NCBI GenBank assembly: GCA_031291845.1
Contig: JARLIH010000025.1
Span: forward strand, 1-64,000
From: Isosphaeraceae bacterium
GTDB lineage: Bacteria > Planctomycetota > Planctomycetia > Isosphaerales > Isosphaeraceae
Direction: 5' to 3'
Length of the DNA stretch: 64,000 bases
The first letter of the stretch is position 1, and every line of letters starts with the position of its first letter. This document shows, one piece after another, positions 1-64,000 of the stretch. A program made the position numbers and the translations under genes. The notes below the pieces were generated by a model that saw only the letters and a list, made by a program, of their open reading frames with translations, searched no databases and was not told the DNA's origin.

Positions 1-1170
1 CTGAACGTCGGCGGGCCGGCCAGCGGCGGGTCGGCCGCGCTCCGGGCGGTGATGGAGCCGCTCCGCGCGATCGACCAGGGGCTGCATCGGGCGTACCGGC
101 AGGCGAAGGCCGAGCACGACCGCGCAGCGCGGCAGGCGCGGGAGGCGAAGACGGAGATTCCTCCGCCGCCGTTGTGTCAGACGGCCCTGCTGGAGGACTG
201 TGCGCTCGACGTCGTCGTGGGGCACCTGGCCCGGAACCCGCGCGGGCTCCTGGTGGCGCGCGACGAGGCGGAGGCGTGGGTCCTGGGCCTGCGCGGCGGC
301 CGCAGCGCGGAGCGGCGGCTCTGGTTCTCGGCCCTGGGTGGCCATGCGTTGCGGCTCGATCGCAAGGGGGACGACGGGGCGAGCGCGACACGCCTGGACG
401 GGCCGTTCCTGGCGTTCTGCGGCAACATCGCCCCCGAGCTGCTGCCGGCGCTGGGGGTGTGGGAGGCCGGAGTGCTGGACCGCGTGCTCGTGGCGTTTCC
501 CGACGCGCTGCCACGCGCGCACTGGTCGGACGGGGGGCTCTCGGACGAGGCGCGGCGGGGCTGGAGCGAGGTGGTCGACCGGCTCCGCGGGCGACCGCTG
601 CGCGAGGAAGGCGCACCGGAGGTGGTCGCCCTGGCGGACGACGCACGCGCGGAGTGGGTGCACTGGTACAACGCCCAGGCCGATGCGTTGAACGCGCCGG
701 GGGCGGACGGGGAAGCCCAGGCGGCCGAGGCCATGCTCTGCGAGTACGCCGCGCGGCTAGCGTTGATCGTGCACCTGCTGGACGTGGCGTGCCATCCGAC
801 GCGCGGGGCGGCGGAGCCGCTGCCATCCGTCAGCCGATCGGCGCTGGTGGGAGGGTTGCGGCTGGCGTCGTACTTCCGCGCGCAGCATCGACGCATCCGT
901 TGCGAGGTGGACGGCGGGCGCGGCAACCGCGTGACGCGGGCGATCGTCGACTGGGTCCGGCGGACCGATAGGACGCGGTTCTCGGTCAGCGAGCTCACTC
1001 ACAGCTTGCGCTGGATCGCCGACTGGCGCGGCGAGCCCGAGGCGGCGCTCCGTTTGCTGGTGGGCCAGAACGCCATTCGTCGCGTGCAGGTCAAACAGGG
1101 GCAGTCGCCGAAGGGGGGACGGCCGCGCAGTCCGTTGTACGAGGTCCATCCCGGACTGAAAGGAACGTGA
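1..1170 (+). CDS. DUF3987 primase/helicase-like protein, 5' end missing
   Basis: The reading frame is open from base 1, so the gene begins before the window; the ATG at 49 is internal. The fragment resembles DUF3987 proteins, which look like the ATPase part of primase-helicases and are common in mobile elements of planctomycetes. Seen: GGPASGGSAALRAVMEPL at the N-terminus, where the family has a P-loop ending GKS/T, so the Walker A lysine is glycine here. A Walker B-like hydrophobic strand follows (LLVARDEAEAWV, about residues 83-94 of the fragment), then an Arg/Ala-rich region, and a C-terminal part that resembles a winged helix (about 310-385), ending in a basic KGGRPRSPLYEV segment. The family call is by resemblance. 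Loss of the lysine suggests reduced or no ATP hydrolysis. The gene could be a decaying mobile-element remnant. Confidence 0.6.
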   Translation: MNVGGPASGGSAALRAVMEPLRAIDQGLHRAYRQAKAEHDRAARQAREAKTEIPPPPLCQTALLEDCALDVVVGHLARNPRGLLVARDEAEAWVLGLRGGRSAERRLWFSALGGHALRLDRKGDDGASATRLDGPFLAFCGNIAPELLPALGVWEAGVLDRVLVAFPDALPRAHWSDGGLSDEARRGWSEVVDRLRGRPLREEGAPEVVALADDARAEWVHWYNAQADALNAPGADGEAQAAEAMLCEYAARLALIVHLLDVACHPTRGAAEPLPSVSRSALVGGLRLASYFRAQHRRIRCEVDGGRGNRVTRAIVDWVRRTDRTRFSVSELTHSLRWIADWRGEPEAALRLLVGQNAIRRVQVKQGQSPKGGRPRSPLYEVHPGLKGT

Positions 1171-1524
1171 TCGCCAGAAACACCAAAAACACCAAAAACC
1201 TACCGGGATGTCCCCGAGATGCGGCAGAACAGGTTATTTGCGTTATCTGAGAGATCTGCGCGGGGTGCTTCAGATAGTGGCGTTCAGGTCTCTCTCCAAC
1301 GAGCAACGGGGAAGACCACTGGCCTGCACATCGCGCTCGTCGAAACCTCTGAGGGCCACCGGCACGTTGGGTCGCACGCCCGAAGTCTGCTCCTGGCGTG
1401 CCACCCCGATCGGTCCTCAGTCGATCTTGCAAACCTCCTGCTCCGATCAATGGCCTCGCTGGTCAAGGATCGCGGCGGTGATTACTTTAGACCGATTCTT
1501 GGAACCACCGCGAGCGGACGGACG
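1171..1524. other. Non-coding gap before SNF2 gene
   Basis: About 350 bases without a convincing gene. The SNF2 frame stays open back to an ATG at 1219, but the extra 102 codons do not read like the family. A short A-rich direct repeat, ACACCAAAA twice in tandem, lies at about 1179-1198. No promoter could be assigned with confidence. Confidence 0.5.
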
Positions 1525-4218
1525 ATGCACGAACTGACGATCACGCCGGAAGGCCATCTGCTCGTTCGAGAGACGCCGCTCGACGCCTCGGACCGGGCAC
1601 CTTCGAAAAGACTTCTCGACGCGTACGGGGAGAGCCCGGCGCGCGGGATGCTCTTCTCGGCGACGGAGGAGATGGACGCCGCGCTGCCGCCGCCGTTCGA
1701 CTTTGCCCGATCCATCGCCCGGCTTTATCTGACCAGCCTCTGCCGCGCGGCGATCGCGGAAGCCGGCGGAGCGGTTCCCGAACTCCCGCCCCCCTCGGCC
1801 GACCTCGAACACGCGGTCCTCCAGGCCCCGCCCATGACGGGGTTGGAATACCTGACGGAACAGGTCCTCGCGAACTGGTGGCAGGACCTCGATTCCCTTG
1901 TCCGGAGCGAGATCCAGAGCCACCCCGGTGGCACGCAGGGCTATCTGCGGGAACGCAACCCGCAGTGGCGGTACGTCGGTCGCGTGACGTTGCACCTGGC
2001 GGAGAACAAGCGGAACCCGGAGTATCCGTTCGCCTTTCTGGCCACGTTCGCCAACGGTTTGACGCCTCAGGGGAAGGTGAAGCACGAGCCCCTGGGACGA
2101 GCGCTCCAGCAGTATGCCGGGGAGCAGAACCGGGAGGCGATGCTCACCCTCCTGCTCCCGATTTCGAGGGCCGCCGAATCTTCGGATCTGATTCGCCGGC
2201 TCGTCGATTCGGGGGAAATCTATCACCCTCTCGCGTGGTCGCCCAGAGAAGCGTACGAGTTCCTGAAGGCGATTCCCCTGTTCGAATCGAGCGGCTTGAT
2301 CGTGCGAGTGCCCGATTGGTGGCACGCTCAGAAGCCGGCCCGGCCGCGCGTCAGCGTGAAGGTCGACTCGAAGAAATCGGGGGGCATCGCGGTCGATTCG
2401 ATGCTGGCGTTTTCGGTCGGCGTCAGTCTCGAGGGAGAGACGCTCAGTGCCGACGAGATTGCGGAGTTGCTCGAGTCCAGCGGCGGACTGGTTCCGCTCC
2501 GGGGGAAGTGGGTCGAAGTCGATCACGAAAAGTTGAATGAGGCGCTGGCTCACTGGAAGCGCGTCGAGCAGGACGTGCGCCGGGAAGGTATTTCGTTCTT
2601 TGAGGGAATGCGTCTCCTCTCCGGGGCGAATCTCGGCGAGGAGGGCGAAGCGAAGAATGAAGCATCGATTCGCGAGTGGACCGGCCTGACCGCCGGCGCG
2701 GAGTTGGAGTCGGTCCTGAAGGGACTGCGTGCTCCGGAGACCCGGCAGGAGAACGCCCCTCCGGAGTTGAAGGCGGAGCTTCGGCCGTACCAGCGAACGG
2801 GTTACTCCTGGCTGCGATTCGTCACCCGCCTGGGACTGGGCGCGTGCCTGGCGGATGACATGGGGCTTGGCAAGACGGTCCAGGTGATTTCGCTGCTGCT
2901 CGACCTGAAACGGGAGCGATCGAAGCAGAAAGCCGCGAGCCTGCTCGTGGTGCCGGCTTCGCTGATTGCGAACTGGAAGTCGGAGCTCGACAGGTTCGCG
3001 CCCAGCCTTTTGTATGCGGTGGTCCATCCGTCGGAAGTAACCGCGAAGGGGGGCGAGGGCGAACTCCCTGACGTCGATGCGTTCGACCTGATCGTGACCA
3101 CCTACGGCATGCTCGTCCGAACGGACTGGATGAAGGAGCACCGCTGGCGGCTGGTGATTCTCGACGAGGCCCAGGCGATCAAGAACTCGGGCACGAAGCA
3201 GACGCTCGCCGTCAAGAAACTGACCGCCGGCAGCCGGATCGCCATGACGGGCACGCCGGTCGAGAACCGCCTGTCGGACCTCTGGTCGCTCTTTGATTTC
3301 TTGAACCCCGGGCTGCTGGGCACGGCCAAGCAGTTCAGCGCGTTCGTCAAGCAACTGCAAAACGCGCCCGTTCCGTCGTTCGAACCGCTTCGAAACCTCG
3401 TGCGGCCCTACATTCTGCGGCGGATGAAGACCGACAAGCGCGTGATCGCCGATCTTCCCGACAAAACGGAGGTGAAGGCCTTCTGCGCGCTGAGCAAGCA
3501 CCAGGCAGCGCTGTACCAGAAGGCGGTCGACGATCTTGCCGAGCAGTTGGAGGCCGCCGACGGAATTCAGCGCAGGGGGATCGTACTGGCCCAGCTCATG
3601 CGGCTGAAGCAGATCTGCAATCATCCGGCCCAGGTGGCCGGCACGAACGACTACGTGCCCGACCGTAGCGGCAAGTTTCGACGGCTGGCGGAGATCGCGG
3701 AGGAGATCGCGTCCCGGCAGGAAAAGGTGCTCGTGTTCACGCAGTTTCGGGAGATCACCGAACCGCTGGCCGGGTTCCTCGCCACGCTGTTCGGGCGACC
3801 CGGCCTGGTGCTCCACGGGGGAACGAACGTCAGGAAGCGGAAGGAGTACGTCGACCAGTTTCAACGGGAAGACGGTCCCCCCTTCTTCGTGCTGTCGCTG
3901 AAAGCCGGCGGCACCGGGCTGAACCTGACGTCGGCCTCGCACGTGATTCACTTCGACCGCTGGTGGAACCCGGCCATCGAGAACCAGGCGACCGACCGCG
4001 CGTTCCGGATCGGGCAGAAGAAGAATGTACTCGTGCATAAGTTCATCTGTCGTGGAACGGTCGAGGAGCGGATCGACGAGATGATTACGCAGAAGACGCA
4101 GGTCGCGGACGAGGCGATCGGCGGCAAGGAGTCGGCGGAGGTCTTGCTGACCGAAATGGACAACGATACGCTAATGCGATTCGTGAAGCTGGATCTTCGT
4201 CAGGCGATCGACGCCTGA
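1525..4218 (+). CDS. SNF2-family DEAD/DEAH helicase with SNF2-associated domain
   Basis: An 897-residue SNF2/Rad54-type ATP-dependent DNA translocase, the bacterial HepA/RapA-like branch. Seen, numbered from the ATG at 1525: an N-terminal region holding the bacterial SNF2-associated domain (DUF3670-like, around LVPLRGKWVEVD). Then comes helicase lobe 1 with Walker A DDMGLGKT (K450) and Walker B LDEAQ (D547-E548), and lobe 2 with VLVFTQF, LSLKAGGTGLNL and motif VI QATDRAFRIGQ (821-831). The start at 1525 (MHELTITPEGHLLVRE) was chosen because family-like sequence begins there; 1219 and 1450 are in-frame alternatives. The SWIM-protein gene starts 28 bases after the stop, so the two probably form one operon. 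SNF2-SWIM pairing is a known bacterial arrangement; the actual substrate is not evident. Confidence 0.9.
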   Translation: MHELTITPEGHLLVRETPLDASDRAPSKRLLDAYGESPARGMLFSATEEMDAALPPPFDFARSIARLYLTSLCRAAIAEAGGAVPELPPPSADLEHAVLQAPPMTGLEYLTEQVLANWWQDLDSLVRSEIQSHPGGTQGYLRERNPQWRYVGRVTLHLAENKRNPEYPFAFLATFANGLTPQGKVKHEPLGRALQQYAGEQNREAMLTLLLPISRAAESSDLIRRLVDSGEIYHPLAWSPREAYEFLKAIPLFESSGLIVRVPDWWHAQKPARPRVSVKVDSKKSGGIAVDSMLAFSVGVSLEGETLSADEIAELLESSGGLVPLRGKWVEVDHEKLNEALAHWKRVEQDVRREGISFFEGMRLLSGANLGEEGEAKNEASIREWTGLTAGAELESVLKGLRAPETRQENAPPELKAELRPYQRTGYSWLRFVTRLGLGACLADDMGLGKTVQVISLLLDLKRERSKQKAASLLVVPASLIANWKSELDRFAPSLLYAVVHPSEVTAKGGEGELPDVDAFDLIVTTYGMLVRTDWMKEHRWRLVILDEAQAIKNSGTKQTLAVKKLTAGSRIAMTGTPVENRLSDLWSLFDFLNPGLLGTAKQFSAFVKQLQNAPVPSFEPLRNLVRPYILRRMKTDKRVIADLPDKTEVKAFCALSKHQAALYQKAVDDLAEQLEAADGIQRRGIVLAQLMRLKQICNHPAQVAGTNDYVPDRSGKFRRLAEIAEEIASRQEKVLVFTQFREITEPLAGFLATLFGRPGLVLHGGTNVRKRKEYVDQFQREDGPPFFVLSLKAGGTGLNLTSASHVIHFDRWWNPAIENQATDRAFRIGQKKNVLVHKFICRGTVEERIDEMITQKTQVADEAIGGKESAEVLLTEMDNDTLMRFVKLDLRQAIDA

Positions 4219-4246
4219 TCAGCCCGGTGAGAGTGAGGATACTCTG

Positions 4247-5185
4247 ATGAGCTGGCGCTACGAATACAAGCCCTACGTCCCCGTGGCCCAGCGGCGTGCT
4301 CAAGCCGCGAAGGAAGTGGCCAAGCGGGTCAAGAAAGGGGAGGCGGTTTCGCCCGTCGTCATCGAGGGTCGCAAGATCACCGCGACCTTCTGGGGCAACG
4401 CCTGGTGTAAGAACCTGGAGAGCTACAGCGACTTCGAGAACCGCCTGCCGCGCGGGCGGACTTACGTGCGCAACGGCTCGGTCGTCCACATGAAGATCAA
4501 GAAAGGGCGGATCGAGGCCCTCGTGAGCGGGTCGGAGCTGTACAAGGTTCAGATCGACATCCTCGCGCTGCCCAAGCGCGCCTGGCAGGTGGTGAAAGAG
4601 CTGTGCGCAGGCAAGATCGGCTCGCTGGTCGAGCTGCTGCAAGGCAAGCTCTCGAACGCGGTGATGGAAGCCGTGACGGACCGTGACCAGGGGCTGTTCC
4701 CGAAGCCACGTGAGATCGCCATGCGCTGTAGTTGCCCGGACTACGCGGGGATGTGCAAGCATGTGGCCGCGGTGATGTATGGGATCGGCAATCGTCTCGA
4801 TTCATCACCCGAGCTGCTGTTCGAGCTCCGCGGTCTGGATCACCGGGAACTGATCGAGCAAGCAATCCCCGCGGCCCCGACCCATACCAAGTCCAGCGCC
4901 GCCACGATCGCCACGGACGAACTCGGCGCGATCTTCGACATCGAGATCGACGACACGCCGGCCACGGCCCCAGACGCCGAGATCCACGAAAAGCCGCCGG
5001 CGAAAACGGCCGCGAAGGTCAAGAAGGCTTCGGCCACGAAGAAAACGGCCACAGCAAAAAAGGCGTCGGCCGCAAAGGAAACAGTGACGGTCAAGAAAGT
5101 CTCGGCGGCGCAGAAAACAGCCGCGGTGAAGAAGGCCGCGGCCGCGAAGGGAAAGAAGGCGGCGCCGGCTTCCCGGAAAGGGTAG
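4247..5185 (+). CDS. SWIM zinc-finger protein with Lys/Ala-rich tail
   Basis: A 312-residue protein with a SWIM zinc finger: C161-x-C163 ... C170-K-H172, within CSCPDYAGMCKH. SWIM domains bind DNA or protein, and in bacteria often accompany SNF2 helicases, as here (the SNF2 stop is 28 bases upstream). Residues 1-200 form the conserved part, with TFWGNAWCKNLESY near the N-terminus as in other bacterial SWIM proteins. From about residue 230 to the end the protein is low-complexity Lys/Ala/Thr (KKASATKKTATAKK-like units), resembling histone H1 or AlgP/Hc1-type tails that coat DNA. Inferred role: DNA-binding partner of the helicase. The tail repeat number may vary between strains. Confidence 0.85.
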   Translation: MSWRYEYKPYVPVAQRRAQAAKEVAKRVKKGEAVSPVVIEGRKITATFWGNAWCKNLESYSDFENRLPRGRTYVRNGSVVHMKIKKGRIEALVSGSELYKVQIDILALPKRAWQVVKELCAGKIGSLVELLQGKLSNAVMEAVTDRDQGLFPKPREIAMRCSCPDYAGMCKHVAAVMYGIGNRLDSSPELLFELRGLDHRELIEQAIPAAPTHTKSSAATIATDELGAIFDIEIDDTPATAPDAEIHEKPPAKTAAKVKKASATKKTATAKKASAAKETVTVKKVSAAQKTAAVKKAAAAKGKKAAPASRKG

Positions 5186-5709
5186 CGAGCCAACCTCTCA
5201 CCTTGGCCCGTGGAACGCCCGGTCGGTCGCGTCGTCCGGCACGCGAGGGGCCGGTCCAGCGCACGTTCAGCACCCGCCCCAACCAGGAAGTGAGGCGTGG
5301 AGCGTATCGCCCGGAAAACCTCTCAGGATCAAGGCGAACGACAAAGCACGAGCAATCCCTGATGGATGAAGGCCTGGGCTCGCGATCCCGGCGGCTCTCG
5401 ATTCGGCTTCTCCCGCCGCACCTCGCTGGTCGATGTTGCTTTACGCGTGGCAGGCTGTCCTTCGCGCGCTTTATGTTGATTCCGTGAAGCAGCGTATACC
5501 AGAGGATGAGGGGGCATTCCGCCCCGGTTGGTGGCGGGCCGTCCGGGTCTCAGGCAGGCGGCGACCACGGAGAAAGGGCTCATGCGCGGCAGCGGGCGGC
5601 AACGGGCCCGTTCTTCGCTCGACGCGGTGCGCTGAGGGCTTGATTCAACGACAGGTAATCGGTCACGATCGTGAAGTGCACGAATCGTAGCGGAGGAGTC
5701 ACGAACGGC
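5186..5709. other. Intergenic region without a recognised gene
   Basis: About 520 bases. Short open frames run through on both strands but show no family resemblance and no good start sites. The only clear signal is the ribosome binding site GGAGGA at 5692-5697 for the gene that follows. Confidence 0.5.
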
Positions 5710-8700
5710 ATGATCAGCGACCGGCCTCAAGCAATGACCTCGGCGTGCGACCGACGTTCCGAAGGCGCTACGCCGGGTCGCACCTCCGGGGCGATACTGA
5801 TCGTGTTGATGCTTGTCGGCGCGGGGCCAGCCGGCTTCGGAGCGGAAGCGCAGCCGACTCCCGAACAGGCGCGCTTCTTCGAGCGGGAAGTCCGCCCGAT
5901 CCTGGCCGCGAATTGCCTGTCGTGCCACGGTGAAAAAAAGGAGCGTGGGGGGCTGCGGCTGACCTCGCGCGAATCCCTCCTCGCCGGCGGCGACTCGGGC
6001 CCGGCCGTCGTGCCGGGTAAGCCCGAGGAAAGCTTGTTGATCGAGGCGATCCACCAGGGATCGCTCAAGATGCCCCCCAAGGGGAAACTCTCCGAACGCG
6101 AGGTGGCCGCGCTGGAACAGTGGGTGAAGCTCGGCGCCCCCTGGCCCGGAGGCAGTAACGGCAGCGCGGGGAACGCGAGCCGGCGTGCTCGAGGCGCCGG
6201 CTTCTCGGACGAGGATCGGAATTGGTGGGCCTTTCAGCCCGTGCGCGAGCCGGCCGTACCGGTCACGGCCGAAGATCGTTGGTCCAGGAACCCGGTCGAC
6301 CGCTTTGTCGGCAGCCGGCTCCACGAGGCGGGGCTGACCCCGGCCCCCGAGGCGGATCGGATCACGCTCATCCGGCGCCTGTCGTTCGACTTGATCGGAC
6401 TGCCGCCGTCGCGCGCGGAGATCGACGCGTTTCTCGCCGATACCTCGTCGGACGCGTACGAGCGGCTCGTCGACCGGCTGCTCGCGTCGCCGCGCTACGG
6501 CGAACGCTGGGCGCGGCACTGGCTGGACCTCGTCCGCTACGCCGACTCGGACGGCTACCGCATCGACCACTACCGCCCCAGCGCGTGGCTCTATCGCGAC
6601 TACGTGATCCGGTCGTTCAACGACGACAAGCCGTACGACCGCTTCGTCTGCGAACAGATCGCGGGCGACGAGCTGTTCCCGGGCGATGTCGATGCGCGGG
6701 TCGCGACCGGCTATCTGCGGCACTGGGTCTACGAATACAACAACCGCGACGTGCGCGGGCAGTGGACGGTGATCCTCAACGATATCACCGACACGACGGG
6801 GGACGTCTTCCTCGGACTGGGGATCCAGTGCGCCCGCTGCCACGACCACAAGTTCGACCCCATCCTCCAGAAGGACTATTACCGCCTGCAGGCGTTCTTC
6901 GCGCCCTTGTTGCCGCGCGATGATCTGTTGGCGGCGTCGACCGAGGACATCAGCCGTCACGCGAGCGCGCTTGCGGCATGGGAGTCGAAGACCGCCGACT
7001 TGCGGCGGGAGCTGGCGGACCGCGAGCAGGGCTACCGCGAGCAGGCCGCGCATGACGCGATCAAGATGTTCCCCGAGGACATCCAGGCGATGATCCGCAA
7101 ACCGCGCGCGGAGCAAACGCCGCTGGAGCACCAGCTTGCCGAGTTGGCCTACCGGCAGGTCGACTACGCGCACACGCAGCTCGACGCGCGTTTGAAAGGG
7201 ACGGACAAGGATCGGATCCTGGCGCTCCGGAAACAGCTCGCCGCGTTCGACCGCGAGAAGCCGAAGCCGTTGCCGGCTCCGCTGACGGTCACCGACGTCG
7301 GCCCGGAGGCGCCGCCGATCGTGCTGCCGAAGAAGTCGGACGAGCCCGTCGCGCCCGGGTTCCTGACGATCCTGGACCCTGGGCCGGCGGCGATCGCGGC
7401 TCTTCCCGACGCGCCACACTCCACCGGCCGCCGCGCGGCCCTGGCGCGCTGGCTGACCCGGCCCGACAACCCGCTCGCCACGCGCGTGATCGTCAACCGC
7501 GTCTGGCAGTACCACTTCGGACGCGGCCTGGCGGCCAACCCGAGCGACTTCGGCCGGCTCGGCGAGCCCCCCTCCCACGCCGCCCTGCTCGACTGGCTCA
7601 CGGCGCGGTTCGTCCGCGAGGGCTGGAGCCTCAAGCAACTGCATCGGTTGATCTTGACCTCGGCCACCTACCGGCAGTCGACGCGCCACCCGGGGGCGGA
7701 GCTGTGCCGGCTGAAGGATCCGGAGAACCGGTTCTACTGGCGCGGCGCGACGCGCCGGCTCGACGCCGAACAGATCCGCGACGCGGTCCTCGCCGTGACG
7801 GGCGAGCTCGATCCCTCGGCCGGGGGGCCGGGCGCGGACGGCGCGCAGCCCCGCCGGACGATCTACACGCGCGTGCTGCGCAACGCACGCGACCCGTTGC
7901 TCGACGTGTTCGACTTGCCGATCTTCTTCTCGAGCGCGGCATCCCGCGACACGACGACCACGCCGTTACAGTCGCTCTTTCTGATCAACAACCAGTCGAT
8001 GTTGCTCCACGCCCGCGCGTTCGCGACCCGGCTCGAGCGCGAGGCGCCCGACGACGAGCACCGCGTGGAGGCCGCCTATCGTCTCGCCTTCGGCCGCGCG
8101 CCGAGCGACGACGAACGGGCCGCCGCGCTGCGGTTCCTGGGCACGCAGGGCCGCCGCATCGATCCTCGCGAAGCGGGGAGCGCCGACGCGGAGTTCCTCA
8201 AGGGCAAGCTCCCCCACCGGGACGGCCAGGCCGCGATCCTCGAACCGGCGGGGCCCCAGCGCCGGTTCGACGTCGCCTCCGGCGCGCCGCTGGAAACGGG
8301 CGATTTCACGATCGAGGCGTTCTTCCTCGTCCGCTCGGTCTACGACACCGGCGCCGTGCGGACCGTGGCTGCGCAGTGGAATGGAGACATAAAAGCGCCG
8401 GGTTGGTCCTTCGGGATCACCGGCAAGGGCTCGCGCCGCAAGCCGCAGACCTTGGTGCTTCAGCTCGTCGGCAAGAAACAAGGGGGTGATTTCGGTGAGG
8501 TGGCCGTGTTTTCCGATCAGCAGATCCAGCTCGACCGGCCGTACTACGCGGCCGCGTCGGTTCGGCTCGCGCACGACGGAGCGGGCGAGGTGACGTTCTC
8601 CCTCAAGGACCTCTCCAACGACGACGAGCCGCTCCTGGTCGCGAGTGTGCCGCACACGGTCACGGGCGGTCTCAACAACGCTCTCCCCGTGACCCTCGGC

Positions 8701-8994
8701 GGGCGGAGCGGCCCTGCGGAAGGCGCGTTCGATGGTGTGATTGACGACGTCCGCCTCTCGGCCGGTCCGCTGGCGGCCGGCGAGCTCCTCTTCAACACCG
8801 AAGCCCGCAACCCGCGCACGGTCGGTTACTGGCGGTTCGAGACCGAGCCGGGGGTCTTCCGCGACTCGAGCGGCCATGGGCTCGACCTGCGACCTGCCGT
8901 CCGTCCGAGCAAGGGGGTCGACCCGGCCCAAGCCGCCCTGGCGGATTTTTGTCACGTGCTGTTCAACGCGAGCGAGTTCCTGTACGTCGAATGA
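5710..8994 (+). CDS. PSD1 / planctomycete cytochrome c domain protein with LamG insertion
   Basis: A 1094-residue secreted protein of the planctomycete PSCyt1-DUF1549-DUF1553 (PSD1) family, always abundant in this phylum. The ATG at 5710 is chosen because GGAGGA lies 12 bases upstream; the frame extends to 5671. Seen: a signal-like hydrophobic stretch (about 26-45), a haem motif CLSCH (C69-H73) in the PSCyt1 domain with LLAGGDSGP and KMPPKGKL, the DUF1549 domain (RRLSFDLIGLPP, FVCEQIAGDEL) with a second CARCH (C374-H378), and DUF1553 (RVWQYHFGRGL, RRLDAEQIRDAVL). A concanavalin/LamG-like segment (about 840-1060) interrupts DUF1553 before its usual last strand, DFCHVLFNASEFLYVE. Paired with the DUF1501 gene 21 bases downstream. 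The substrate is unknown; polysaccharide-linked roles are proposed for the family. Confidence 0.93.
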   Translation: MISDRPQAMTSACDRRSEGATPGRTSGAILIVLMLVGAGPAGFGAEAQPTPEQARFFEREVRPILAANCLSCHGEKKERGGLRLTSRESLLAGGDSGPAVVPGKPEESLLIEAIHQGSLKMPPKGKLSEREVAALEQWVKLGAPWPGGSNGSAGNASRRARGAGFSDEDRNWWAFQPVREPAVPVTAEDRWSRNPVDRFVGSRLHEAGLTPAPEADRITLIRRLSFDLIGLPPSRAEIDAFLADTSSDAYERLVDRLLASPRYGERWARHWLDLVRYADSDGYRIDHYRPSAWLYRDYVIRSFNDDKPYDRFVCEQIAGDELFPGDVDARVATGYLRHWVYEYNNRDVRGQWTVILNDITDTTGDVFLGLGIQCARCHDHKFDPILQKDYYRLQAFFAPLLPRDDLLAASTEDISRHASALAAWESKTADLRRELADREQGYREQAAHDAIKMFPEDIQAMIRKPRAEQTPLEHQLAELAYRQVDYAHTQLDARLKGTDKDRILALRKQLAAFDREKPKPLPAPLTVTDVGPEAPPIVLPKKSDEPVAPGFLTILDPGPAAIAALPDAPHSTGRRAALARWLTRPDNPLATRVIVNRVWQYHFGRGLAANPSDFGRLGEPPSHAALLDWLTARFVREGWSLKQLHRLILTSATYRQSTRHPGAELCRLKDPENRFYWRGATRRLDAEQIRDAVLAVTGELDPSAGGPGADGAQPRRTIYTRVLRNARDPLLDVFDLPIFFSSAASRDTTTTPLQSLFLINNQSMLLHARAFATRLEREAPDDEHRVEAAYRLAFGRAPSDDERAAALRFLGTQGRRIDPREAGSADAEFLKGKLPHRDGQAAILEPAGPQRRFDVASGAPLETGDFTIEAFFLVRSVYDTGAVRTVAAQWNGDIKAPGWSFGITGKGSRRKPQTLVLQLVGKKQGGDFGEVAVFSDQQIQLDRPYYAAASVRLAHDGAGEVTFSLKDLSNDDEPLLVASVPHTVTGGLNNALPVTLGGRSGPAEGAFDGVIDDVRLSAGPLAAGELLFNTEARNPRTVGYWRFETEPGVFRDSSGHGLDLRPAVRPSKGVDPAQAALADFCHVLFNASEFLYVE

Positions 8995-9015
8995 TCGCGC
9001 GGGGGTGTGGATCTG

Positions 9016-10476
9016 ATGAATGACCGCGAGCGGCTGCCGACTTCCTCCGTACCGCACCACGAGCGGCTCACGACCCGGCGCGACTTTCTGCTCCGCGGCG
9101 GCGCGGGCTTTGGCGCCTTGCCGCTCGTCGACCTCCTGCGCAGGGAGTCGTGCTCCGCCACGAACGCGCGCGTGCGGTCGCCGCTCGAACCGAAGCCGCC
9201 CCATTTCTCCCCGAAGGCAAAGTCCGTGATCTTCCTGTTCATGGAAGGGGGACCGAGCCACCTCGACCTGTTCGACCCGAAGCCGCTGCTCAACACGCTG
9301 GCCGGCAAGCCGATCCCGGACAGCTTCGGCAAGGTCGTCACGGCGATGGGCGAGTTCGGCTCCCCCCTGCTCGCCTCCAGGCGGCGCTGGCAACGGCATG
9401 GCGAAAGCGGGCTGTGGGTCTCCGACTGGCTGCCCCAGATCGCCGGGTGCGCCGACGACCTGGCCGTGATCCGGTCGTGCTGGGCCGACGGCATCAACCA
9501 TTCGTCGGGCGTCTGCCAGATGAACACCGGCTCGATCCTGGGCGGCCGGCCTTCGCTCGGGAGCTGGGTCACTTACGGCCTCGGGACCGAGAATCAAAAC
9601 CTGCCCGCGTTCGTCGTCATGCAGGACAACCCCGCGCAGGTCGTCAACGGCCCCCGCAACTGGGGCGCGGGGTTCATGCCGGCCGTGTTCCAAGGCGTGC
9701 GCATCCAAGGGGGGGCCGAGCCCATCCCGAACCTCAACACGCCCGAGGGCGTGACCGAGGACGAGCAGCACGGCAAACTCGAGTTCCTGAAACAGCTCGA
9801 CCGGCGGTACGCCGACCTGCACCCGGAGCAGACGGAGCTGGAGGCCCGCATCGCCAGCTATGAGCTGGCGTTCCGCATGCAGGCCGCATCGCCCGAGGCC
9901 GTGGACCTCGGGCGCGAGAGCGCGGCGACCCAGTCGCTCTACGGCATCGACCAGAAGGAGTCCGCGCCCTTCGGCCGGCTCTGCCTCCTGGCGCGCCGGC
10001 TGGTGGAGCGCGGCGTGCGCTTCATCCAGCTCTACCACGGCGCGGGGAGTAAGTGGGACTCGCACTCGGCCATCGAGAAGAACCACACCGCGCTCTGTCT
10101 CGCGATGGACAAGCCCGTTGCCGGCCTCCTCCGGGACCTGAAAGCGCGCGGCCTGCTCGACGAGACTCTCGTCGTCTGGGGAGGCGAGTTCGGCCGGACA
10201 CCGATGTCGGAGAAGGGAGACGGCCGCGACCACAACCCGACCGGCTTCACGATGTGGATGGCCGGCGGCGGGGTCAAGGGAGGCCAGGTCATCGGCGAGA
10301 CGGACGAGCTCGGCCTGCACGCGGTGCGCGACCGGCTGCACGTCCATGACCTGCACGCGACGATCCTATCGCTGATGGGCATCGACCACATGGGCCTTGT
10401 CTACCGCTACAAGGGGCGGCCGGAGCGGCCCACCCTGAATGAGGGCGAGGCGTACAAGAAGATCACGACCGGCTAG
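9016..10476 (+). CDS. DUF1501 (sulfatase-like) secreted protein
   Basis: A 486-residue protein of the DUF1501 family, which has an alkaline-phosphatase/sulfatase-like fold and is nearly always encoded next to PSD1 proteins in planctomycetes, as here. Seen: a twin-arginine signal near the N-terminus (TTRRDFLLRGGAGFGALPL), then VIFLFMEGGPSHLDLFDPKP, the start of the core and a likely metal-binding segment. Later come LVVWGGEFGRTPMSEKGDGRDHN and GFTMWMAGGGVKGGQVIGETDELG, typical of the family C-terminal half. A GTG at 9007 is an in-frame alternative start adding three residues. The Tat signal suggests export of a folded, cofactor-bearing protein. The catalytic activity is not established for the family. 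Confidence 0.93.
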   Translation: MNDRERLPTSSVPHHERLTTRRDFLLRGGAGFGALPLVDLLRRESCSATNARVRSPLEPKPPHFSPKAKSVIFLFMEGGPSHLDLFDPKPLLNTLAGKPIPDSFGKVVTAMGEFGSPLLASRRRWQRHGESGLWVSDWLPQIAGCADDLAVIRSCWADGINHSSGVCQMNTGSILGGRPSLGSWVTYGLGTENQNLPAFVVMQDNPAQVVNGPRNWGAGFMPAVFQGVRIQGGAEPIPNLNTPEGVTEDEQHGKLEFLKQLDRRYADLHPEQTELEARIASYELAFRMQAASPEAVDLGRESAATQSLYGIDQKESAPFGRLCLLARRLVERGVRFIQLYHGAGSKWDSHSAIEKNHTALCLAMDKPVAGLLRDLKARGLLDETLVVWGGEFGRTPMSEKGDGRDHNPTGFTMWMAGGGVKGGQVIGETDELGLHAVRDRLHVHDLHATILSLMGIDHMGLVYRYKGRPERPTLNEGEAYKKITTG

Positions 10477-10642
10477 CGCCGTTTACACTCGGGTTGCACA
10501 CACCGTGCGCACAAGACCCCCGAGCGACCGACCACGTCCGCCTGAACGCGACCCGAGTGAAAACCGCTGTAGGCCCCAGCGGGGACGGACCTCGACCGAG
10601 CGACCCACCGGAGGATTGGGCAGCCCCTGGCGAACTCGGCGT

Positions 10643-11524
10643 CTACAAATCATCGAGGTGCCGCGGCCAATCGTCTTTGAGCAAGCGAGAGAGCGAGCGG
10701 TCCGCGAGGATTCGCCCGCCGGTCTGACAACCCGGGCAATAGTTGGTCTCGTTGTCCGCGTAGCGAATACGCTGGACCGGCGCCCCGCAGACCGGGCACG
10801 GCTCGCCGAAACGGCCGTGCACGGCCATGCCGGGCCGAAACGCGGTGACCTTTTCCGGAAAGGCGTCTCCCGCCTCGGCCCGCAGGCGGTCGACCCATTC
10901 GAGGAGGACCGTACGCGTCGCAGTATAGAGTCGATCCACCTCGGAATCCGTCAACTTCTGCGACAGCGCCAGGGGCGAGAGGCCGGCGCGGTGGAGGATC
11001 TCATCGGAATAGGCGTTGCCGATGCCGCTGAACAGCCGAGGGTCGGTCAGGGCCCGCTTGAGCGTGTGGTTTGCCTGGCGCAGGGTCGCTTGAAACGCGT
11101 CGAGCGTCGCCGTGATCGGCTCGAGGCCCCCCGGGTCTTGTGCGCGCAAGGCCTCTTCGCCCTGAACCACGTGGAGCGCCGCGCGGCGTTTCGTGCCCGC
11201 CTCGGTCAGCAGCAGGGTCCCGTTCGCGAAGTCGAAGGCGGCCAGTGCCGCCTTGCTCGACAGCTTGGCGCCGAGGGTCTTCCAGTGCAGTCGCCCCGCG
11301 ATCATCAGATGCAGAACGAGCCACAGCTCGTCGTCGAACCCCAGGGCGATCCGCTTCCCCAGCCGTCGAAGCGCGCGAACCGTCTTCCCCTTCAGAGAAT
11401 CCAGGGGAGGGTCGAACGTCCGGACGAGGAACGGACTCTGGACTCTGACCGCATCCAGCCTCCGGCCAACGACGCGCTGATCCAGCGCCTCGAGGTAGAT
11501 CGTGATGTCGGGCAGCTCCGGCAT
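10643..11524 (-). CDS. Formamidopyrimidine-DNA glycosylase / Nei-type base-excision enzyme
   Basis: A 293-residue Fpg/Nei family DNA glycosylase/AP lyase that removes oxidised bases. Seen: MPELPD at the N-terminus, with catalytic Pro2 and Glu3, K57 in LRRLGKR, the H2TH region ([23 protein letters not shown]) and a C-terminal zinc finger C243-x2-C246 ... C263-x2-C266. The sixth residue is Asp, where classical MutM has Glu (MPELPEV), and about 27 residues follow the zinc finger. Both mark a side branch of the family rather than MutM itself, so no symbol is given. It is transcribed divergently from the ketoacyl synthase gene. Confidence 0.93.
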
Positions 11525-11632
11525 GAGGTTGAATGCACCCGTTACTTGATGACGCCGAATTACGATTCCGCGATTCTACGCCAAGCGGCCGGGCCGTTCT
11601 CGAACTTTCCGGCGACCACCAAGCACCGACCC

Positions 11633-11660
11633 TTGATTTGAATGACGATCGTAATATGAT
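11633..11660 (+). promoter_or_regulatory. Sigma-70-like promoter of the FabF-type gene
   Basis: TTGATT at 11633-11638 and TATGAT at 11655-11660 are separated by 16 bases, close to the sigma-70 consensus and in a locally AT-rich stretch of an otherwise GC-rich window. Transcription would start near 11667, giving a leader of about 45 bases before the GTG at 11711, which has a strong AGGAGG-type site just upstream. Confidence 0.6.
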
Positions 11661-11710
11661 ACACACGATAACCAACCGGAAGGCGGCCGGCTTGCGGAAG
11701 GAGGGGAGCC

Positions 11711-13009
11711 GTGACTCGAGATCGTGAGCGGGTGGTTGTGACGGGCATGGGGATGGTAACGCCCGTCGGGCTCGACGTGGACTCGACCTGGGAGGCGATG
11801 CGCGAGGGGCGGGGCGGAGTCGGTCCGATCACGCTGTTCAACGCCGGCAGTTTCCCCACGCGGATCGCCGCGGAGCTGAAGGGCTTCGACCTCGCCGCTT
11901 ACCTTGGCCCTGAGGCGAGCCGCTGGTCGGCCCACAGCCGGAACACCCAGATCGCCCTGGCGGCGACGGCGCAGGCGGTCGAAAGCGCGGGGCTGAGTGC
12001 GTCGAGGAGCCTGGATCCGGCCCGCCTTGGTGTCTATCTCGGTTCGGGCGAGGGGCAGCAGGACTTCTCTCGGTTCGTCGACCTCGTCGACCGGAGCAGC
12101 GTCGAAGAGAAGGTCGAGACCCGGCAATTCACGCGCAAGGGAGTGGGGACGCTGGACCCCCTCCAGGAGGCCGAGCAGGAGGCGGGGACGCCGGCCGGGC
12201 ACGTGGCCGCGGTCTTCGGCGCGAAGGGCCCGAACCTGACCTGCCTGACGGCCTGTGCGGCGAGCGCCCAGGCGATCGGCGAAGCCGCCGAGCTGATCCG
12301 CGACGGCGTCGCTGACGTCATGCTCGCCGGCGGCGTGCACAGCATGATCCACCCGCTCGGTGTCACCGGGTTCGTGCTGCTGACCGCCATGTCGACGCGC
12401 AACGACGAACCCGCCCGCGCCAGCCGGCCGTTCGACCGCGACCGCGACGGCTTCGTCATCGGCGAGGGGGGGGGCATGGTCGTCCTGGAGTCGCTGGAGC
12501 ACGCCCGCGCACGGGGCGCGACGATCTTCGGCGAGCTCGCCGGCTACGCCTCGACGGCCGACGCCTTCCGCCTGACCGACTGCCACGACGAAGGCCGGGG
12601 TGCCATCGCCGCGCTCCGGCAATCGCTCGCGCAGGCCCGCATCAACCCGACGGACGTCGATTACGTCAACGCCCACGGCACGAGCACCCAGGTCAACGAC
12701 TCTATCGAGACCCTCGCGCTGAAGCGAGTCCTGGGCGACGCCGCATACCGGATCCCGGTCTCGAGCACCAAGAGCATGACCGGACACCTGATCGCCGCGG
12801 GGGGCGCGGTGGAGGCGATCGCCTGCCTGCTCGCGATCCGGGACGGCGTCGTTCCCCCGACGGTCAACCTCGACCACCCCGGCGAGGACTGCGACCTCGA
12901 CTACGTTCCCCACGCCGCGCGCGACCGCGCTGTCGACGTGGCGCTGTCGAACAGCTTCGGCTTCGGCGGACAGAACACGACGCTCGTTCTCCGCCGTTTC
13001 GCCGACTGA
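11711..13009 (+). CDS. fabF: Beta-ketoacyl-ACP synthase II (FabF family)
   Basis: A 432-residue condensing enzyme that extends acyl-ACP with malonyl-ACP. Seen: the N-terminal VVVTGMGMVTPVG, the active-site Cys182 in LTACAASAQA, and the two histidines, H322 in NAHGTSTQVND and H359 in KSMTGHLIAAGG. The chain ends with the usual NSFGFGGQN segment. The GTG start is supported by GGAAGGAGGGG directly upstream (11695-11705). No other fab genes or an acp gene lie nearby, so this may be an additional copy serving a special lipid rather than the housekeeping enzyme. All catalytic residues are present. Confidence 0.93.
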   Translation: MTRDRERVVVTGMGMVTPVGLDVDSTWEAMREGRGGVGPITLFNAGSFPTRIAAELKGFDLAAYLGPEASRWSAHSRNTQIALAATAQAVESAGLSASRSLDPARLGVYLGSGEGQQDFSRFVDLVDRSSVEEKVETRQFTRKGVGTLDPLQEAEQEAGTPAGHVAAVFGAKGPNLTCLTACAASAQAIGEAAELIRDGVADVMLAGGVHSMIHPLGVTGFVLLTAMSTRNDEPARASRPFDRDRDGFVIGEGGGMVVLESLEHARARGATIFGELAGYASTADAFRLTDCHDEGRGAIAALRQSLAQARINPTDVDYVNAHGTSTQVNDSIETLALKRVLGDAAYRIPVSSTKSMTGHLIAAGGAVEAIACLLAIRDGVVPPTVNLDHPGEDCDLDYVPHAARDRAVDVALSNSFGFGGQNTTLVLRRFAD

Positions 13010-13026
13010 AGGCGGTCGCGCTCCCC

Positions 13027-13857
13027 TCACCGCGTCCGGCGCAGCCCCCGGCGCGGTTCCTCGCGGACGATCGCGTACGGCTCCTGCTTGTCGAACACCG
13101 CGTCCCAGGTCGCCGGCTCGGCACGCCAGACGGTCGCACCCTTGTACGCTCCTTGAAATGTGACGATGTTCATGCGTGCGAAGGCAAACCGCCAGGACGG
13201 AGCGCCCGCGCCGGCGGCCTCGATCAGCAGAAACGCTTCAGGGTCGGTCCCTTCGACAAAAACGAACAGCGCACCGTCCACGACGTCCGCGCCGGGGCTC
13301 GCGTAACGGTAAATCGGTTGTGGCAGCAGTCGCATCGAACCCTTCCCCTGTTCCGGGTGGTCGCGCTCGACCGTGAAGTCGCGCGCCAGGTCGCGCATCT
13401 GCCGCAACCGCCCGGCGGAGGAGGACGCGGGAGCGGACGCCCCGGGGACCGGGCGGAAGTCGATCCCCGGCCGGTCCGGGTTCCAGAACTCGGTACCGTC
13501 ACGCAGGCCGACGACCCCGCCCCGGGCCATCGTGTGGAGCTCGCTGTCGAGCTTGTTCTCGCTCCGGAAGTCAAACACCGCGCCGATCACTTCCGGCCTG
13601 CCCTCCCAGGTCCAGACGAAGACGTTGCCGAAAACCTCGCCTCGGATCGGGTTCGTATACGTGAGAAGCGGCTTTGGCTGAAACTCGAACCGCTTGCGGC
13701 GATCTTCTCCCGCGAAGAACTCGTACCGCGCAGCCAGTTCGAGAACGCGTCGGGCCGATTCCTGCGACTTCGGGGCGCCCGCGTCGCGCGAAGGACCCGC
13801 TGCCCCCGGCTCGGTGCCCGTGATTGCCCACACCAGTACCAAGCAACGGAGCGCCAT
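13027..13857 (-). CDS. Secreted protein of unknown function
   Basis: A 276-residue protein I do not recognise as a named family. The first 20 or so residues form a signal peptide (MALRCLVLVWAITGTEPGAAG). The mature part is globular with no membrane segment and is rich in aromatic residues (FGNVFVWTWEGRPEVIGAVFDF, IYRYASPGADVVDGALFVFVEGTDPE). The second stretch reads like an enzyme-inhibitor or carbohydrate-binding beta fold, but this is only an impression. The C-terminus is basic (REEPRRGLRRTR). GGAGA lies a few bases before the ATG. It converges on fabF with a 17-base gap. Confidence 0.75.
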   Translation of the reverse strand: MALRCLVLVWAITGTEPGAAGPSRDAGAPKSQESARRVLELAARYEFFAGEDRRKRFEFQPKPLLTYTNPIRGEVFGNVFVWTWEGRPEVIGAVFDFRSENKLDSELHTMARGGVVGLRDGTEFWNPDRPGIDFRPVPGASAPASSSAGRLRQMRDLARDFTVERDHPEQGKGSMRLLPQPIYRYASPGADVVDGALFVFVEGTDPEAFLLIEAAGAGAPSWRFAFARMNIVTFQGAYKGATVWRAEPATWDAVFDKQEPYAIVREEPRRGLRRTR

Positions 13858-14059
13858 CGGTTAGTCTCCGGGAAAGCGACCATATCCGCACGGGGTCCGG
13901 CGGCCCTTCCGCCACAGGCTCGCCGCGGTCGGGCCGCGAGAGTCCCCCAAGGTACACATGGCCCCGTGTCATTTCCTTTCGTGGACCGCCTGGCAACGTC
14001 CAAGCCGCAGCGAGGTCACTGACCGCCACGGGCCTTGGGGGAGTGGCCACCTACTGGTT

Positions 14060-14250
14060 CTGAGCCCCGAATGGGGCGGTCAGTCATTAAAGCGGCCCTT
14101 GGCATGAGTCCCGCCGACCGGGGGCGTCGCCCTGTGACGGACTCGACCCCAGCCAACCATGCCGGACTATTCCAAAGTCTCAGAGCGAGAGGACCACCAA
14201 GCGCTCGCGCCCCTGGCTAACAACTCGACGCCCCATCCGGGGCTTGTAAC
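14060..14250. repeat. Palindromic intergenic element, copy 1 (GGGGC-type)
   Basis: In the 710-base gap 13858-14567, no gene is supported. The gap holds a structured element. The left part has GAGCCCCGAATGGGGC (from 14062) and later GGGGGCGTCGCCC (about 14122). The right part reads GCGCCCCTGGCTAACAACTC followed by GACGCCCCATCCGGGGCTTG (14208-14247). The same order of motifs (GGGGCG-loop-GCCCC, AGGC-TTA, GCCCC-TTC-GGGGC) recurs at 49970-50096 and 56495-56562. It looks like a dispersed repeat of the REP/MITE kind, without a coding part. Confidence 0.6.
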
Positions 14251-14567
14251 GATGCCTCCCAAAAGCCGTGACGGGCGGCAAGTTCCTAGCCATCAATTAA
14301 CTTTCTTCATACGATCACTCATCGCGATCCGTCTTCCCGGCAACGGCCGCGTGGCCGAGGCCCGCGACGATTGCGAACGTTACCTCCCTTTTCGGCCGAC
14401 GGGGCGGCGAAACCTCGAGAACATGATTCGCGAGGCGAGGCAGAACGGCGGCTGCGGCAAAACATCGTCGTTTCCCCGGCACGATTATCGTGACGAGTCG
14501 GCGATTGCCACCGCAGCCGCGCGTGAGGTTCGGGATCCCGCTCCCAGCCGGGACCACTTTCCGCGTG

Positions 14568-17111
14568 TCAGCGACCCGCTTTCACGGGGAGCTTGTCGAG
14601 CGTGTCCCCGTTCGCCTTGAAGCCGCCGCCGTCCACATCGACGAAGATCGGGTTCGAGACGGCCACCGGGAGGTCGGCCGCGTGCTCGGAGCCCATGACC
14701 GGGCCGAGCTTCGACTGCTCGCCGATCGCCACGACGATCACGTGAGTGTCCTTTTCGAGAATGAGCGGAATCTCTTGATCGAACTTGACCGTCCCATCCG
14801 AGAACCGGCTAGAGGCGGACTGGCGCGTGAAGTTGAGGGCCTCGGCCGGGCGGCCGTTCAGGAAGACCTGGACGCGGTCCACGTCGAACCAGTTGGGGCA
14901 CTGGACCCGCACGGCCAGGGTCGCCTTGCCGCCGGGGGCCGCCAGGTCGTCGCCCGGGATCGCCTCGGTCGCCTTGCCTTCGCCGGCGCGCAGCTTGACG
15001 TCGAGGAACGGGCCGGTCGACATCACGAGGTGCCCGCGCTCGGCCGCGTGCACGACGTCGAGCGTCTGAATCGCGGCCGGGTCGTCGGTCGGGCTCTTCA
15101 GGTAGTTCCGCAGCCAGCCCGAGCCGTGGAAGTTGTAGTGCGCGTCCGTGTTCGAGACGCCTGGGATGCGCCGGCCTTGGTTGAGGAGCTGGAGCCAGTT
15201 GTAGATCGTATTGTTCTGCGTCCTGCCGAGGTTCGTAACGGTCGGCTTGCCGAGGATCGTGTGAAGCGGGTGGACCTCGATGACATCCATGTGGCCGAAC
15301 ATCCCGCTGAAGCCCGAGTCCGGCTCGCCATCGCCGTTACGGTCGCGGAACATCCAGCCGAGGTCGGGGTGGTTGACCTGGACGAGCTTGTCGCTGCCAC
15401 CGTCCCAGAGGGCCAGGCGCTCGATCTGGATCTCGGGATCGGCGTCGGACGTCGGCCCGCCGCCGTCCTGGGTGTTGGGTCGCAACACGAGCGGGAAGGC
15501 GTTCTGGTGGTTGAGCGGCAGCGGGCTGCCAGTAAGCTCGATCCCGACGCAAGTGCCCATCCGCCGCTCGGCCCCCAGGCGCTTCAGGTGCGGGTCGTAG
15601 GTCGACAGGCGGTTGTGCTCCGTGCAGGGGGCGAACTCGACCTGCTCGCAGAGGAGGTTCAGCACCCGCCCGAGCTGGCTCGAGGTGTTATCGCCCGACG
15701 GGCTGGAATGACTGTGGAAGTCAGCGCTGATCCAGCCGTCGGTCTTCACGGTGCGGACCAACTTCGCCTCCAACGTCGCATCCTTGCCGCGCTTCACGTC
15801 GAGCTTAGTAAACACCGCATTATATTCCGGCCCGTAACTCACGATGACGTCGTAGGCTCCCGGCGCGAGCACGCGGCGGAAGCAACCATCATGGCTGTAG
15901 TACAGGTTCTTGACGGCGACCTCGCCGCTGTCCGGACCAAAGTCGGGACTCGTGATCCCATCGCGCCCGACGAACTGGACCTTGCAAGGGATCGGCCCCC
16001 CCTGCTCGTCCGTGATCCGGGCCACGACCGCGCCGGCTTCGGGGAGCTCGACCGCCAGCGACTCCGGCGCGTCGGCCGCGAGGGGGATCTCTTTCGAACC
16101 GTGGGCCGGGGCCGAGACCGTCAGCGTGCCGGCTGTCGCGCCCGGGGCAACCCGCAGTTCTCCGTTGTCATCGGTACGGCCCCACGCCGTCCGCTTACCG
16201 TCGAGCGCGAGCACGGCGTCGGCCGCCGCGATCGGGTGACCGGCCGCGTCCTTGACGGTCAAACGGACGGCCCGATCGGGCTTCCCAGCCAGCCGGTCCG
16301 CCACGCGTCGCACGTCGAAGAGGTTCGCCCCCGGGATGATCCGCCGCGCCAGCCGATACGACTCGCCGGGCGCGAGCCGCACGGCCACCTTGCCGTCGCG
16401 CGTGCGGTAGCGGAGCATCAGCCGCCGGGCGTTGGCACCCTGGATCTCGTGTCCCTCGGCGAGCACGCCGTACGCCTGGCCGAAGTGCTGGTCGTAGGCC
16501 CAGAACAGGTCCGATGCGCTCGTCGGACCGTGCTCGAACGATCGGTCCGCACGGATCGCGTCGACCAGGTCGACCTCGACCGGGACTTTACCCCGGTTCG
16601 TAAACGTCGTGGTCAGCTCCACGAAGGGCTGGCCGTCCTCGAGCATGTACGTGAGCTCGGCGTCCGGCTCCTTTTCCCGTGGCGCGGCGACCAGCCGCAA
16701 CGTAACGCGGCGGCCCCTGACGAACACCCGTTCCAGCTCGCCCGTCTCGTAGACCTCCGGCGCCTCCACGCTGATCCCGCCGAACCTCAGGTCGCGAGCC
16801 TGCGCACCAGGATAGTAGGCCGAGAGCTGGTCGCTCTGGCGGTCCCTGCGCGTCAGGTCGATCAGGCAGCCGCCGACGTCACGGACCGTCATGTTCGCGT
16901 TCCGCCCGCGCTTCGGGTGCGCGACGACCGCGACGAGCTGGTCGTTCGTGAGCGCGAAGTCGCCGTAAATGCCGTCGACCTCCTTGCCCTGCGGGATGTA
17001 CCGGTCCCAGGTCTGCGGCGAGAGCGCCACCAGGTCGGCAGCCCTGGTCGTCGCGGCGCAGGCGGCGAGCAGTCCCAGTGCGAGGAGTGTCCGAGAGATC
17101 TTCGTGCGCAT
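14568..17111 (-). CDS. CehA/McbA-type PHP metallohydrolase, secreted
   Basis: An 847-residue secreted protein with a C-terminal PHP-superfamily metallohydrolase domain of the CehA/McbA type. Seen: a signal peptide right after the chosen ATG at 17111 (MRTKISRTLLALGLLAACAA); a beta-rich N-terminal half with carboxypeptidase-regulatory/Ig-like units (DAAGHPIAAADAVLALDGKR, DEQGGPIPCKVQFVGRDG); then W460-ISADFHSHSSPSGDN with metal-binding H466 and H468, CTEHNRLSTYDPHL, and NTDAHYNFHGSGW as later metal motifs. The frame is open for 51 further codons upstream, but these lack signal-peptide character. The substrate cannot be told. The gene stands alone and is divergent from the DUF3472 gene, with a 298-base region between them that holds no gene. 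Confidence 0.88.
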   Translation of the reverse strand: MRTKISRTLLALGLLAACAATTRAADLVALSPQTWDRYIPQGKEVDGIYGDFALTNDQLVAVVAHPKRGRNANMTVRDVGGCLIDLTRRDRQSDQLSAYYPGAQARDLRFGGISVEAPEVYETGELERVFVRGRRVTLRLVAAPREKEPDAELTYMLEDGQPFVELTTTFTNRGKVPVEVDLVDAIRADRSFEHGPTSASDLFWAYDQHFGQAYGVLAEGHEIQGANARRLMLRYRTRDGKVAVRLAPGESYRLARRIIPGANLFDVRRVADRLAGKPDRAVRLTVKDAAGHPIAAADAVLALDGKRTAWGRTDDNGELRVAPGATAGTLTVSAPAHGSKEIPLAADAPESLAVELPEAGAVVARITDEQGGPIPCKVQFVGRDGITSPDFGPDSGEVAVKNLYYSHDGCFRRVLAPGAYDVIVSYGPEYNAVFTKLDVKRGKDATLEAKLVRTVKTDGWISADFHSHSSPSGDNTSSQLGRVLNLLCEQVEFAPCTEHNRLSTYDPHLKRLGAERRMGTCVGIELTGSPLPLNHQNAFPLVLRPNTQDGGGPTSDADPEIQIERLALWDGGSDKLVQVNHPDLGWMFRDRNGDGEPDSGFSGMFGHMDVIEVHPLHTILGKPTVTNLGRTQNNTIYNWLQLLNQGRRIPGVSNTDAHYNFHGSGWLRNYLKSPTDDPAAIQTLDVVHAAERGHLVMSTGPFLDVKLRAGEGKATEAIPGDDLAAPGGKATLAVRVQCPNWFDVDRVQVFLNGRPAEALNFTRQSASSRFSDGTVKFDQEIPLILEKDTHVIVVAIGEQSKLGPVMGSEHAADLPVAVSNPIFVDVDGGGFKANGDTLDKLPVKAGR

Positions 17112-17409
17112 TGGTTTTGGTTCTTTCGGATTCGTGCGGCATAGCTGCCGGCCGGCTGGAAAATTGCGGTGAACGATTCTCTTCGCCAGCCCTTCGAGTA
17201 AAAAGGCCAGGTAACGTCGGCTGTCGCTGATCGAGTCCAGGCGTGGTTGGGGGCAGTAGCTCACAAATAGCGGTTGTCCTTCCCCAACCTCAAGTGAATT
17301 CTCTGTGAGGATTCGCGAATCAGCCCGCGGGCCGTTGCGCGATTGCGATCCGGCCCGCGCGAGCCTATCATCCGGAAATTCCGACGCTCACCCGTTCCGC
17401 GAGGCCCCC

Positions 17410-18243
17410 GTGACCCTCACTCCTCGGGCGTACATCACGTGTCTCGTCCTCATGGCCCCCGGAATCTCCGCGTGGGCCGACGAGCGCCTGGCGGGGATCG
17501 CCTGCCGCTCGGTTCATCTTCAGTACCCCGCGCCGGCGGGAGACGCGTTCGCGAACGAGGTCGTCGTCGACCAGTCGTCGGAGGGCACCTATTTTTGTGT
17601 CTGCGGCTTCAACCAGGGCTACTTTGGCCTCCAGGAGCTGACGGGCGGAAAGAAGGTGCTGATCTTCTCGGTGTGGGACCCGGGGAAGCAGGACGACCCG
17701 AACGCGGTCGCCGAAAACCAGCGCGTGAAGCTGGTCGCGAAGGACGAGCACGTCCGCATCGGCCGGTTCGGCAATGAGGGGACCGGCGGGCAGTCGTTCC
17801 TCGACTTCGACTGGAAGCCCGGTGAAACCTACCGGTTCCTGGTCACTTCGCGCGTCGAGGGCGAGCGCACGGCGTTCGCCGCCTACTTCGGGCCGCCCGG
17901 GGCCAAGACTTGGCGGCATCTTGCCACGTTCTCGACGCTGACGGGGGGCAAGCCGCTGGGGGGCTATTACTCGTTCATCGAGGACTTCCGCCGCAACCGC
18001 GCGTCGGCCACGCGGGAGCGCAGGGCGCGCTTCGGCAACGGCTGGGTGCGGGGAACGGACGGCCACTGGGCCGCCCTCACCCGCGCACGGTTCACGGCCG
18101 ACGGCAACCCCGCGCTTAATATCGACGCGGGCGCCCGCGACGATCGCTTCTTCCTCGCGACGGGGGGCGAAGTGACGAACGTGGGGACTCGCCTCGGGCA
18201 AGAGATCGACCACCTGCCGCGCGGCGTGCTCGCGCCCCCTTGA
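17410..18243 (+). CDS. DUF3472 domain secreted protein
   Basis: A 277-residue protein beginning with a GTG at 17410 that opens directly into a signal peptide (TLTPRAYITCLVLMAPGISA). The mature part matches the DUF3472 pattern: SVHLQYPAPAGDAFANEVVV, GTYFCVCGFNQGYFGLQELT, KKVLIFSVWDPGKQDDPN and LGGYYSFIEDFRRN. DUF3472 proteins look like carbohydrate-binding or glycan-active extracellular proteins and are frequent in planctomycetes and Bacteroidota. No activity is established. The frame is open back to 17305, but that extension lacks a signal sequence. Confidence 0.88.
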   Translation: MTLTPRAYITCLVLMAPGISAWADERLAGIACRSVHLQYPAPAGDAFANEVVVDQSSEGTYFCVCGFNQGYFGLQELTGGKKVLIFSVWDPGKQDDPNAVAENQRVKLVAKDEHVRIGRFGNEGTGGQSFLDFDWKPGETYRFLVTSRVEGERTAFAAYFGPPGAKTWRHLATFSTLTGGKPLGGYYSFIEDFRRNRASATRERRARFGNGWVRGTDGHWAALTRARFTADGNPALNIDAGARDDRFFLATGGEVTNVGTRLGQEIDHLPRGVLAPP

Positions 18244-18249
18244 GCCGCC

Positions 18250-18531
18250 TCATCCCGATGAACGGCGGAGCATGTCGAGGAATGCCCCGATGTCGTCGTG
18301 GACCTCGGGCCGGTGTCGAATGATCAAGGCGGGCGGGAACGGATACGGCACGATGGCGCCGACGGGCGGAACCTCGGCGGCCGCCGCTCTCCGCCGCTGC
18401 CGGCGCAGCTCGAGGGTGCGCTTGAGGCCGGCCTGGAACTCGGGCGTCGGCTCGGCGGCGCATGTGACCACGGGGACGACTGCGCACGCGACAGCAAGCG
18501 CCAGAACAGGGTGGTAGCGGAAACGGCACAT
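18250..18531 (-). CDS. Small secreted protein of unknown function
   Basis: A 93-residue product with a clear signal peptide (YHPVLALAVACAVVPVVTCA, cleavage near AAEPTPEF). A Lys/Arg helix (AGLKRTLELRRQRRRAAAAE) and a compact tail follow (PPVGAIVPYPFPPALIIRHR, then DDIGAFLDMLRR). The signal peptide and coherent composition argue for a real gene. It lies 6 bases from the stop of the DUF3472 gene, convergent with it. I know no family for it. Confidence 0.65.
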   Translation of the reverse strand: MCRFRYHPVLALAVACAVVPVVTCAAEPTPEFQAGLKRTLELRRQRRRAAAAEVPPVGAIVPYPFPPALIIRHRPEVHDDIGAFLDMLRRSSG

Positions 18532-18689
18532 CGTACGCCTCGACAGGCCTACGGAATCGGCGGCCAGGTCCGCATCATAACCCGCGACTTCGCCAAGCGC
18601 CGAGCGGCCTGTTGTGATTCATCAACACGGGGCTATTGATCCCCTTCTACGACGTCGGCGAGGCGCCCCCGCCTCCCTCTTTGGGGCTT

Positions 18690-18707
18690 GGGCCGGAAGT
18701 CCGGCCC
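18690..18707. repeat. Perfect palindrome GGGCCGGA-AG-TCCGGCCC
   Basis: Eight-base arms around a two-base centre, in the 274-base divergent region between the small secreted protein and the esterase gene. It could be an operator or a cruciform/hairpin. There is no T-run after it, so it is not an obvious terminator. Confidence 0.45.
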
Positions 18708-18805
18708 GGAAACTGCTAACATTGGGCGGCACCGTGGCGCCACAGGTGCCCCGGGCGAACCAAGCCCCCGCCGCATGCGGTGCGGGGCGGAAGTAGGAGC
18801 AGTCG

Positions 18806-19582
18806 ATGGCGTTCGCGACGATCAACTACTACAGCCACTCGTTGGACAAAGCCTCGGCGTTCAACGTGATCTTCCCGGACTCGCCCGACGCGAAACGCCC
18901 ATGGGGCGTTTATTACCTGCTCCACGGGCTATCCGACGACCACGCCACCTGGACGAGGCGCACCAGCATCGAGCGCTATGTTCTCGGCTATCGCCTCATG
19001 GTCGTCCTGCCCAACGGCGGACGCGGGTGGTACACGAACAGCGCCGACGGCGATCCGTACGAGGACGACCTCATGACACAGGTGATGGGCCTGGTCGAGA
19101 AAAACTTCCCCGTGCGTGCGGAGCGAGCGGGCCGGGCCATCGGCGGTGTTTCGATGGGCGGCTTCGGGGCCGTCAAGCTGGGGCTGAAGCATCCGGATGT
19201 CTTTGCAAGCGTGGACAGCCAGTCGGGCGTGCTCGGTTTTCTGCGAGAGCCCCAGGAGTCGAAGCTTCTGGCCCGCGAATTCACGCGCATCTTCGGCGAC
19301 TCGCCTACCGACGGCCCGGAAGACCCGTACCACCTGGCGGCCACGGTGCGCACCCGCAAACGTCCCGCGATCCGTATCATCTGCGGCGAGGAGGATCCGT
19401 TCGTGGAGCAGAACCGGGCCTTCCACGAACATCTCAAGACGCTTGAGTTCGACCACGAGTACGAGGAGCACGCCGGCACCCACGACTGGCACTTTTGGGA
19501 CCGCCACATCCGGAGCGCCATCGATTTCCACCGGCGGCACCTGGGGATCGCGGACGATCCCGAGCACGCGGCGATTCGCTGA
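18806..19582 (+). CDS. Alpha/beta-hydrolase esterase (esterase D/tributyrin esterase type)
   Basis: A 258-residue cytoplasmic serine hydrolase of the esterase D / S-formylglutathione-hydrolase-like branch. Seen: YYLLHGLSDDHATWTRR (oxyanion-hole region), nucleophile S116 in GGVSMGGFGA, a likely acid Asp in CGEEDPF and catalytic His226 in GTHDWHFWD. The typical N-terminal strand ATINYYSHSLDKASAFNVIF is intact. No signal peptide. TAGGAG lies a few bases upstream of the ATG. The physiological ester is unknown. It is followed after 192 bases by an oxidoreductase gene in the same direction. Confidence 0.9.
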   Translation: MAFATINYYSHSLDKASAFNVIFPDSPDAKRPWGVYYLLHGLSDDHATWTRRTSIERYVLGYRLMVVLPNGGRGWYTNSADGDPYEDDLMTQVMGLVEKNFPVRAERAGRAIGGVSMGGFGAVKLGLKHPDVFASVDSQSGVLGFLREPQESKLLAREFTRIFGDSPTDGPEDPYHLAATVRTRKRPAIRIICGEEDPFVEQNRAFHEHLKTLEFDHEYEEHAGTHDWHFWDRHIRSAIDFHRRHLGIADDPEHAAIR

Positions 19583-19774
19583 ACATGCGGCCAGAATATT
19601 CGCTCCCCCGAGCCGAACGCTTTTTTGGGGGCTGAGTCAGCGCGGCCTTCCAATCTTGAGTGAAGTTCGGTTTCGGGTTACGCTCTTCTTTTCGCTCCGA
19701 GCGTCCCGCCTCCGTACAGCGCGCTCGACAGTTGCTGAGCTTCTCTCCGCAAGGCCCTGCCAGAAGGACCCGCC

Positions 19775-21040
19775 ATGGGTGCGCTGCCTCAGATCGGTGT
19801 CGTCGGCTCCGGCATGATCGTCGAAGATCAGAACGGCCCGGCCATTGCGCAACTGGTGTGCCGGGGTGTGCTCGGACAGGTCCACGTCGCGGCCCAGGGA
19901 AGCGCGAGCCTGCGTAAGCTGCTCGGCCTGCCGTGGTGGAACGAGCGTTTTCCGGAGTTACCCGAAGGCTGGGTCACAACCTACCCCTCGCGCGAGACCG
20001 ACCCCGCGGTGCGCAGGCCGGACTTCTATCGCGACATGTACCGGGCGCTGCCGCGCGGCAGCGTCGTCGTGATCGCCGTGCCCGACGCGAGCCATGAAGC
20101 GCTGATCGTCGAAGCCCTCGAAGCCGGCTTGCACGTGGTTACCGTGAAGTCGCTCTGCACGAGCTACGCGGGGACCCAGCGCATCCGCGACCTTGCCCGC
20201 GAGCGCGGGCTCTTCGTGGGCATCGACTTCCACAAGCGGTGGGACTACCGTGCCCTGCTCGCGCGCGACCACTGGCGGGCGGGCCATTTCGGCACCCCGC
20301 GCGCGGCCCGGGCGACGATGATCGAGGCTGATGTTTACATCCGCGCCGGCAGCCCGTTCGACCGGCACTTCGTTCCCGAAACGTCCGACCCGGCGACGTA
20401 CGTCGGCTGCCACTACGTCGACCAGTTCGGCTGGTTCACGGGCCTGAAGCCCGAGCAGGTCGTCGTCAGCGGCATCCTGGGACGGTTCGAGTCGGGCACG
20501 CCCTGCTACTCGTGGGCGGCTACCCAACTGACCTACGACCGCTGCGTCCTGCAGCTTATCAACGGCCTTCAGCACGCCGGCGACCACCGCGGCCGGAACC
20601 ACCAGGGGCTCGAAATCTGGGGCGAAAGTCCGCACGACTTTCGCGGCACCTACTTCTGCCACCAGGACAACCTTCGCGGCATGGACTACGTCTACCGCCG
20701 CGACCAAAATCCGGGAAGACCCACGGACGCGGGGAGCGACTACGTCGGCTTCATTCCCCGCTCCGACGGGGTTCCCGGCAAAGAGATGGTCGGCTACGGC
20801 TGGCGAGCGATCGAGGCCTTGATCAAGGCGGCGATCCGGGTGGAAGGGGCCGATGATCTGCGTTCACGCCAGGCCTTGCTGACCGAGATCGACGACGCGG
20901 GCTTGATTCCGACCCCAGCCAATACGGCGTACCTCGGGCTCGTGTACGAGGCGATGCGAAAATCGATCCGGGGCCAGGGACTGGCCGTGGCGATTGATTA
21001 CGAACGGGGCGAGACCAACTACCGCACGGCGCCTTTGTAG
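19775..21040 (+). CDS. Gfo/Idh/MocA family NAD(P)-dependent oxidoreductase
   Basis: A 421-residue dehydrogenase with an N-terminal Rossmann fold: IGVVGSGMIVED is the dinucleotide loop, and VVVIAVPDASHEALIVEALE with GLHVVTVKSLCTS carries the strand that normally ends in EKP (here VKS, the Lys retained). The C-terminal substrate domain includes GIDFHKRWDYRALLARD and YVGCHYVDQFGWFTGL, a plausible catalytic His region. No signal peptide. GAAGGA lies upstream of the ATG. Such enzymes oxidise or epimerise sugars and cyclitols; the substrate is not evident. The aminotransferase gene follows 101 bases downstream, so a sugar-amination route is conceivable but unproven. Confidence 0.88.
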   Translation: MGALPQIGVVGSGMIVEDQNGPAIAQLVCRGVLGQVHVAAQGSASLRKLLGLPWWNERFPELPEGWVTTYPSRETDPAVRRPDFYRDMYRALPRGSVVVIAVPDASHEALIVEALEAGLHVVTVKSLCTSYAGTQRIRDLARERGLFVGIDFHKRWDYRALLARDHWRAGHFGTPRAARATMIEADVYIRAGSPFDRHFVPETSDPATYVGCHYVDQFGWFTGLKPEQVVVSGILGRFESGTPCYSWAATQLTYDRCVLQLINGLQHAGDHRGRNHQGLEIWGESPHDFRGTYFCHQDNLRGMDYVYRRDQNPGRPTDAGSDYVGFIPRSDGVPGKEMVGYGWRAIEALIKAAIRVEGADDLRSRQALLTEIDDAGLIPTPANTAYLGLVYEAMRKSIRGQGLAVAIDYERGETNYRTAPL

Positions 21041-21141
21041 GGCCGGCAATGGCCGCCGCTACGCTGTGACACCACAACCGACGTGACAACAAACTCCGAA
21101 GTCGGCCGCCGTGCCGTTGACCTTTGTTCTGGAGGCGTTCC

Positions 21142-22506
21142 ATGGGCCGTGAGTTTCCGCTGACCCCGAGAGAAGTCCCCCGCGTCTCCACGGCTCACCG
21201 CCGGATCGTCACCCCGATCCCTGCGCCGGCATCGATTCCCCGTTTCGAGCAGTTGCGCAAGCATGAGCCGACGTCGATGGGCGGCCAGCCGCCGATCATC
21301 TGGCACGAAGGGGAAGGCTGCCACATCCGCGACCCGTACGGCAATCAGTGGCTCGACTTCTCCGCGGGAGTGCTCGTCGCCGCGACCGGTTACGGCCATC
21401 CGCGGGTCAAGGCAGCGATGGAGCGGCAGCTCGAAACCGGGCTCTACCACACGTACTGTTTCGCCAACGAGCCGCGTATCGAGCTCGTGGAAAAGCTGTC
21501 GGCCCTGGCCCCTGTACCGTTGGAGAAGGTGTTTCTCCTCTCCACGGGCTCCGAGGCCACGGAGTGCGCGATGAAGCTCGCGCGCACCTTCGCGGTCCGC
21601 AACGGCCGGCCCGAAAAGACGCACCTCGTCACGTTCGAGAACGCCTTTCACGGCCGGACCCTTGGCGCCCAGCTCGCGGGAGGGTCGCCAGGGCTGAAGG
21701 CTTGGATCGCCGGGAGCCACCCGGAATTCGTCCAGGTCCCCTTTCCCGACGGCTTCCGCACCCCCGACACGTCGTTCGACCTCTTCGAGAAAAGCCTGGC
21801 GAAGCTCGGCGTGTCGCCGGAGTCGGTCTGCGGCGTCATGACCGAGACGTACCAGGGGTGTAACGCCCAGATGTTCCCGCCCGATTACGCCCGCGCCCTG
21901 CGCGCGTGGTGCGACCGGAATTCGGCGCTCCTCATCTTCGACGAGATCCAGGCCGGGTTCGGCCGCACCGGCAAGCTGTTCGGGTTCGAGCACCTCGGCG
22001 TCTCGCCCGACCTTATCACCTGCGGCAAAGGGATCTCCGGCGGGATGCCCCTCTCGGCCGTGATCGGCCGGCGCGACGTGATGGACATCTACGGGCCCGG
22101 CGAGATGACCAGCACCCACACGGCGAACCCCGTCTGCTGCGCAGCGACGTTGGCCAACCTGGAGGTCATCGAGAGCGAGGACGCCGTTCGCAACGCCGCG
22201 CGCCTGGGAGTAATCCTGGCCGAGGCCTGCGCGTCGATGAAGCGGACGTCGAATGGACGAATCGGCCACGCGGCCTCCGTTGGCCTTGTCGGTGCCCTTC
22301 AGTTCGTCACCCCCGGCACGACGACGCCCGACCACGACACCGCCTGGGAGGTCGTGCGGCGTTGTGTGGAGTCCGGCTTGATGCTGTTCGCCCCCGTGGG
22401 CGTCGGTGGCGGCGCCATCAAGATCAACCCACCCTTGATCATCACCGAAGAGGCGTTCCGCGAAGGGCTCGGTGTGGTGGCGGACGCCGTGAAGGCGTTC
22501 TCCTAG
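21142..22506 (+). CDS. Class III PLP-dependent aminotransferase
   Basis: A 454-residue fold-type I aminotransferase of the ornithine/4-aminobutyrate class (annotated in many genomes as aspartate aminotransferase family). The ATG at 21142 has TGGAGG upstream; a TTG at 21124 is also in frame. Seen: STGSEATECAMKLAR (phosphate-binding), AFHGRTLG, LIFDEIQAGFGRTG with the PLP-contacting Asp, and Schiff-base K296 in TCGKGISGGMPLSAV. An N-terminal extension of about 45 residues precedes the fold. The stop codon lies inside the left arm of a hairpin element, and a degraded second copy of the last codons follows. The amino donor and acceptor are not predictable. Confidence 0.9.
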   Translation: MGREFPLTPREVPRVSTAHRRIVTPIPAPASIPRFEQLRKHEPTSMGGQPPIIWHEGEGCHIRDPYGNQWLDFSAGVLVAATGYGHPRVKAAMERQLETGLYHTYCFANEPRIELVEKLSALAPVPLEKVFLLSTGSEATECAMKLARTFAVRNGRPEKTHLVTFENAFHGRTLGAQLAGGSPGLKAWIAGSHPEFVQVPFPDGFRTPDTSFDLFEKSLAKLGVSPESVCGVMTETYQGCNAQMFPPDYARALRAWCDRNSALLIFDEIQAGFGRTGKLFGFEHLGVSPDLITCGKGISGGMPLSAVIGRRDVMDIYGPGEMTSTHTANPVCCAATLANLEVIESEDAVRNAARLGVILAEACASMKRTSNGRIGHAASVGLVGALQFVTPGTTTPDHDTAWEVVRRCVESGLMLFAPVGVGGGAIKINPPLIITEEAFREGLGVVADAVKAFS

Positions 22507-22544
22507 CGTGCATGCAGTGCGCCGGTGCATTTCATGCACCCTAG
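22503..22544. repeat. Hairpin element with two competing stems, copy 1
   Basis: The outer stem pairs CTAGCGTGCATG (22503-22514) with CATGCACCCTAG (22533-22544), 11 of 12 matched. A competing inner stem pairs GGTGCA (22524-22529) with TGCACC (22535-22540). The same layout, GTGCATG, nine bases, then GGTGCATTTCATGCACCC, occurs at 37787-37820. The left arm includes the TAG stop of the aminotransferase gene. It may act as a 3'-end hairpin or be a small mobile palindrome. Confidence 0.65.
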
Positions 22545-22619
22545 ATCACCGAAGAGGCGTTCTGCGATGGGACCAGCGGGGTGGACGACGCGCTGAGGGC
22601 ATTGTCGTGTGGTGCATGA
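22545..22619 (+). pseudogene. Remnant of a duplicated aminotransferase 3' end
   Basis: Translates in frame as ITEEAFCDGTSGVDDALRAL, then SCGA and a stop. This aligns without gaps to the C-terminus of the aminotransferase just upstream, ITEEAFREGLGVVADAVKAF then S. The DNA match runs from 22441-22514 to 22545-22618, an offset of 104 bases. Several differences are conservative (E/D, V/L, K/R, F/L) or silent, as expected of a fragment of a once-functional paralogue rather than a recent copy. There is no start or upstream coding sequence. Confidence 0.65.
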
Positions 22620-22844
22620 AACGCACACCACAGCGCTCGGCCACCCACGAATCATATCCGGCACGACGTTTGCTGGTCGATCGACGGACGCGTTATTCAA
22701 CCGCGAGACGGGGCCTCCATGGCCGGTCGCCAGCGCGACGGACGGAACGGACGTCTCACCCAGCACGCGGAACCAACGCCGACGGCCCTATTGCGGGCCG
22801 GCCCGTCCCCCCACGCGAGCCCGCACGGGCCGGGAGCGAACCCT

Positions 22845-24329
22845 ATGCCCCTGAAGGACTATCGCGCCAAGCGCGACTTTGACAAAACCCGCGAGCCATC
22901 CGGCAACGGCGCGGGGGCGAAGCACGAGCGGCCGATCTTCGTCGTGCAGGAGCACCACGCGTCGCACCTGCACTACGACTTCCGCCTGGAGGCCGACGGC
23001 GTCCTGAAGAGTTGGGCCGTCCCCAAGGAGCCGACGCTCGACCCGAGCGTCAAGCGGCTGGCCGTCGAGGTTGAGGACCACCCGCTCGACTACGCGACGT
23101 TCGAAGGGACGATCCCCCGGGGGCAATACGGCGGCGGCACGGTGGCCATCTGGGACCACGGCACGTACGACAGCCTGATGGCCGCCAAGGCCGAGCCCCA
23201 GACCGTGCCCGAAGCGATCGACGCCGGCCACCTGGAGTTCGCCCTGCACGGCGAGAAGCTCCGGGGCAAGTTCGCGCTCGTTCGCATGAGAGCCCGCGGA
23301 CGCGGCAAGCCGCAGTGGCTATTGATCAAAATGAGAGATGAATTCGCAAACTCCGACCCCGCCGAGAAAGACGCTCAACCCGCCAAGAAGGGAAAGGCCC
23401 GGGAACCCCTGCCGGCGACTCCAAAGCCGCGCGCCCCGGTTGGCGAGCGGCACGTCGAGCTGACCCACCCGGACAAGCTCCTCTTTCCCGAAGCCGGGCT
23501 CACCAAGGGAGACGTGTTCGCCTATTACGAGAAGGTGGCGGACCGCCTGCTCCCGTTCCTGAAAGATCGCCCCGTAACGCTCGAACGGCTCCCCGAGGGC
23601 CTCACCGGGGACAGCGCACCCCACTTCTGGCAGAAGCACACCCCCGACTCTTACCCCGCCTGGATCGCACGCGTCGCGCTTCCGACCGAACGGGGGAAGA
23701 CGGTCAATTATGCCCTGGTGAACGACACGCAGAGCTTGCTTTATCTGGTGAACCAGGGCACCCTCACGTTCCACGTCTGGGCCTCGCGCGTTCACAACCT
23801 GGATCGGCCAGACTTCGTGCTCTTCGACCTCGACCTGGGCGAAGCCTCATTCGCCGATGCCGTCGAGGTCGCTAAAACCCTCCACGCGCTGCTCGATGAC
23901 GATGGGATCGAATCGTTCGTCAAGACGTCGGGCAAGTCGGGCCTGCACGTGCTCACCCCCTGGACCGGCGAAGGAGATTACGACGAGGCCCGAGCGTGGG
24001 CCCTGGAAGTCGCCAAGCGTGTCGTGGCCGAGCTGCCCGAGCGAGCGACCGTGGACATTCGCAAGGCGAAGCGTGGCGGACGGGTCTACATCGACGTGCT
24101 CCAGAACGCCCGGGGACACCACGCCGTGCCGCCGTACGTCATCCGGGCCGTCCCGGCTGCGTCCATCTCCACGCCCCTCGACTGGAAAGAGCTAACCCCC
24201 GCGCTGGTGCCCGCATCGTTCACCCCCAAGACGATCTTTCGGCGCCTCGCCCGTCGCAAGCGCGACCCCCTGGCGGGGTTGCTGCACACATTCGACACTG
24301 GCTCACGCCAGCAGGCGGCCGCACGCTAG
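22845..24329 (+). CDS. LigD-like 3'-phosphoesterase + polymerase/primase, no ligase domain
   Basis: A 494-residue protein carrying two of the three LigD modules of bacterial non-homologous end joining. The N-terminal part is the 3'-phosphoesterase: [34 protein letters not shown] and [20 protein letters not shown] with its His/Asp metal ligands. After a Lys/Pro linker (about 170-200) comes the archaeo-eukaryotic primase-type polymerase: [17 protein letters not shown], catalytic DLD (328-330) in FVLFDLDLG, and [16 protein letters not shown]. The start is the ATG at 22845 ([20 protein letters not shown]); the frame runs back to 22719. No ATP-dependent ligase or Ku gene is in the window. PE first, POL second, is a known but less common order. 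Confidence 0.9.
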
Positions 24330-24399
24330 CAAGCGTCCCACCGACCATACGATCGCGACGTCGCTTCGCCCCGACGAAATTCAATCGAAAGGATCTGTG

Positions 24400-24885
24400 A
24401 TGAACCACGACCACCAACTCCGCGAGCACCTGGCCGAGCTGCTCGGCGGCGGCCACGCGCACCTGGACTTCGAAAAGGCGATCGGCGGCCTCTCCCCCGA
24501 GCTCCGCGGCGCGAAACCCCCTGGGCTGCCCCACACGCCGTGGCGGCTCTTGGAGCACATGCGGATCGCCCAGTGGGACATCCTTCGCTTTACAGTTGAC
24601 CCGCACCACGTCTCGCCCGAGTTCCCCGACGGCTACTGGCCCGACGGCGATGCCCCGCCTGCCCCCGAGGATTGGGACCGCTCGGTCGCGGCGTTCCGGG
24701 CCGACCTGAAGCAGATGATCGACCTGGTTTCCAACCCCGCGACCGACCTGTACCGGCGGCTTCCGCACGGCCAAGGGCAAACGGTGCTGCGCGAGGCGTT
24801 GCTCGTCGCCGACCACAACGCGTACCACCTGGGGCAGCTCGTCACCGTGCGGCGGTTGCTCGGCGCGTGGGACGACAAAGGGTAA
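24400..24885 (+). CDS. DinB-family putative metal-dependent hydrolase/transferase
   Basis: A 161-residue four-helix DinB/YfiT-type protein. Seen: [20 protein letters not shown] with the first metal-binding His in the second helix, and [20 protein letters not shown] with the two later His (HxxxH). These three His make the usual Zn/Ni site. Family members include thiol-dependent transferases and DNA-damage-induced proteins; the function here is open. GAAAGGA precedes the ATG, which directly follows an in-frame GTG at 24397. It lies 70 bases after the LigD-like gene and may be cotranscribed with it. Confidence 0.85.
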
Positions 24886-24916
24886 GTCGCGCGGTGATCC
24901 GTCGAGAGGCCACGCC

Positions 24917-26608
24917 CTAACGGCCGCGGATGAGCTTTGTTCCTTCGCCGGTCAACTTGAGGTACGTGTCGCTCGGCAGCCCCTCCAGGGTGACGATATG
25001 CCCCGGCTGCGGTGGAGTGCTGGTGACCTTGAAGACGGCCGTGCCCTCGTCCACCTCGTCGAACATCGCGACGAAGGCGGTTTCCGCCCCGAGGCGAGCG
25101 GCGGCCTCGAACTGCTCGCGAAAGAAGGCACCCCGCCGGCGCGGGATGATCGTGGTCCCTGGCGGCCGGCGCTGAAGGTTATCCCACGAGAAGCCGGGAT
25201 ACAGTACGGGCATCCAGAGCATCCCGGCACGACGAGCCTCCGCCTGGTCGTCGGCCCAGGTGCGGGTGGCAGCGCGCACAACTCCCCCCTGTTTCGCGGT
25301 GTTTCCGACATTCCACGGCTTGATCGCATCGAGGCGGCGGTACGCCCTGGCCCATTCCACGTCCTTCTCGGTGCGCCAGGCCCACGGGACACCGCCGATG
25401 AGGAAGACGCGGTACTTCGGGTCATCCTTGAAAAAGTCGATCATTCGATGGGCGACGCCGGCCGCGAAGCGGTCGCTGTAGAAACCGAATATGGCGAGCA
25501 CCGGCTTCCCGTCCTGGCGAAGGTAACGAGGGTCGGCCGTGATCTTCATCTCGTCCACGAGCCACTTCCAGTCGGCGGCCACGCGCTCGGGCATTCCCTC
25601 GGCCCGCATGCCGGACAGGTCGTACTCGACCGCGAAGATGCGCCCGGTGCGGTTGGCCGCGTCGCGGGCGTAGCCCAGCACGCGCGAGGCCTCGGCCGGG
25701 TCGCGCAGACCGTTCGTGAACCGCTGCACCAGCACGCCGTCGATGCCGTAGTCGCGCATCCACTCGAAGTGGCGCTCGACCGTGCGCGGGTGGGCCGAGC
25801 TGAACAGGTACGCCGGACGGCCGTCGGCCGAGCGAAATTCGGCTGCCGGGAACTTCTCGCCTTGGGTGTATTCGGTCATGTCGGGCCACATCTCGACCGT
25901 GAGCGTCTTGGGAGTGATGCGCGACGAGTCGCGGCTCCAGTGGACCCACCCTTGCTCGGTGTCGTCGCCCGGACAGCGGAACCACCCTTGATAGCCGCAG
26001 ATCACCTTACCGCGGAGCGCCGACGCGTCGACGTCCCCACGACTTGGCCCCTTGTACGCCTGGAGCCACGGTTGCGCGGCGTGTTCGCGGAAGAATGCGG
26101 GGGGCTGCTCGTGCAAGGCGGCCGAGAAGACGTGCAGCGGTGTGTCTCCGCCGGGCCCTGCCAGCCGCAGGTCGGCCCCGAGGTTCTGCGCATGGCGGAA
26201 GCCGGGCTCCGCCAGCTCGAAGACGACCGTTCGGACCGCGCCGGTGCCGGCCATCAGCCGGCCGAACCCGCGCTCCGCCTGGCGATAGTTGTCACCGGCG
26301 TGCTGTCCGTTGTACTGAAGCGCAAGCCGGCCGGGACCGGTGTCCTTGTACCGGATCTCGACGTAGACCGGCCCACGCGAACGTGTCGCGGCGTCGGGGA
26401 CGCGGAAGTACAGGAAGGGCCAGTAGGCGCCTCGGTCGTCCTTCAGGCTGTGCCAGGCGGCCGCCCCCTGGTCTCGAAGCGTTTCGAAGGCGCCGTCGGC
26501 CCCCGTGGTGGGGGCCAACGGTATGCCGTCAGCGGCGCGGCTGGACATCACGGAACAGGTCAAAAGGACCAGCACGACGCCGGTGTGCGAGCCGAGTGAT
26601 TTCTTCAT
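24917..26608 (-). CDS. Glycoside hydrolase family 71/99-like secreted protein
   Basis: A 563-residue protein with a signal peptide (GVVLVLLTCSVMSSRAADG). The N-terminal 190 residues are beta-rich (YVEIRYKDTGPGRLALQYNG, RTVVFELAEPGFRHAQN). The rest resembles GH71/GH99 TIM-barrel glycosidases: KVICGYQGWFRCPGDDTEQG, YGIDGVLVQRFTNGL, RIFAVEYDLSGM, KPVLAIFGFYSDR and, near the end, AFVAMFDEVDEGTAVFKV with candidate acidic residues. GH99 enzymes act on mannose-containing glycans and GH71 on alpha-1,3-glucan; which applies here is unknown. The gene converges on the DinB gene and is divergent from the serine hydrolase gene. Confidence 0.88.
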   Translation of the reverse strand: MKKSLGSHTGVVLVLLTCSVMSSRAADGIPLAPTTGADGAFETLRDQGAAAWHSLKDDRGAYWPFLYFRVPDAATRSRGPVYVEIRYKDTGPGRLALQYNGQHAGDNYRQAERGFGRLMAGTGAVRTVVFELAEPGFRHAQNLGADLRLAGPGGDTPLHVFSAALHEQPPAFFREHAAQPWLQAYKGPSRGDVDASALRGKVICGYQGWFRCPGDDTEQGWVHWSRDSSRITPKTLTVEMWPDMTEYTQGEKFPAAEFRSADGRPAYLFSSAHPRTVERHFEWMRDYGIDGVLVQRFTNGLRDPAEASRVLGYARDAANRTGRIFAVEYDLSGMRAEGMPERVAADWKWLVDEMKITADPRYLRQDGKPVLAIFGFYSDRFAAGVAHRMIDFFKDDPKYRVFLIGGVPWAWRTEKDVEWARAYRRLDAIKPWNVGNTAKQGGVVRAATRTWADDQAEARRAGMLWMPVLYPGFSWDNLQRRPPGTTIIPRRRGAFFREQFEAAARLGAETAFVAMFDEVDEGTAVFKVTSTPPQPGHIVTLEGLPSDTYLKLTGEGTKLIRGR

Positions 26609-26756
26609 GCCGATGGCTCCTCCCGGCTACCCACAATGCGCCCTCGCGCGGACGTCGGCAACCCTCCGGTGGGCAGGTGCCCCGTGGCAACGGGTCCGGC
26701 GGGCACGTATGCTGTCGGTCCAACGACCTCACTGCCTTTGAGCCTGGGAGAGCCCG

Positions 26757-27917
26757 ATGCGCAACGCCGTCTTTCTGCTGTTGATCGGCTTCGGACTGGG
26801 ATTCACGGCGACCACGACTGCCAAGGAGCCCGGCACGACGGCGCGAGCGGGTCTCTCGGACTATTTTCCGCCGACCGAGGAGCGCGGCGGCTGGCGGAGC
26901 CTGCTGCCGGAATCGGGCGAGCCCGACTCCACGCAGAAGGCCGAGATCCGCCGCACGGCGGGCGTCGACTGGGACAAGCTCCAGGACGCCTGGAAACACA
27001 ACGCCTCCGCCCCGGGCGGGACGGGATTGCTCGTGATCCGTAAGGGGTACGTCGTCGGCGAGTGGTACCGGGACGCCGAGCGCACGACACCGTTCAACAT
27101 CTACTCCAGCAGCAAGTCGTACACGAGCACGGCCTACGGTCTCGTCCTGGACGACTTCCACAATCCCGTGCCCACCGGCGGGAAGAAGCTCACCCTCGAC
27201 ACGGCCGTTTGCAATGCCGAATGGCTCCCGGAGTCGCTCCCCCTGCCCGACCCTCGCAAGGCAAAGATCACCGTGCGGCACCTCCTGAACATGGCCTCCG
27301 GGCTCGGGCCGGAGCCGGTTCCTCAGGACAAAAAGCCATTCGAGACGTCGCTCGGCCACGTCGAGGGCTCGCCGTTCGCGAAGCTCAAGGCCGAGCCGGG
27401 GGAAAAGTTCAACTACAGCAACGCGGGCGTCGCGCACCTCGTGCTGGTGTTCCAGCGTGCGGCGGGCTCTGACCTGTTCCCGTTCCTGAAGGAGCGGCTG
27501 TTCGAACCGATCGGCATGACCCAGTTGCGCTGGCAGCAGATCGGTGGCGACGGCGCCATCGGCCCGTTCAATCAGGGTTACAGTGGTATTCACACCAACC
27601 CGCGGCAGCACGCCCGCTTCTGCTACCTGGCGCTCCACCGGGGCGAATGGGCGGGTAAGCGGATCGTGCCGGAGACGTACTACGACTTCGCCTGGAAGGG
27701 GACCGCCGCCAAGGCCGACTACGGCGCGCAGTGGTGGGTCTCTCCCCACGTTCCGGATGCGCCCCGCGACCTGGTCATGACGCTCGGCCGCGACCATAAC
27801 GACGGGTTTGTCTGCCCGAGCCTCGACCTCGTCTTCGTCCGGCTCGGCAACGGCAGCAAGTTCCCGAAAGACTTCGAGCGCGACCTCGTGCACAAAGTGC
27901 TGGCCGCCGTCGAATGA
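26757..27917 (+). CDS. Serine hydrolase, class C beta-lactamase/esterase fold
   Basis: A 386-residue exported enzyme of the penicillin-binding/beta-lactamase superfamily (EstB/6-aminohexanoate-dimer hydrolase-like). Seen: a signal peptide (AVFLLLIGFGLGFTATTTA), SxxK with S117 and K120 in FNIYSSSKSYTS, the YSN box Y220-S-N in FNYSNAGV, and helices VRHLLNMASGLGPE. The third motif (KTG-like) is not obvious in the C-terminal half; DHNDGFVCPS lies in about that place. Likely an esterase or peptidase acting on small amides or esters rather than a true beta-lactamase. Divergent from the GH71/99-like gene. Confidence 0.88.
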   Translation: MRNAVFLLLIGFGLGFTATTTAKEPGTTARAGLSDYFPPTEERGGWRSLLPESGEPDSTQKAEIRRTAGVDWDKLQDAWKHNASAPGGTGLLVIRKGYVVGEWYRDAERTTPFNIYSSSKSYTSTAYGLVLDDFHNPVPTGGKKLTLDTAVCNAEWLPESLPLPDPRKAKITVRHLLNMASGLGPEPVPQDKKPFETSLGHVEGSPFAKLKAEPGEKFNYSNAGVAHLVLVFQRAAGSDLFPFLKERLFEPIGMTQLRWQQIGGDGAIGPFNQGYSGIHTNPRQHARFCYLALHRGEWAGKRIVPETYYDFAWKGTAAKADYGAQWWVSPHVPDAPRDLVMTLGRDHNDGFVCPSLDLVFVRLGNGSKFPKDFERDLVHKVLAAVE

Positions 27918-28025
27918 CCGGCGCCGAAACCCTTCGTACATCCGCGTGACACGCGAATCGGGACCTTGTAAACTCGGGCATGGCGACGACAAGCAGCACC
28001 TCAACGACGGAAGGCAGGTGGCGCC

Positions 28026-29564
28026 ATGCACCGATCAATTCTACTGGCACTCGCCTGGCTCGCCGCCCCCGGCGCGGACGCTCGGGCCGAGAGCGCGCCC
28101 GCTGGCCTGGCGGCGCGGGCGTGGGCGATCACGGACACGGTCCTCGACCATCACATCAGCCCGCCCACGCGCCAGCAGATGATGCTGGACGGCCTGCGGG
28201 CCCTGTACAAAGCCGCGGGTGTCCCGGAGCCGTCGGGCTTGGCGCGCAAGGTCTCCCTCGCAACGAACGCCGAACAGTTCGCCGCGCTGGTCGAGCAGGC
28301 ATGGAGTGAGCGCCCGAAGCAGAGCGTTCACGCGACACCAACACTGAGCCGCGAGGAGGTGTTCGCGGCTGGGCTTCTTACAGGCGTTTCCGGTGGCGCG
28401 CGACTCGTGTCGGCCAAGGACGTGAAGGTCGAGCAGCAAATCGCCGCGAACCGGTACGTCGGTCTGCAGATCGCGCTCGGCTTCAACAAGGACGTGAAGC
28501 GGCCCGAAATCGCCGAGGTGTTCGAGGGGGGCCCGGCCCATCGCGCGGGCGTGTTGAAAGGGGACTTGATCGAAGAAATCGACGGAACGACGACCGACGG
28601 CCTCGAGCTGCGCGAGGTGATCGACCGGCTTCGCGGTCCGGAAGGGACCGCCGTGACGGTTCGGATCCGCCAGGCCAAGGAGGCCCCTCGGACCTACAAG
28701 ATCACTCGTGGGGTACTTCCCCGGAAAACCATCGAGGATATCCGCTCGTTCGGACGCGCGCGCGGTGATGTCTTGGTCGACGGACCGGGACTGATCAGTT
28801 ATCTCAAGTTCAAAGAGATCTTGGGCAGCACGCCTCACGAGCTGAGGCAGTTGGCTCGGAAACTCGAGGACGAAGGGGCGAAGGCCCTCGTTCTCGACCT
28901 GCGCGGGATGAGCCAATCCGCGTTTCATCCGGCGATCCTCCTGGCCGACGACCTGCTCGAAGGGGGCACGATCGGCCGGCTACGCACGGCCAAAGGGGTC
29001 GAGACTTATGAGGCCGAGCCGGATGCGCTGTTTCGGGGCTGGCCGCTGGCCGTGCTCATCGATGGAAACACCGCGGGCGTAACCGGCTGGCTGGCAGCCG
29101 CGCTCCAAGACAATCACCGGGCCGTCCTCATCGGCGTCGCACCTGGGCGTGCCGTGGGACCCGCGGCCGGCGACCACACCGAAATTGCGACGCCTGTCCC
29201 GTTCGGCGACGGTTCGCAGTCCATCGAAATGATCACCGGGCGTCTGGAGCGGGCTGACGGCCGTCCTCTGGCGCGACAATCGCCGCCTCCGGATTTCCGG
29301 TTCAGCCGTCGGGCCGAGGCCGGCGCGCCCGACCGCGGCCGGGACGAAGGCGTCGTGCCCGATATCGCCGTCGCGCCCTCCCAGGCCACTCCCCGCGCAG
29401 CACCTCGAGCCGGGGCCAAGCCCGAACCGAAGCCGGCCTTTACGGGTGATGCCGCAACGGCCGCCGCACTCCGGCACCTGCGCGAAGCCTTGAAGCTGCC
29501 GCAGCTCGCGCCGGGCGCGGGTGCGGCGGACCGGATCACGCTCCGCGATGAGGTAAACCCATGA
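28026..29564 (+). CDS. PDZ protein with inactive S41 (C-terminal processing) protease domain
   Basis: A 512-residue exported protein with the layout of CtpA/Prc-type S41 proteases: signal peptide, PDZ domain (about 144-235: FEGGPAHRAGVLKGDLIEEI, RLRGPEGTAVTVRIR), then the S41 core (LISYLKFKEI, KALVLDLRGM). At the place of the catalytic Ser motif (SASASE in Prc) it reads D346-GNTAGVTG, with Gly where the nucleophile should be. The following segment (RAVLIGVAPGRAVG) lacks the general-base Lys. So it is probably a pseudoprotease that binds but does not cut. The tail beyond about 430 is Ala/Pro-rich. Its TGA overlaps the ATG of the cytochrome gene (ATGA), so the two are translationally coupled. 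Confidence 0.82.
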   Translation: MHRSILLALAWLAAPGADARAESAPAGLAARAWAITDTVLDHHISPPTRQQMMLDGLRALYKAAGVPEPSGLARKVSLATNAEQFAALVEQAWSERPKQSVHATPTLSREEVFAAGLLTGVSGGARLVSAKDVKVEQQIAANRYVGLQIALGFNKDVKRPEIAEVFEGGPAHRAGVLKGDLIEEIDGTTTDGLELREVIDRLRGPEGTAVTVRIRQAKEAPRTYKITRGVLPRKTIEDIRSFGRARGDVLVDGPGLISYLKFKEILGSTPHELRQLARKLEDEGAKALVLDLRGMSQSAFHPAILLADDLLEGGTIGRLRTAKGVETYEAEPDALFRGWPLAVLIDGNTAGVTGWLAAALQDNHRAVLIGVAPGRAVGPAAGDHTEIATPVPFGDGSQSIEMITGRLERADGRPLARQSPPPDFRFSRRAEAGAPDRGRDEGVVPDIAVAPSQATPRAAPRAGAKPEPKPAFTGDAATAAALRHLREALKLPQLAPGAGAADRITLRDEVNP

Positions 29565-31318
29565 CCCGCGCGTATCCCGCCGCCTTACAGATGGCACTGT
29601 TCGTGACGGCGGCCCTCATCGCAGCACCAGCGCCCGCCGGCACGGCCGCGACTCGGTCGCGCCAGCCTGTAGCACTTGCCTTCAGACGGGATGGTTCCCG
29701 CCTCTACGTGGCCAACGCGCGCAGCGGCACCCTCTCCGTCGTCGATCCACGAACCTCAAGCGTGGTGGCCGAGCACGACGTCGGCCGCGGCCTCGCGGAC
29801 CTCGCCCCCCTGGCCCACGGCCCACGCATCCTGGCCGTGGATCGGGCGGGCGACGCGCTCCTCCTGCTGGACGTCGGGGGCAGCTCGGCTCACGTCGTCG
29901 CCCGGCTCGACGTCAGCCCCGATCCCGTCCGCATCGTGATCGCTCCCGACGGCTCGGCCTGCGCCGTGGCCTCGACCGACTCTCGCCGGCTGACGTTCAT
30001 CGAAATCAAGCAGGTTGACGGCGACGTGGCTCTCACGACGACCCGAGCGCTCGACCTGCCGTTCAGCCCCCGTTTGATGGTCGCCCTGGGTGGGTGGACG
30101 AAGCTCGTGCTGACCGACGCCTACGGCGGCAAGACAGCCGTCGTCGACCTCGAGACGTTCACAACGGATTCCGTCCACGCCCTCCCCGCGCACAACATCC
30201 GCGGATTGGTGCTCGCGCCCGACGGCCAGACGCTGGTCCTCGCGCACCAGGTGCTGCGCCGGCTCGCGCGGACGAGCTTCGAGGACGTCCACTGGGGTTC
30301 ACTCCTGAGCAACCACCTGCGGGTCCTCAAGGTCGACGCGGTGCTCACCGCCAGGTCCGACGCCGACCTGCTCCGCGGAAGCCGCCTGCTCGACCTGGGC
30401 AACACCGGCAACGGCGCGGGGGATCCCGCGGCGGTCGCGTTCGACCATCAGGGGGGCATCGCGGTCGCGCTCGCCGGGGTCGACGAGGTGGCCCTCGGGC
30501 GCAGTCCCACCGCGCGTTTGCATCCGGTGGGCGTCGGCCGGCGACCGACGGCCCTCGCTGTCCAGCCCAACGGGAGTTCGCTCTACGTCGCGGACACGCT
30601 CGATGACACGATCAGCATCATCGACCTAACGACCGGCCTCTGGCGGGGGAAGATCGCGCTCGGCCCCCGTCCGGACCCGACGCTGGCCGAGCGGGGTGAG
30701 CGACTCTTTTCCAGCGCGCGCCTCTCGCACGACGGCTGGATGAGCTGCCAGAGCTGTCACACCGACGGCCACACGAACGGTCTTCTGAGCGACACCCTGG
30801 GCGACGAGTCGTACGGGGCACCCAAGCGCGTGCCGTCGCTGCTGGGCGTCAGCGCAACCGGCCCTTGGGCATGGAACGGGTCGATCGAACGGTTGGAGGA
30901 CCAGGTGCGCAAGTCGGTCGAAACGACCATGCAGGGCAAGACCCCTTCCGACGAGCAAGTCGCGGCCCTGACGGCCTATCTCCGGAGCCTGCCGCCCCCC
31001 CGGCCGCTCGCGTCCCTCGAACACAACGAGGCCGCATCACGCGGCCGTGCCTTGTTCGAGGCACGCAAGTGCGCAGAGTGCCACGCCCCGCCTGCATACA
31101 CGGCGATCGGTCGGTATGACGTCGGGCTCGATGACGCGGTCGGCAACCGCCGGTTCAATCCCCCTTCTCTGCTCGGCGTCGGCCGTCGCGAGCCATACTT
31201 TCACGACGGGCGGGCCGCGACGCTCGAGGACGTCTTCGTCAAACATCGGCACCCACAAGACACCGAGTGGACGGCTGAGGAGGCCACCGATCTCGCCGGA
31301 TATCTAAGAACGCTTTGA
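29561..31318 (+). CDS. YVTN beta-propeller fused to di-haem cytochrome c peroxidase-like domain
   Basis: A 585-residue exported protein. The N-terminal part (about 30-365) is a beta-propeller with YVTN/surface-antigen-type repeats (GSRLYVANARSGTLSVVDPR, SSLYVADTLDDTISIIDLTT). The C-terminal part resembles the MauG/cytochrome c peroxidase family with two c-type haem sites, CQSCH (C396-H400) and CAECH (C504-H508). Family features such as PSLLGVSATGPWAWNGSIE, FNPPSLLGVGRREPYFHDGR and DVFVKHRH are present. It acts outside the cytoplasmic membrane. Its ATG overlaps the stop of the pseudoprotease gene, so the two products are probably made in step. The substrate may be peroxide or a protein side chain. 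Confidence 0.88.
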   Translation: MTRAYPAALQMALFVTAALIAAPAPAGTAATRSRQPVALAFRRDGSRLYVANARSGTLSVVDPRTSSVVAEHDVGRGLADLAPLAHGPRILAVDRAGDALLLLDVGGSSAHVVARLDVSPDPVRIVIAPDGSACAVASTDSRRLTFIEIKQVDGDVALTTTRALDLPFSPRLMVALGGWTKLVLTDAYGGKTAVVDLETFTTDSVHALPAHNIRGLVLAPDGQTLVLAHQVLRRLARTSFEDVHWGSLLSNHLRVLKVDAVLTARSDADLLRGSRLLDLGNTGNGAGDPAAVAFDHQGGIAVALAGVDEVALGRSPTARLHPVGVGRRPTALAVQPNGSSLYVADTLDDTISIIDLTTGLWRGKIALGPRPDPTLAERGERLFSSARLSHDGWMSCQSCHTDGHTNGLLSDTLGDESYGAPKRVPSLLGVSATGPWAWNGSIERLEDQVRKSVETTMQGKTPSDEQVAALTAYLRSLPPPRPLASLEHNEAASRGRALFEARKCAECHAPPAYTAIGRYDVGLDDAVGNRRFNPPSLLGVGRREPYFHDGRAATLEDVFVKHRHPQDTEWTAEEATDLAGYLRTL

Positions 31319-31426
31319 CGTTGAATACGAGCGAGCGTTTTCGGGGCGGGTTTGAAATCGCGCTCTCCAGCATCGCGGCGCAACCTCGGCACGGTAACTG
31401 TCGTTCGACCGAAGGGTGCGCGAGCC

Positions 31427-31981
31427 ATGACCGAGAAGCAGAAGATGCTGGCCGGGGAGCTGTACCTCGCGTCCGATCCTGAGTTGGTCGCCGCACGCCG
31501 GCACGCTCGGCGGCTCACGCGGCTTTACAACCAGACGACCGAGGAGGAACCCGAGCGGCGGCTGGAGATCCTTCGCGAGCTCTTCGGCGCGGTTGGCCAG
31601 CGCGTCGAGATCGAGCCACCACTCCGTTGCGACTACGGATCGAACATTCGCGTGGGAGATGGGTTCTACGCGAACTTCGACTGTATCATCCTCGATTGCG
31701 CGGCGGTCGTGATCGGGCGCGACGTCAAGCTCGGGCCGCGGGTTCAGATCCTCGCCGCGTACCACCCGACCGACCCTGTCGGGCGGGCGTCGGGCCGCGA
31801 GCTGGCCGGACCTGTGACCCTCGGCGACGGGGTTTGGGTCGGCGCCGGCGCGATCATCGGCCCGCGTGTGACAATAGGAGCAGGCTCGACGATCGGCGCA
31901 GGCAGCGTCGTGACGCGGGACGTTCCGGGCGGCGTGGTCGCGGCGGGCGTCCCGTGCCGGGTCATCCGCAGCCTGACCTGA
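31427..31981 (+). CDS. Maltose/galactoside O-acetyltransferase family enzyme
   Basis: A 184-residue left-handed beta-helix acetyltransferase of the Maa/LacA/NodL type. Seen: the N-terminal helical cap (MTEKQKMLAGELYLASDPEL), hexapeptide repeats (DYGSNIRVGDGFYANFDCII, VTLGDGVWVGAGAIIGPRVT, IGAGSTIGAGSVVTRDVPGG), the catalytic His in ILAAYHPTDPVGR and the terminal loop GVPCRVIR. It transfers acetyl from acetyl-CoA to a sugar hydroxyl; the natural acceptor is unknown. The ATG at 31427 starts the cap domain exactly; the frame is open back to 31352. Nearly 300 bases without a gene follow (31982-32280). Confidence 0.93.
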   Translation: MTEKQKMLAGELYLASDPELVAARRHARRLTRLYNQTTEEEPERRLEILRELFGAVGQRVEIEPPLRCDYGSNIRVGDGFYANFDCIILDCAAVVIGRDVKLGPRVQILAAYHPTDPVGRASGRELAGPVTLGDGVWVGAGAIIGPRVTIGAGSTIGAGSVVTRDVPGGVVAAGVPCRVIRSLT

Positions 31982-32280
31982 AGCGGAAACCCAACCCCAA
32001 GGGACGGTTCCGCCGGTTCGTTTCGTCACCAGACTTGCCGTTCCGCGGCGGCTTTCTGGGTCGAATGAGCTCGCACCGACCGACCGATTAGCGGCGAACC
32101 CGGGAAGGGCCTCATTTTTGCTAGTGATTGATCGATCTTAACGCGCAGCGAAACGATCGCAGGTGACGGTGCGCCTGACGACCGGAAGAGTGCGTTTGCT
32201 TGCAGACGACGGCGTCCTCACGCGACAAAACGCTGGCTGCCGTAGGAGTGGTTGCGCCCCGGGACGTGGCGAGAGTGCCG

Positions 32281-35200
32281 ATGAATCAGACACACACAAC
32301 CGGATCTGTGCCGCGCGACGAATTTCTCAGCGGCGGCGAGATGGGCGCGTTGGTGCGCCGGATGGACTGGTCGAAGACTCCGCTTGGACCAGTCGAGGAA
32401 TGGCCCCAGAGTCTGAAAGTCGTTCTCCGCATCATGCTCACCTCGCGTTACGCGATGTGGATGGGTTGGGGACCGCGACTGACCTTTCTTTACAACGATT
32501 CGTACCGGCCAACCCTGGGTGTCAAGCACTCGTGGGCCCTGGGCGCCCCCGCCGAGGAGGTGTGGGCCGAGATCTGGGACACGATCGGGCCCCGCGCTGA
32601 GACGGTGATGCGGACCGGGGTCGCGACCTGGGACGAGGCACTGCCGTTATTCCTGGAGCGCAGCGGATTTCCCGAGGAGACGTACCACACGTTCTCATAC
32701 AGCCCACTGCCGGACCACAGCGGAGCGGTCGGGGGAATGCTCTGCGTGGTAACCGAGGATACGGAGCGCGTGATCGGAGTGCGCCGGGTGGCACTATTGC
32801 GCGACGTGGCTTCGGCGCTCGGCGCGACCCAGACGCAGGGGGACGTGCTGGCGGCCTTCCAGCGCTGCGCTGTCGACAGCCCGCACGACATACCGTTTAC
32901 CCTCATCTATCTTTCCGAGGGCGACGGCAACAGCGCCTGCCTTGCGGGTTCGACCGGCGTCCCCGAGGGACATCCGATTGCGCCTGCGGCCCTGGGACCG
33001 GCGGGGCCACCGAGCCCCTGGTTCGTTCCGCAAATCGATGCGCGGGGCGGCCCGGTCATGATCGAGGACCTTGCGCGTTGGTGCAGCTCACCGCCGTCCG
33101 GCCGCTGGGACAGGTCCCCGGAGCGGGCGGTCGTCGTACCGCTGGCCCAGCAGGGGCAGGACCGGCCGGCGGGGCTATTGGTGACCGGCATCAACCCCTA
33201 CCGGCCGTTCGACGCCGACTATCGCGGGTTCGTCTCCCTGCTCGCCGGCCTGATCGCCTCGGGCCTGGCCAATGCACGGGCCTATGAGGAGGAACGCAAG
33301 CGCGCCGAGGCGCTCGCGAAGCTCGACCGCGCGAAGACGGCGTTCTTCTCGAACGTCAGCCACGAGTTCCGGACACCGCTGACGCTGATGCTCGGGCCCG
33401 CGGAGGACGCCCTTGCGGCAGCGGACGAGCCGCTCCCGCCCCGGCAGCGAGAGCGCGTCGAGATTCTGCACCGCAATGCGCTGCGGCTTTTGAAGCTGGT
33501 GAACACGCTGCTCGACTTCTCGCGGATCGAGGCGGGCCGGATCCAAGCCGTGTACGAGCCTACGGACCTCGCCGCATTGACCGCCGACCTTGCCAGCGTG
33601 TTTCGATCGGCCGTGGAGCGCGCGGGGATGCGGCTCGTGGTCGACTGCCCTCCCCTGCCCGAGCCGGTGTACGTGGACCGGGACATGTGGGAAAAGATCG
33701 TGCTGAACCTGATCTCGAACGCGTTCAAATACACGCTCGAGGGAGAAATCCGCCTGGCGCTGCGTCCGTTGGAAACGGCGGTCGAGCTCACCGTGAAGGA
33801 CACCGGGACGGGCATCCCGGCCGACGAGCTGCCGCGCCTGTTCGAGCGGTTCCACCGCGTGGCGGGAACGCGCGGGCGCACGCACGAGGGGACCGGGATC
33901 GGCCTGGCGCTCGTGCAGGAGCTGGTGAAGCTGCACGGCGGAACCGTGCGCGCCGAGAGCGTCCTTGGCGAGGGAAGCTCCTTCACGGTGTCGGTCCCCC
34001 TCGGCACGTCCCATTTACCGCCGGGCGCGGTCGGCGGCTCCCGTTCGCTGGGGTCAACGGCCCTGGGAGCGACGCCGTTTGTCGAGGAAGCGCTCCGCTG
34101 GCTGCCGGAGGGAACCGATCGCGAGCCGCCCGCTCGTCTGCTGGAGACGGACCGGACAGGCATTCTCCGCCGTGGCGAGGCGCGCGAGGCCGCGGGGAAA
34201 GCGCGGCCACGGATCCTCCTGGCCGACGACAACGCGGACATGCGCGACTACCTGCGCCGGCTGCTCGCCGAGCAGTACGACGTGGAAGAGGTCACGGACG
34301 GGGCCTCGGCCCTCGCGGCCGTGCGCCGCAACGCTCCAGACCTCGTGCTCACGGACGTCATGATGCCGTTGCTCGACGGTTTCGGCGTCTTGCGAGAGCT
34401 CCGCGCCGACCCTGCCACGGCGCCCTTGCCGGTCATCATGCTCTCCGCGAGGGCCGGTGAGGACGCCCGCGTCGAGGGACTCCAGGCCGGCGCCGACGAC
34501 TATCTCGTCAAGCCGTTCAGCGCCCGCGAACTGCTGGCGCGCGTCGCGGCCCACATCGAGCTGGCCGACGTCCGCCGCAGCGCGGCTCGGCGCGAGTGGG
34601 AGCTTCGCGCCGAGGCCGAGGCGGCCAACCGGATGAAGGACGACTTCCTGGCCACGCTCTCGCATGAGCTGCGGACGCCACTCAACGCGATCATGGGCTG
34701 GTCGCGCCTGCTCCGCTCCGGCGCGCTCGGGCCCGAAGACCTGCAAGAGGGCCTTGATGTCATCGACCGGAACACGAAGGCCCAGGCCCAGCTCATCGAG
34801 GACCTGCTCGACCTCTCGCGGATCGTCTCGGGTAACCTCCGGCTGGACGTCCAGCGGGTCAACCTCGCCGAGGTGATCGACGCCGCCCTCGCGGCTGTCG
34901 CTCCCGCCGCCGACGCGCGGGAGGTCCGCATCCACAAGATGCTCGACTCCTTTGCCGCAGCCGTCTCGGGAGACCCGGTGCGGCTCCAGCAAGTCGTCTG
35001 GAATCTGCTCTCGAACGCGGTCAAGTTCACGCCGAAGGGAAGGAAGGTCCAGATCCTGCTCGAACGGGTCAACTCGCACGTCGAGATTGCCGTCATCGAC
35101 ACCGGCATCGGAATCAAGCCGGAGTTCCTTCCTTATGTGTTCGAACGGTTCCGCCAGGCCGATCCGTCGACCACGCGGCGGCATGGCGGGCTTGGGCTCG

Positions 35201-35778
35201 AGCTGTCGATCGTGAAACATCTGGTCGAAATGCACGGCGGGAGCGTACGGGCGAAAAGCGCTGGCGAGAACCAGGGGAGCACGTTCGTCATCCAGCTCCC
35301 GATCATCGTCGTCCAACCGTCGGACGGGAACCACGGTCGCGTGCTGCCGAAGGACCCCTCCGACGGCGAGATGGAATGCCCTCCCGGCCTGCTTGGTGGA
35401 ATCCGCGTCCTCGTGGTCGACGACGAGCCCGACGCCCGCGAGCTCATCCGGCGCGTCCTGGCCGGCTGCGAAGCTGACGTCTTCGTGGCAGGCTCCGTGC
35501 CCGAGGCGCTCGCGCTCCTGGAGAGCCACGAACCCGATGTTCTGGTCAGCGACATCGGCATGCCCGAAAGAGACGGTTACGACCTGATCCGAGAGGTCCG
35601 CGCGCGGGGGCGAGACGCCAAGCAAGTTCCCGCCATCGCGCTCACCGCGTTCGCCAGGTCCGAAGATCGCCGCCGGGCCATGCTGGCGGGCTTCCAGGTC
35701 CATGTCGCGAAGCCCGTCGACCCGGACGAGCTCACCGCCGTGGTCGCGACACTCGTCGGCCGGACCGGGGGGGGATGA
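32281..35778 (+). CDS. Hybrid sensor kinase with two kinase cores and two receivers
   Basis: A 1165-residue cytoplasmic signalling protein in the order PAS-like domain (about 35-170: MDWSKTPLGPVEEWPQSLK), GAF (about 180-340), HisKA + HATPase 1 (H361 in NVSHEFRTPLT), receiver 1 (D692 in LTDVMMP, K in DYLVKPFS), HisKA + HATPase 2 (H795 in TLSHELRTPLN; GGLGLELSIVKH), receiver 2 (D1091 in VSDIGMP). No transmembrane segment is seen, so the signal is probably internal or comes through the PAS/GAF domains. Both His and both Asp are intact, so an internal relay could run from core 1 to receiver 1 to core 2. There is no DNA-binding domain. The start at 32281 was chosen over 32200 by similarity of the onset; its ribosome site is weak. 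Confidence 0.92.
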   Translation: MNQTHTTGSVPRDEFLSGGEMGALVRRMDWSKTPLGPVEEWPQSLKVVLRIMLTSRYAMWMGWGPRLTFLYNDSYRPTLGVKHSWALGAPAEEVWAEIWDTIGPRAETVMRTGVATWDEALPLFLERSGFPEETYHTFSYSPLPDHSGAVGGMLCVVTEDTERVIGVRRVALLRDVASALGATQTQGDVLAAFQRCAVDSPHDIPFTLIYLSEGDGNSACLAGSTGVPEGHPIAPAALGPAGPPSPWFVPQIDARGGPVMIEDLARWCSSPPSGRWDRSPERAVVVPLAQQGQDRPAGLLVTGINPYRPFDADYRGFVSLLAGLIASGLANARAYEEERKRAEALAKLDRAKTAFFSNVSHEFRTPLTLMLGPAEDALAAADEPLPPRQRERVEILHRNALRLLKLVNTLLDFSRIEAGRIQAVYEPTDLAALTADLASVFRSAVERAGMRLVVDCPPLPEPVYVDRDMWEKIVLNLISNAFKYTLEGEIRLALRPLETAVELTVKDTGTGIPADELPRLFERFHRVAGTRGRTHEGTGIGLALVQELVKLHGGTVRAESVLGEGSSFTVSVPLGTSHLPPGAVGGSRSLGSTALGATPFVEEALRWLPEGTDREPPARLLETDRTGILRRGEAREAAGKARPRILLADDNADMRDYLRRLLAEQYDVEEVTDGASALAAVRRNAPDLVLTDVMMPLLDGFGVLRELRADPATAPLPVIMLSARAGEDARVEGLQAGADDYLVKPFSARELLARVAAHIELADVRRSAARREWELRAEAEAANRMKDDFLATLSHELRTPLNAIMGWSRLLRSGALGPEDLQEGLDVIDRNTKAQAQLIEDLLDLSRIVSGNLRLDVQRVNLAEVIDAALAAVAPAADAREVRIHKMLDSFAAAVSGDPVRLQQVVWNLLSNAVKFTPKGRKVQILLERVNSHVEIAVIDTGIGIKPEFLPYVFERFRQADPSTTRRHGGLGLELSIVKHLVEMHGGSVRAKSAGENQGSTFVIQLPIIVVQPSDGNHGRVLPKDPSDGEMECPPGLLGGIRVLVVDDEPDARELIRRVLAGCEADVFVAGSVPEALALLESHEPDVLVSDIGMPERDGYDLIREVRARGRDAKQVPAIALTAFARSEDRRRAMLAGFQVHVAKPVDPDELTAVVATLVGRTGGG

Positions 35779-37648
35779 CGAGACCCGGCCGCATCGCGAC
35801 CGAGGCATCTCGGCGAGTCTGCAGCGAAACGCCTGACGGTGTCGCACGTCGCTGCCCCTCGGCCGCTTCTGGCCCCTCGAGCACGGGTCGGTCCAACCGC
35901 GCGTCAAAACCCCGGCAGGCGGACCTGGTCAGCGCCCGGGCGGCCGCCGCGTAGCCGAGCGTGCTCACCAGGCACGCCAGGATCATCTCCCGGCCGTGCC
36001 CGACCCAGAGCAGCGCGGCACCGGTCTCCGAAAGACCGGCAGGGCTGCCCGCGGTTTGTCCCAGCACGTTCGCATAGGACGCCAGTGAGGCGGCGAGCAG
36101 CACCGGCGTGCAAGAGGCGAGCGCGAGCGGCCGGACCGAGAGCAGCGGCACCGTGATCAGAAGGGTGCCGCCAGCGACGAGCATCAAACACGCGAGCGTC
36201 CGCGACAGTGCGCGCATCGTGTCGGTCGACCGTAGCGAAACCCAGGTACCCAAGGCCGCGGCGAACCAGGTAGCCGCCGCCAGCTCGGACGCGACCAGCA
36301 GCAGCCCGAGCGGATGGATCGCCCCGGAGGCGACCCCGGCCAACCACAGCAGCACGAGCACGACGGCCGTGTGCCGGACGCCCCAGATCGCGCCGAGCAG
36401 TTTGGCGCGCACGATCTCTGCGCCGGTCAGGGGAGTTGTGATCAGGCTGATCCAGGTGTCGCGCTCGTGCTCGGTCGTCATTCCGGCGGCCGCGTCGCTC
36501 GCGACGCCCAGCAAGCACACCAGGGAGACCCCCGTGGCCACCGTGCGCAGGTACTCCAGGAACGCCGCGCGGGCCGAGCCGAAAGGCGCCACGCCGTAGC
36601 CGGTCGACCACAGCTCGCGGAACGCGGGCAGCGCGAACGCGAACGTCCCCCAGATGAGCAACCCGCCAAGCACCAGCACGACCGACAGACCGAGCGGCCG
36701 CTGAAGGACGGGCGGGCGGGCCGCGAACAGCTCCTTCCAGAGCATCGGGGCGTCGCCGCAGGGAACGGTTTTTCGAACCCGGGCCGGACGGCGCGGGCGC
36801 GTCCCCGAAGCGGCGGTTCGACGCTTCCGCCCCCCAACATGGGCGCGGTACGACGGGCGCAAAGAGACGACCGCCAATGCCACCAGCAGCGTGCCGTAGA
36901 GCGATTGGAGCACGACCATCGCGACGACACGGCGAGTCAAGGCCTCTGAGTCGGCGACCGCCCCGCGCAACAGCTCGAGGTAGAGCGTGAACGGGCTGCT
37001 GGGCGCGAGCCACGCGTTGATCGGTCCGATCCACTGATAGAGCTCGAGCCCGAACGATCCCTGCCGCGGCAGCATGAATTCCGTCGCGGTGGGGAGGACC
37101 AGCCATGTCAACGCAAGGGTGAACACGAAGTTCATCGCACCCCGGACGCTTCGGGTCTGGGTCGAACCAAGCACCGCCAGCCCGCCGAGGAAATACGCGG
37201 TCGAAAGGGTTGCCGCTACGGACAGGAGCACCAGAGGAAGGCCGAACCCCCCGAGGAGCCCGGTCAGGACAAGGATCGGAAGGCTGGCCGCGATGAGTAT
37301 GCCGACGTGCACCAACCGGGCGGCAAGCTTGCCGACAACGATCTCGGCGGCCGAAAGGTCGCTCGTCAGCAGGTCGCCGAGCGTCTTGCGCTGAAGCTCG
37401 CCGGCGATCGTCCCCGCAACGAGGGCGGGGGTCAAGAAGAACGCAGCCAAGCCCTGGACGAGCACGAGGTTCCAGAACGCTTCTCGGGCAAACTCAGACA
37501 CCCGCCCCGGCGACGCGAGTGGGTCGAGACGGCGGTAACCGGCAAACACGACGGCCAAGAGGGCCACACCATAGGCCGTCCGGAGCGCGTACGCGCGACG
37601 GTTGCGGGCGGTGAGGGTCAACTCCCGATCGAAGACGGGTCCCAGCAT
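35732..37648 (-). CDS. ABC-2-type transporter permease, two fused modules
   Basis: A 638-residue membrane protein with about twelve hydrophobic segments in two halves. Each half starts with the ABC-2 permease pattern: MLGPVFDRELTLTARNRRAY at the N-terminus and PMLWKELFAARPPVLQRP at about residue 305. Each also contains the conserved cytoplasmic loop: AGELQRKTLGDLLTSDLSAA and HERDTWISLITTPLTGAEIV. Such fused permeases work with a separate ATPase, none of which is adjacent. A basic Arg/Lys/Pro linker (about 270-300) joins the halves. The substrate is unknown. The 3' end overlaps the kinase gene tail-to-tail by 47 bases. Confidence 0.85.
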   Translation of the reverse strand: MLGPVFDRELTLTARNRRAYALRTAYGVALLAVVFAGYRRLDPLASPGRVSEFAREAFWNLVLVQGLAAFFLTPALVAGTIAGELQRKTLGDLLTSDLSAAEIVVGKLAARLVHVGILIAASLPILVLTGLLGGFGLPLVLLSVAATLSTAYFLGGLAVLGSTQTRSVRGAMNFVFTLALTWLVLPTATEFMLPRQGSFGLELYQWIGPINAWLAPSSPFTLYLELLRGAVADSEALTRRVVAMVVLQSLYGTLLVALAVVSLRPSYRAHVGGRKRRTAASGTRPRRPARVRKTVPCGDAPMLWKELFAARPPVLQRPLGLSVVLVLGGLLIWGTFAFALPAFRELWSTGYGVAPFGSARAAFLEYLRTVATGVSLVCLLGVASDAAAGMTTEHERDTWISLITTPLTGAEIVRAKLLGAIWGVRHTAVVLVLLWLAGVASGAIHPLGLLLVASELAAATWFAAALGTWVSLRSTDTMRALSRTLACLMLVAGGTLLITVPLLSVRPLALASCTPVLLAASLASYANVLGQTAGSPAGLSETGAALLWVGHGREMILACLVSTLGYAAAARALTRSACRGFDARLDRPVLEGPEAAEGQRRATPSGVSLQTRRDASVAMRPGLVIPPRSGRRVSRPRR

Positions 37649-37776
37649 AAGGATCGACTGGACTCCTCGCTCGACTCCTCCGGGGCCGCTTCAGGCGGCG
37701 AACCCGGACGAGGGTCGGCGCTGGAAAGTCTAGGTCGTCCTTGCGAATCGTGCCGGACAGCGACGCATAGGATCCG

Positions 37777-37828
37777 GATTTGTCGGGTGCATGGAATACA
37801 GCGGTGCATTTCATGCACCCGACAAATC
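37777..37828. repeat. Hairpin element with two competing stems, copy 2
   Basis: A perfect 17-bp stem: GATTTGTCGGGTGCATG (37777-37793) with CATGCACCCGACAAATC (37812-37828), loop 18 bases. A shorter stem within it pairs GGTGCA (37803-37808) with TGCACC (37814-37819), so the right arm can pair in two ways. The core, GTGCATG, nine bases, GGTGCATTTCATGCACCC, is shared with 22508-22541. The outer arms differ in sequence between the copies yet still pair. It lies 8 bases beyond the stop of the minus-strand TIM-barrel gene, so it may end that transcript. Confidence 0.75.
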
Positions 37829-37835
37829 AACACTT

Positions 37836-39338
37836 TCAACGGCGTGGCTGCGCCGTGTTGTGGAGTGTCGAACGGTCCTCGCTCGGCTGCCCTTTTGATC
37901 CCAAGACCCACAGGCCAATTGTCGTGCCGTCGGCCCGGAGACCCTCGGGGCGCGTGGACTCAACCTCGCGCACACCCCGGCTCAAGCGCACGGACGCGAT
38001 CGTGCCCCGGCAGCCGAACCCGCCTTCGACGAGGCCGCCGATCGCCAGGTCACCCGCCAGGGACACATTCGACTGCGGCGTGACCGGCTGGTCGGCGATG
38101 AGCTTGCCGTCGCGATAGAGCCGGACGCGACGGGGCTCGTACTGCATCGTCAGGCCGTGCCAGGTCCCGTCGCAGACGTCGACGTCCGAACGGACGTGAT
38201 CGGGCTCCATGCCGGGCAGGTAGACGCTCAGCGCTCCGGTTCCCACCATCGAGAACAGTTCCCAGTGCGCGCCCGATGCCTTGGTATCGCTGGCGACAAG
38301 GATGTTGTAGCTCTCCTTCCCGTCGAGCTTGACGCGGCACTCGACGGTCAAAGGGAGCGTGCGGTACTCGGGCCGTCCGGCGACGATCCAGCTCTCGGCC
38401 GGCGCGTTGGCGGCCTGGGTCGGGACCAGGCCCGTCGTCGTACGCGGCTTCGGCTTCGGCCCGGGCGCCCGGCCGTCGAGTTGGGGGACGAGCCAATCCA
38501 GCCCGTCGAGGTTGTCGTGCAGGCGCGCCTCGGCATCCTCTTGCGTGTGACCCAGGATCCCGATCGGGCCGCGGTAACCGCTGTCGCGGATCGTCTTCAA
38601 AAGCGCAAGGTCGAGGGGCCCTTGGCCGAGCGGCACGATCTTCTGGCCGTGCTGGTCGCCGTCGGTGACCATGCCATTGAGGTTCAGGGCAAGCAGGTAT
38701 GGCATCATCGTTTTGAGCAAGGCCGGGAAGCGGTCGAGATGGGTATGCCCATGGTGCAGGTTGTAGACGATCCCGACGTTCGGCCGGTCGAGCTGTTTGA
38801 TGATGGCGATTTCGTTCTCCGGCTCGCCGAACCAGCCGCCGTGGTTGTAGAGGGCGACGGTGCAGCCGATCTTGGCCGCGGCGTCGGCGATCGGGCGAAG
38901 CGCACGTACGCCCGCCGCGACCTTCTCCGCCTCGTCCTTGGCCGTGGGCGCGGGGTCCCCCATCGTCACCCAAAGTTGCGTGTGCACCTTGTGACGTTCG
39001 AGCACGTCGAGTATCGCCTGGGCGTCCTTGTTCAAGGCCCCGGGGAACCAGAACGCCGTGAGCTCGACGCCGTTCTTCTCGAGCGCGTCGAGCTCGGCGT
39101 CGAAGGTCGGAACGTGCTCCGCGCGCCAGTCATAGGCGAAGTGCGTGAAGCCCAGCCGCCGGAGCATCGCCGCACGCTCCTCCGGGCCGCGATTCTTGAC
39201 ATCGAACGGGACGATGCACCAGGCCACGAGGTTGTCGCGCCCGAAGAGTTTTCGGCTCGCCTCCACGGTCGCGGGCTCCGCCGCGCTGAGGGTGGCGAAG
39301 GCCGACAGGACGAGCCAAGCACAGAGAAGAGAGCGCAT
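37836..39338 (-). CDS. Sugar phosphate isomerase/epimerase-like TIM barrel with LamG domain
   Basis: A 500-residue exported protein: signal peptide (LLCAWLVLSAFATLSAAEP), then a xylose-isomerase-like TIM barrel (about 35-295). Seen in it: LGFTHFAYDWRAEHVPTFDA, CTVALYNHGGWFGEPENEIA, VGIVYNLHHGHTHLDRFPAL and YRGPIGILGHTQED, with metal-binding His/Glu/Asp candidates. Residues about 320-490 form a LamG/concanavalin-like domain (LPLTVECRVKLDGKESYNIL, HGLTMQYEPRRVRLYRDGKL). The combination of an epimerase-like barrel, a carbohydrate-binding module and export is typical of planctomycete glycan proteins. The actual activity is unknown. Confidence 0.85.
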   Translation of the reverse strand: MRSLLCAWLVLSAFATLSAAEPATVEASRKLFGRDNLVAWCIVPFDVKNRGPEERAAMLRRLGFTHFAYDWRAEHVPTFDAELDALEKNGVELTAFWFPGALNKDAQAILDVLERHKVHTQLWVTMGDPAPTAKDEAEKVAAGVRALRPIADAAAKIGCTVALYNHGGWFGEPENEIAIIKQLDRPNVGIVYNLHHGHTHLDRFPALLKTMMPYLLALNLNGMVTDGDQHGQKIVPLGQGPLDLALLKTIRDSGYRGPIGILGHTQEDAEARLHDNLDGLDWLVPQLDGRAPGPKPKPRTTTGLVPTQAANAPAESWIVAGRPEYRTLPLTVECRVKLDGKESYNILVASDTKASGAHWELFSMVGTGALSVYLPGMEPDHVRSDVDVCDGTWHGLTMQYEPRRVRLYRDGKLIADQPVTPQSNVSLAGDLAIGGLVEGGFGCRGTIASVRLSRGVREVESTRPEGLRADGTTIGLWVLGSKGQPSEDRSTLHNTAQPRR

Positions 39339-39557
39339 CGGAGGATCCTCGCGGGTAGGTCGTTGCCGGCGCGCCGAGAACCGTTCCCAAGGCGCGGGGA
39401 AAGGAAGATGGCGAGAGGGGAAAGACTCCCCGCCCGAACCCCCCTTTGCGATCGTCCTGAAAGCCGGTCCCTAATACTAGGTGAAGCGTGACCATTCCGG
39501 TAGAATCCAGTCCTCATACTTGCCGAAATCCGATCGATCTCCGTCGAGGGCCCTCCC

Positions 39558-40853
39558 GTGAAAACCGCGACCGGTTGGATGATTATCCATAACGGGCAAC
39601 TGGTGGACGGCACCGGCGCGCAGCCATTGCGAGACGGTGCGGTGGTCGTGCGCGACGGTCGCGTCGCCTACGCCGGGCCCGCGTCGCGCGTGCCCGAGAC
39701 ACCCCCGGACGCCACGAGCATCGACGCACGGGGCGGGACGATCATGCCGGGTCTGGTCGAGGCCCATTTCCACCCGACGTACTTCAACGTCGCGAACCTT
39801 GAAGACCTCGACATCAAGTACCCAGTCGAGTACGTGACGCTGCTGGCCGCGGCCAACGCCAAGCTCGCGCTCGAGTGCGGCTACACGTCCGCGCGCAGCG
39901 GCGGCAGCCTGTTCAACATCGATCACTGGCTTAAAAAGGCCATCGAGAACGAGATCGCGCCCGGCCCCCGTCTGTCGACGAGCGGACGCGAGATCTGCGG
40001 CGTCGGCGGCCTCATGGATTGGAATCCCGACTTCCGCCGGATCGGCATGGAGGGCCTGGTTCTCCTGGTCAACGGCCCCAACGAGGCCCGCGCGGCGGTA
40101 CGCAAGCTCGTGAAGGATGGCGTCGAGTGGATCAAGACCTATCCCACGGGTGATGCCGCCGCACCCGACACGAACGACCACCACACGCTCTGCATGACGT
40201 TCGAGGAGATGCACGCGTGCGTCGCCACGGCCCACAACCACGGCCTGAAAGTCACCGGCCACTGCCGCGCGACCGAGGGAATCAAGAACGCGCTCCGCGC
40301 GGGTTACGATGCCCTCGAGCACGGCACGTTCATGGACGACGAAGCGCTCGAAATGCTGCTCCTGCGCGACGTGCCGGTCGTGCCGGCCTTGCAGTTCGAG
40401 TGGGCCAGCATCGAACACGGTCCGGCACTCGGTATGGGGCGCAAGGTGGTCGACGGCCACAAGGAGACCCTCGAAGGGGGCGCTGAGAGCGCGCGCCGGA
40501 TCCTGAAGGCCGGCGGCCGGCTCGGCATGGGGGGCGACTACGGGTTCGCCTGGAACCCCCACGGCGACTACGCCAAGGAGCTCTCCTTCTTCGTCAAGTA
40601 CGTCGGCTTCAGCCCGCTCGAAACCATTACGTGCGCCACGAAGACCGGGGCGGAAATCATGGGCCGAGCCGACGAGTTCGGCACGCTCGAGCCCGGCAAG
40701 CTTGCCGACGTCCTGGTCGTGGACGGTGACGTGCTCGCGGACATTGGCATCCTGGAGGACCGCGCACGACTTCTCGCGATCGTCCAGGGGGGCGTCCTCA
40801 AGGCCGGGACCCTGAGCCTTGCAGGCGGCCGTTCCGCCGCGGGCCGGCCTTGA
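39558..40853 (+). CDS. Amidohydrolase-superfamily metal-dependent hydrolase
   Basis: A 431-residue enzyme of the imidazolonepropionase/prolidase-like amidohydrolase group. Seen: an N-terminal beta-sandwich (IIHNGQLVDGTGAQPLRDGA), the metal site H70-x-H72 in GLVEAHFHPT, K193 in VEWIKTYPTG (position of the carbamylated lysine), H235 in VTGHCRAT, H255 in ALEHGTF and D327 in GMGGDYG. The sandwich closes with GTLEPGKLADVLVVDGDVL. All metal ligands are present, so it should be active. No signal peptide. Substrate unknown; such enzymes open cyclic amides or cleave Xaa-Pro dipeptides. The BON gene follows after 72 bases with a strong hairpin between. Confidence 0.9.
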   Translation: MKTATGWMIIHNGQLVDGTGAQPLRDGAVVVRDGRVAYAGPASRVPETPPDATSIDARGGTIMPGLVEAHFHPTYFNVANLEDLDIKYPVEYVTLLAAANAKLALECGYTSARSGGSLFNIDHWLKKAIENEIAPGPRLSTSGREICGVGGLMDWNPDFRRIGMEGLVLLVNGPNEARAAVRKLVKDGVEWIKTYPTGDAAAPDTNDHHTLCMTFEEMHACVATAHNHGLKVTGHCRATEGIKNALRAGYDALEHGTFMDDEALEMLLLRDVPVVPALQFEWASIEHGPALGMGRKVVDGHKETLEGGAESARRILKAGGRLGMGGDYGFAWNPHGDYAKELSFFVKYVGFSPLETITCATKTGAEIMGRADEFGTLEPGKLADVLVVDGDVLADIGILEDRARLLAIVQGGVLKAGTLSLAGGRSAAGRP

Positions 40854-40869
40854 ATTTGCACCGTTGACC

Positions 40870-40906
40870 GAGCGAGGCGCGGGGAAGTTCCCCGCGCAGC
40901 TCGCTT
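40870..40906 (+). terminator. Strong hairpin between amidohydrolase and BON genes
   Basis: Left arm GAGCGAG + GCGCGGGG (40870-40884), loop AAGTT, right arm CCCCGCGC, two bulged bases, then CTCGCTT (to 40906). This gives about fifteen pairs. No T-run follows. It sits just before the GAGGAGG ribosome site (40912-40918) of the BON gene, so it may be a transcript stabiliser or attenuator rather than a true terminator. Confidence 0.5.
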
Positions 40907-40925
40907 CGATCGAGGAGGTGCCGTC

Positions 40926-41420
40926 ATGAAATTCACGTATCAGAGCATGTTCGGAGCCGCCTGCGTATTGACAATGGCAGCCGGCGCATTGCGGGCCGAG
41001 GACGAGCCCGTTAGGGGAACGCACGAAACGGTGGGCAATAAACTCGACAGCGGCGTGCAGAGTCTCAAGCGTGGCGCGAAAGAGGCGGGCGAGACCATTC
41101 AGCAACAGTTCGAGCGCGCCCGCACGTCAGTCCACAACATGGGCGTTTCGGGCCGAGTCTACGGCCGGCTGCACTGGGACAAGGACCTGCAGGGAGCGAA
41201 GATCAACCTCGACGTACAAGAGAACGGCGTGGCCACCCTGACCGGCACCGTGCCCGATGCGAAGGCCAAGGTCAAGGCCGTCACACTCACGCAGGACACC
41301 GTGGGCGTCGTCAAGGTCGTCGATCGGACGACGATCCAGGCCGCCGACGCGGATGCTCCGGGCACCGTGACGACCAAAGAGGTCAAGACGGAAACGAAGG
41401 TCGAAACCACGAAGCCCTGA
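40926..41420 (+). CDS. BON-domain exported protein
   Basis: A 164-residue protein with a signal peptide (MFGAACVLTMAAGALRAED), a helical Gln/Arg-rich segment (about 45-75) and one BON domain (about 80-140: GRLHWDKDLQGAKINLDVQE, VATLTGTVPDAKAKVKAVTL). BON domains bind phospholipid and occur in OsmY/Kbp-type proteins of the periplasm. The short tail is Lys/Glu/Thr-rich. GAGGAGG lies 7 bases before the ATG. Stress-related envelope function is likely from the family but not shown here. Confidence 0.9.
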   Translation: MKFTYQSMFGAACVLTMAAGALRAEDEPVRGTHETVGNKLDSGVQSLKRGAKEAGETIQQQFERARTSVHNMGVSGRVYGRLHWDKDLQGAKINLDVQENGVATLTGTVPDAKAKVKAVTLTQDTVGVVKVVDRTTIQAADADAPGTVTTKEVKTETKVETTKP

Positions 41421-41517
41421 GGCACCGGACGTGCTGCAACGTGAAACGGGCCGCTCGTCCCCCTGTTCAGGAGAGGAGCGGCCCGCTCTATTCTTCAAGG
41501 CGATTCGACGCGGGCGC

Positions 41518-41862
41518 TCAGCCGACTACGGTGTTGACCACCTCGGCCAGCTCACGCCCAGCCTCGGTCAGGCCGTAGAAGTTATGCTTTCCCGAACGGC
41601 GGGGCTCGATCAAACGACCGTGACGGAGCAGAGCCAAGTGGTGACTCACTGCGGGCTGACTCTGGGTCCCGAGGTCGGTGCAGAGCTCAGAGACGTTGCG
41701 CTCCTTTTCGTTGAGGAGCATGAGGACCTGGAGGCGAGTGGGGTCCGAAACCTGCTTGAGCAAGTCCGCGACCCGCCGGATCTCCGACGACGGCCGACCC
41801 GCGGGCCCGTTTTTGGAAGCGGCCTTGGACGAACCCGACGACTTGGACGACGACGCTGCCAT
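41518..41862 (-). CDS. ArsR-family winged-helix transcriptional regulator
   Basis: A 114-residue repressor-type protein. After a Ser/Lys-rich lead (MAASSSKSSGSSKAASK) comes the ArsR winged helix: VADLLKQVSDPTRLQVLMLL, NVSELCTDLGTQSQPAVSHH with the recognition helix, and RRSGKHNFYGLTEAGRELAE. The ELCTDL region has a single Cys rather than the ELCVC metal motif, and no other Cys is present. So it probably does not sense As/Cd the classical way. The ATG at 41862 begins the Ser-rich lead; the frame runs back to 41937. Divergent from the threonine synthase gene. Confidence 0.9.
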   Translation of the reverse strand: MAASSSKSSGSSKAASKNGPAGRPSSEIRRVADLLKQVSDPTRLQVLMLLNEKERNVSELCTDLGTQSQPAVSHHLALLRHGRLIEPRRSGKHNFYGLTEAGRELAEVVNTVVG

Positions 41863-41952
41863 GTAAACCCTCGAACTGCTGAAACTTTTTGATATCAGTC
41901 GACCTGTCAGCGAACCATAACCGCCGTGTGGGATCATCGATCGCTTGCTCTT

Positions 41953-41980
41953 ATAATAGGATAATCGTTCCTCCAGTCAA
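41953..41980 (-). promoter_or_regulatory. Sigma-70-like promoter of the ArsR-family gene
   Basis: On the minus strand, TTGACT (41980-41975) and TATTAT (41958-41953) are separated by 16 bases. The start point would be near 41946, about 85 bases before the ATG at 41862. The stretch is clearly more AT-rich than its surroundings. The rest of the 380-base divergent region up to 42244 shows no gene. Confidence 0.55.
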
Positions 41981-42244
41981 CCCCCATTATGAGGTTGCGC
42001 GGGATGAATCTCTTCGCGGGGCCGGAGTTTAGGGCACGGGCTCGACAGGAATGGCCCTATCATCCATGAAAGTGAGTAAGGGTCTTCCCGGATGGCTCTT
42101 GGGTCAAGGGAGGATTTGCGCTTGTCGGCCGGGCGGGAGCGGCGTTAGAGTGATTGCATGGCGAGCGTAGCGGGTTGAGATCGGTCGCCGCCGCGGGGGG
42201 CCGGGCCCGGGGGCGGTTGTGCCGCGCGCCGAGAGCTGGGGCCG

Positions 42245-43681
42245 TTGTTCGTGCTCACTTCCACCAAGACCGACCTGGCATACCAGCAGTGCATCAACCC
42301 GTCGTGCCGGGCGACGTTCACCGTGGGCGAGACCTACTTCGCTTGCCCCACGTGCGGCGACTTGATCGACGTTGTTTACGACTGGGACCGGCTTCCCGTC
42401 CCGAGCCGGCTGAGCGACTTCGAGGCCGCCTGGTCCGACCGGCTGAACCCCCTCAACTTCTCCGGCGTCTGGCGGTTCCGCGCTTTGCTCCCGTTCGCCC
42501 CTCCCGAGATGGTCGTCACGATCGGCGAAGGGCAGACACTGCTCCAGACCGCCGACAAGGTCGGCCAGTACGTAGGGCTCAACCCCGGGCGCCTGCTCCT
42601 TCAGTACGAGGGAATGAACCCGTCAGGGAGCTTCAAAGACAACGGGATGACCGCCGCGTTCACCCACGCCTGCATGGTTGGCGCACGGCGCGTCGCCTGC
42701 GCGAGCACAGGAAACACGTCTGCGGCGTTGGCGGTCTACTGCTCGGCGACCGACCACGGGTTCAAGGCAATCATTTTCGTGGGCTCGGGCAAGATCGCCT
42801 ACGGGAAGCTCGCCCAGGCACTCGACCACGGGGCCCTCACCATCCAGATCGTCGGCGACTTCGACGACGCCATGGCCCGCGTGCGCCAGGTCGCCGACCG
42901 TCTCGGCATTTACTTGATGAATTCGGTCAACCCCTTCCGCCTCGAAGGCCAGAAAACGATCATGCTCCGCGTGCTCGAAGGCCTCGGCTGGGAAGTTCCC
43001 GATTGGATCGTTGTGCCCGGCGGCAACCTGGGCAATTCGAGCGCCTTCGGCAAAGCGTTCATCGAACTGAAGCACCTCGGCCTGATCGACCGCGTACCGC
43101 GGCTGGCGGTGATCAACGCGTCCGGAGCGAGGACGCTCGAACACCTGGTCGGCCAGCACGGGTTGACCTGGTGCAACGGGCTGCCCGACATGTCGGTCGC
43201 GGAGACGTACTATGCGGGGCTGGACGCCGGGAAGATCAAGGCGTCGACCATCGCCTCGGCGATCGAGATCAACCGGCCGGTGAACCTGAAGAAGTGCCTG
43301 CGCGCGCTCGATTTCTGCGGGGGCGTCGTGCGCCAGGTGAGCGACCAGGAGATCATGGACGCCAAGGCACGCGTCGGCGCGGGGGGCCTCGGTTGCGAGC
43401 CGGCCAGCGCGGCGAGCGTCGCGGGGGCGAAGCGGCTGCGCGAGGAAGGCGTGATCGCTCCCTCGGAACGGGTCGTCTGCATCCTGACGGGCCACCAGCT
43501 CAAGGACCCCACGGCGACGGTCGCCTATCACGGCACCGACCAGGATAACTTCGAGAAGGTCCTGGGGAGCCGCGGGGTGCGCCGGGCGGGCTTCGCGAAC
43601 CGGCCGGTAGTCGTGGCCAACGACCTCGATGACATCATCCGGACGATCGCGCTCTACTCCGAGGATGCGACCGGAGATTGA
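42245..43681 (+). CDS. thrC: Threonine synthase
   Basis: A 478-residue fold-type II PLP enzyme converting O-phosphohomoserine to threonine. Seen: an N-terminal zinc-ribbon-like segment with two Cys pairs ([19 protein letters not shown], then CPTCGD), PLP lysine K131 in [12 protein letters not shown], the [15 protein letters not shown] phosphate/Asn loop, [18 protein letters not shown] (the glycine-rich PLP phosphate loop) and the C-terminal [12 protein letters not shown]. The TTG at 42245 is the longest start; the GTG at 42251 ([13 protein letters not shown]) is an equal alternative. dapB lies nearby in the same direction, so two aspartate-pathway genes are close, but a Uma2 gene on the other strand separates them. 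Confidence 0.93.
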
Positions 43682-43700
43682 GCGCCATGATGTGCGAGCC

Positions 43701-44255
43701 TCACCCCACTTCGAAGAGCTTCGCAAGAGGGAGCCGGAGGTCCGGGAGCACGGCTCCGCCATCGAGGACGTCCGCCCGCTGAAGGACACGCACCGAGATC
43801 GGTGAGTCGTAAACGTAGAATTGTTCCTGAACCGGGTAGACAACCCAAACCAGGCGGACTCCCGCCCGGAAATACTCCTGAAGTTTGTCCAACACCTCGA
43901 CCGCGGCGCTCGATGGGCTGACGACTTCCACAACAAGGTCCGGAACGACGCCCCAGGCATTGGTGGGCGGGAGACGCTGCTCGCGAGGCCAGCGCTGATA
44001 GGAGACAAAGGCCAGGTCGGGCCGGCGCTGGATGTCTGCGACTGGGTCGATCAGAAAGAGCGTTTCGCCTGCCAGACGTCCCAGAGGGTTGGCATCGAGG
44101 TAAGGTCCGATGAGCCGAGTGAGCATCGTCGCGAGAACCGTTTCAATGGCTCCCGTGGGAGGCAACTCCACTCGTCGTCCGCGAACAATTTCATAAAGCG
44201 CGTCATCATCAGCGGGCGGGCGGACGGTCGGGGGAGACAACGTCGCTTCCGGCAT
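43701..44255 (-). CDS. Uma2-family PD-(D/E)XK nuclease-like protein
   Basis: A 184-residue protein of the Uma2 family, very abundant in planctomycetes and cyanobacteria. Seen: RGRRVELPPTGAIETVLATM at the N-terminal strand, RRPDLAFVSYQRWP with the first catalytic Asp, PDLVVEVVSPSS with the Glu, and DKLQEYFRAGVRLVWVVYP with the Lys, all in the usual PD-ExK order. The start at 44255 (MPEATLSPPTVRPPADDD) has GAGGAG upstream. Members have a restriction-endonuclease fold, but their biological role is unknown. It lies between thrC and dapB on the opposite strand. Confidence 0.9.
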   Translation of the reverse strand: MPEATLSPPTVRPPADDDALYEIVRGRRVELPPTGAIETVLATMLTRLIGPYLDANPLGRLAGETLFLIDPVADIQRRPDLAFVSYQRWPREQRLPPTNAWGVVPDLVVEVVSPSSAAVEVLDKLQEYFRAGVRLVWVVYPVQEQFYVYDSPISVRVLQRADVLDGGAVLPDLRLPLAKLFEVG

Positions 44256-44416
44256 GATAGGGCTCCTCGGGGTCGCACGGCAGACGGCCACAGGCAGTAT
44301 AACAGGGCGTTCGGCCCCTGTCCGCTCAAGTCTCGGTAGCGTCGAATCGACCGCGGCCTTATGATGAACTTCGACGAGCCTTGATTCTCCCATAACTCCC
44401 TAGGGGCACATCCTTC

Positions 44417-45214
44417 GTGTCGGCCTCCTCTTTGTCTATCGGCATTCACGGCGCGACCGGGCGCATGGGCAGCCGGCTGATCCAGCTCATCCAGGCCGAC
44501 CCCGCGCTGCGGCTGGGAGCGGCGATGGGCCGTGCGGGCCATCCCAGGCAGGGCGAGGACGCCGGGGTGTTGGCCGGCGTCGGCGCGCTGGGCGTTCCGC
44601 TGACGAGCGAGCTCGATCGCCCGGTGGATGTCGTGATCGACGTCTCTCTCCCGGCGGGCACGCTCGCGCTGGCCCCGGTCTGTGCGGAACGGCGCATTCC
44701 GCTCGTCGTCGGCACGACCGGGTTCGAGCCCGACCAGCGGCGCGCGGTAGAGGCCTACGCGCGGTTCATCCCGCTCCTCATCGCCTCGAACTTCAGCAAG
44801 GCCGTCAACCTGCTCATGCGCCTGGCGGGCGAGGCCGCGAAGGCCCTGGGCAACGCGGCCGATATCGAGATCGTCGAGCGCCATCACCACTTCAAGAAAG
44901 ACGCCCCCAGCGGCACGGCCTTGCGGCTGGCGGAGGTCGTCGGGCAAGCGATCGGCTCGAACCGCTTCGTCCACGGCCGCGAGGGACAGGTCGGCGCGCG
45001 GCCCCGGGGCGAGATCGGCCTGCACGCGCTCCGCACCGGAGATAACCCGGGAGAGCATACGGTCGTGTTCGGCCTGATGGGTGAATGCCTCGAACTCTCC
45101 CACCGCGCGCTCAACCGCGACGGCTTCGTGCTCGGCGCGCTCGACGCCGCGAAGTTCCTCGCGGGCAAGCCGCCACGTCTCTATACGATGAATGACGTCC
45201 TCGGCGCCGGCTGA
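44417..45214 (+). CDS. dapB: 4-hydroxy-tetrahydrodipicolinate reductase
   Basis: A 265-residue NAD(P)H-dependent reductase of lysine and diaminopimelate synthesis. Seen: the nucleotide loop GIHGATGRMGSRLIQLI at the N-terminus, VVGTTGFEPDQR, IASNFSKAVNLLMRLA, and the catalytic His/Lys segment EIVERHHHFKKDAPSGTALR. The C-terminal LSHRALNRDGFVLGALDAAK is intact. It starts with GTG at 44417. Two small genes follow with gaps of 21 and 5 bases, so they are probably cotranscribed. Diaminopimelate synthesis fits the recent finding that planctomycetes make peptidoglycan. Confidence 0.95.
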   Translation: MSASSLSIGIHGATGRMGSRLIQLIQADPALRLGAAMGRAGHPRQGEDAGVLAGVGALGVPLTSELDRPVDVVIDVSLPAGTLALAPVCAERRIPLVVGTTGFEPDQRRAVEAYARFIPLLIASNFSKAVNLLMRLAGEAAKALGNAADIEIVERHHHFKKDAPSGTALRLAEVVGQAIGSNRFVHGREGQVGARPRGEIGLHALRTGDNPGEHTVVFGLMGECLELSHRALNRDGFVLGALDAAKFLAGKPPRLYTMNDVLGAG

Positions 45215-45235
45215 GACCGTCGAAAGGAATCGCGG

Positions 45236-45634
45236 ATGGCCGTCTGCGAGCAAGGATATCTGTGCGAGGTCTGTGGCGGCGACGTCGCCGACCTGACCGA
45301 GTCGGACCTGTACCTCCGGTTCGTCCTGGGCGAGGTCGACCCCGAGACCCTCCACGTCCAGCCCGAGCGCCATATCCGGTGCAACCCGACGCTGGCCCAG
45401 TTCATCGTCGCCGAGGGATTCGAGCCGGTCGTGGTCGAGGGGTTCTTCGGCAAGGCCCAGCTCGACCCCACGTTCGTCGCCGCGGAAGAGGCAAGAGTGA
45501 GCCGGGGATACCGCCGCCTCTTCGAGCTGCGCGACCAGGAGCTGCCGATCATCGAATATCCCCTCCCGGAGGCCCGCGCGCGCTGGCAGCACGCGGACGC
45601 GTCGCAGGGTGTCCGTGACGCCGAGTCGGAGTAA
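45236..45634 (+). CDS. Small Cys-containing protein of unknown function
   Basis: A 132-residue soluble protein with no family I recognise. Seen: C10-x2-C13 in YLCEVCGGDVADLTESDLYL, C49 in HIRCNPTLAQFIV, and a helical C-terminal half (ARVSRGYRRLFELRDQELPI). The Cys pair might bind a metal, but a second pair is absent. AAAGGA lies upstream of the ATG. It sits 21 bases after dapB and 5 bases before the cREC gene, which marks it as the middle gene of a three-gene unit. A functional link to the receiver protein is likelier than to lysine synthesis. Confidence 0.75.
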   Translation: MAVCEQGYLCEVCGGDVADLTESDLYLRFVLGEVDPETLHVQPERHIRCNPTLAQFIVAEGFEPVVVEGFFGKAQLDPTFVAAEEARVSRGYRRLFELRDQELPIIEYPLPEARARWQHADASQGVRDAESE

Positions 45635-45639
45635 GGACC

Positions 45640-46134
45640 ATGTCGTCCACCAACCCGACTGCCGTTCGAGGGAAGCCCCCAGGGCGTGCCCCGCGGATCT
45701 TGTTCCTGGACGACGACCCGCGGCGGGCCGAGATCTTCCTGGCCGAGAACCCCAGCGCGGTGTGGGTCCAGACGGTCACGGAGTGCATCACTCAGCTCGC
45801 CGAGCGCTGGGACGAGGTCCACCTCGACCACGACCTGGGGGGCGAGCAGTTCGTCGCCGTGGACCGAGAAGACTGCGGCATGGAAGTGGTGCGCTGGCTC
45901 TGCCTGGGGGCGCGCCCGCATTTGCTCAAGACGCGTTTCTACATTCACAGCCACAACGTCGCCGCGGGCTCCGTGATGACCCTCCAGATGTGCGGCTCGG
46001 GTTACTGGGCCGAGTTCCGGCCCTTCGGACAGCCTTCCCACACTGGCGACGATGGGTCGACGGAAATGGAGGCGTACCGACCGCGCGGCTTCCGTGCCCG
46101 GCTCCTCGAGCTGCTGCGCAGATTCGCGCGCTAA
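45640..46134 (+). CDS. Cyclic-phosphate-processing receiver (cREC) domain protein
   Basis: A 164-residue protein of the cREC group, receiver-fold domains proposed to process or sense 2',3'-cyclic phosphates at RNA ends or small cyclic nucleotides. Seen: ILFLDDDPRRAEIFL with D24-D26, EVHLDHDLGGEQF with D63 and D65, and FYIHSHNVAAG with H103, H105 and N106. These are the cREC signature residues, unlike phospho-receivers, which have a single Asp after strand 3. No output domain is attached; the C-terminus is basic. AAGGA precedes the ATG, and the small Cys-protein gene ends 5 bases upstream. Confidence 0.8.
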   Translation: MSSTNPTAVRGKPPGRAPRILFLDDDPRRAEIFLAENPSAVWVQTVTECITQLAERWDEVHLDHDLGGEQFVAVDREDCGMEVVRWLCLGARPHLLKTRFYIHSHNVAAGSVMTLQMCGSGYWAEFRPFGQPSHTGDDGSTEMEAYRPRGFRARLLELLRRFAR

Positions 46135-46247
46135 GACCATCACGCCGCCGCACATTGCCAAAGCCCCGGGCTTGGCTGTATTTTAGGCGCAAGCCAGGCG
46201 GACGAATGGATCCGCCGTAAGTCAGGAAACCCTTGAGGACGGATCCC

Positions 46248-47186
46248 TTGAGAACGGTCATCACGGGCGGCGCGGGTTTTGTCGGGTCGCACCTCTGCGA
46301 GCGTTTCCTGGCCGAGGGAGACGAGGTCGTCTGCGTCGACAACCTGCTCACCGGTCACCGCCGCAACATCGTCCACGTGCTCTCGAACCCTCGTTTCCAC
46401 TTCATCGAGCACAATATCTCCGAGCCGCTCCAGGTCGACGGGCCGGTTGACAACGTGCTCCACTTCGCCAGCCCGGCCAGCCCGGCCGACTACCTGGCCC
46501 ACCCGATCCCCACCCTGAAGGTCGGCTCGCTCGGCACCCACAACGCGCTCGGGCTGGCCAAGGCCAAGGAGGCCCGGTTCCTGCTCGCCAGCACGTCCGA
46601 GGTCTACGGCGACCCCGAGGTCCACCCCCAGCGCGAGGACTACTGGGGACACGTCAACCCGATCGGCCCGCGCGGTTGCTACGACGAGGCCAAGCGCTTC
46701 GCCGAGGCCATCACGATGGCCTACCACCGCTACCACGGCGTGCGGACACGGATCGTCCGCATCTTCAACACCTACGGCCCACGCATGCGGCTCAACGACG
46801 GCCGCGTGCTCCCCGCGTTCATGAGCCAGGTCCTGCGCGGGGAGCCGCTGACGGTGTTCGGCCAGGGGGAGCAAACCCGCAGCTTCTGCTACGTCACCGA
46901 CTTGGTCGACGGCATCTACCGCCTCCTCCACGCCGACTTCTCCGAGCCCGTCAATATCGGCAACCCGTCCGAGATCACCGTCCTGGAGCTCGCCAAAGAA
47001 ATCATCGCGATGGTGCCTGAGACCAAGAGCACCATCGTCTACAAGGACCTGCCGCAGGACGACCCCAAACGGCGCAGGCCCGACATCACCCGCGCGCAGA
47101 CCCTGCTCGGCTGGAATCCAACGATCGACCGCGCGGAGGGACTTCAGCGCACCCTGGAGTACTTCCGGTCGGTCGTCGAGCGCTGA
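46248..47186 (+). CDS. uxs: UDP-glucuronate decarboxylase-type extended SDR
   Basis: A 312-residue extended short-chain dehydrogenase, best matched to UDP-xylose synthase (UDP-glucuronate decarboxylase). Seen: [20 protein letters not shown] with the NAD loop, [40 protein letters not shown], the YxxxK pair in GCYDEAKRF, and [17 protein letters not shown]. The SPASP and VHPQ-EDYWG-VNPIGPR pattern is characteristic of the Uxs branch. A TTG at 46248 with GAGGA 8 bases upstream is chosen; a TTG at 46233 with AGGAAA is nearly as good. Its product, UDP-xylose, would feed surface glycans. Confidence 0.9.
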
Positions 47187-47217
47187 GCACTCCAGGGGCG
47201 AGCGCGCTCTCCGATCG

Positions 47218-47290
47218 CCTCTCCCGGAGGGAGAGGGTTTAGAGACTTGTCGCCAAAAGAAAGGGGCCGGATCGCTCCGGCCCCCTTTTG
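47218..47290. terminator. Two hairpins; bidirectional terminator between uxs and groEL
   Basis: The second hairpin is a good intrinsic terminator: GGGGCCGGA (47263-47271), loop TCGC, TCCGGCCCC (47276-47284), flanked by an A-rich run on the left and CTTTT on the right. It can therefore stop transcripts from both sides (uxs on plus, groEL on minus). A first hairpin, CCTCTCCC-GGA-GGGAGAGG (47218-47236) followed by GTTT, lies just after uxs. Confidence 0.8.
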
Positions 47291-47317
47291 CCTACGCTTG
47301 GGTCGTAAAACCCGTTC

Positions 47318-49322
<2,005 letters not shown>

Positions 49323-50516
49323 CGACCTAGTCTCCTTCGCTGAGCCCTTCGCCTGGACCAACCCAGGATGACGATCCCCCCCAAGCCCAGCTTCCCAAGG
49401 GCAAGCAGGCACTCGCGCAAGGACCGTCTCTGCCCCCCCTTCATGCAAGCCATGTGCCCGGGCCCGGGACGAGTTGTAAGCCATTTGCTTGAAACTACTT
49501 GGAATTCTCGAATCAGCTCGCCACGACTTGCCGGGCCTGCCTTTCTCGCCGTGAAACGACGTCACCCTGCCATTTCGGCAGTCCATCTTGACCAGCCAGC
49601 GCGCGGAATGCCGGCGACCCCCACCTCGGCCGTTCAAGCCCCCCTTGCGCCCATCGCATCACATGGTCCGCGCAAGAGATACGAAAAGCGGACAATCCCG
49701 CGCGCCCCCCAGCCTGCGCGACCGAATGGGACGGCGGAACGGCATTCGCTGAAACGTGGCGCGGACGAGGGACGCGGACGAGCAGGAACGCCAAATCGTT
49801 TTGCGGGCACAGCGCCGCAGCCGTTTGGCCAGGGCTGCTGCACCTCCGCCTTTTGGGGAGCGTGAGGCCGGCCTGTTGAAAATTCAGGGGGCGATGATGA
49901 ATGCAATTCATCCGCCTCTTGTTGTGCGGCGAGAGGGCATCTTCACGGCTTCGGAACCGGAGTGTCTCTCAGCCCCGAAGGGACGTAATGGGAAAGCCTT
50001 GGGGCATCGCCCCCGGACGGCGGACGCGCCCCCAGGCGCTGTCCCATTCTGGGGCGTTGCCCCAGGCGGTTACATCGCGCCCCGTTCGGGGCTGTCAAAA
50101 GGCGCAACAGAAACCACCCCCGCTGGTGACGCGACGAAGCCATTGCCGGGCTCGTTTTTCACACTCCAGCCTCGCCCTCCCAACGGAAACCACCCAGTGC
50201 CGTCCCAGAAAACGTTCGTGTGCCCGCTCGGCCGGAGCGCCCCTTCATCTCCGGTGAATCATCCGGGTTATGCGCGCGGCCCGCTTCTCCGCTGGCTTCC
50301 ATCAGCATACAAATTGGCGATTGCACAGTATTTGATATCCGACAAACTAAGTCAGATTCACGCAACTTCGCGATTCCTTCATACCTATAGTTTCTTTCGT
50401 TGCTTACAATTCCTTCATTTAATCTTCTCCCCTCGCCACTAGAATCGACCCGCGTCGATTGGCACCCGATCGACGTCCCCCACCGTAGACCCGCCCCAGC
50501 GAGGAGAAAAGCTCAA
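49323..50516. other. Long non-coding region upstream of groES and pseudopilin gene
   Basis: Nearly 1.2 kb without a convincing gene; open frames here have poor composition and overlap one another. It includes the palindromic element at 49970-50096. Near 50290-50430 lies an unusually AT-rich stretch for this window, probably holding the promoter of the pseudopilin gene at 50517. I could not pick out a single -35/-10 pair with confidence. Confidence 0.5.
49970..50096. repeat. Palindromic intergenic element, copy 2 (inverted arms)
   Basis: Two units in inverted orientation. The left unit begins AGCCCCGAAGGGACGTAATG (49971) and continues through CTTGGGGCATCGCCCC. The right unit, read on the minus strand, begins AGCCCCGAACGGGGC and runs through GTAACCGCCTGGGGCAACGCC. 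Each unit contains its own hairpins (GGGGC-ATC-GCCCC; CTGGGGCGTTGCCCCAG; GCCCCGTTCGGGGC). Related copies lie at 14060-14250 and 56495-56562. Confidence 0.65.
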
Positions 50517-51626
50517 GTGGCTCGCACGAACCGTCCCGCACGGCAACGTCCAGGCTTCACCCTGATCGAGTTGCTCGTGGTCATTGCCATCATTGCCGTG
50601 CTCATCGGACTGCTGCTGCCCGCCGTCCAGTCGGCCCGTGAGGCCGCACGCCGCACGCAATGTACCAACAATCTCAAACAAATCGGCCTGGGCATGCTTA
50701 ATTTTGAGAACGTGAACACCTACATGCCTCAGGGGCCGTACGACGGCGACCCGAACGCCGTCACCACGTCGGGCGCGGCCGACTCGACGGGGTATCCCCA
50801 GAACGGCGCCTGCTGCAACGCGGCGTCCCCCAACGGTTGGAACCAGTTCTTCAAAATCCTTCCCTACATGGAGCAGCAGCAGGTCTATAACCTCGCGAAC
50901 TTCAGCGTTCCCGCGATCTACCAGAACCGGCCTGCGAATTACGACGGTGAGACCACCGTTAGCGAGGTCGCGATCCCCTGGTTCTATTGTCCGAGCCGGC
51001 GGATGAACTACAAATCCGGCACCAACCCCGCCACGGCCACGTCGCGGAACGACTACGCCGGCTGCGCGGGGTTCTTGTTCGGCTCGATGTACGGCTGCTC
51101 GAACGGGAACTGGATCCCGGCGCCTCCCAACGGAGGCACTCCCAACGACGGCCTGTTGACATCGTCAACCTATAATCGCGGCAACGTGGCGGGCTCAAAA
51201 GGGGCCATTGTCTGGGGCGGTCTCGGCGCTGTCCGCCGGTTGGCCGATTTCGTCGACGGGACCTCGAACTCGATCATTGCGGGGGAGAAGAGCCTGCCGT
51301 GGCAGGTGTTCGGCGGCGACGGCGGCGACAACGAAATGTGGCAGAACTCGGGCTGGGATGAGGACTGCGTTCGGTTCCACTTCCCCCCGATCGCGGACGC
51401 AGTGGCCCCCCCTTACTACGGCATCTGCAATAATCCGCCGAACCCGTACGTCTCCTCCACGGGCACCGTCTGGCGCAAGATGTTCGGCAGTTCGCATCCC
51501 AGCGGGACCAACGTCCTCTTGACCGATGGTTCCGTCCGGTCCATCAAGTTCACCGTCAGCCCCGACGCCTTCCGGAAACTGTCCGTCATTGATGACCAGG
51601 GCGTCATCGATGCGGATTCCTACTGA
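50517..51626 (+). CDS. DUF1559 pseudopilin-like protein (copy A)
   Basis: A 369-residue protein with a prepilin-type N-terminus ([20 protein letters not shown], cleavage expected after the Gly before Phe) followed by the DUF1559 domain: [41 protein letters not shown] and near the end [20 protein letters not shown]. These proteins are multiplied in planctomycetes and resemble type II secretion/type IV pseudopilins. They are thought to form surface or secretion structures. The GTG at 50517 has GAGGAG 10 bases upstream; the frame also runs back to 50400. A small lipoprotein gene follows after 39 bases. Confidence 0.93.
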
Positions 51627-51665
51627 CCAACACGCCAAGGGCCCGTGACAAAAAGGTGCGTCAAC

Positions 51666-51869
51666 ATGCGACTCTTGGTGATCTCCATCCTCCTGGGTGG
51701 AACCGCGGCGCTGGGCGGATGCGGGTCAACGCCCCACGATCCTTACAGCGACATGCGAATGCTGACTCCGGAAGAAGCGGGAGTCACGAACAAGGAGCAA
51801 GACCCCGTCCAGGAGGCCGAGAAGGCCTTTAACGCCAAGTTCGTTCGTAAGGAACGGCGTACTCGTTGA
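51666..51869 (+). CDS. Small lipoprotein
   Basis: A 67-residue protein with a signal peptide and lipobox (LLVISILLGGTAALGGCGS; acylated Cys expected in GGC). The short mature part is charged (MRMLTPEEAGVTNKEQDPVQ) and ends basic (KFVRKERRTR). The ATG at 51666 begins the signal; a GTG at 51645 is in frame. It follows the pseudopilin gene by 39 bases and is probably cotranscribed with it. The same pairing, a small lipoprotein beside a DUF1559 gene, recurs at 54720-56293. Confidence 0.75.
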   Translation: MRLLVISILLGGTAALGGCGSTPHDPYSDMRMLTPEEAGVTNKEQDPVQEAEKAFNAKFVRKERRTR

Positions 51870-52113
51870 GAGGTCGGGCTCGGACGCGTTGTTTTGCAAG
51901 TTCGGCCGTTCGGTCGGGGTCTCGTTCGCGAGCCCGGGCCGGGCGGCCGTACCGCTTCAGAGCTCACCGGTGCCAGCCTTCCGCCGCGACCGCCCGATCG
52001 CCGAGGAGCGCAGTGGCTGCGTCTCTTTGCGAGGGTAAGGCTGGGCCGCGAAACCCCGTTCCCCTCGTGCCTGTTGAGCGTACCGTGTCCATAGGCGCGC
52101 AGCGCCATCGTAG

Positions 52114-52134
52114 GGGCGGGTTTGAAACCCGCCC
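52114..52134. repeat. 21-nt perfect palindrome, copy 1
   Basis: Arms GGGCGGGTTT and AAACCCGCCC around a central G. The identical sequence recurs at 52358-52378, 244 bases away in the same intergenic region (51870-52580), which contains no supported gene. A T-rich run (TTATTTTTG) follows this copy. Similar GGGCGGGTTTGAAACCC units are spread through many GC-rich bacterial genomes. Confidence 0.7.
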
Positions 52135-52357
52135 GTTATTTTTGACAGTTCTCGCGAATCGCCACCGGTCGTCCCCCACGCGAAGCCGGGGGCGCATGGG
52201 TGCCATGCCCACGAAGACGCGGGCTTGGCACCCTGCACCGTTCCTGCTCAGCCGTTTGAGCCGAAACCGCGAGTCGCGGTGGAGATCGGCGAGAAGTTCC
52301 TTTTTTTGTCGCGACATTTCACCGTTCCAGTGGCACGAACGTTTCTGCGGTGAAGCA

Positions 52358-52378
52358 GGGCGGGTTTGAAACCCGCCC
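52358..52378. repeat. 21-nt perfect palindrome, copy 2
   Basis: Identical to the palindrome at 52114-52134. It lies about 200 bases before the sigma-factor gene. It may form a hairpin in the leader of that transcript or simply be a dispersed repeat. Confidence 0.7.
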
Positions 52379-52580
52379 CTTCAGGAGTGCGACCAGGCCG
52401 CACTACGAATCTGGCGACGGATACGCTCAACACGTACCTCCCCTCGCGGGGACGGAGCGGCAACCCGTCTGCCGACGCGGCTCAAGAACCGATGAAAAAA
52501 CCATCGCCCCGCCGTCATGATTCCGGGGCAAGCGATAAGTCTTAGTAGAGAGCTCGGCAATGAACCGGCTGGATTGAGCA

Positions 52581-53105
52581 ATGGACAACAAGACGGCCGA
52601 AGCAACCCGACTTTGGACGCTGGCGCAGCCGACGATCTCGGCGTTCGTCACGTCGTTGGTCCGAGAGATCCACGACCGGGACGACATCTTGCAGGAGGTC
52701 GCGGTCGCCGTCATGGAATCGTTCGGAACCTACGATCATTCGCGCCCGTTCGTGGCCTGGGCGATCGGGATTGCCCGGAACCAGGTGGGGCTCTATTTCC
52801 GCCGCAGGGGCCGCGAACGGCTCGTCTTCGATCCGCAAGCCATGGAGCAGCTCGAGCAGGCGTTCGCCGAGATTCGTCCGCGTGACGTCCGCATTCTGGA
52901 CCACCTTGAAGAATGTATCCAGTCGTTACAGAACCGCGCACGCAATTTATGCAGGCTACGCTACGAGCATGACCTGAAACCGCTGGCGATCGCGCCTCGG
53001 GTCGGCATGTCGGCGAACGGTGTGGCCAAGGCCCTCCAGCGCACACGCGAGCTGTTGCGGGAATGCGTTGAGAAGAAAGCAATCCTCGATGGTATTGCGT
53101 CATGA
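52581..53105 (+). CDS. ECF-type sigma-70 family RNA polymerase sigma factor
   Basis: A 174-residue extracytoplasmic-function sigma factor of the planctomycete type. Seen: region 2 (REIHDRDDILQEVAVAVMES, FVAWAIGIARNQVGLYFRRR) and region 4 (LQNRARNLCRLRYEHDLKPL, AIAPRVGMSANGVAKALQRT, a helix-turn-helix). Its TGA overlaps the ATG of the FecR-domain gene (ATGA at 53102-53105), so both are translationally coupled. Probably a cognate pair in which the FecR protein controls sigma activity. The target genes may be the pseudopilin and lipoprotein genes around it, but no promoter motif was matched. Confidence 0.9.
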   Translation: MDNKTAEATRLWTLAQPTISAFVTSLVREIHDRDDILQEVAVAVMESFGTYDHSRPFVAWAIGIARNQVGLYFRRRGRERLVFDPQAMEQLEQAFAEIRPRDVRILDHLEECIQSLQNRARNLCRLRYEHDLKPLAIAPRVGMSANGVAKALQRTRELLRECVEKKAILDGIAS

Positions 53106-54577
53106 TCGTTGATCCGGTTTCACTGATCCACGGCTACCTCGACGACCTCCTCTCGGACGAGCAGGTTCGGGAACTGAACCAATGGATCAAAGAGGATCCG
53201 GACCACGCGCGCCAGTTTGCCGCGATTGCCCTGCTCCACGACCGGCTGCACGGCCACGCCCAGGCCAGCAGTGAGCTGATGGGGGAACGCCTCGGCGCGG
53301 GAGTCCAGAATTTCCAGGACTATTGCGGTGGGGGCGACTCCTGGTGGCGTCCCGTCGCCGTCCTGCGCGGTCGGGACGGGCGTCTTGGCCTGGATCGCGG
53401 TCGGGACGACCGGCAAACCGCGGGCTGGGGAGGGAGCGGCAGGCGGCGCTGGAGCCTCGTCGCAGTGATGCTCATCGGGGTCGGCCTGGCCGCGCTGGCG
53501 ATCCGGGGCGCCCGGCACGTCTCCTCGGGGGTCGAGGTCGCCACCTTGGTCGAGTCGCACAACGTCGTCTGGTCCCAGGGGCAGGTGCCGATCGCCATGA
53601 ACATGCGGATCGGGGCCCGGGAGATCCGTTGCCAGTCGGGGACACTCAAGCTCGCGTTTGATTCGGGGGCCGTGGTCTCCCTGGAAGGCCCCGCGGACTT
53701 GCGCGTCCTCTCCGGCATGCTGATCCGTGTCGTTAGGGGCCGGATCTCCGCCCGCGTCGAGGATGGGATCAAGGGATTCGCGATCGAGACCCCGAACGCG
53801 CTCGTCGTTGACCAGGGGACGGAATTCGGCGTGGAGGTCGATGCCGTAGGCCAGACCGACGTGGTGGTTTTCGAGGGGCTGGTCGACCTCTCCTGTCCAG
53901 AGGTGGGCGCTCAGCCCGTCGCCGTCAAGCGACTCAAGCAGGGAGAGGCGATGCGTGTCGGGAAGGCCGGCAACCTGAGTCGAATCGTTTCTGTGGATCG
54001 GGGGCCGGTGGGCGATGGGTGGTCGACGAGGCCCTCGACCGAACGGAACGCCGTGATTCGTTCGGTGCGCGACAATATCCGGGGCCTGGGGAGTTCCAAG
54101 TACTACGAGATCGTGCACTACGGCCTGGACGAGGACAAACCGGCGTTCGTCGATCGCATTCACGAATGGAACGGCCTGGACGCGAATGGCCTGCCCGGTT
54201 TTCTCCGAGGCGCCGACTACATCATGACCTTCTGTGACGACAAGTGGCGGGAGGGCCTCGAGATCACCGTTGAAGTCGGCCGCGCGGCCACGCTTTACAT
54301 CTTCTTCGACGATCGCCTGACGATTCCGTCCTGGCTTTCGGAGCAGTTCGTCAACAGCGGCGTCAAGATCGGCCTGGACGAGGGGGGGACGATGCCCAAT
54401 CGCAGAGTCGACTGGGTCGTCGCCAAGGGACCCGGCCAAAGTATCGACAATACTTTCTCCGTCTGGAAGCGCGAACTGGGCCGAGGCGAGTCGATCCAGC
54501 TCGGCGCCCTCGCCAACGCGGCCGAGAAGGATCGCTGGACGGCGATGTACGGGATCGCCGCGGTCGCTCGTCCTTGA
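53102..54577 (+). CDS. FecR-domain membrane protein (putative sigma regulator)
   Basis: A 491-residue single-pass membrane protein. The N-terminal cytoplasmic part (about 1-55: LIHGYLDDLLSDEQVRELNQ) resembles the sigma-binding end of FecR-type anti-sigma factors. A transmembrane helix lies at about 116-135 (WSLVAVMLIGVGLAALAI), then the FecR domain (about 165-290: LAFDSGAVVSLEGPADLRVL, VRGRISARVEDGIKGFAIET, DQGTEFGVEVD). The last 170 residues form a beta-rich domain I cannot name. Coupled to the sigma gene by ATGA overlap. Inferred: it relays an envelope signal to the sigma factor; direct evidence is lacking. Confidence 0.87.
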   Translation: MIVDPVSLIHGYLDDLLSDEQVRELNQWIKEDPDHARQFAAIALLHDRLHGHAQASSELMGERLGAGVQNFQDYCGGGDSWWRPVAVLRGRDGRLGLDRGRDDRQTAGWGGSGRRRWSLVAVMLIGVGLAALAIRGARHVSSGVEVATLVESHNVVWSQGQVPIAMNMRIGAREIRCQSGTLKLAFDSGAVVSLEGPADLRVLSGMLIRVVRGRISARVEDGIKGFAIETPNALVVDQGTEFGVEVDAVGQTDVVVFEGLVDLSCPEVGAQPVAVKRLKQGEAMRVGKAGNLSRIVSVDRGPVGDGWSTRPSTERNAVIRSVRDNIRGLGSSKYYEIVHYGLDEDKPAFVDRIHEWNGLDANGLPGFLRGADYIMTFCDDKWREGLEITVEVGRAATLYIFFDDRLTIPSWLSEQFVNSGVKIGLDEGGTMPNRRVDWVVAKGPGQSIDNTFSVWKRELGRGESIQLGALANAAEKDRWTAMYGIAAVARP

Positions 54578-54719
54578 ACGATCGGTTCTCGGTTTCTCGG
54601 TCAAGCTTTGACGGAGACGGAACCGCTCTCATCCCGATCGTTGCGCCGCTCGCCTCGCCTTTGTCCACGCCTCGCTCTTGCTCCCCCCGCACTGATTCAC
54701 AACCCCGAGGATAGGCCCC

Positions 54720-55184
54720 ATGCATCGTCGACCGTTCATCGAGTTTGCGTCGATCCTGCCGGCCGGCCTGGCTGCGCTGCTATTGCTCACGTTCGCCGGC
54801 TGCGGCGAGGAGCAAGACGGGCAGCCGCGCGAGGCCGTATCAGGAACGGTGAGCCTCGATGGCCAGCCGCTTCCCGACGGGATGATCCAATGGATTCCCA
54901 GCACTGCTCGCGAAGGAAGCGTGGGTGGGGCGGCCGTCAAGGACGGCAAGTTCTCGATCGTGCGCCAGGAAGGCTTGGCCCCGGGCGCCTACCGGGTCGT
55001 GATCAACAGCGCCGCGGCGGGCGGTGCGACCGCACCCGCTCCCGACGAACCGCCCGGTTTGCTCAACGGGCCCAGTACGTCCAAAGACGTGATCCCTCCG
55101 CAGTACAACACGAAATCCACGCTCAAAGCCGAGATCAAAGCGGGCGTTCCCAACCTGTTCGATTTCTCCCTCAAGTCGAAGTAG
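54720..55184 (+). CDS. Carboxypeptidase-regulatory-like lipoprotein
   Basis: A 154-residue lipoprotein: signal peptide and lipobox ([20 protein letters not shown]), then a single transthyretin/carboxypeptidase-regulatory-like beta domain ([40 protein letters not shown]) and [20 protein letters not shown] near the end. Such lipoproteins are regularly found beside DUF1559 genes in planctomycetes, as here (the pseudopilin gene starts 135 bases downstream). Probably an outer-surface or periplasmic partner of the pseudopilin. Function unknown. Confidence 0.87.
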
Positions 55185-55318
55185 GGGCGCCGGCGGCCGT
55201 TCTGGTTTTCTTGTCGATCGATTTGCTCGGGCATCCGCGCGTTTCCTGCGGGCGCGGTCGCGGCAACGTCGATCATTCACCGCCCATTGATTCCGAACTT
55301 CTCGGAAAGGTTGAGAAC

Positions 55319-56293
55319 ATGATCCATGCCAAGCGGCGTGCCTTCACCCTGATCGAGCTCTTGGTGGTCATCGCCATCATCGCCGTTCTGATCGCCCTGC
55401 TGCTGCCCGCCGTCCAGGCCGCGCGCGAGGCGGCCCGGCGTGCGCAATGCGTGAACAACCTCAAGCAAATCGGCCTCGCCGTGATGAACTACGAGTCGAC
55501 GCACAACGCCTTGCCCCCTGGTACCAAGTTTCAGGTCTGGGGAACGTGGTGCATCTGGATCCTCCCCTACATGGAACAAGGCACGATCTACAACGCCTGG
55601 AACACGCTCGGCGACTACGGGCTCAGCGCGGCCGGCGGAGCCAGCACGCTGCGTTATACCGGGGCGTCGAACACGACGGTGACCACCTCCCTGGTCTCGA
55701 GCTACAATTGCCCGAGCGATACCCGGAGCGCTCCGCTTTACGGGATCCGTTCTTATAATTATGCGGCGAACTACGGTAACACCGCGATCACGACCGTGGC
55801 CGGTACCACCGCGCCGAAGACCTACACAGCGCCGGTGCAGACCTACAATGGCTTCACCTACGCGGGCGCCCCGTTCAACGATATCGTCGCCGGCGCCGTG
55901 ACCCTGGCCTCGGTCACCGACGGCCTGAGCAATACTCTCTATCATGCCGAGTGCGTCGAGGGCCAGGACGGCCCCGCCGGGCAGTACGACCTCCGCGGGT
56001 TCATCCACTGGTGGGAGGGCGCCTTCTTCGAAGCCTCGCTGACCCCGAACTCGTTGCTCCCGGACCAGATGTACGCGAGCTATTGCTACCCCAATTACCA
56101 GGGCAATCCCCCCTGCGTCGGGGCGACAAACCTCAATTACGTCCACGCCGCGCGGAGCCGTCACCCCGGCGGCCTCAACGCCTTGTTGGGCGACGGCAGC
56201 GTCCATTTCATCAAGAACTCCATCAATATCTACACGTGGCAAGCCCTCTCGACCACCAAGGGGAGCGAAGTCATCGACGCGAGCTCCTACTGA
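55319..56293 (+). CDS. DUF1559 pseudopilin-like protein (copy B)
   Basis: A 324-residue paralogue of the protein at 50517. Seen: [20 protein letters not shown] with the prepilin cleavage region, [40 protein letters not shown], and the C-terminal [20 protein letters not shown]. The ATG at 55319 has AAAGG upstream and places the signal at the very N-terminus; the open frame reaching back to 54608 overlaps the lipoprotein gene and is not used. Ser/Thr/Tyr-rich mid part. It ends the sigma-FecR-lipoprotein-pseudopilin row. Confidence 0.93.
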
Positions 56294-56494
56294 TTCGAGA
56301 CAAACAACCAGGAGCGCCGTCTCGGGCCTGCCGAGCGCGAGGTGATCCGACGCCGGGTTGATCGAAGCCCGCCGCGGCGGGCCGCCCGGCGTGGTCCCTG
56401 AGAGATCATTGGCATCTATCGCGCGAGGTTGTTGTCCAGATTCGAGCGGTTTTCGTATGGGTCGCGCACGGCCCCTGCCCTGGGCGGGCGGGGG

Positions 56495-56562
56495 CGAGCC
56501 CGTGAGGGCGACGCCCCCCGGTCGGCGTGACCCGCCTTTGTCCCGTACGGGGCAAAGAAGCA
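56495..56562. repeat. Palindromic intergenic element, copy 3 (partial)
   Basis: Within the 436-base convergent gap 56294-56729, which has no gene. It contains GAGGGCGACGCCCCCCGGTC then GTGACCCGCC and TGTCCCGTACGGGGCA, the motif order of the right-hand unit at 50046-50096. The left unit is degraded. Directly to the right, about 56606-56650, lies a strongly AT-rich stretch (ACTAAATTATACATATCTAA). Confidence 0.5.
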
Positions 56563-56729
56563 CCCTCGTCTCTCCAACGGTTTGCCGTCAATCGAGGACG
56601 CCACATGGAAACTAAATTATACATATCTAATTAATGTGATTGATAACTGCTCTAGGCGGAGCATGGGCCCGAGAACCTGCCCAGGGCAAGAGGGGCCAGG
56701 ATTCCGTCCGGGCGCTTACGTCATGGAGC

Positions 56730-59700
56730 TCAAAGGTGCTCCTCCCGGGACGTCTCTTCCCGGCGATCCTTGACCATCAAGGAGTACAGGGCCGGGAGCA
56801 CGAACAGGGTTGCCGGCTCGCCGGCGAGCAGGCCGCCGAGGATCGCCCGGCCCAGGGGGGCGTTCGCCTCGCTGCCCCGGCCGAGCGCCAGCGCCATCGG
56901 CACCATCGCGAAAAAAGCCGCGAGGGCCGTCATCGTCACCGGGCGCACGCGGACCGCCGCGGCCTTGCGGATCGCTTCGGTGGGGGTCAGTCCCTCGTGC
57001 CACCGTAGTTCCTGAGCGTAGTCGGTCATCAATACGGTGTTGGATATCTTGATACCGACGATAAAGATGATCCCGAGGAGCGACTGAACGTTGAGCGCGG
57101 TGCCCGTGCAGAGGAGCATCGGCAGCACCCCGACCAGGCACAGCGGCACGGTCAGCATGACCGTGAGCGGAACGATGTACGACTTGTCGAGCGCGGCCAT
57201 CAGGAAGTACATCAGGACCGACGCCAGGGCGAGGCCAAAGCCGAGGCTGCGGAACGTCTCCTGCATCCGCGCGTACTCGCCGCTCAGCTCGATCATCGCC
57301 CCCTTCATCGGCTCGCGCTTCGAGCCGCTGCCGGTCGGGTCGTAGGGGAGCCACGACCCGTCGGGCTGGGGCGTGCCGAGACCACCAAGGACCTGGGCGA
57401 CGTCGGCGGCGACGTGGCCCAGGTCACGGCCTTGCACGCCCAGCGCGAGGTCCATCGTCGCTTGCAGGTTGTTGTGGGTGATCTCGGTCGGCACGGTGCC
57501 CCGGCGCAGCGTGGCGATGTTGCGCAAGGGGATCGGCTGGTCCTGCCTGGGGCTGGTGATCGGGACGTCCAGCAGCGTCTGGACGGAGTCGATGTCCTCC
57601 TCGAAATACTGGACGCCGACGAAGTACTGGTTCTTGCTGACCGGGTCGATCCAGAAGTTCTTCTTGTGGAACTGGATGCTGGAGTTGAGCGCGGCGACGA
57701 CGTTTTTCATCACATCGGCCTGGTTCAATCCGAGGTCGGCGGCCTTGGCACGGTCGACTTCGATGATGTACTCCGGGTAGTCGAGCCGCTGGACGATTCT
57801 GGCGTCGACCACCCCGTCGATCCGGGCGATCTGCCGGCGTGCGGCCTCAGCGACCGTGCGCGCCTTGACCGGGTCCTTGCCGGTGACCCGGACGTTGATC
57901 GGCGACGACTTGCCCTGGTTCATCGCGCCTCGGATCATGCCGCCGGCGTCGAAGGCGAACTCCAGGTCGGCGAACCGCGGGTCCGACGCGAACCCCGCAC
58001 GAAGGCGCTGCACCCACTGCTGCGCAGTGCGTTCCCGGTCGTGGATGAGCTGAACCCTGACCACGGCATCCATCGGCCCGGCGTTGGGGGTGTAAGCGGC
58101 CGACAGGTCGGCTACCACGCCGATCTCGGAGATGACCAGTTGCAGGTCGTGTCCGAGCGTCTTCTTGACGTACGCTTCGACCTGCTCGATCTTCTTCTCG
58201 GTCACCTCGATACGAGTGCCGCTCGGCGCCCTCGCGTAGACCTCGAATGCGCCGGCGTCGACCTCGGGGAAGAACTCCCGGCGGAGCCGCGGCCCGATCG
58301 TGACCAGGGTCGACACCATCAAGGCGACGGCCAGCCCCACGGTGAGCATGCGGTTCCGCAGCACGGCATCGAGCCCACGGACGTAGACGGCGATGCCCCG
58401 ATCGATGAGCGCCTCCCAGCCGGCGAAGGCGCGGGCCAGCCAACCACGGTGTTCGTCCGGGCCGACGTGGTCTGCGTGCGGCCGGAGCCAACGGGCGCTG
58501 CGGGAGGGTACGAAGGTCCGGGAGAGGAGATAGGCGGCGATCATCGCGAACGCCACGGCCATGGCCATGGGCCGGAACAAGAAGGCCCCCAGGCCGGGCA
58601 TGAACGCGAGCGGGGCGAGCACGAGGAACGTGCAGAGCGTCGAGACCAATTCGGGGAGCGCAACCTCGCTTGCCCCGAGGTAGGCCGCCTCCTCGGGACT
58701 CGCCCCCAGCCCGAGGTGGCGGTGGGTGTTTTCCAGGCAGATGATCGCGCTGTCGACCAGGGGGCCGATCGCCAGCGCCAGGCCGGCGAGGGTCATCACG
58801 TTCAGCGTGTTCCCCGTCGCATAAAGGCACGCGACCGCCGCCATCACGGAGATGGGGATGGTCATGACGGCGATGGCCGTCATGCGCCACTGGCCGAGGA
58901 ACACCAGGATGACCAGCGAGCAGAGCACCGCGCCGAGCACCCCTTCTTCGACCAGGCTCTCGATCGACCTGCGGACGTAGACCGACTGGTCCATCACGAG
59001 CTGGAGATTGATCCCCGAGCGGGTCAGCCGTGCCGTCATGATCTCGATCGAACTTTTGAGCGTTTCGACGACTTGCAAGGTGCTGGCGCCGAGCTGGCGG
59101 AAGACGGGGACGTAGACCTGGCGTCGACCGTTGACCCGCACGACGTTGGTCTGGATGTAGTTGGCATCTTTCGGCGTGCCGACGTCGCGGAGGTAGGCCG
59201 CGTTGCCGTGCTCGCTGCGGAGGGGGACGTCGCCCATGCTCGTGACGAGGTCGAACATCGAGTTCGAGTCGATCGCGTAGTCCGTGTCGCCGAACTTGGC
59301 GCTGCCGGTCGGGAGGAACACGTTGGAGTCGTCGATCGCCCTGAGGACGTCGAGCGGCGCGAGGTGGCGGGCCTGGAGCTTCTGACGATCGAGATAGACC
59401 ATCACCGCGCGGACCTTGCCGCCGTAGACGAGCGGGGCGAGCGCGCCCTTCTGCGACATGATCATCGGGCGCACCTCGTACCGCCCCGTGTCGTACAGCG
59501 CGCCCTCGTTCCAGCCCCCGCCGTCCGGGCCGCCGGACTGGCTGTCCAGGGCCATGAGGCAGACCGGCGTGCTGCTCGTCGGGTCGTACGGCAGGATGAC
59601 CGGCGGGAGCGTGCCCGGCGGCATGGTCGGGTACTCCCAGCCGGCCAGCGATGCGCACTCGGTCAGGGCGCCGCTCGGGTTGATGTGGCCGCCGAAGTAG

Positions 59701-59981
59701 TCGCGGACGATGCTGGCACCGACGATCGAGCGCGACTCCACCCGCTCGCCGCCCGACGCCTGCACCACCCCGCGCTCCATTCGCGAGGTGATGTTTTTCT
59801 CGATGCTCGCCGCGGGCATCCCGCCGTAAAAGGTCAAGACCTGGACGGCCGGACTTCGGAAGACCGGCAGGATGTCGACCGGGATGGCGTAGGCGGCCAG
59901 GCCGCCGAGAAGGGCGAGCGTGAGCGTCATCACCGTCACGGCAATGGGGTTGTGCAACGAGGCCCGGATCAAACCATTCAT
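56730..59981 (-). CDS. RND-family efflux permease (AcrB/HAE-type)
   Basis: A 1083-residue inner-membrane pump subunit. The ATG at 59981 begins MNGLIRASLHNPIAVTVMTL, the first RND helix; the frame runs back to 60392 inside the adaptor gene and is not used. Seen: FPEVDAGAFEVYARAPSGTR in the second half, TM4 with GPLVDSAIICLENTHRH (D410, but Ser where AcrB has its second Asp), and near TM10 GIKISNTVLMTDYAQ, where the AcrB lysine position is Ser. So the proton relay differs from AcrB. Paired with the adaptor gene 58 bases upstream; no TolC-type gene is in the window. Substrates cannot be predicted. Confidence 0.92.
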   Translation of the reverse strand: MNGLIRASLHNPIAVTVMTLTLALLGGLAAYAIPVDILPVFRSPAVQVLTFYGGMPAASIEKNITSRMERGVVQASGGERVESRSIVGASIVRDYFGGHINPSGALTECASLAGWEYPTMPPGTLPPVILPYDPTSSTPVCLMALDSQSGGPDGGGWNEGALYDTGRYEVRPMIMSQKGALAPLVYGGKVRAVMVYLDRQKLQARHLAPLDVLRAIDDSNVFLPTGSAKFGDTDYAIDSNSMFDLVTSMGDVPLRSEHGNAAYLRDVGTPKDANYIQTNVVRVNGRRQVYVPVFRQLGASTLQVVETLKSSIEIMTARLTRSGINLQLVMDQSVYVRRSIESLVEEGVLGAVLCSLVILVFLGQWRMTAIAVMTIPISVMAAVACLYATGNTLNVMTLAGLALAIGPLVDSAIICLENTHRHLGLGASPEEAAYLGASEVALPELVSTLCTFLVLAPLAFMPGLGAFLFRPMAMAVAFAMIAAYLLSRTFVPSRSARWLRPHADHVGPDEHRGWLARAFAGWEALIDRGIAVYVRGLDAVLRNRMLTVGLAVALMVSTLVTIGPRLRREFFPEVDAGAFEVYARAPSGTRIEVTEKKIEQVEAYVKKTLGHDLQLVISEIGVVADLSAAYTPNAGPMDAVVRVQLIHDRERTAQQWVQRLRAGFASDPRFADLEFAFDAGGMIRGAMNQGKSSPINVRVTGKDPVKARTVAEAARRQIARIDGVVDARIVQRLDYPEYIIEVDRAKAADLGLNQADVMKNVVAALNSSIQFHKKNFWIDPVSKNQYFVGVQYFEEDIDSVQTLLDVPITSPRQDQPIPLRNIATLRRGTVPTEITHNNLQATMDLALGVQGRDLGHVAADVAQVLGGLGTPQPDGSWLPYDPTGSGSKREPMKGAMIELSGEYARMQETFRSLGFGLALASVLMYFLMAALDKSYIVPLTVMLTVPLCLVGVLPMLLCTGTALNVQSLLGIIFIVGIKISNTVLMTDYAQELRWHEGLTPTEAIRKAAAVRVRPVTMTALAAFFAMVPMALALGRGSEANAPLGRAILGGLLAGEPATLFVLPALYSLMVKDRREETSREEHL

Positions 59982-60039
59982 CGGCAGGCGGCTCCGGCGG
60001 GTCGAAGGAAGGCGGGGATCGTTCGGAACGCGACCGCGG

Positions 60040-61407
60040 TCATTTCGCGCGCTGGGCGATGACCGCCGTTCCGGGTTCCAGCGGGATGTTCGAACGCAGC
60101 ACGACCTGATCGTCCGGGGCGAGCCCTGACTCAACCTCGGCGAGCGTCCCGTTATCAGCACCGAGCACGACGTTGAACCGTTCGATTTTCCCCGCACGTA
60201 CCACGAGCACCGCGCCTCGGCCCTTCCCCGCGCGTTCGACGACGCACCCGACCGGGACCGTGAGCCGCTGAGAAGGGGGCTCGAGCTCGATGGTCGCGCG
60301 TCCGTACATCCCGTCGCGGAGGAGCCCGCCGGCGTTGGGCACGTCGACCTCGACCCGCATCGTCCGGGTCGTATGGTCTTCCGAGTTCGCAAGCCGCGCG
60401 ACGGTCCCGCGGAAGGAGCGCCCCTCGAGCCCGTCGATCGTCAAGACCACGGGATCGCCCGGGTCCGTCAACACCACGTCCCGGTCGGGAACGCGCACGA
60501 CGACGCGCACCAGGTCGGTCCGCGCGACCGTCAACAACGGAGACTGGCCGCCGTCCGTGGCCGAGCAGATGAAGGCGCCGGGGTGGAACGCGCGGTGGGT
60601 GACGACGCCGTCGAAAGGCGCGACCACCTGCGCGTACCGCAGGTCGACCCTGGCCTTCTCCAGGCGAGCCTCGGCCACGCCGACTGCCGCTTTCGCTTCG
60701 GCCACGTCCGCGCGGGCCTGCTCGACCTTCACCCCCGCGCCCGCCAGGCGCGTTTCGGCCGTCCGCACCGCCAGGCGGGCCGTCTTCTCCGCGGCGGTGG
60801 ACGACTCGAAGTCGCGCGCCTGCTCGTCGACCAGCCGCTTGTCGACGGCGTTCTGCTCGTACAGACTCTTCACGCGGCGATACTGCGCGTCCGCAAGCCT
60901 ACGGTTCGCGACGAGCCGCTCGATGTCGGCCTCGGTCTGCGCGACCGTCGCTGCGGCCGTTTCCCGGTCGGCCTCCGCCGCCTTGACCAGGGCCTCCGCC
61001 TGCACGGCCCGGGCGCTCGACTGGGCCAGCAGCGCAGCGGACTCCGCGACCGCCGCCACCTCCCGAGGCGCGTCGATCGCGGCCAGGACTTGCCCCTTCT
61101 TCACGCGTGAGCCGATGTCCACTTCCTGCGATTTCAGATAGCCCGACACCATGGCGTAGAGATCGACCGACTCGAAGGCATGGACCGACCCGGGCTGCAC
61201 CGTCACACGCTCGATTCCGCCCACCCTGGGGACGACCACATCCACGCGTGGAGTTATCGCATCGGCCTGAGAGGGCGCCGGGACGGCCTCTTTGTTTTCG
61301 CGCGCCCGGGCGCCGCGGCCGGCGAGGCGGAACGCAAAGGCAAGCAAGGCGATGACGCACAGCACGACGGCCGTGTGCCACCGGCTGCGGACGAACCAGT
61401 TCTTCAT
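60040..61407 (-). CDS. RND efflux periplasmic adaptor (membrane fusion protein)
   Basis: A 455-residue HlyD/AcrA-type adaptor. Seen: an N-terminal membrane anchor (WHTAVVLCVIALLAFAFRLA), a first barrel-sandwich half (LYAMVSGYLKSQEVDIGSRV, KKGQVLAAIDAP), a long Ala/Glu-rich coiled coil (about 115-250), the second lipoyl half (YAQVVAPFDGVVTHRAFHPG) and the beta-barrel (SEDHTTRTMRVEVDVPNAGG, LLRDGMYGRATIEL). It links the permease to an outer-membrane channel. First gene of the minus-strand operon, divergent from the response-regulator gene. Confidence 0.93.
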   Translation of the reverse strand: MKNWFVRSRWHTAVVLCVIALLAFAFRLAGRGARARENKEAVPAPSQADAITPRVDVVVPRVGGIERVTVQPGSVHAFESVDLYAMVSGYLKSQEVDIGSRVKKGQVLAAIDAPREVAAVAESAALLAQSSARAVQAEALVKAAEADRETAAATVAQTEADIERLVANRRLADAQYRRVKSLYEQNAVDKRLVDEQARDFESSTAAEKTARLAVRTAETRLAGAGVKVEQARADVAEAKAAVGVAEARLEKARVDLRYAQVVAPFDGVVTHRAFHPGAFICSATDGGQSPLLTVARTDLVRVVVRVPDRDVVLTDPGDPVVLTIDGLEGRSFRGTVARLANSEDHTTRTMRVEVDVPNAGGLLRDGMYGRATIELEPPSQRLTVPVGCVVERAGKGRGAVLVVRAGKIERFNVVLGADNGTLAEVESGLAPDDQVVLRSNIPLEPGTAVIAQRAK

Positions 61408-61612
61408 CTTCCAGGATCCTCGCGGCCGGAACGGACCTCGAAATGGCGTGGTTCAAAACGTGGGAGCTTCGGTTTGTGGGAGTGCCGGGGAAAACGCCCT
61501 ACTCCCCAATGCGACCCGCCCTGGAACCCCGCCCTCGAAATCGAAGCGCAGAGGACACAAATGGAGCTGCGGCCGACCGTCTAGCCCCCAAAGTCGCCGG
61601 CCCGGGGCATCA

Positions 61613-61698
61613 GAACGATTGCAAAGTCGCATCGCGAGGGTCTTCCACACGTTAGGTGGCACGCCGGTCGGTCCTCGGCCGACTTTTTGCAATCGTCC
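61613..61698. repeat. Inverted repeat flanked by a direct repeat
   Basis: GAACGATTGCAAAGTCG (61613-61629) is inverted at 61680-61698, with two extra bases in the A-run. The direct repeat CCCGGGGCATC lies to the left of each arm or just beyond it, at 61601-61611 and 61701-61711, exactly 100 bases apart. It lies in the 460-base divergent region between the RND and regulator operons. Confidence 0.6.
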
Positions 61699-61723
61699 TG
61701 CCCGGGGCATCCTAAGCGCTGGC

Positions 61724-61763
61724 GGTAAGGCCTTGGTAAGCCAGGGGTAAAATCCACCTTACC
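61724..61763. promoter_or_regulatory. Putative response-regulator box: 11-bp spaced GGTAA(G/A) repeats
   Basis: GGTAAG at 61724-61729, GGTAAG at 61735-61740 and GGTAAA at 61746-61751 are spaced exactly 11 bp start to start, with CTTACC in the opposite sense at 61758-61763. On the minus strand this reads TTTACC-N5-CTTACC-N5-CTTACC. Such 11-bp direct repeats are typical of OmpR/PhoB-family sites (PhoB, PmrA). The site is about 105 bases before the regulator start and could serve the RND operon on the other side as well. Confidence 0.6.
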
Positions 61764-61867
61764 GAGCGAATCCCCGTCTTTCCGGGAACCGATAAAACCT
61801 GTTGCAATGGCACTGTGGCGTGCACGATTGCGCCGGGCAAGCGGATCCGGGGGGAGTGAGCGGCGGA

Positions 61868-62572
61868 ATGGGCATTCGGGTTCTCATGATCGAGGACGAG
61901 GCAAACATTGCCGATTACCTCGTGCGCGGCCTGCGCGAGGAGGGCTTTGCCGTCGAGCACGTCGCCGACGGCATCGCCGCGGCCCATGCGCTACGGGGCG
62001 GGGGCTGGGACCTCGTCTTGCTCGACTGGTGGCTCCCCGGCCTGGACGGCCTGTCGCTGCTCCGCCGGTTTCGCGAGCGGGACCGCCAGACGCCCGTGCT
62101 CTTTCTGACGGCGCGCGACCAGGTCGCCAACCGGGTGCTGGGGCTCGACAGCGGGGCCGACGACTATTTGTGCAAGCCCTTCGACTTCGAGGAGCTGCTG
62201 GCACGGATGCGGGTGCTGATCCGCCGCCGGGACGGCAGCGCGGGTGCGCTCCTGGCGCACGGCGACGTGGTCGTGGACATGGCCGCTCAGCGGGCGGAGC
62301 GGGCCGGGCGGGCCCTGGACTTGACCGCCAAGGAGCTGGCCCTGCTGGTCTACATGATGCGGCATGCCGGACGGGTGCTGTCCCGGACCCGGATCTTCGA
62401 GCACGTCTGGGGCGAACGCCCGGATGGCCCCACGAAGACCCTGGAGGTCCACGTGATGGAGCTGCGCAGGAAGCTGGAAGCCTCCTCCAGGCCGCGGCTG
62501 ATCCACACCCTGCGCGGCCGGGGCTATCTCTTCGGCGCGCCGCCCGAGACGGCCGAGAGGGGGGAGCCATGA
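61868..62572 (+). CDS. OmpR/PhoB-family response regulator
   Basis: A 234-residue regulator: receiver domain (1-120) with the acidic pair in IEDE, phosphoacceptor D53 in LVLLDWWLPGLDG and K103 in YLCKPFDFEE, then a winged-helix DNA-binding domain (LDLTAKELALLVYMMRHAGR, VHVMELRRKLEASSRPRLIH, TLRGRGYLFG). The Trp-Trp after D53 replaces the usual hydrophobic-Met/Leu pair. The ATG at 61868 has GGGGGAG upstream; the frame runs back to 61802. Its TGA overlaps the sensor-kinase ATG (62569-62572). Likely control of the divergent RND operon. Confidence 0.93.
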   Translation: MGIRVLMIEDEANIADYLVRGLREEGFAVEHVADGIAAAHALRGGGWDLVLLDWWLPGLDGLSLLRRFRERDRQTPVLFLTARDQVANRVLGLDSGADDYLCKPFDFEELLARMRVLIRRRDGSAGALLAHGDVVVDMAAQRAERAGRALDLTAKELALLVYMMRHAGRVLSRTRIFEHVWGERPDGPTKTLEVHVMELRRKLEASSRPRLIHTLRGRGYLFGAPPETAERGEP

Positions 62573-64000
62573 GCCTGGCCACGCGCCTCTCGGCGTTCTT
62601 CCTGCTCGCCCTGGCGCTGGTGCTCGCGGGGTTCTCGGTGTCGCTCTACCTGCTGACGCGGACCTACCTGGTCCGCCAGCACGAGGAACGCCTGGAGCTT
62701 GCGCTCGACACGTTGGAGGCGTCGGTCGACATCGAGCCGGGGGGACTCGAGTGGGAGCCGCGCGATCGCCGCATTACGCTGGGGACGGAGCCGGGCACCG
62801 ACGCGGTGCGCTGGGCCGTCCGCGACGCCCGAGGCGCGATGGTGGACCGGTCGGCGAACTCCCGGCCCGCCGATTTCCCGGCCGGCTGGGCGCCCGCGGC
62901 GTGGCCGGGCGAACCGGACGGGACGGCCTTTGGCCGCGTTCCCGGCTGGCGGCTGGCGAGCCGGTTCCTCCGGCTCGACGAGCTGCTGCGCCAGGGACGC
63001 GGGCACCCGGACGACGAGCCGGGATACGAGGTCCAGTATCCTGCGCTGGTGCTGGTCGTCGGGCTGTCGCCGGCGCCGATGGAAGCCGCGCTCGGCCGGC
63101 TGCGCTGGACCTTGGCCTTACTGTCGTTCGGCATCTGGGCGGCCGCGGCGACGTTCGGCAGTTGGCTCTCCCGGCGCGCCCTGGCGCCGGTAAGCCGCAT
63201 GGCCCGCGCGGCGAAGGACATGACCGCGGCCGACCTGGGACAGAGGCTGCCGGTGCCCGGCACGGGTGACGAGCTGGACGAGGTGGGACACGCGTTCAAC
63301 GACCTCCTCGGCCGCCTCCACGATGCATTTGCCCGCCTGCACGAGGGGTACGAACGGCAGCGGCGGTTCGCGGGCGACGCGTCGCACCAGCTTCGGACAC
63401 CCCTGGCCGCGCTGCTGGGACAGGTGCAGGTCGCGCTCCGGCGCGAGCGGCCGGCCGACGAATACCGGCGCACCCTCGAGCTGGTCCGTGCGGAAGGCGA
63501 GCGGCTGCGCCAGATCGTGGAGTCGCTGCTGTTCCTGGCCCACCCCGAGCGCGAGTCCGCGCTGCCCGCGGCGCTCGACCTCACGGCGTGGCTCCCCGAT
63601 CACCTCGAGCGCTGGTCCACCCACCCGCGGGCCGACGACCTGCACGTCGAGATCGACTCCCGCGCGCCGCGCGCCGTGCAGGTCCACACCCCCTTGCTCG
63701 CCCAGGTCCTGGACAACCTCTGGGAAAACGCCTGCAAGTACAGCGTTCCGGGCACTCCGATCACCGTCCGGCTGTGGCAAGACGAGGGGTCGGTGGCCGT
63801 GGGGGTCGAGGACCGAGGGCACGGCCTCGCCGCCGAAGACGCCGCCCGGGTCTTTGAGCCGTTCTTCCGCACCGAGCAGGCGCGCCTCGAGGGGCAGCCC
63901 GGCGTCGGGCTGGGCCTGGCGGTGGCCCAGCGCATCGCGGCGACGTTCGGCGGTTCGATCGAGGTGCGGAGCCAGCCCGGCGTCGGCAGCCACTTCATCC
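62569..64000 (+). CDS. Sensor histidine kinase, 3' end beyond the window
   Basis: Open to the last base, so the C-terminus is missing, probably only a few residues. At least 477 residues. Seen: TM1 (about 8-28: FFLLALALVLAGFSVSLYLL), a periplasmic sensor region (about 35-170), TM2 (about 180-205: WTLALLSFGIWAAAATFG), HAMP, HisKA with H273 in AGDASHQLRTPLAA, and HATPase (VLDNLWENACKYS, VEDRGHGLAAEDA, GVGLGLAVAQRIAATFGGSI). The layout fits CusS/QseC-type kinases. ATGA-coupled to the response regulator. The signal is unknown; the context suggests a compound expelled by the RND pump. Confidence 0.92.
   Translation, partial: MSLATRLSAFFLLALALVLAGFSVSLYLLTRTYLVRQHEERLELALDTLEASVDIEPGGLEWEPRDRRITLGTEPGTDAVRWAVRDARGAMVDRSANSRPADFPAGWAPAAWPGEPDGTAFGRVPGWRLASRFLRLDELLRQGRGHPDDEPGYEVQYPALVLVVGLSPAPMEAALGRLRWTLALLSFGIWAAAATFGSWLSRRALAPVSRMARAAKDMTAADLGQRLPVPGTGDELDEVGHAFNDLLGRLHDAFARLHEGYERQRRFAGDASHQLRTPLAALLGQVQVALRRERPADEYRRTLELVRAEGERLRQIVESLLFLAHPERESALPAALDLTAWLPDHLERWSTHPRADDLHVEIDSRAPRAVQVHTPLLAQVLDNLWENACKYSVPGTPITVRLWQDEGSVAVGVEDRGHGLAAEDAARVFEPFFRTEQARLEGQPGVGLGLAVAQRIAATFGGSIEVRSQPGVGSHFI

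Follow-up and report, generated by a model that had tools for sequence, protein, structure and literature searches.

Results

An 11-bp array between a response regulator gene and a divergent RND pump

Three GGTAA(G/A) boxes lie between the genes of a two-component system and those of a divergent RND pump in an Isosphaeraceae bacterium, which raises the question of which protein would bind them and which of the two operons they would control. The locus was analysed in a window of 64,000 nucleotides, i.e. the whole stretch of DNA under study, and its features are collected in Table 1. The start-to-start step between the three boxes, read directly, is exactly 11 bp, twice; the boxes had been predicted at this spacing before the response regulator, in agreement with the sequence and the coordinates. 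On the minus strand they follow each other in the order TTTACC-CTTACC-CTTACC, which directs the array at the pump. The array starts at 61724 and lies upstream of both genes, with 116 nt between it and the ATG start codon of the response regulator (61868) and 316 nt between it and that of the adaptor (61407, minus strand). When up to 2 mismatches were allowed, this array was the single exact match to the three-box pattern in the 9.7-Mb genome, and two matches were found at 2 mismatches, which is not above the reversed-pattern control. The two-box pattern, with 1 mismatch permitted, gave 3 matches in the window vs 0.37 expected.

Table 1. Coordinates of the array, of the neighbouring genes and of the adjacent repeat in the window.
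Feature	Position	Strand	Basis
Half-site 1 in reading order, TTTACC on minus (GGTAAA on plus)	61746..61751	-	sequence
Half-site 2, CTTACC on minus (GGTAAG on plus)	61735..61740	-	sequence
Half-site 3, CTTACC on minus (GGTAAG on plus), closest to the pump	61724..61729	-	sequence
Inverted fourth box, CTTACC, facing the regulator gene	61758..61763	+	sequence
Predicted pump-promoter -10 hexamer, TAGGAT (61714-61709 in minus reading)	61709..61714	-	TAnnnT at offset 9
OmpR/PhoB-type response regulator, Response_reg + Trans_reg_C, 234 aa	61868..62572	+	Pfam
Sensor histidine kinase, HAMP + HisKA + HATPase_c	62569..64000	+	Pfam
RND periplasmic adaptor, first gene of the divergent pump operon	60040..61407	-	Pfam HlyD_D23/HlyD_3
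RND efflux transporter (ACR_tran), downstream of the adaptor	56730..59978	-	Pfam 585 bits
Dispersed MITE-like repeat, 88 bp, imperfect inverted ends AGAACGATTGCAAA/TTTGCAATCGTCCT	61612-61699		
Perfect 12-bp flanking duplication GCCCGGGGCATC	61600-61611 and 61700-61711		

The site was also correctly placed by the original prediction between the regulator operon and the divergent RND pump, with positions that agree and domains confirmed by Pfam. The histidine kinase gene overlaps the regulator gene by ATGA and extends past the window end, while the adaptor scores above the NCBIfam TIGR01730 cut-off. The response regulator is 69-71% identical to its orthologs, and the orthologs of the RND transporter are 71-73% identical with the same gene order. 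Two features of a tandem operator are found here: repeats in direct orientation at a step of one helical turn (10-11 bp), in the window and in three orthologous loci, and a neighbouring gene for a Trans_reg_C winged-helix response regulator (PF00486 + PF00072). This regulator is the presumed array-binding protein, in a genome with 48 matches to its protein family, and the divergent adaptor-pump operon is the predicted target. The product of the gene next downstream of the pump (54608-56293) has a type IV pilin-like methylation signature, which we take to be typical of planctomycete DUF1559 proteins.

A predicted -10 hexamer in the pump direction

The hexamer TAGGAT, absent from the original prediction, stands 9 nt past half-site 3, towards the pump, and is a weak match to TATAAT. 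In the orthologous loci described below, -10-like hexamers are found past the array at 10 nt (TAAGAT, in both Singulisphaera loci) and at 20 nt (TACAAT, in genome G024), the latter being 9 nt after a fourth box. The four arrays facing a pump and four others facing a regulator gene, i.e. all eight inspected, have TAnnnT at 9, 10 or 20 nt. No -35-like hexamer was present in the predicted pump promoter, and a consensus scan found no consensus sigma-70 promoter in either the pump or the regulator direction. In the window, no TAnnnT stands at a matching distance in the direction of the regulator.

An inverted box was overlooked in the original prediction, although it falls within the stretch concerned. 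The sequence GTAAAnTCCACCTTACC (61747-61763) joins the last box to this inverted box; it is common to the window and both Singulisphaera loci, thus to two genera, and G024 is without it. Among 45 family genomes, exact GTAAAnTCCACCTTACC occurs at only three places, all in these divergent intergenic regions. No difference in the inverted box or its flank (TCCACCTTACC) is seen among 3 of the 4 divergent loci; G024 is without the inverted box.

The predicted -10 is followed closely by the 88-bp repeat, which would therefore be transcribed in the pump leader. The repeat has 48 listed matches in the genome, at about 40 distinct places, and another copy (L219) is flanked by a diverged 12-bp repeat. 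Its absence from the orthologous intergenic regions makes it probable that a small mobile element has inserted into the pump leader, leaving the operator and the -10 undamaged.

The array is conserved in orthologous divergent loci

Homologs of the regulator and of the adaptor were sought in relatives. Three more genomes show the divergent regulator-kinase / adaptor-transporter order: Singulisphaera acidiphila DSM 18658 (L069; NC_019892.1, at about 2.60 Mb), Singulisphaera sp. GP187 (L070) and G024 (L071), the last from another genus than Singulisphaera. There are thus four orthologous divergent loci in total, two of them of one genus, which amounts to three independent lineages. In one more genome (G059), the regulator and pump halves are 2.1 kb apart. 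Scans of 398 genomes of the class and of the public genome collection added only two adaptors of comparable closeness (L072 and L073), neither with an adjacent regulator.

At the equivalent place, boxes in 11-bp steps are present as GGTTAG/AATTAA/AGTAAA in S. acidiphila, GATAAG/AATTAA/AGTAAA in GP187 and GGTTAG/GGTTAA/GCTAAA in G024, where a fourth box, GGAAAG, stands one 11-bp step further. The counterparts in S. acidiphila, GP187 and G024 are, respectively, AGTAAA, AGTAAA and GCTAAA for half-site 1 (GGTAAA), AATTAA, AATTAA and GGTTAA for half-site 2 (GGTAAG), and GGTTAG, GATAAG and GGTTAG for half-site 3 (GGTAAG). The box sequences have drifted between the loci, and the position and the 11-bp step are kept.

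In a leave-one-out scan, the half-site matrix was built without the locus tested, both Singulisphaera loci being omitted together. The best 11-bp triplet was the orthologous array in 4/4 intergenic regions. Shuffled sequences scored at least as high as the observed one in 0/2000 cases for the window, 2/2000 for S. acidiphila, 34/2000 for GP187 and 0/2000 for G024. Among spacings of 7-18, none outscored 11 in any of the four loci, the closest competitors being 9 in S. acidiphila and 13 in GP187. The original prediction had asked for conservation of the 11-bp array ahead of orthologous pairs; this check was run, and the array is conserved in 3/3 other divergent loci.

Four related regulators carry arrays directed at their own genes

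Arrays with an 11-bp step that are directed at the regulator's own start were found for four relatives not among the orthologs (L012, L017, L018 and L026). They are followed by the -10-like hexamers TAAAGT at 20 nt, TATGAT at 20 nt, TATGAT at 10 nt and TAAAAT at 9 nt, respectively. These arrays suggest autoregulation with the same geometry.

The upstream regions of 47 paralogous regulators, unused in the matrix, served as the control set, and the best triplet was taken for each spacing from 7 to 18. The mean score was highest at spacing 11 (0.08 vs -1.2 to -2.7 elsewhere). Among the triplets scoring above zero, TAnnnT was found at 9/10/20/21 nt in 7 of 22 at spacing 11 vs 1 of 164 at all other spacings combined (Fisher p 9e-7). 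The offsets had first been spotted by eye, before testing, in the orthologs and two of the paralogs; the value of 5e-5, obtained without these two paralogs, is therefore the fairer figure. A clear array is absent from most of the 47 related regulators.

Genome scans and pump homologs

In a scan of 45 family genomes, the window was recovered at 0 mismatches and its G024 ortholog at 1, or at 3 with the -10 added. These two were the only matches with the response regulator, histidine kinase and adaptor genes beside them; of the other matches, a kinase-like stretch lay close to one and a distant pump gene to another. The relaxed three-box pattern gave 24 matches in the 45 genomes vs 41 for the reversed control, and 7 vs 24 when the -10 was added. 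Since the reversed controls matched at least as often as the relaxed patterns, we do not claim a wider regulon.

Where a pump homolog has no divergent regulator beside it (L072, L074-L080 and L082), no convincing array was found. At L073 (G029), which also has no such regulator next door, a possible array GTTAAC/TTAATC/CTAATG with TACTAT at 19 nt lies ~228 nt upstream of the adaptor.

Comparison with known regulators and operators

The PhoP box of Salmonella is the direct repeat (T/G)GTTTA-N5-(T/G)GTTTA, with a distance to the -10 of 12 nt (in one case 11) or 21-23 nt in architectures I and III (PMC3335776). The array resembles it by its hexamer direct repeat with a 5-bp spacer, its direct orientation towards the -10 and the lack of a recognised -35 box. 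From the TTTA core to the -10, the four pump promoters have 11, 12, 12 and 22 nt, in line with the distances of PhoP architectures I and III. However, PhoP has two half-sites and the array three (four in G024), the phylum differs and binding is here predicted. The boxes, TTTACC/CTTACC/CTAACC/TTAATT, do not match (T/G)GTTTA and are of the type YTTACC/YTAACC; as the hexamers differ, the array is not a PhoP box and would be only PhoP-like in its working.

The PmrA (BasR) box, CTTAAT-N5-CCTAAG, is read head to tail (PMC3973317) and has in common with the array a CTTA-type hexamer and the 11-bp head-to-tail step, whereas the last bases of the hexamer are not the same. When the array was compared with CTTAAG/NTTAAT separated by 5 bp, the spacer agreed and CTTACC was two positions off CTTAAG. 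Over its full length, the regulator is related to OmpR-family proteins of solved structure, BasR/PmrA included (E 1e-40, PDB 4s04 and 8jo2). It scores 187.5 bits vs the NCBIfam PmrA cut-off of 330. The TLEVH motif of its recognition helix is presumably common with PmrA, to which the regulator would be only 38% identical; we treat this motif as a lead only. By its sequence, the promoter appears PhoP/PmrA-like in its working, yet it is a member of neither regulon type.

The best NCBIfam subfamilies are that of CopR/CusR/CzcR (TIGR01387) for the regulator and TIGR01386 for the kinase. Both proteins fall below the curated cut-offs, the regulator with 214.5 vs 279.2 bits for the CzcR/SilR/CopR heavy-metal regulators and the kinase with 241 vs 293 bits. 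A metal pump is not indicated, because the pump scores 319 vs 701 for CusA/CzcA. An ordinary heavy-metal (Cus/Czc) system is ruled out by these cut-offs. In SmeSyRy/SmeYZ of Stenotrophomonas maltophilia, two-component genes are divergent from an RND pump operon, as here, and affect its expression (PMC4981351); the organism is unrelated, and the likeness concerns the gene arrangement.

Discussion

On the sequence data, the array is likely to serve an OmpR/PhoB-type regulator as a tandem operator. The best candidate for this regulator is the adjacent one, which would activate the pump promoter by replacing its -35 box. The original prediction of tandem sites of this type is supported by the conservation of the array in orthologs and by the prominence of spacing 11 in 47 related regulators. 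Once phosphorylated, the regulator would occupy one face of the DNA in head-to-tail order, with a single molecule per YTTACC/YTAACC-type hexamer, the hexamer and 5 bp making up the 11 bp of each step. The bound regulator would then take the place of the absent -35 box and bring RNA polymerase to the -10 hexamer 9-10 nt (or one more turn) past the last half-site, and the divergent adaptor-pump operon would be switched on. We infer the identity of the binding protein, the activation, the transcription start and the signal. Pump relatives with no neighbouring regulator are mostly without an array, which we counted against this reading.

The array had been proposed to control both operons. The pump part of this proposal is supported by the orientation of the array and the placement of the -10; in the regulator direction, no promoter element was found at a matching distance. 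A shared operator, in which the triplet activates the pump and the regulator gene is repressed or activated through the inverted box or by that same complex, is a real possibility to which we nevertheless give somewhat less than an even chance. The inverted box with its flank, identical in 3/4 loci, speaks for it, and the four related arrays that face their own genes suggest that autoregulation occurs in the group. Against it are the lack of TAnnnT at a matching distance in the regulator direction of the window, the absence of the inverted box from G024 and a regulator promoter that the consensus scan did not find. With an inverted box conserved in 3/4 loci and the -10-like hexamer missing, control of the regulator's own gene by the array is weakly suggested.

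As the genome carries tens of members of this regulator family, the partner of the array could be another regulator. We consider it unlikely that the array is bound by a different OmpR-family regulator of the genome or by an unrelated pump repressor. The inverted pair GGTAAA...CTTACC could suit a dimeric repressor. However, the array co-occurs with this regulator in four divergent loci, paralogs of the regulator show the same layout, and the 11-bp step is a known head-to-tail signature of the OmpR/PhoB type (PMC3335776, PMC3973317). That the boxes are chance repeats, or a functionless remnant of the dispersed repeat inserted alongside, is very improbable. The probably mobile repeat does adjoin the array, but the array lies outside it and is present in three loci without it, and shuffles do not account for it; cross-genus conservation is the main point refuting this reading.

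The array is thus a well-supported new example, in a planctomycete, of a known type of genetic switch, and a likely inducer circuit for the RND pump. No description of the operator of a two-component regulator in this planctomycete family was found in the open-access literature searched, and dozens of such regulators are encoded in these genomes. The chances seem to us evenly balanced that planctomycetes of the family share a PhoP-like activator layout, in which three to four 11-bp-phased YTTACC-like half-sites replace the -35 one or two turns before the -10. This layout would serve the regulator-adjacent pump and the genes of related regulators, its geometry being held while the box sequence drifts. 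The conserved box, spacing and -10 geometry give a promoter model open to direct testing, and the array geometry offers a means of pairing regulators with their targets in poorly studied genomes. The findings suggest that, from one phylum to another, OmpR/PhoB-type activators keep their geometry relative to RNA polymerase but read different sequences.
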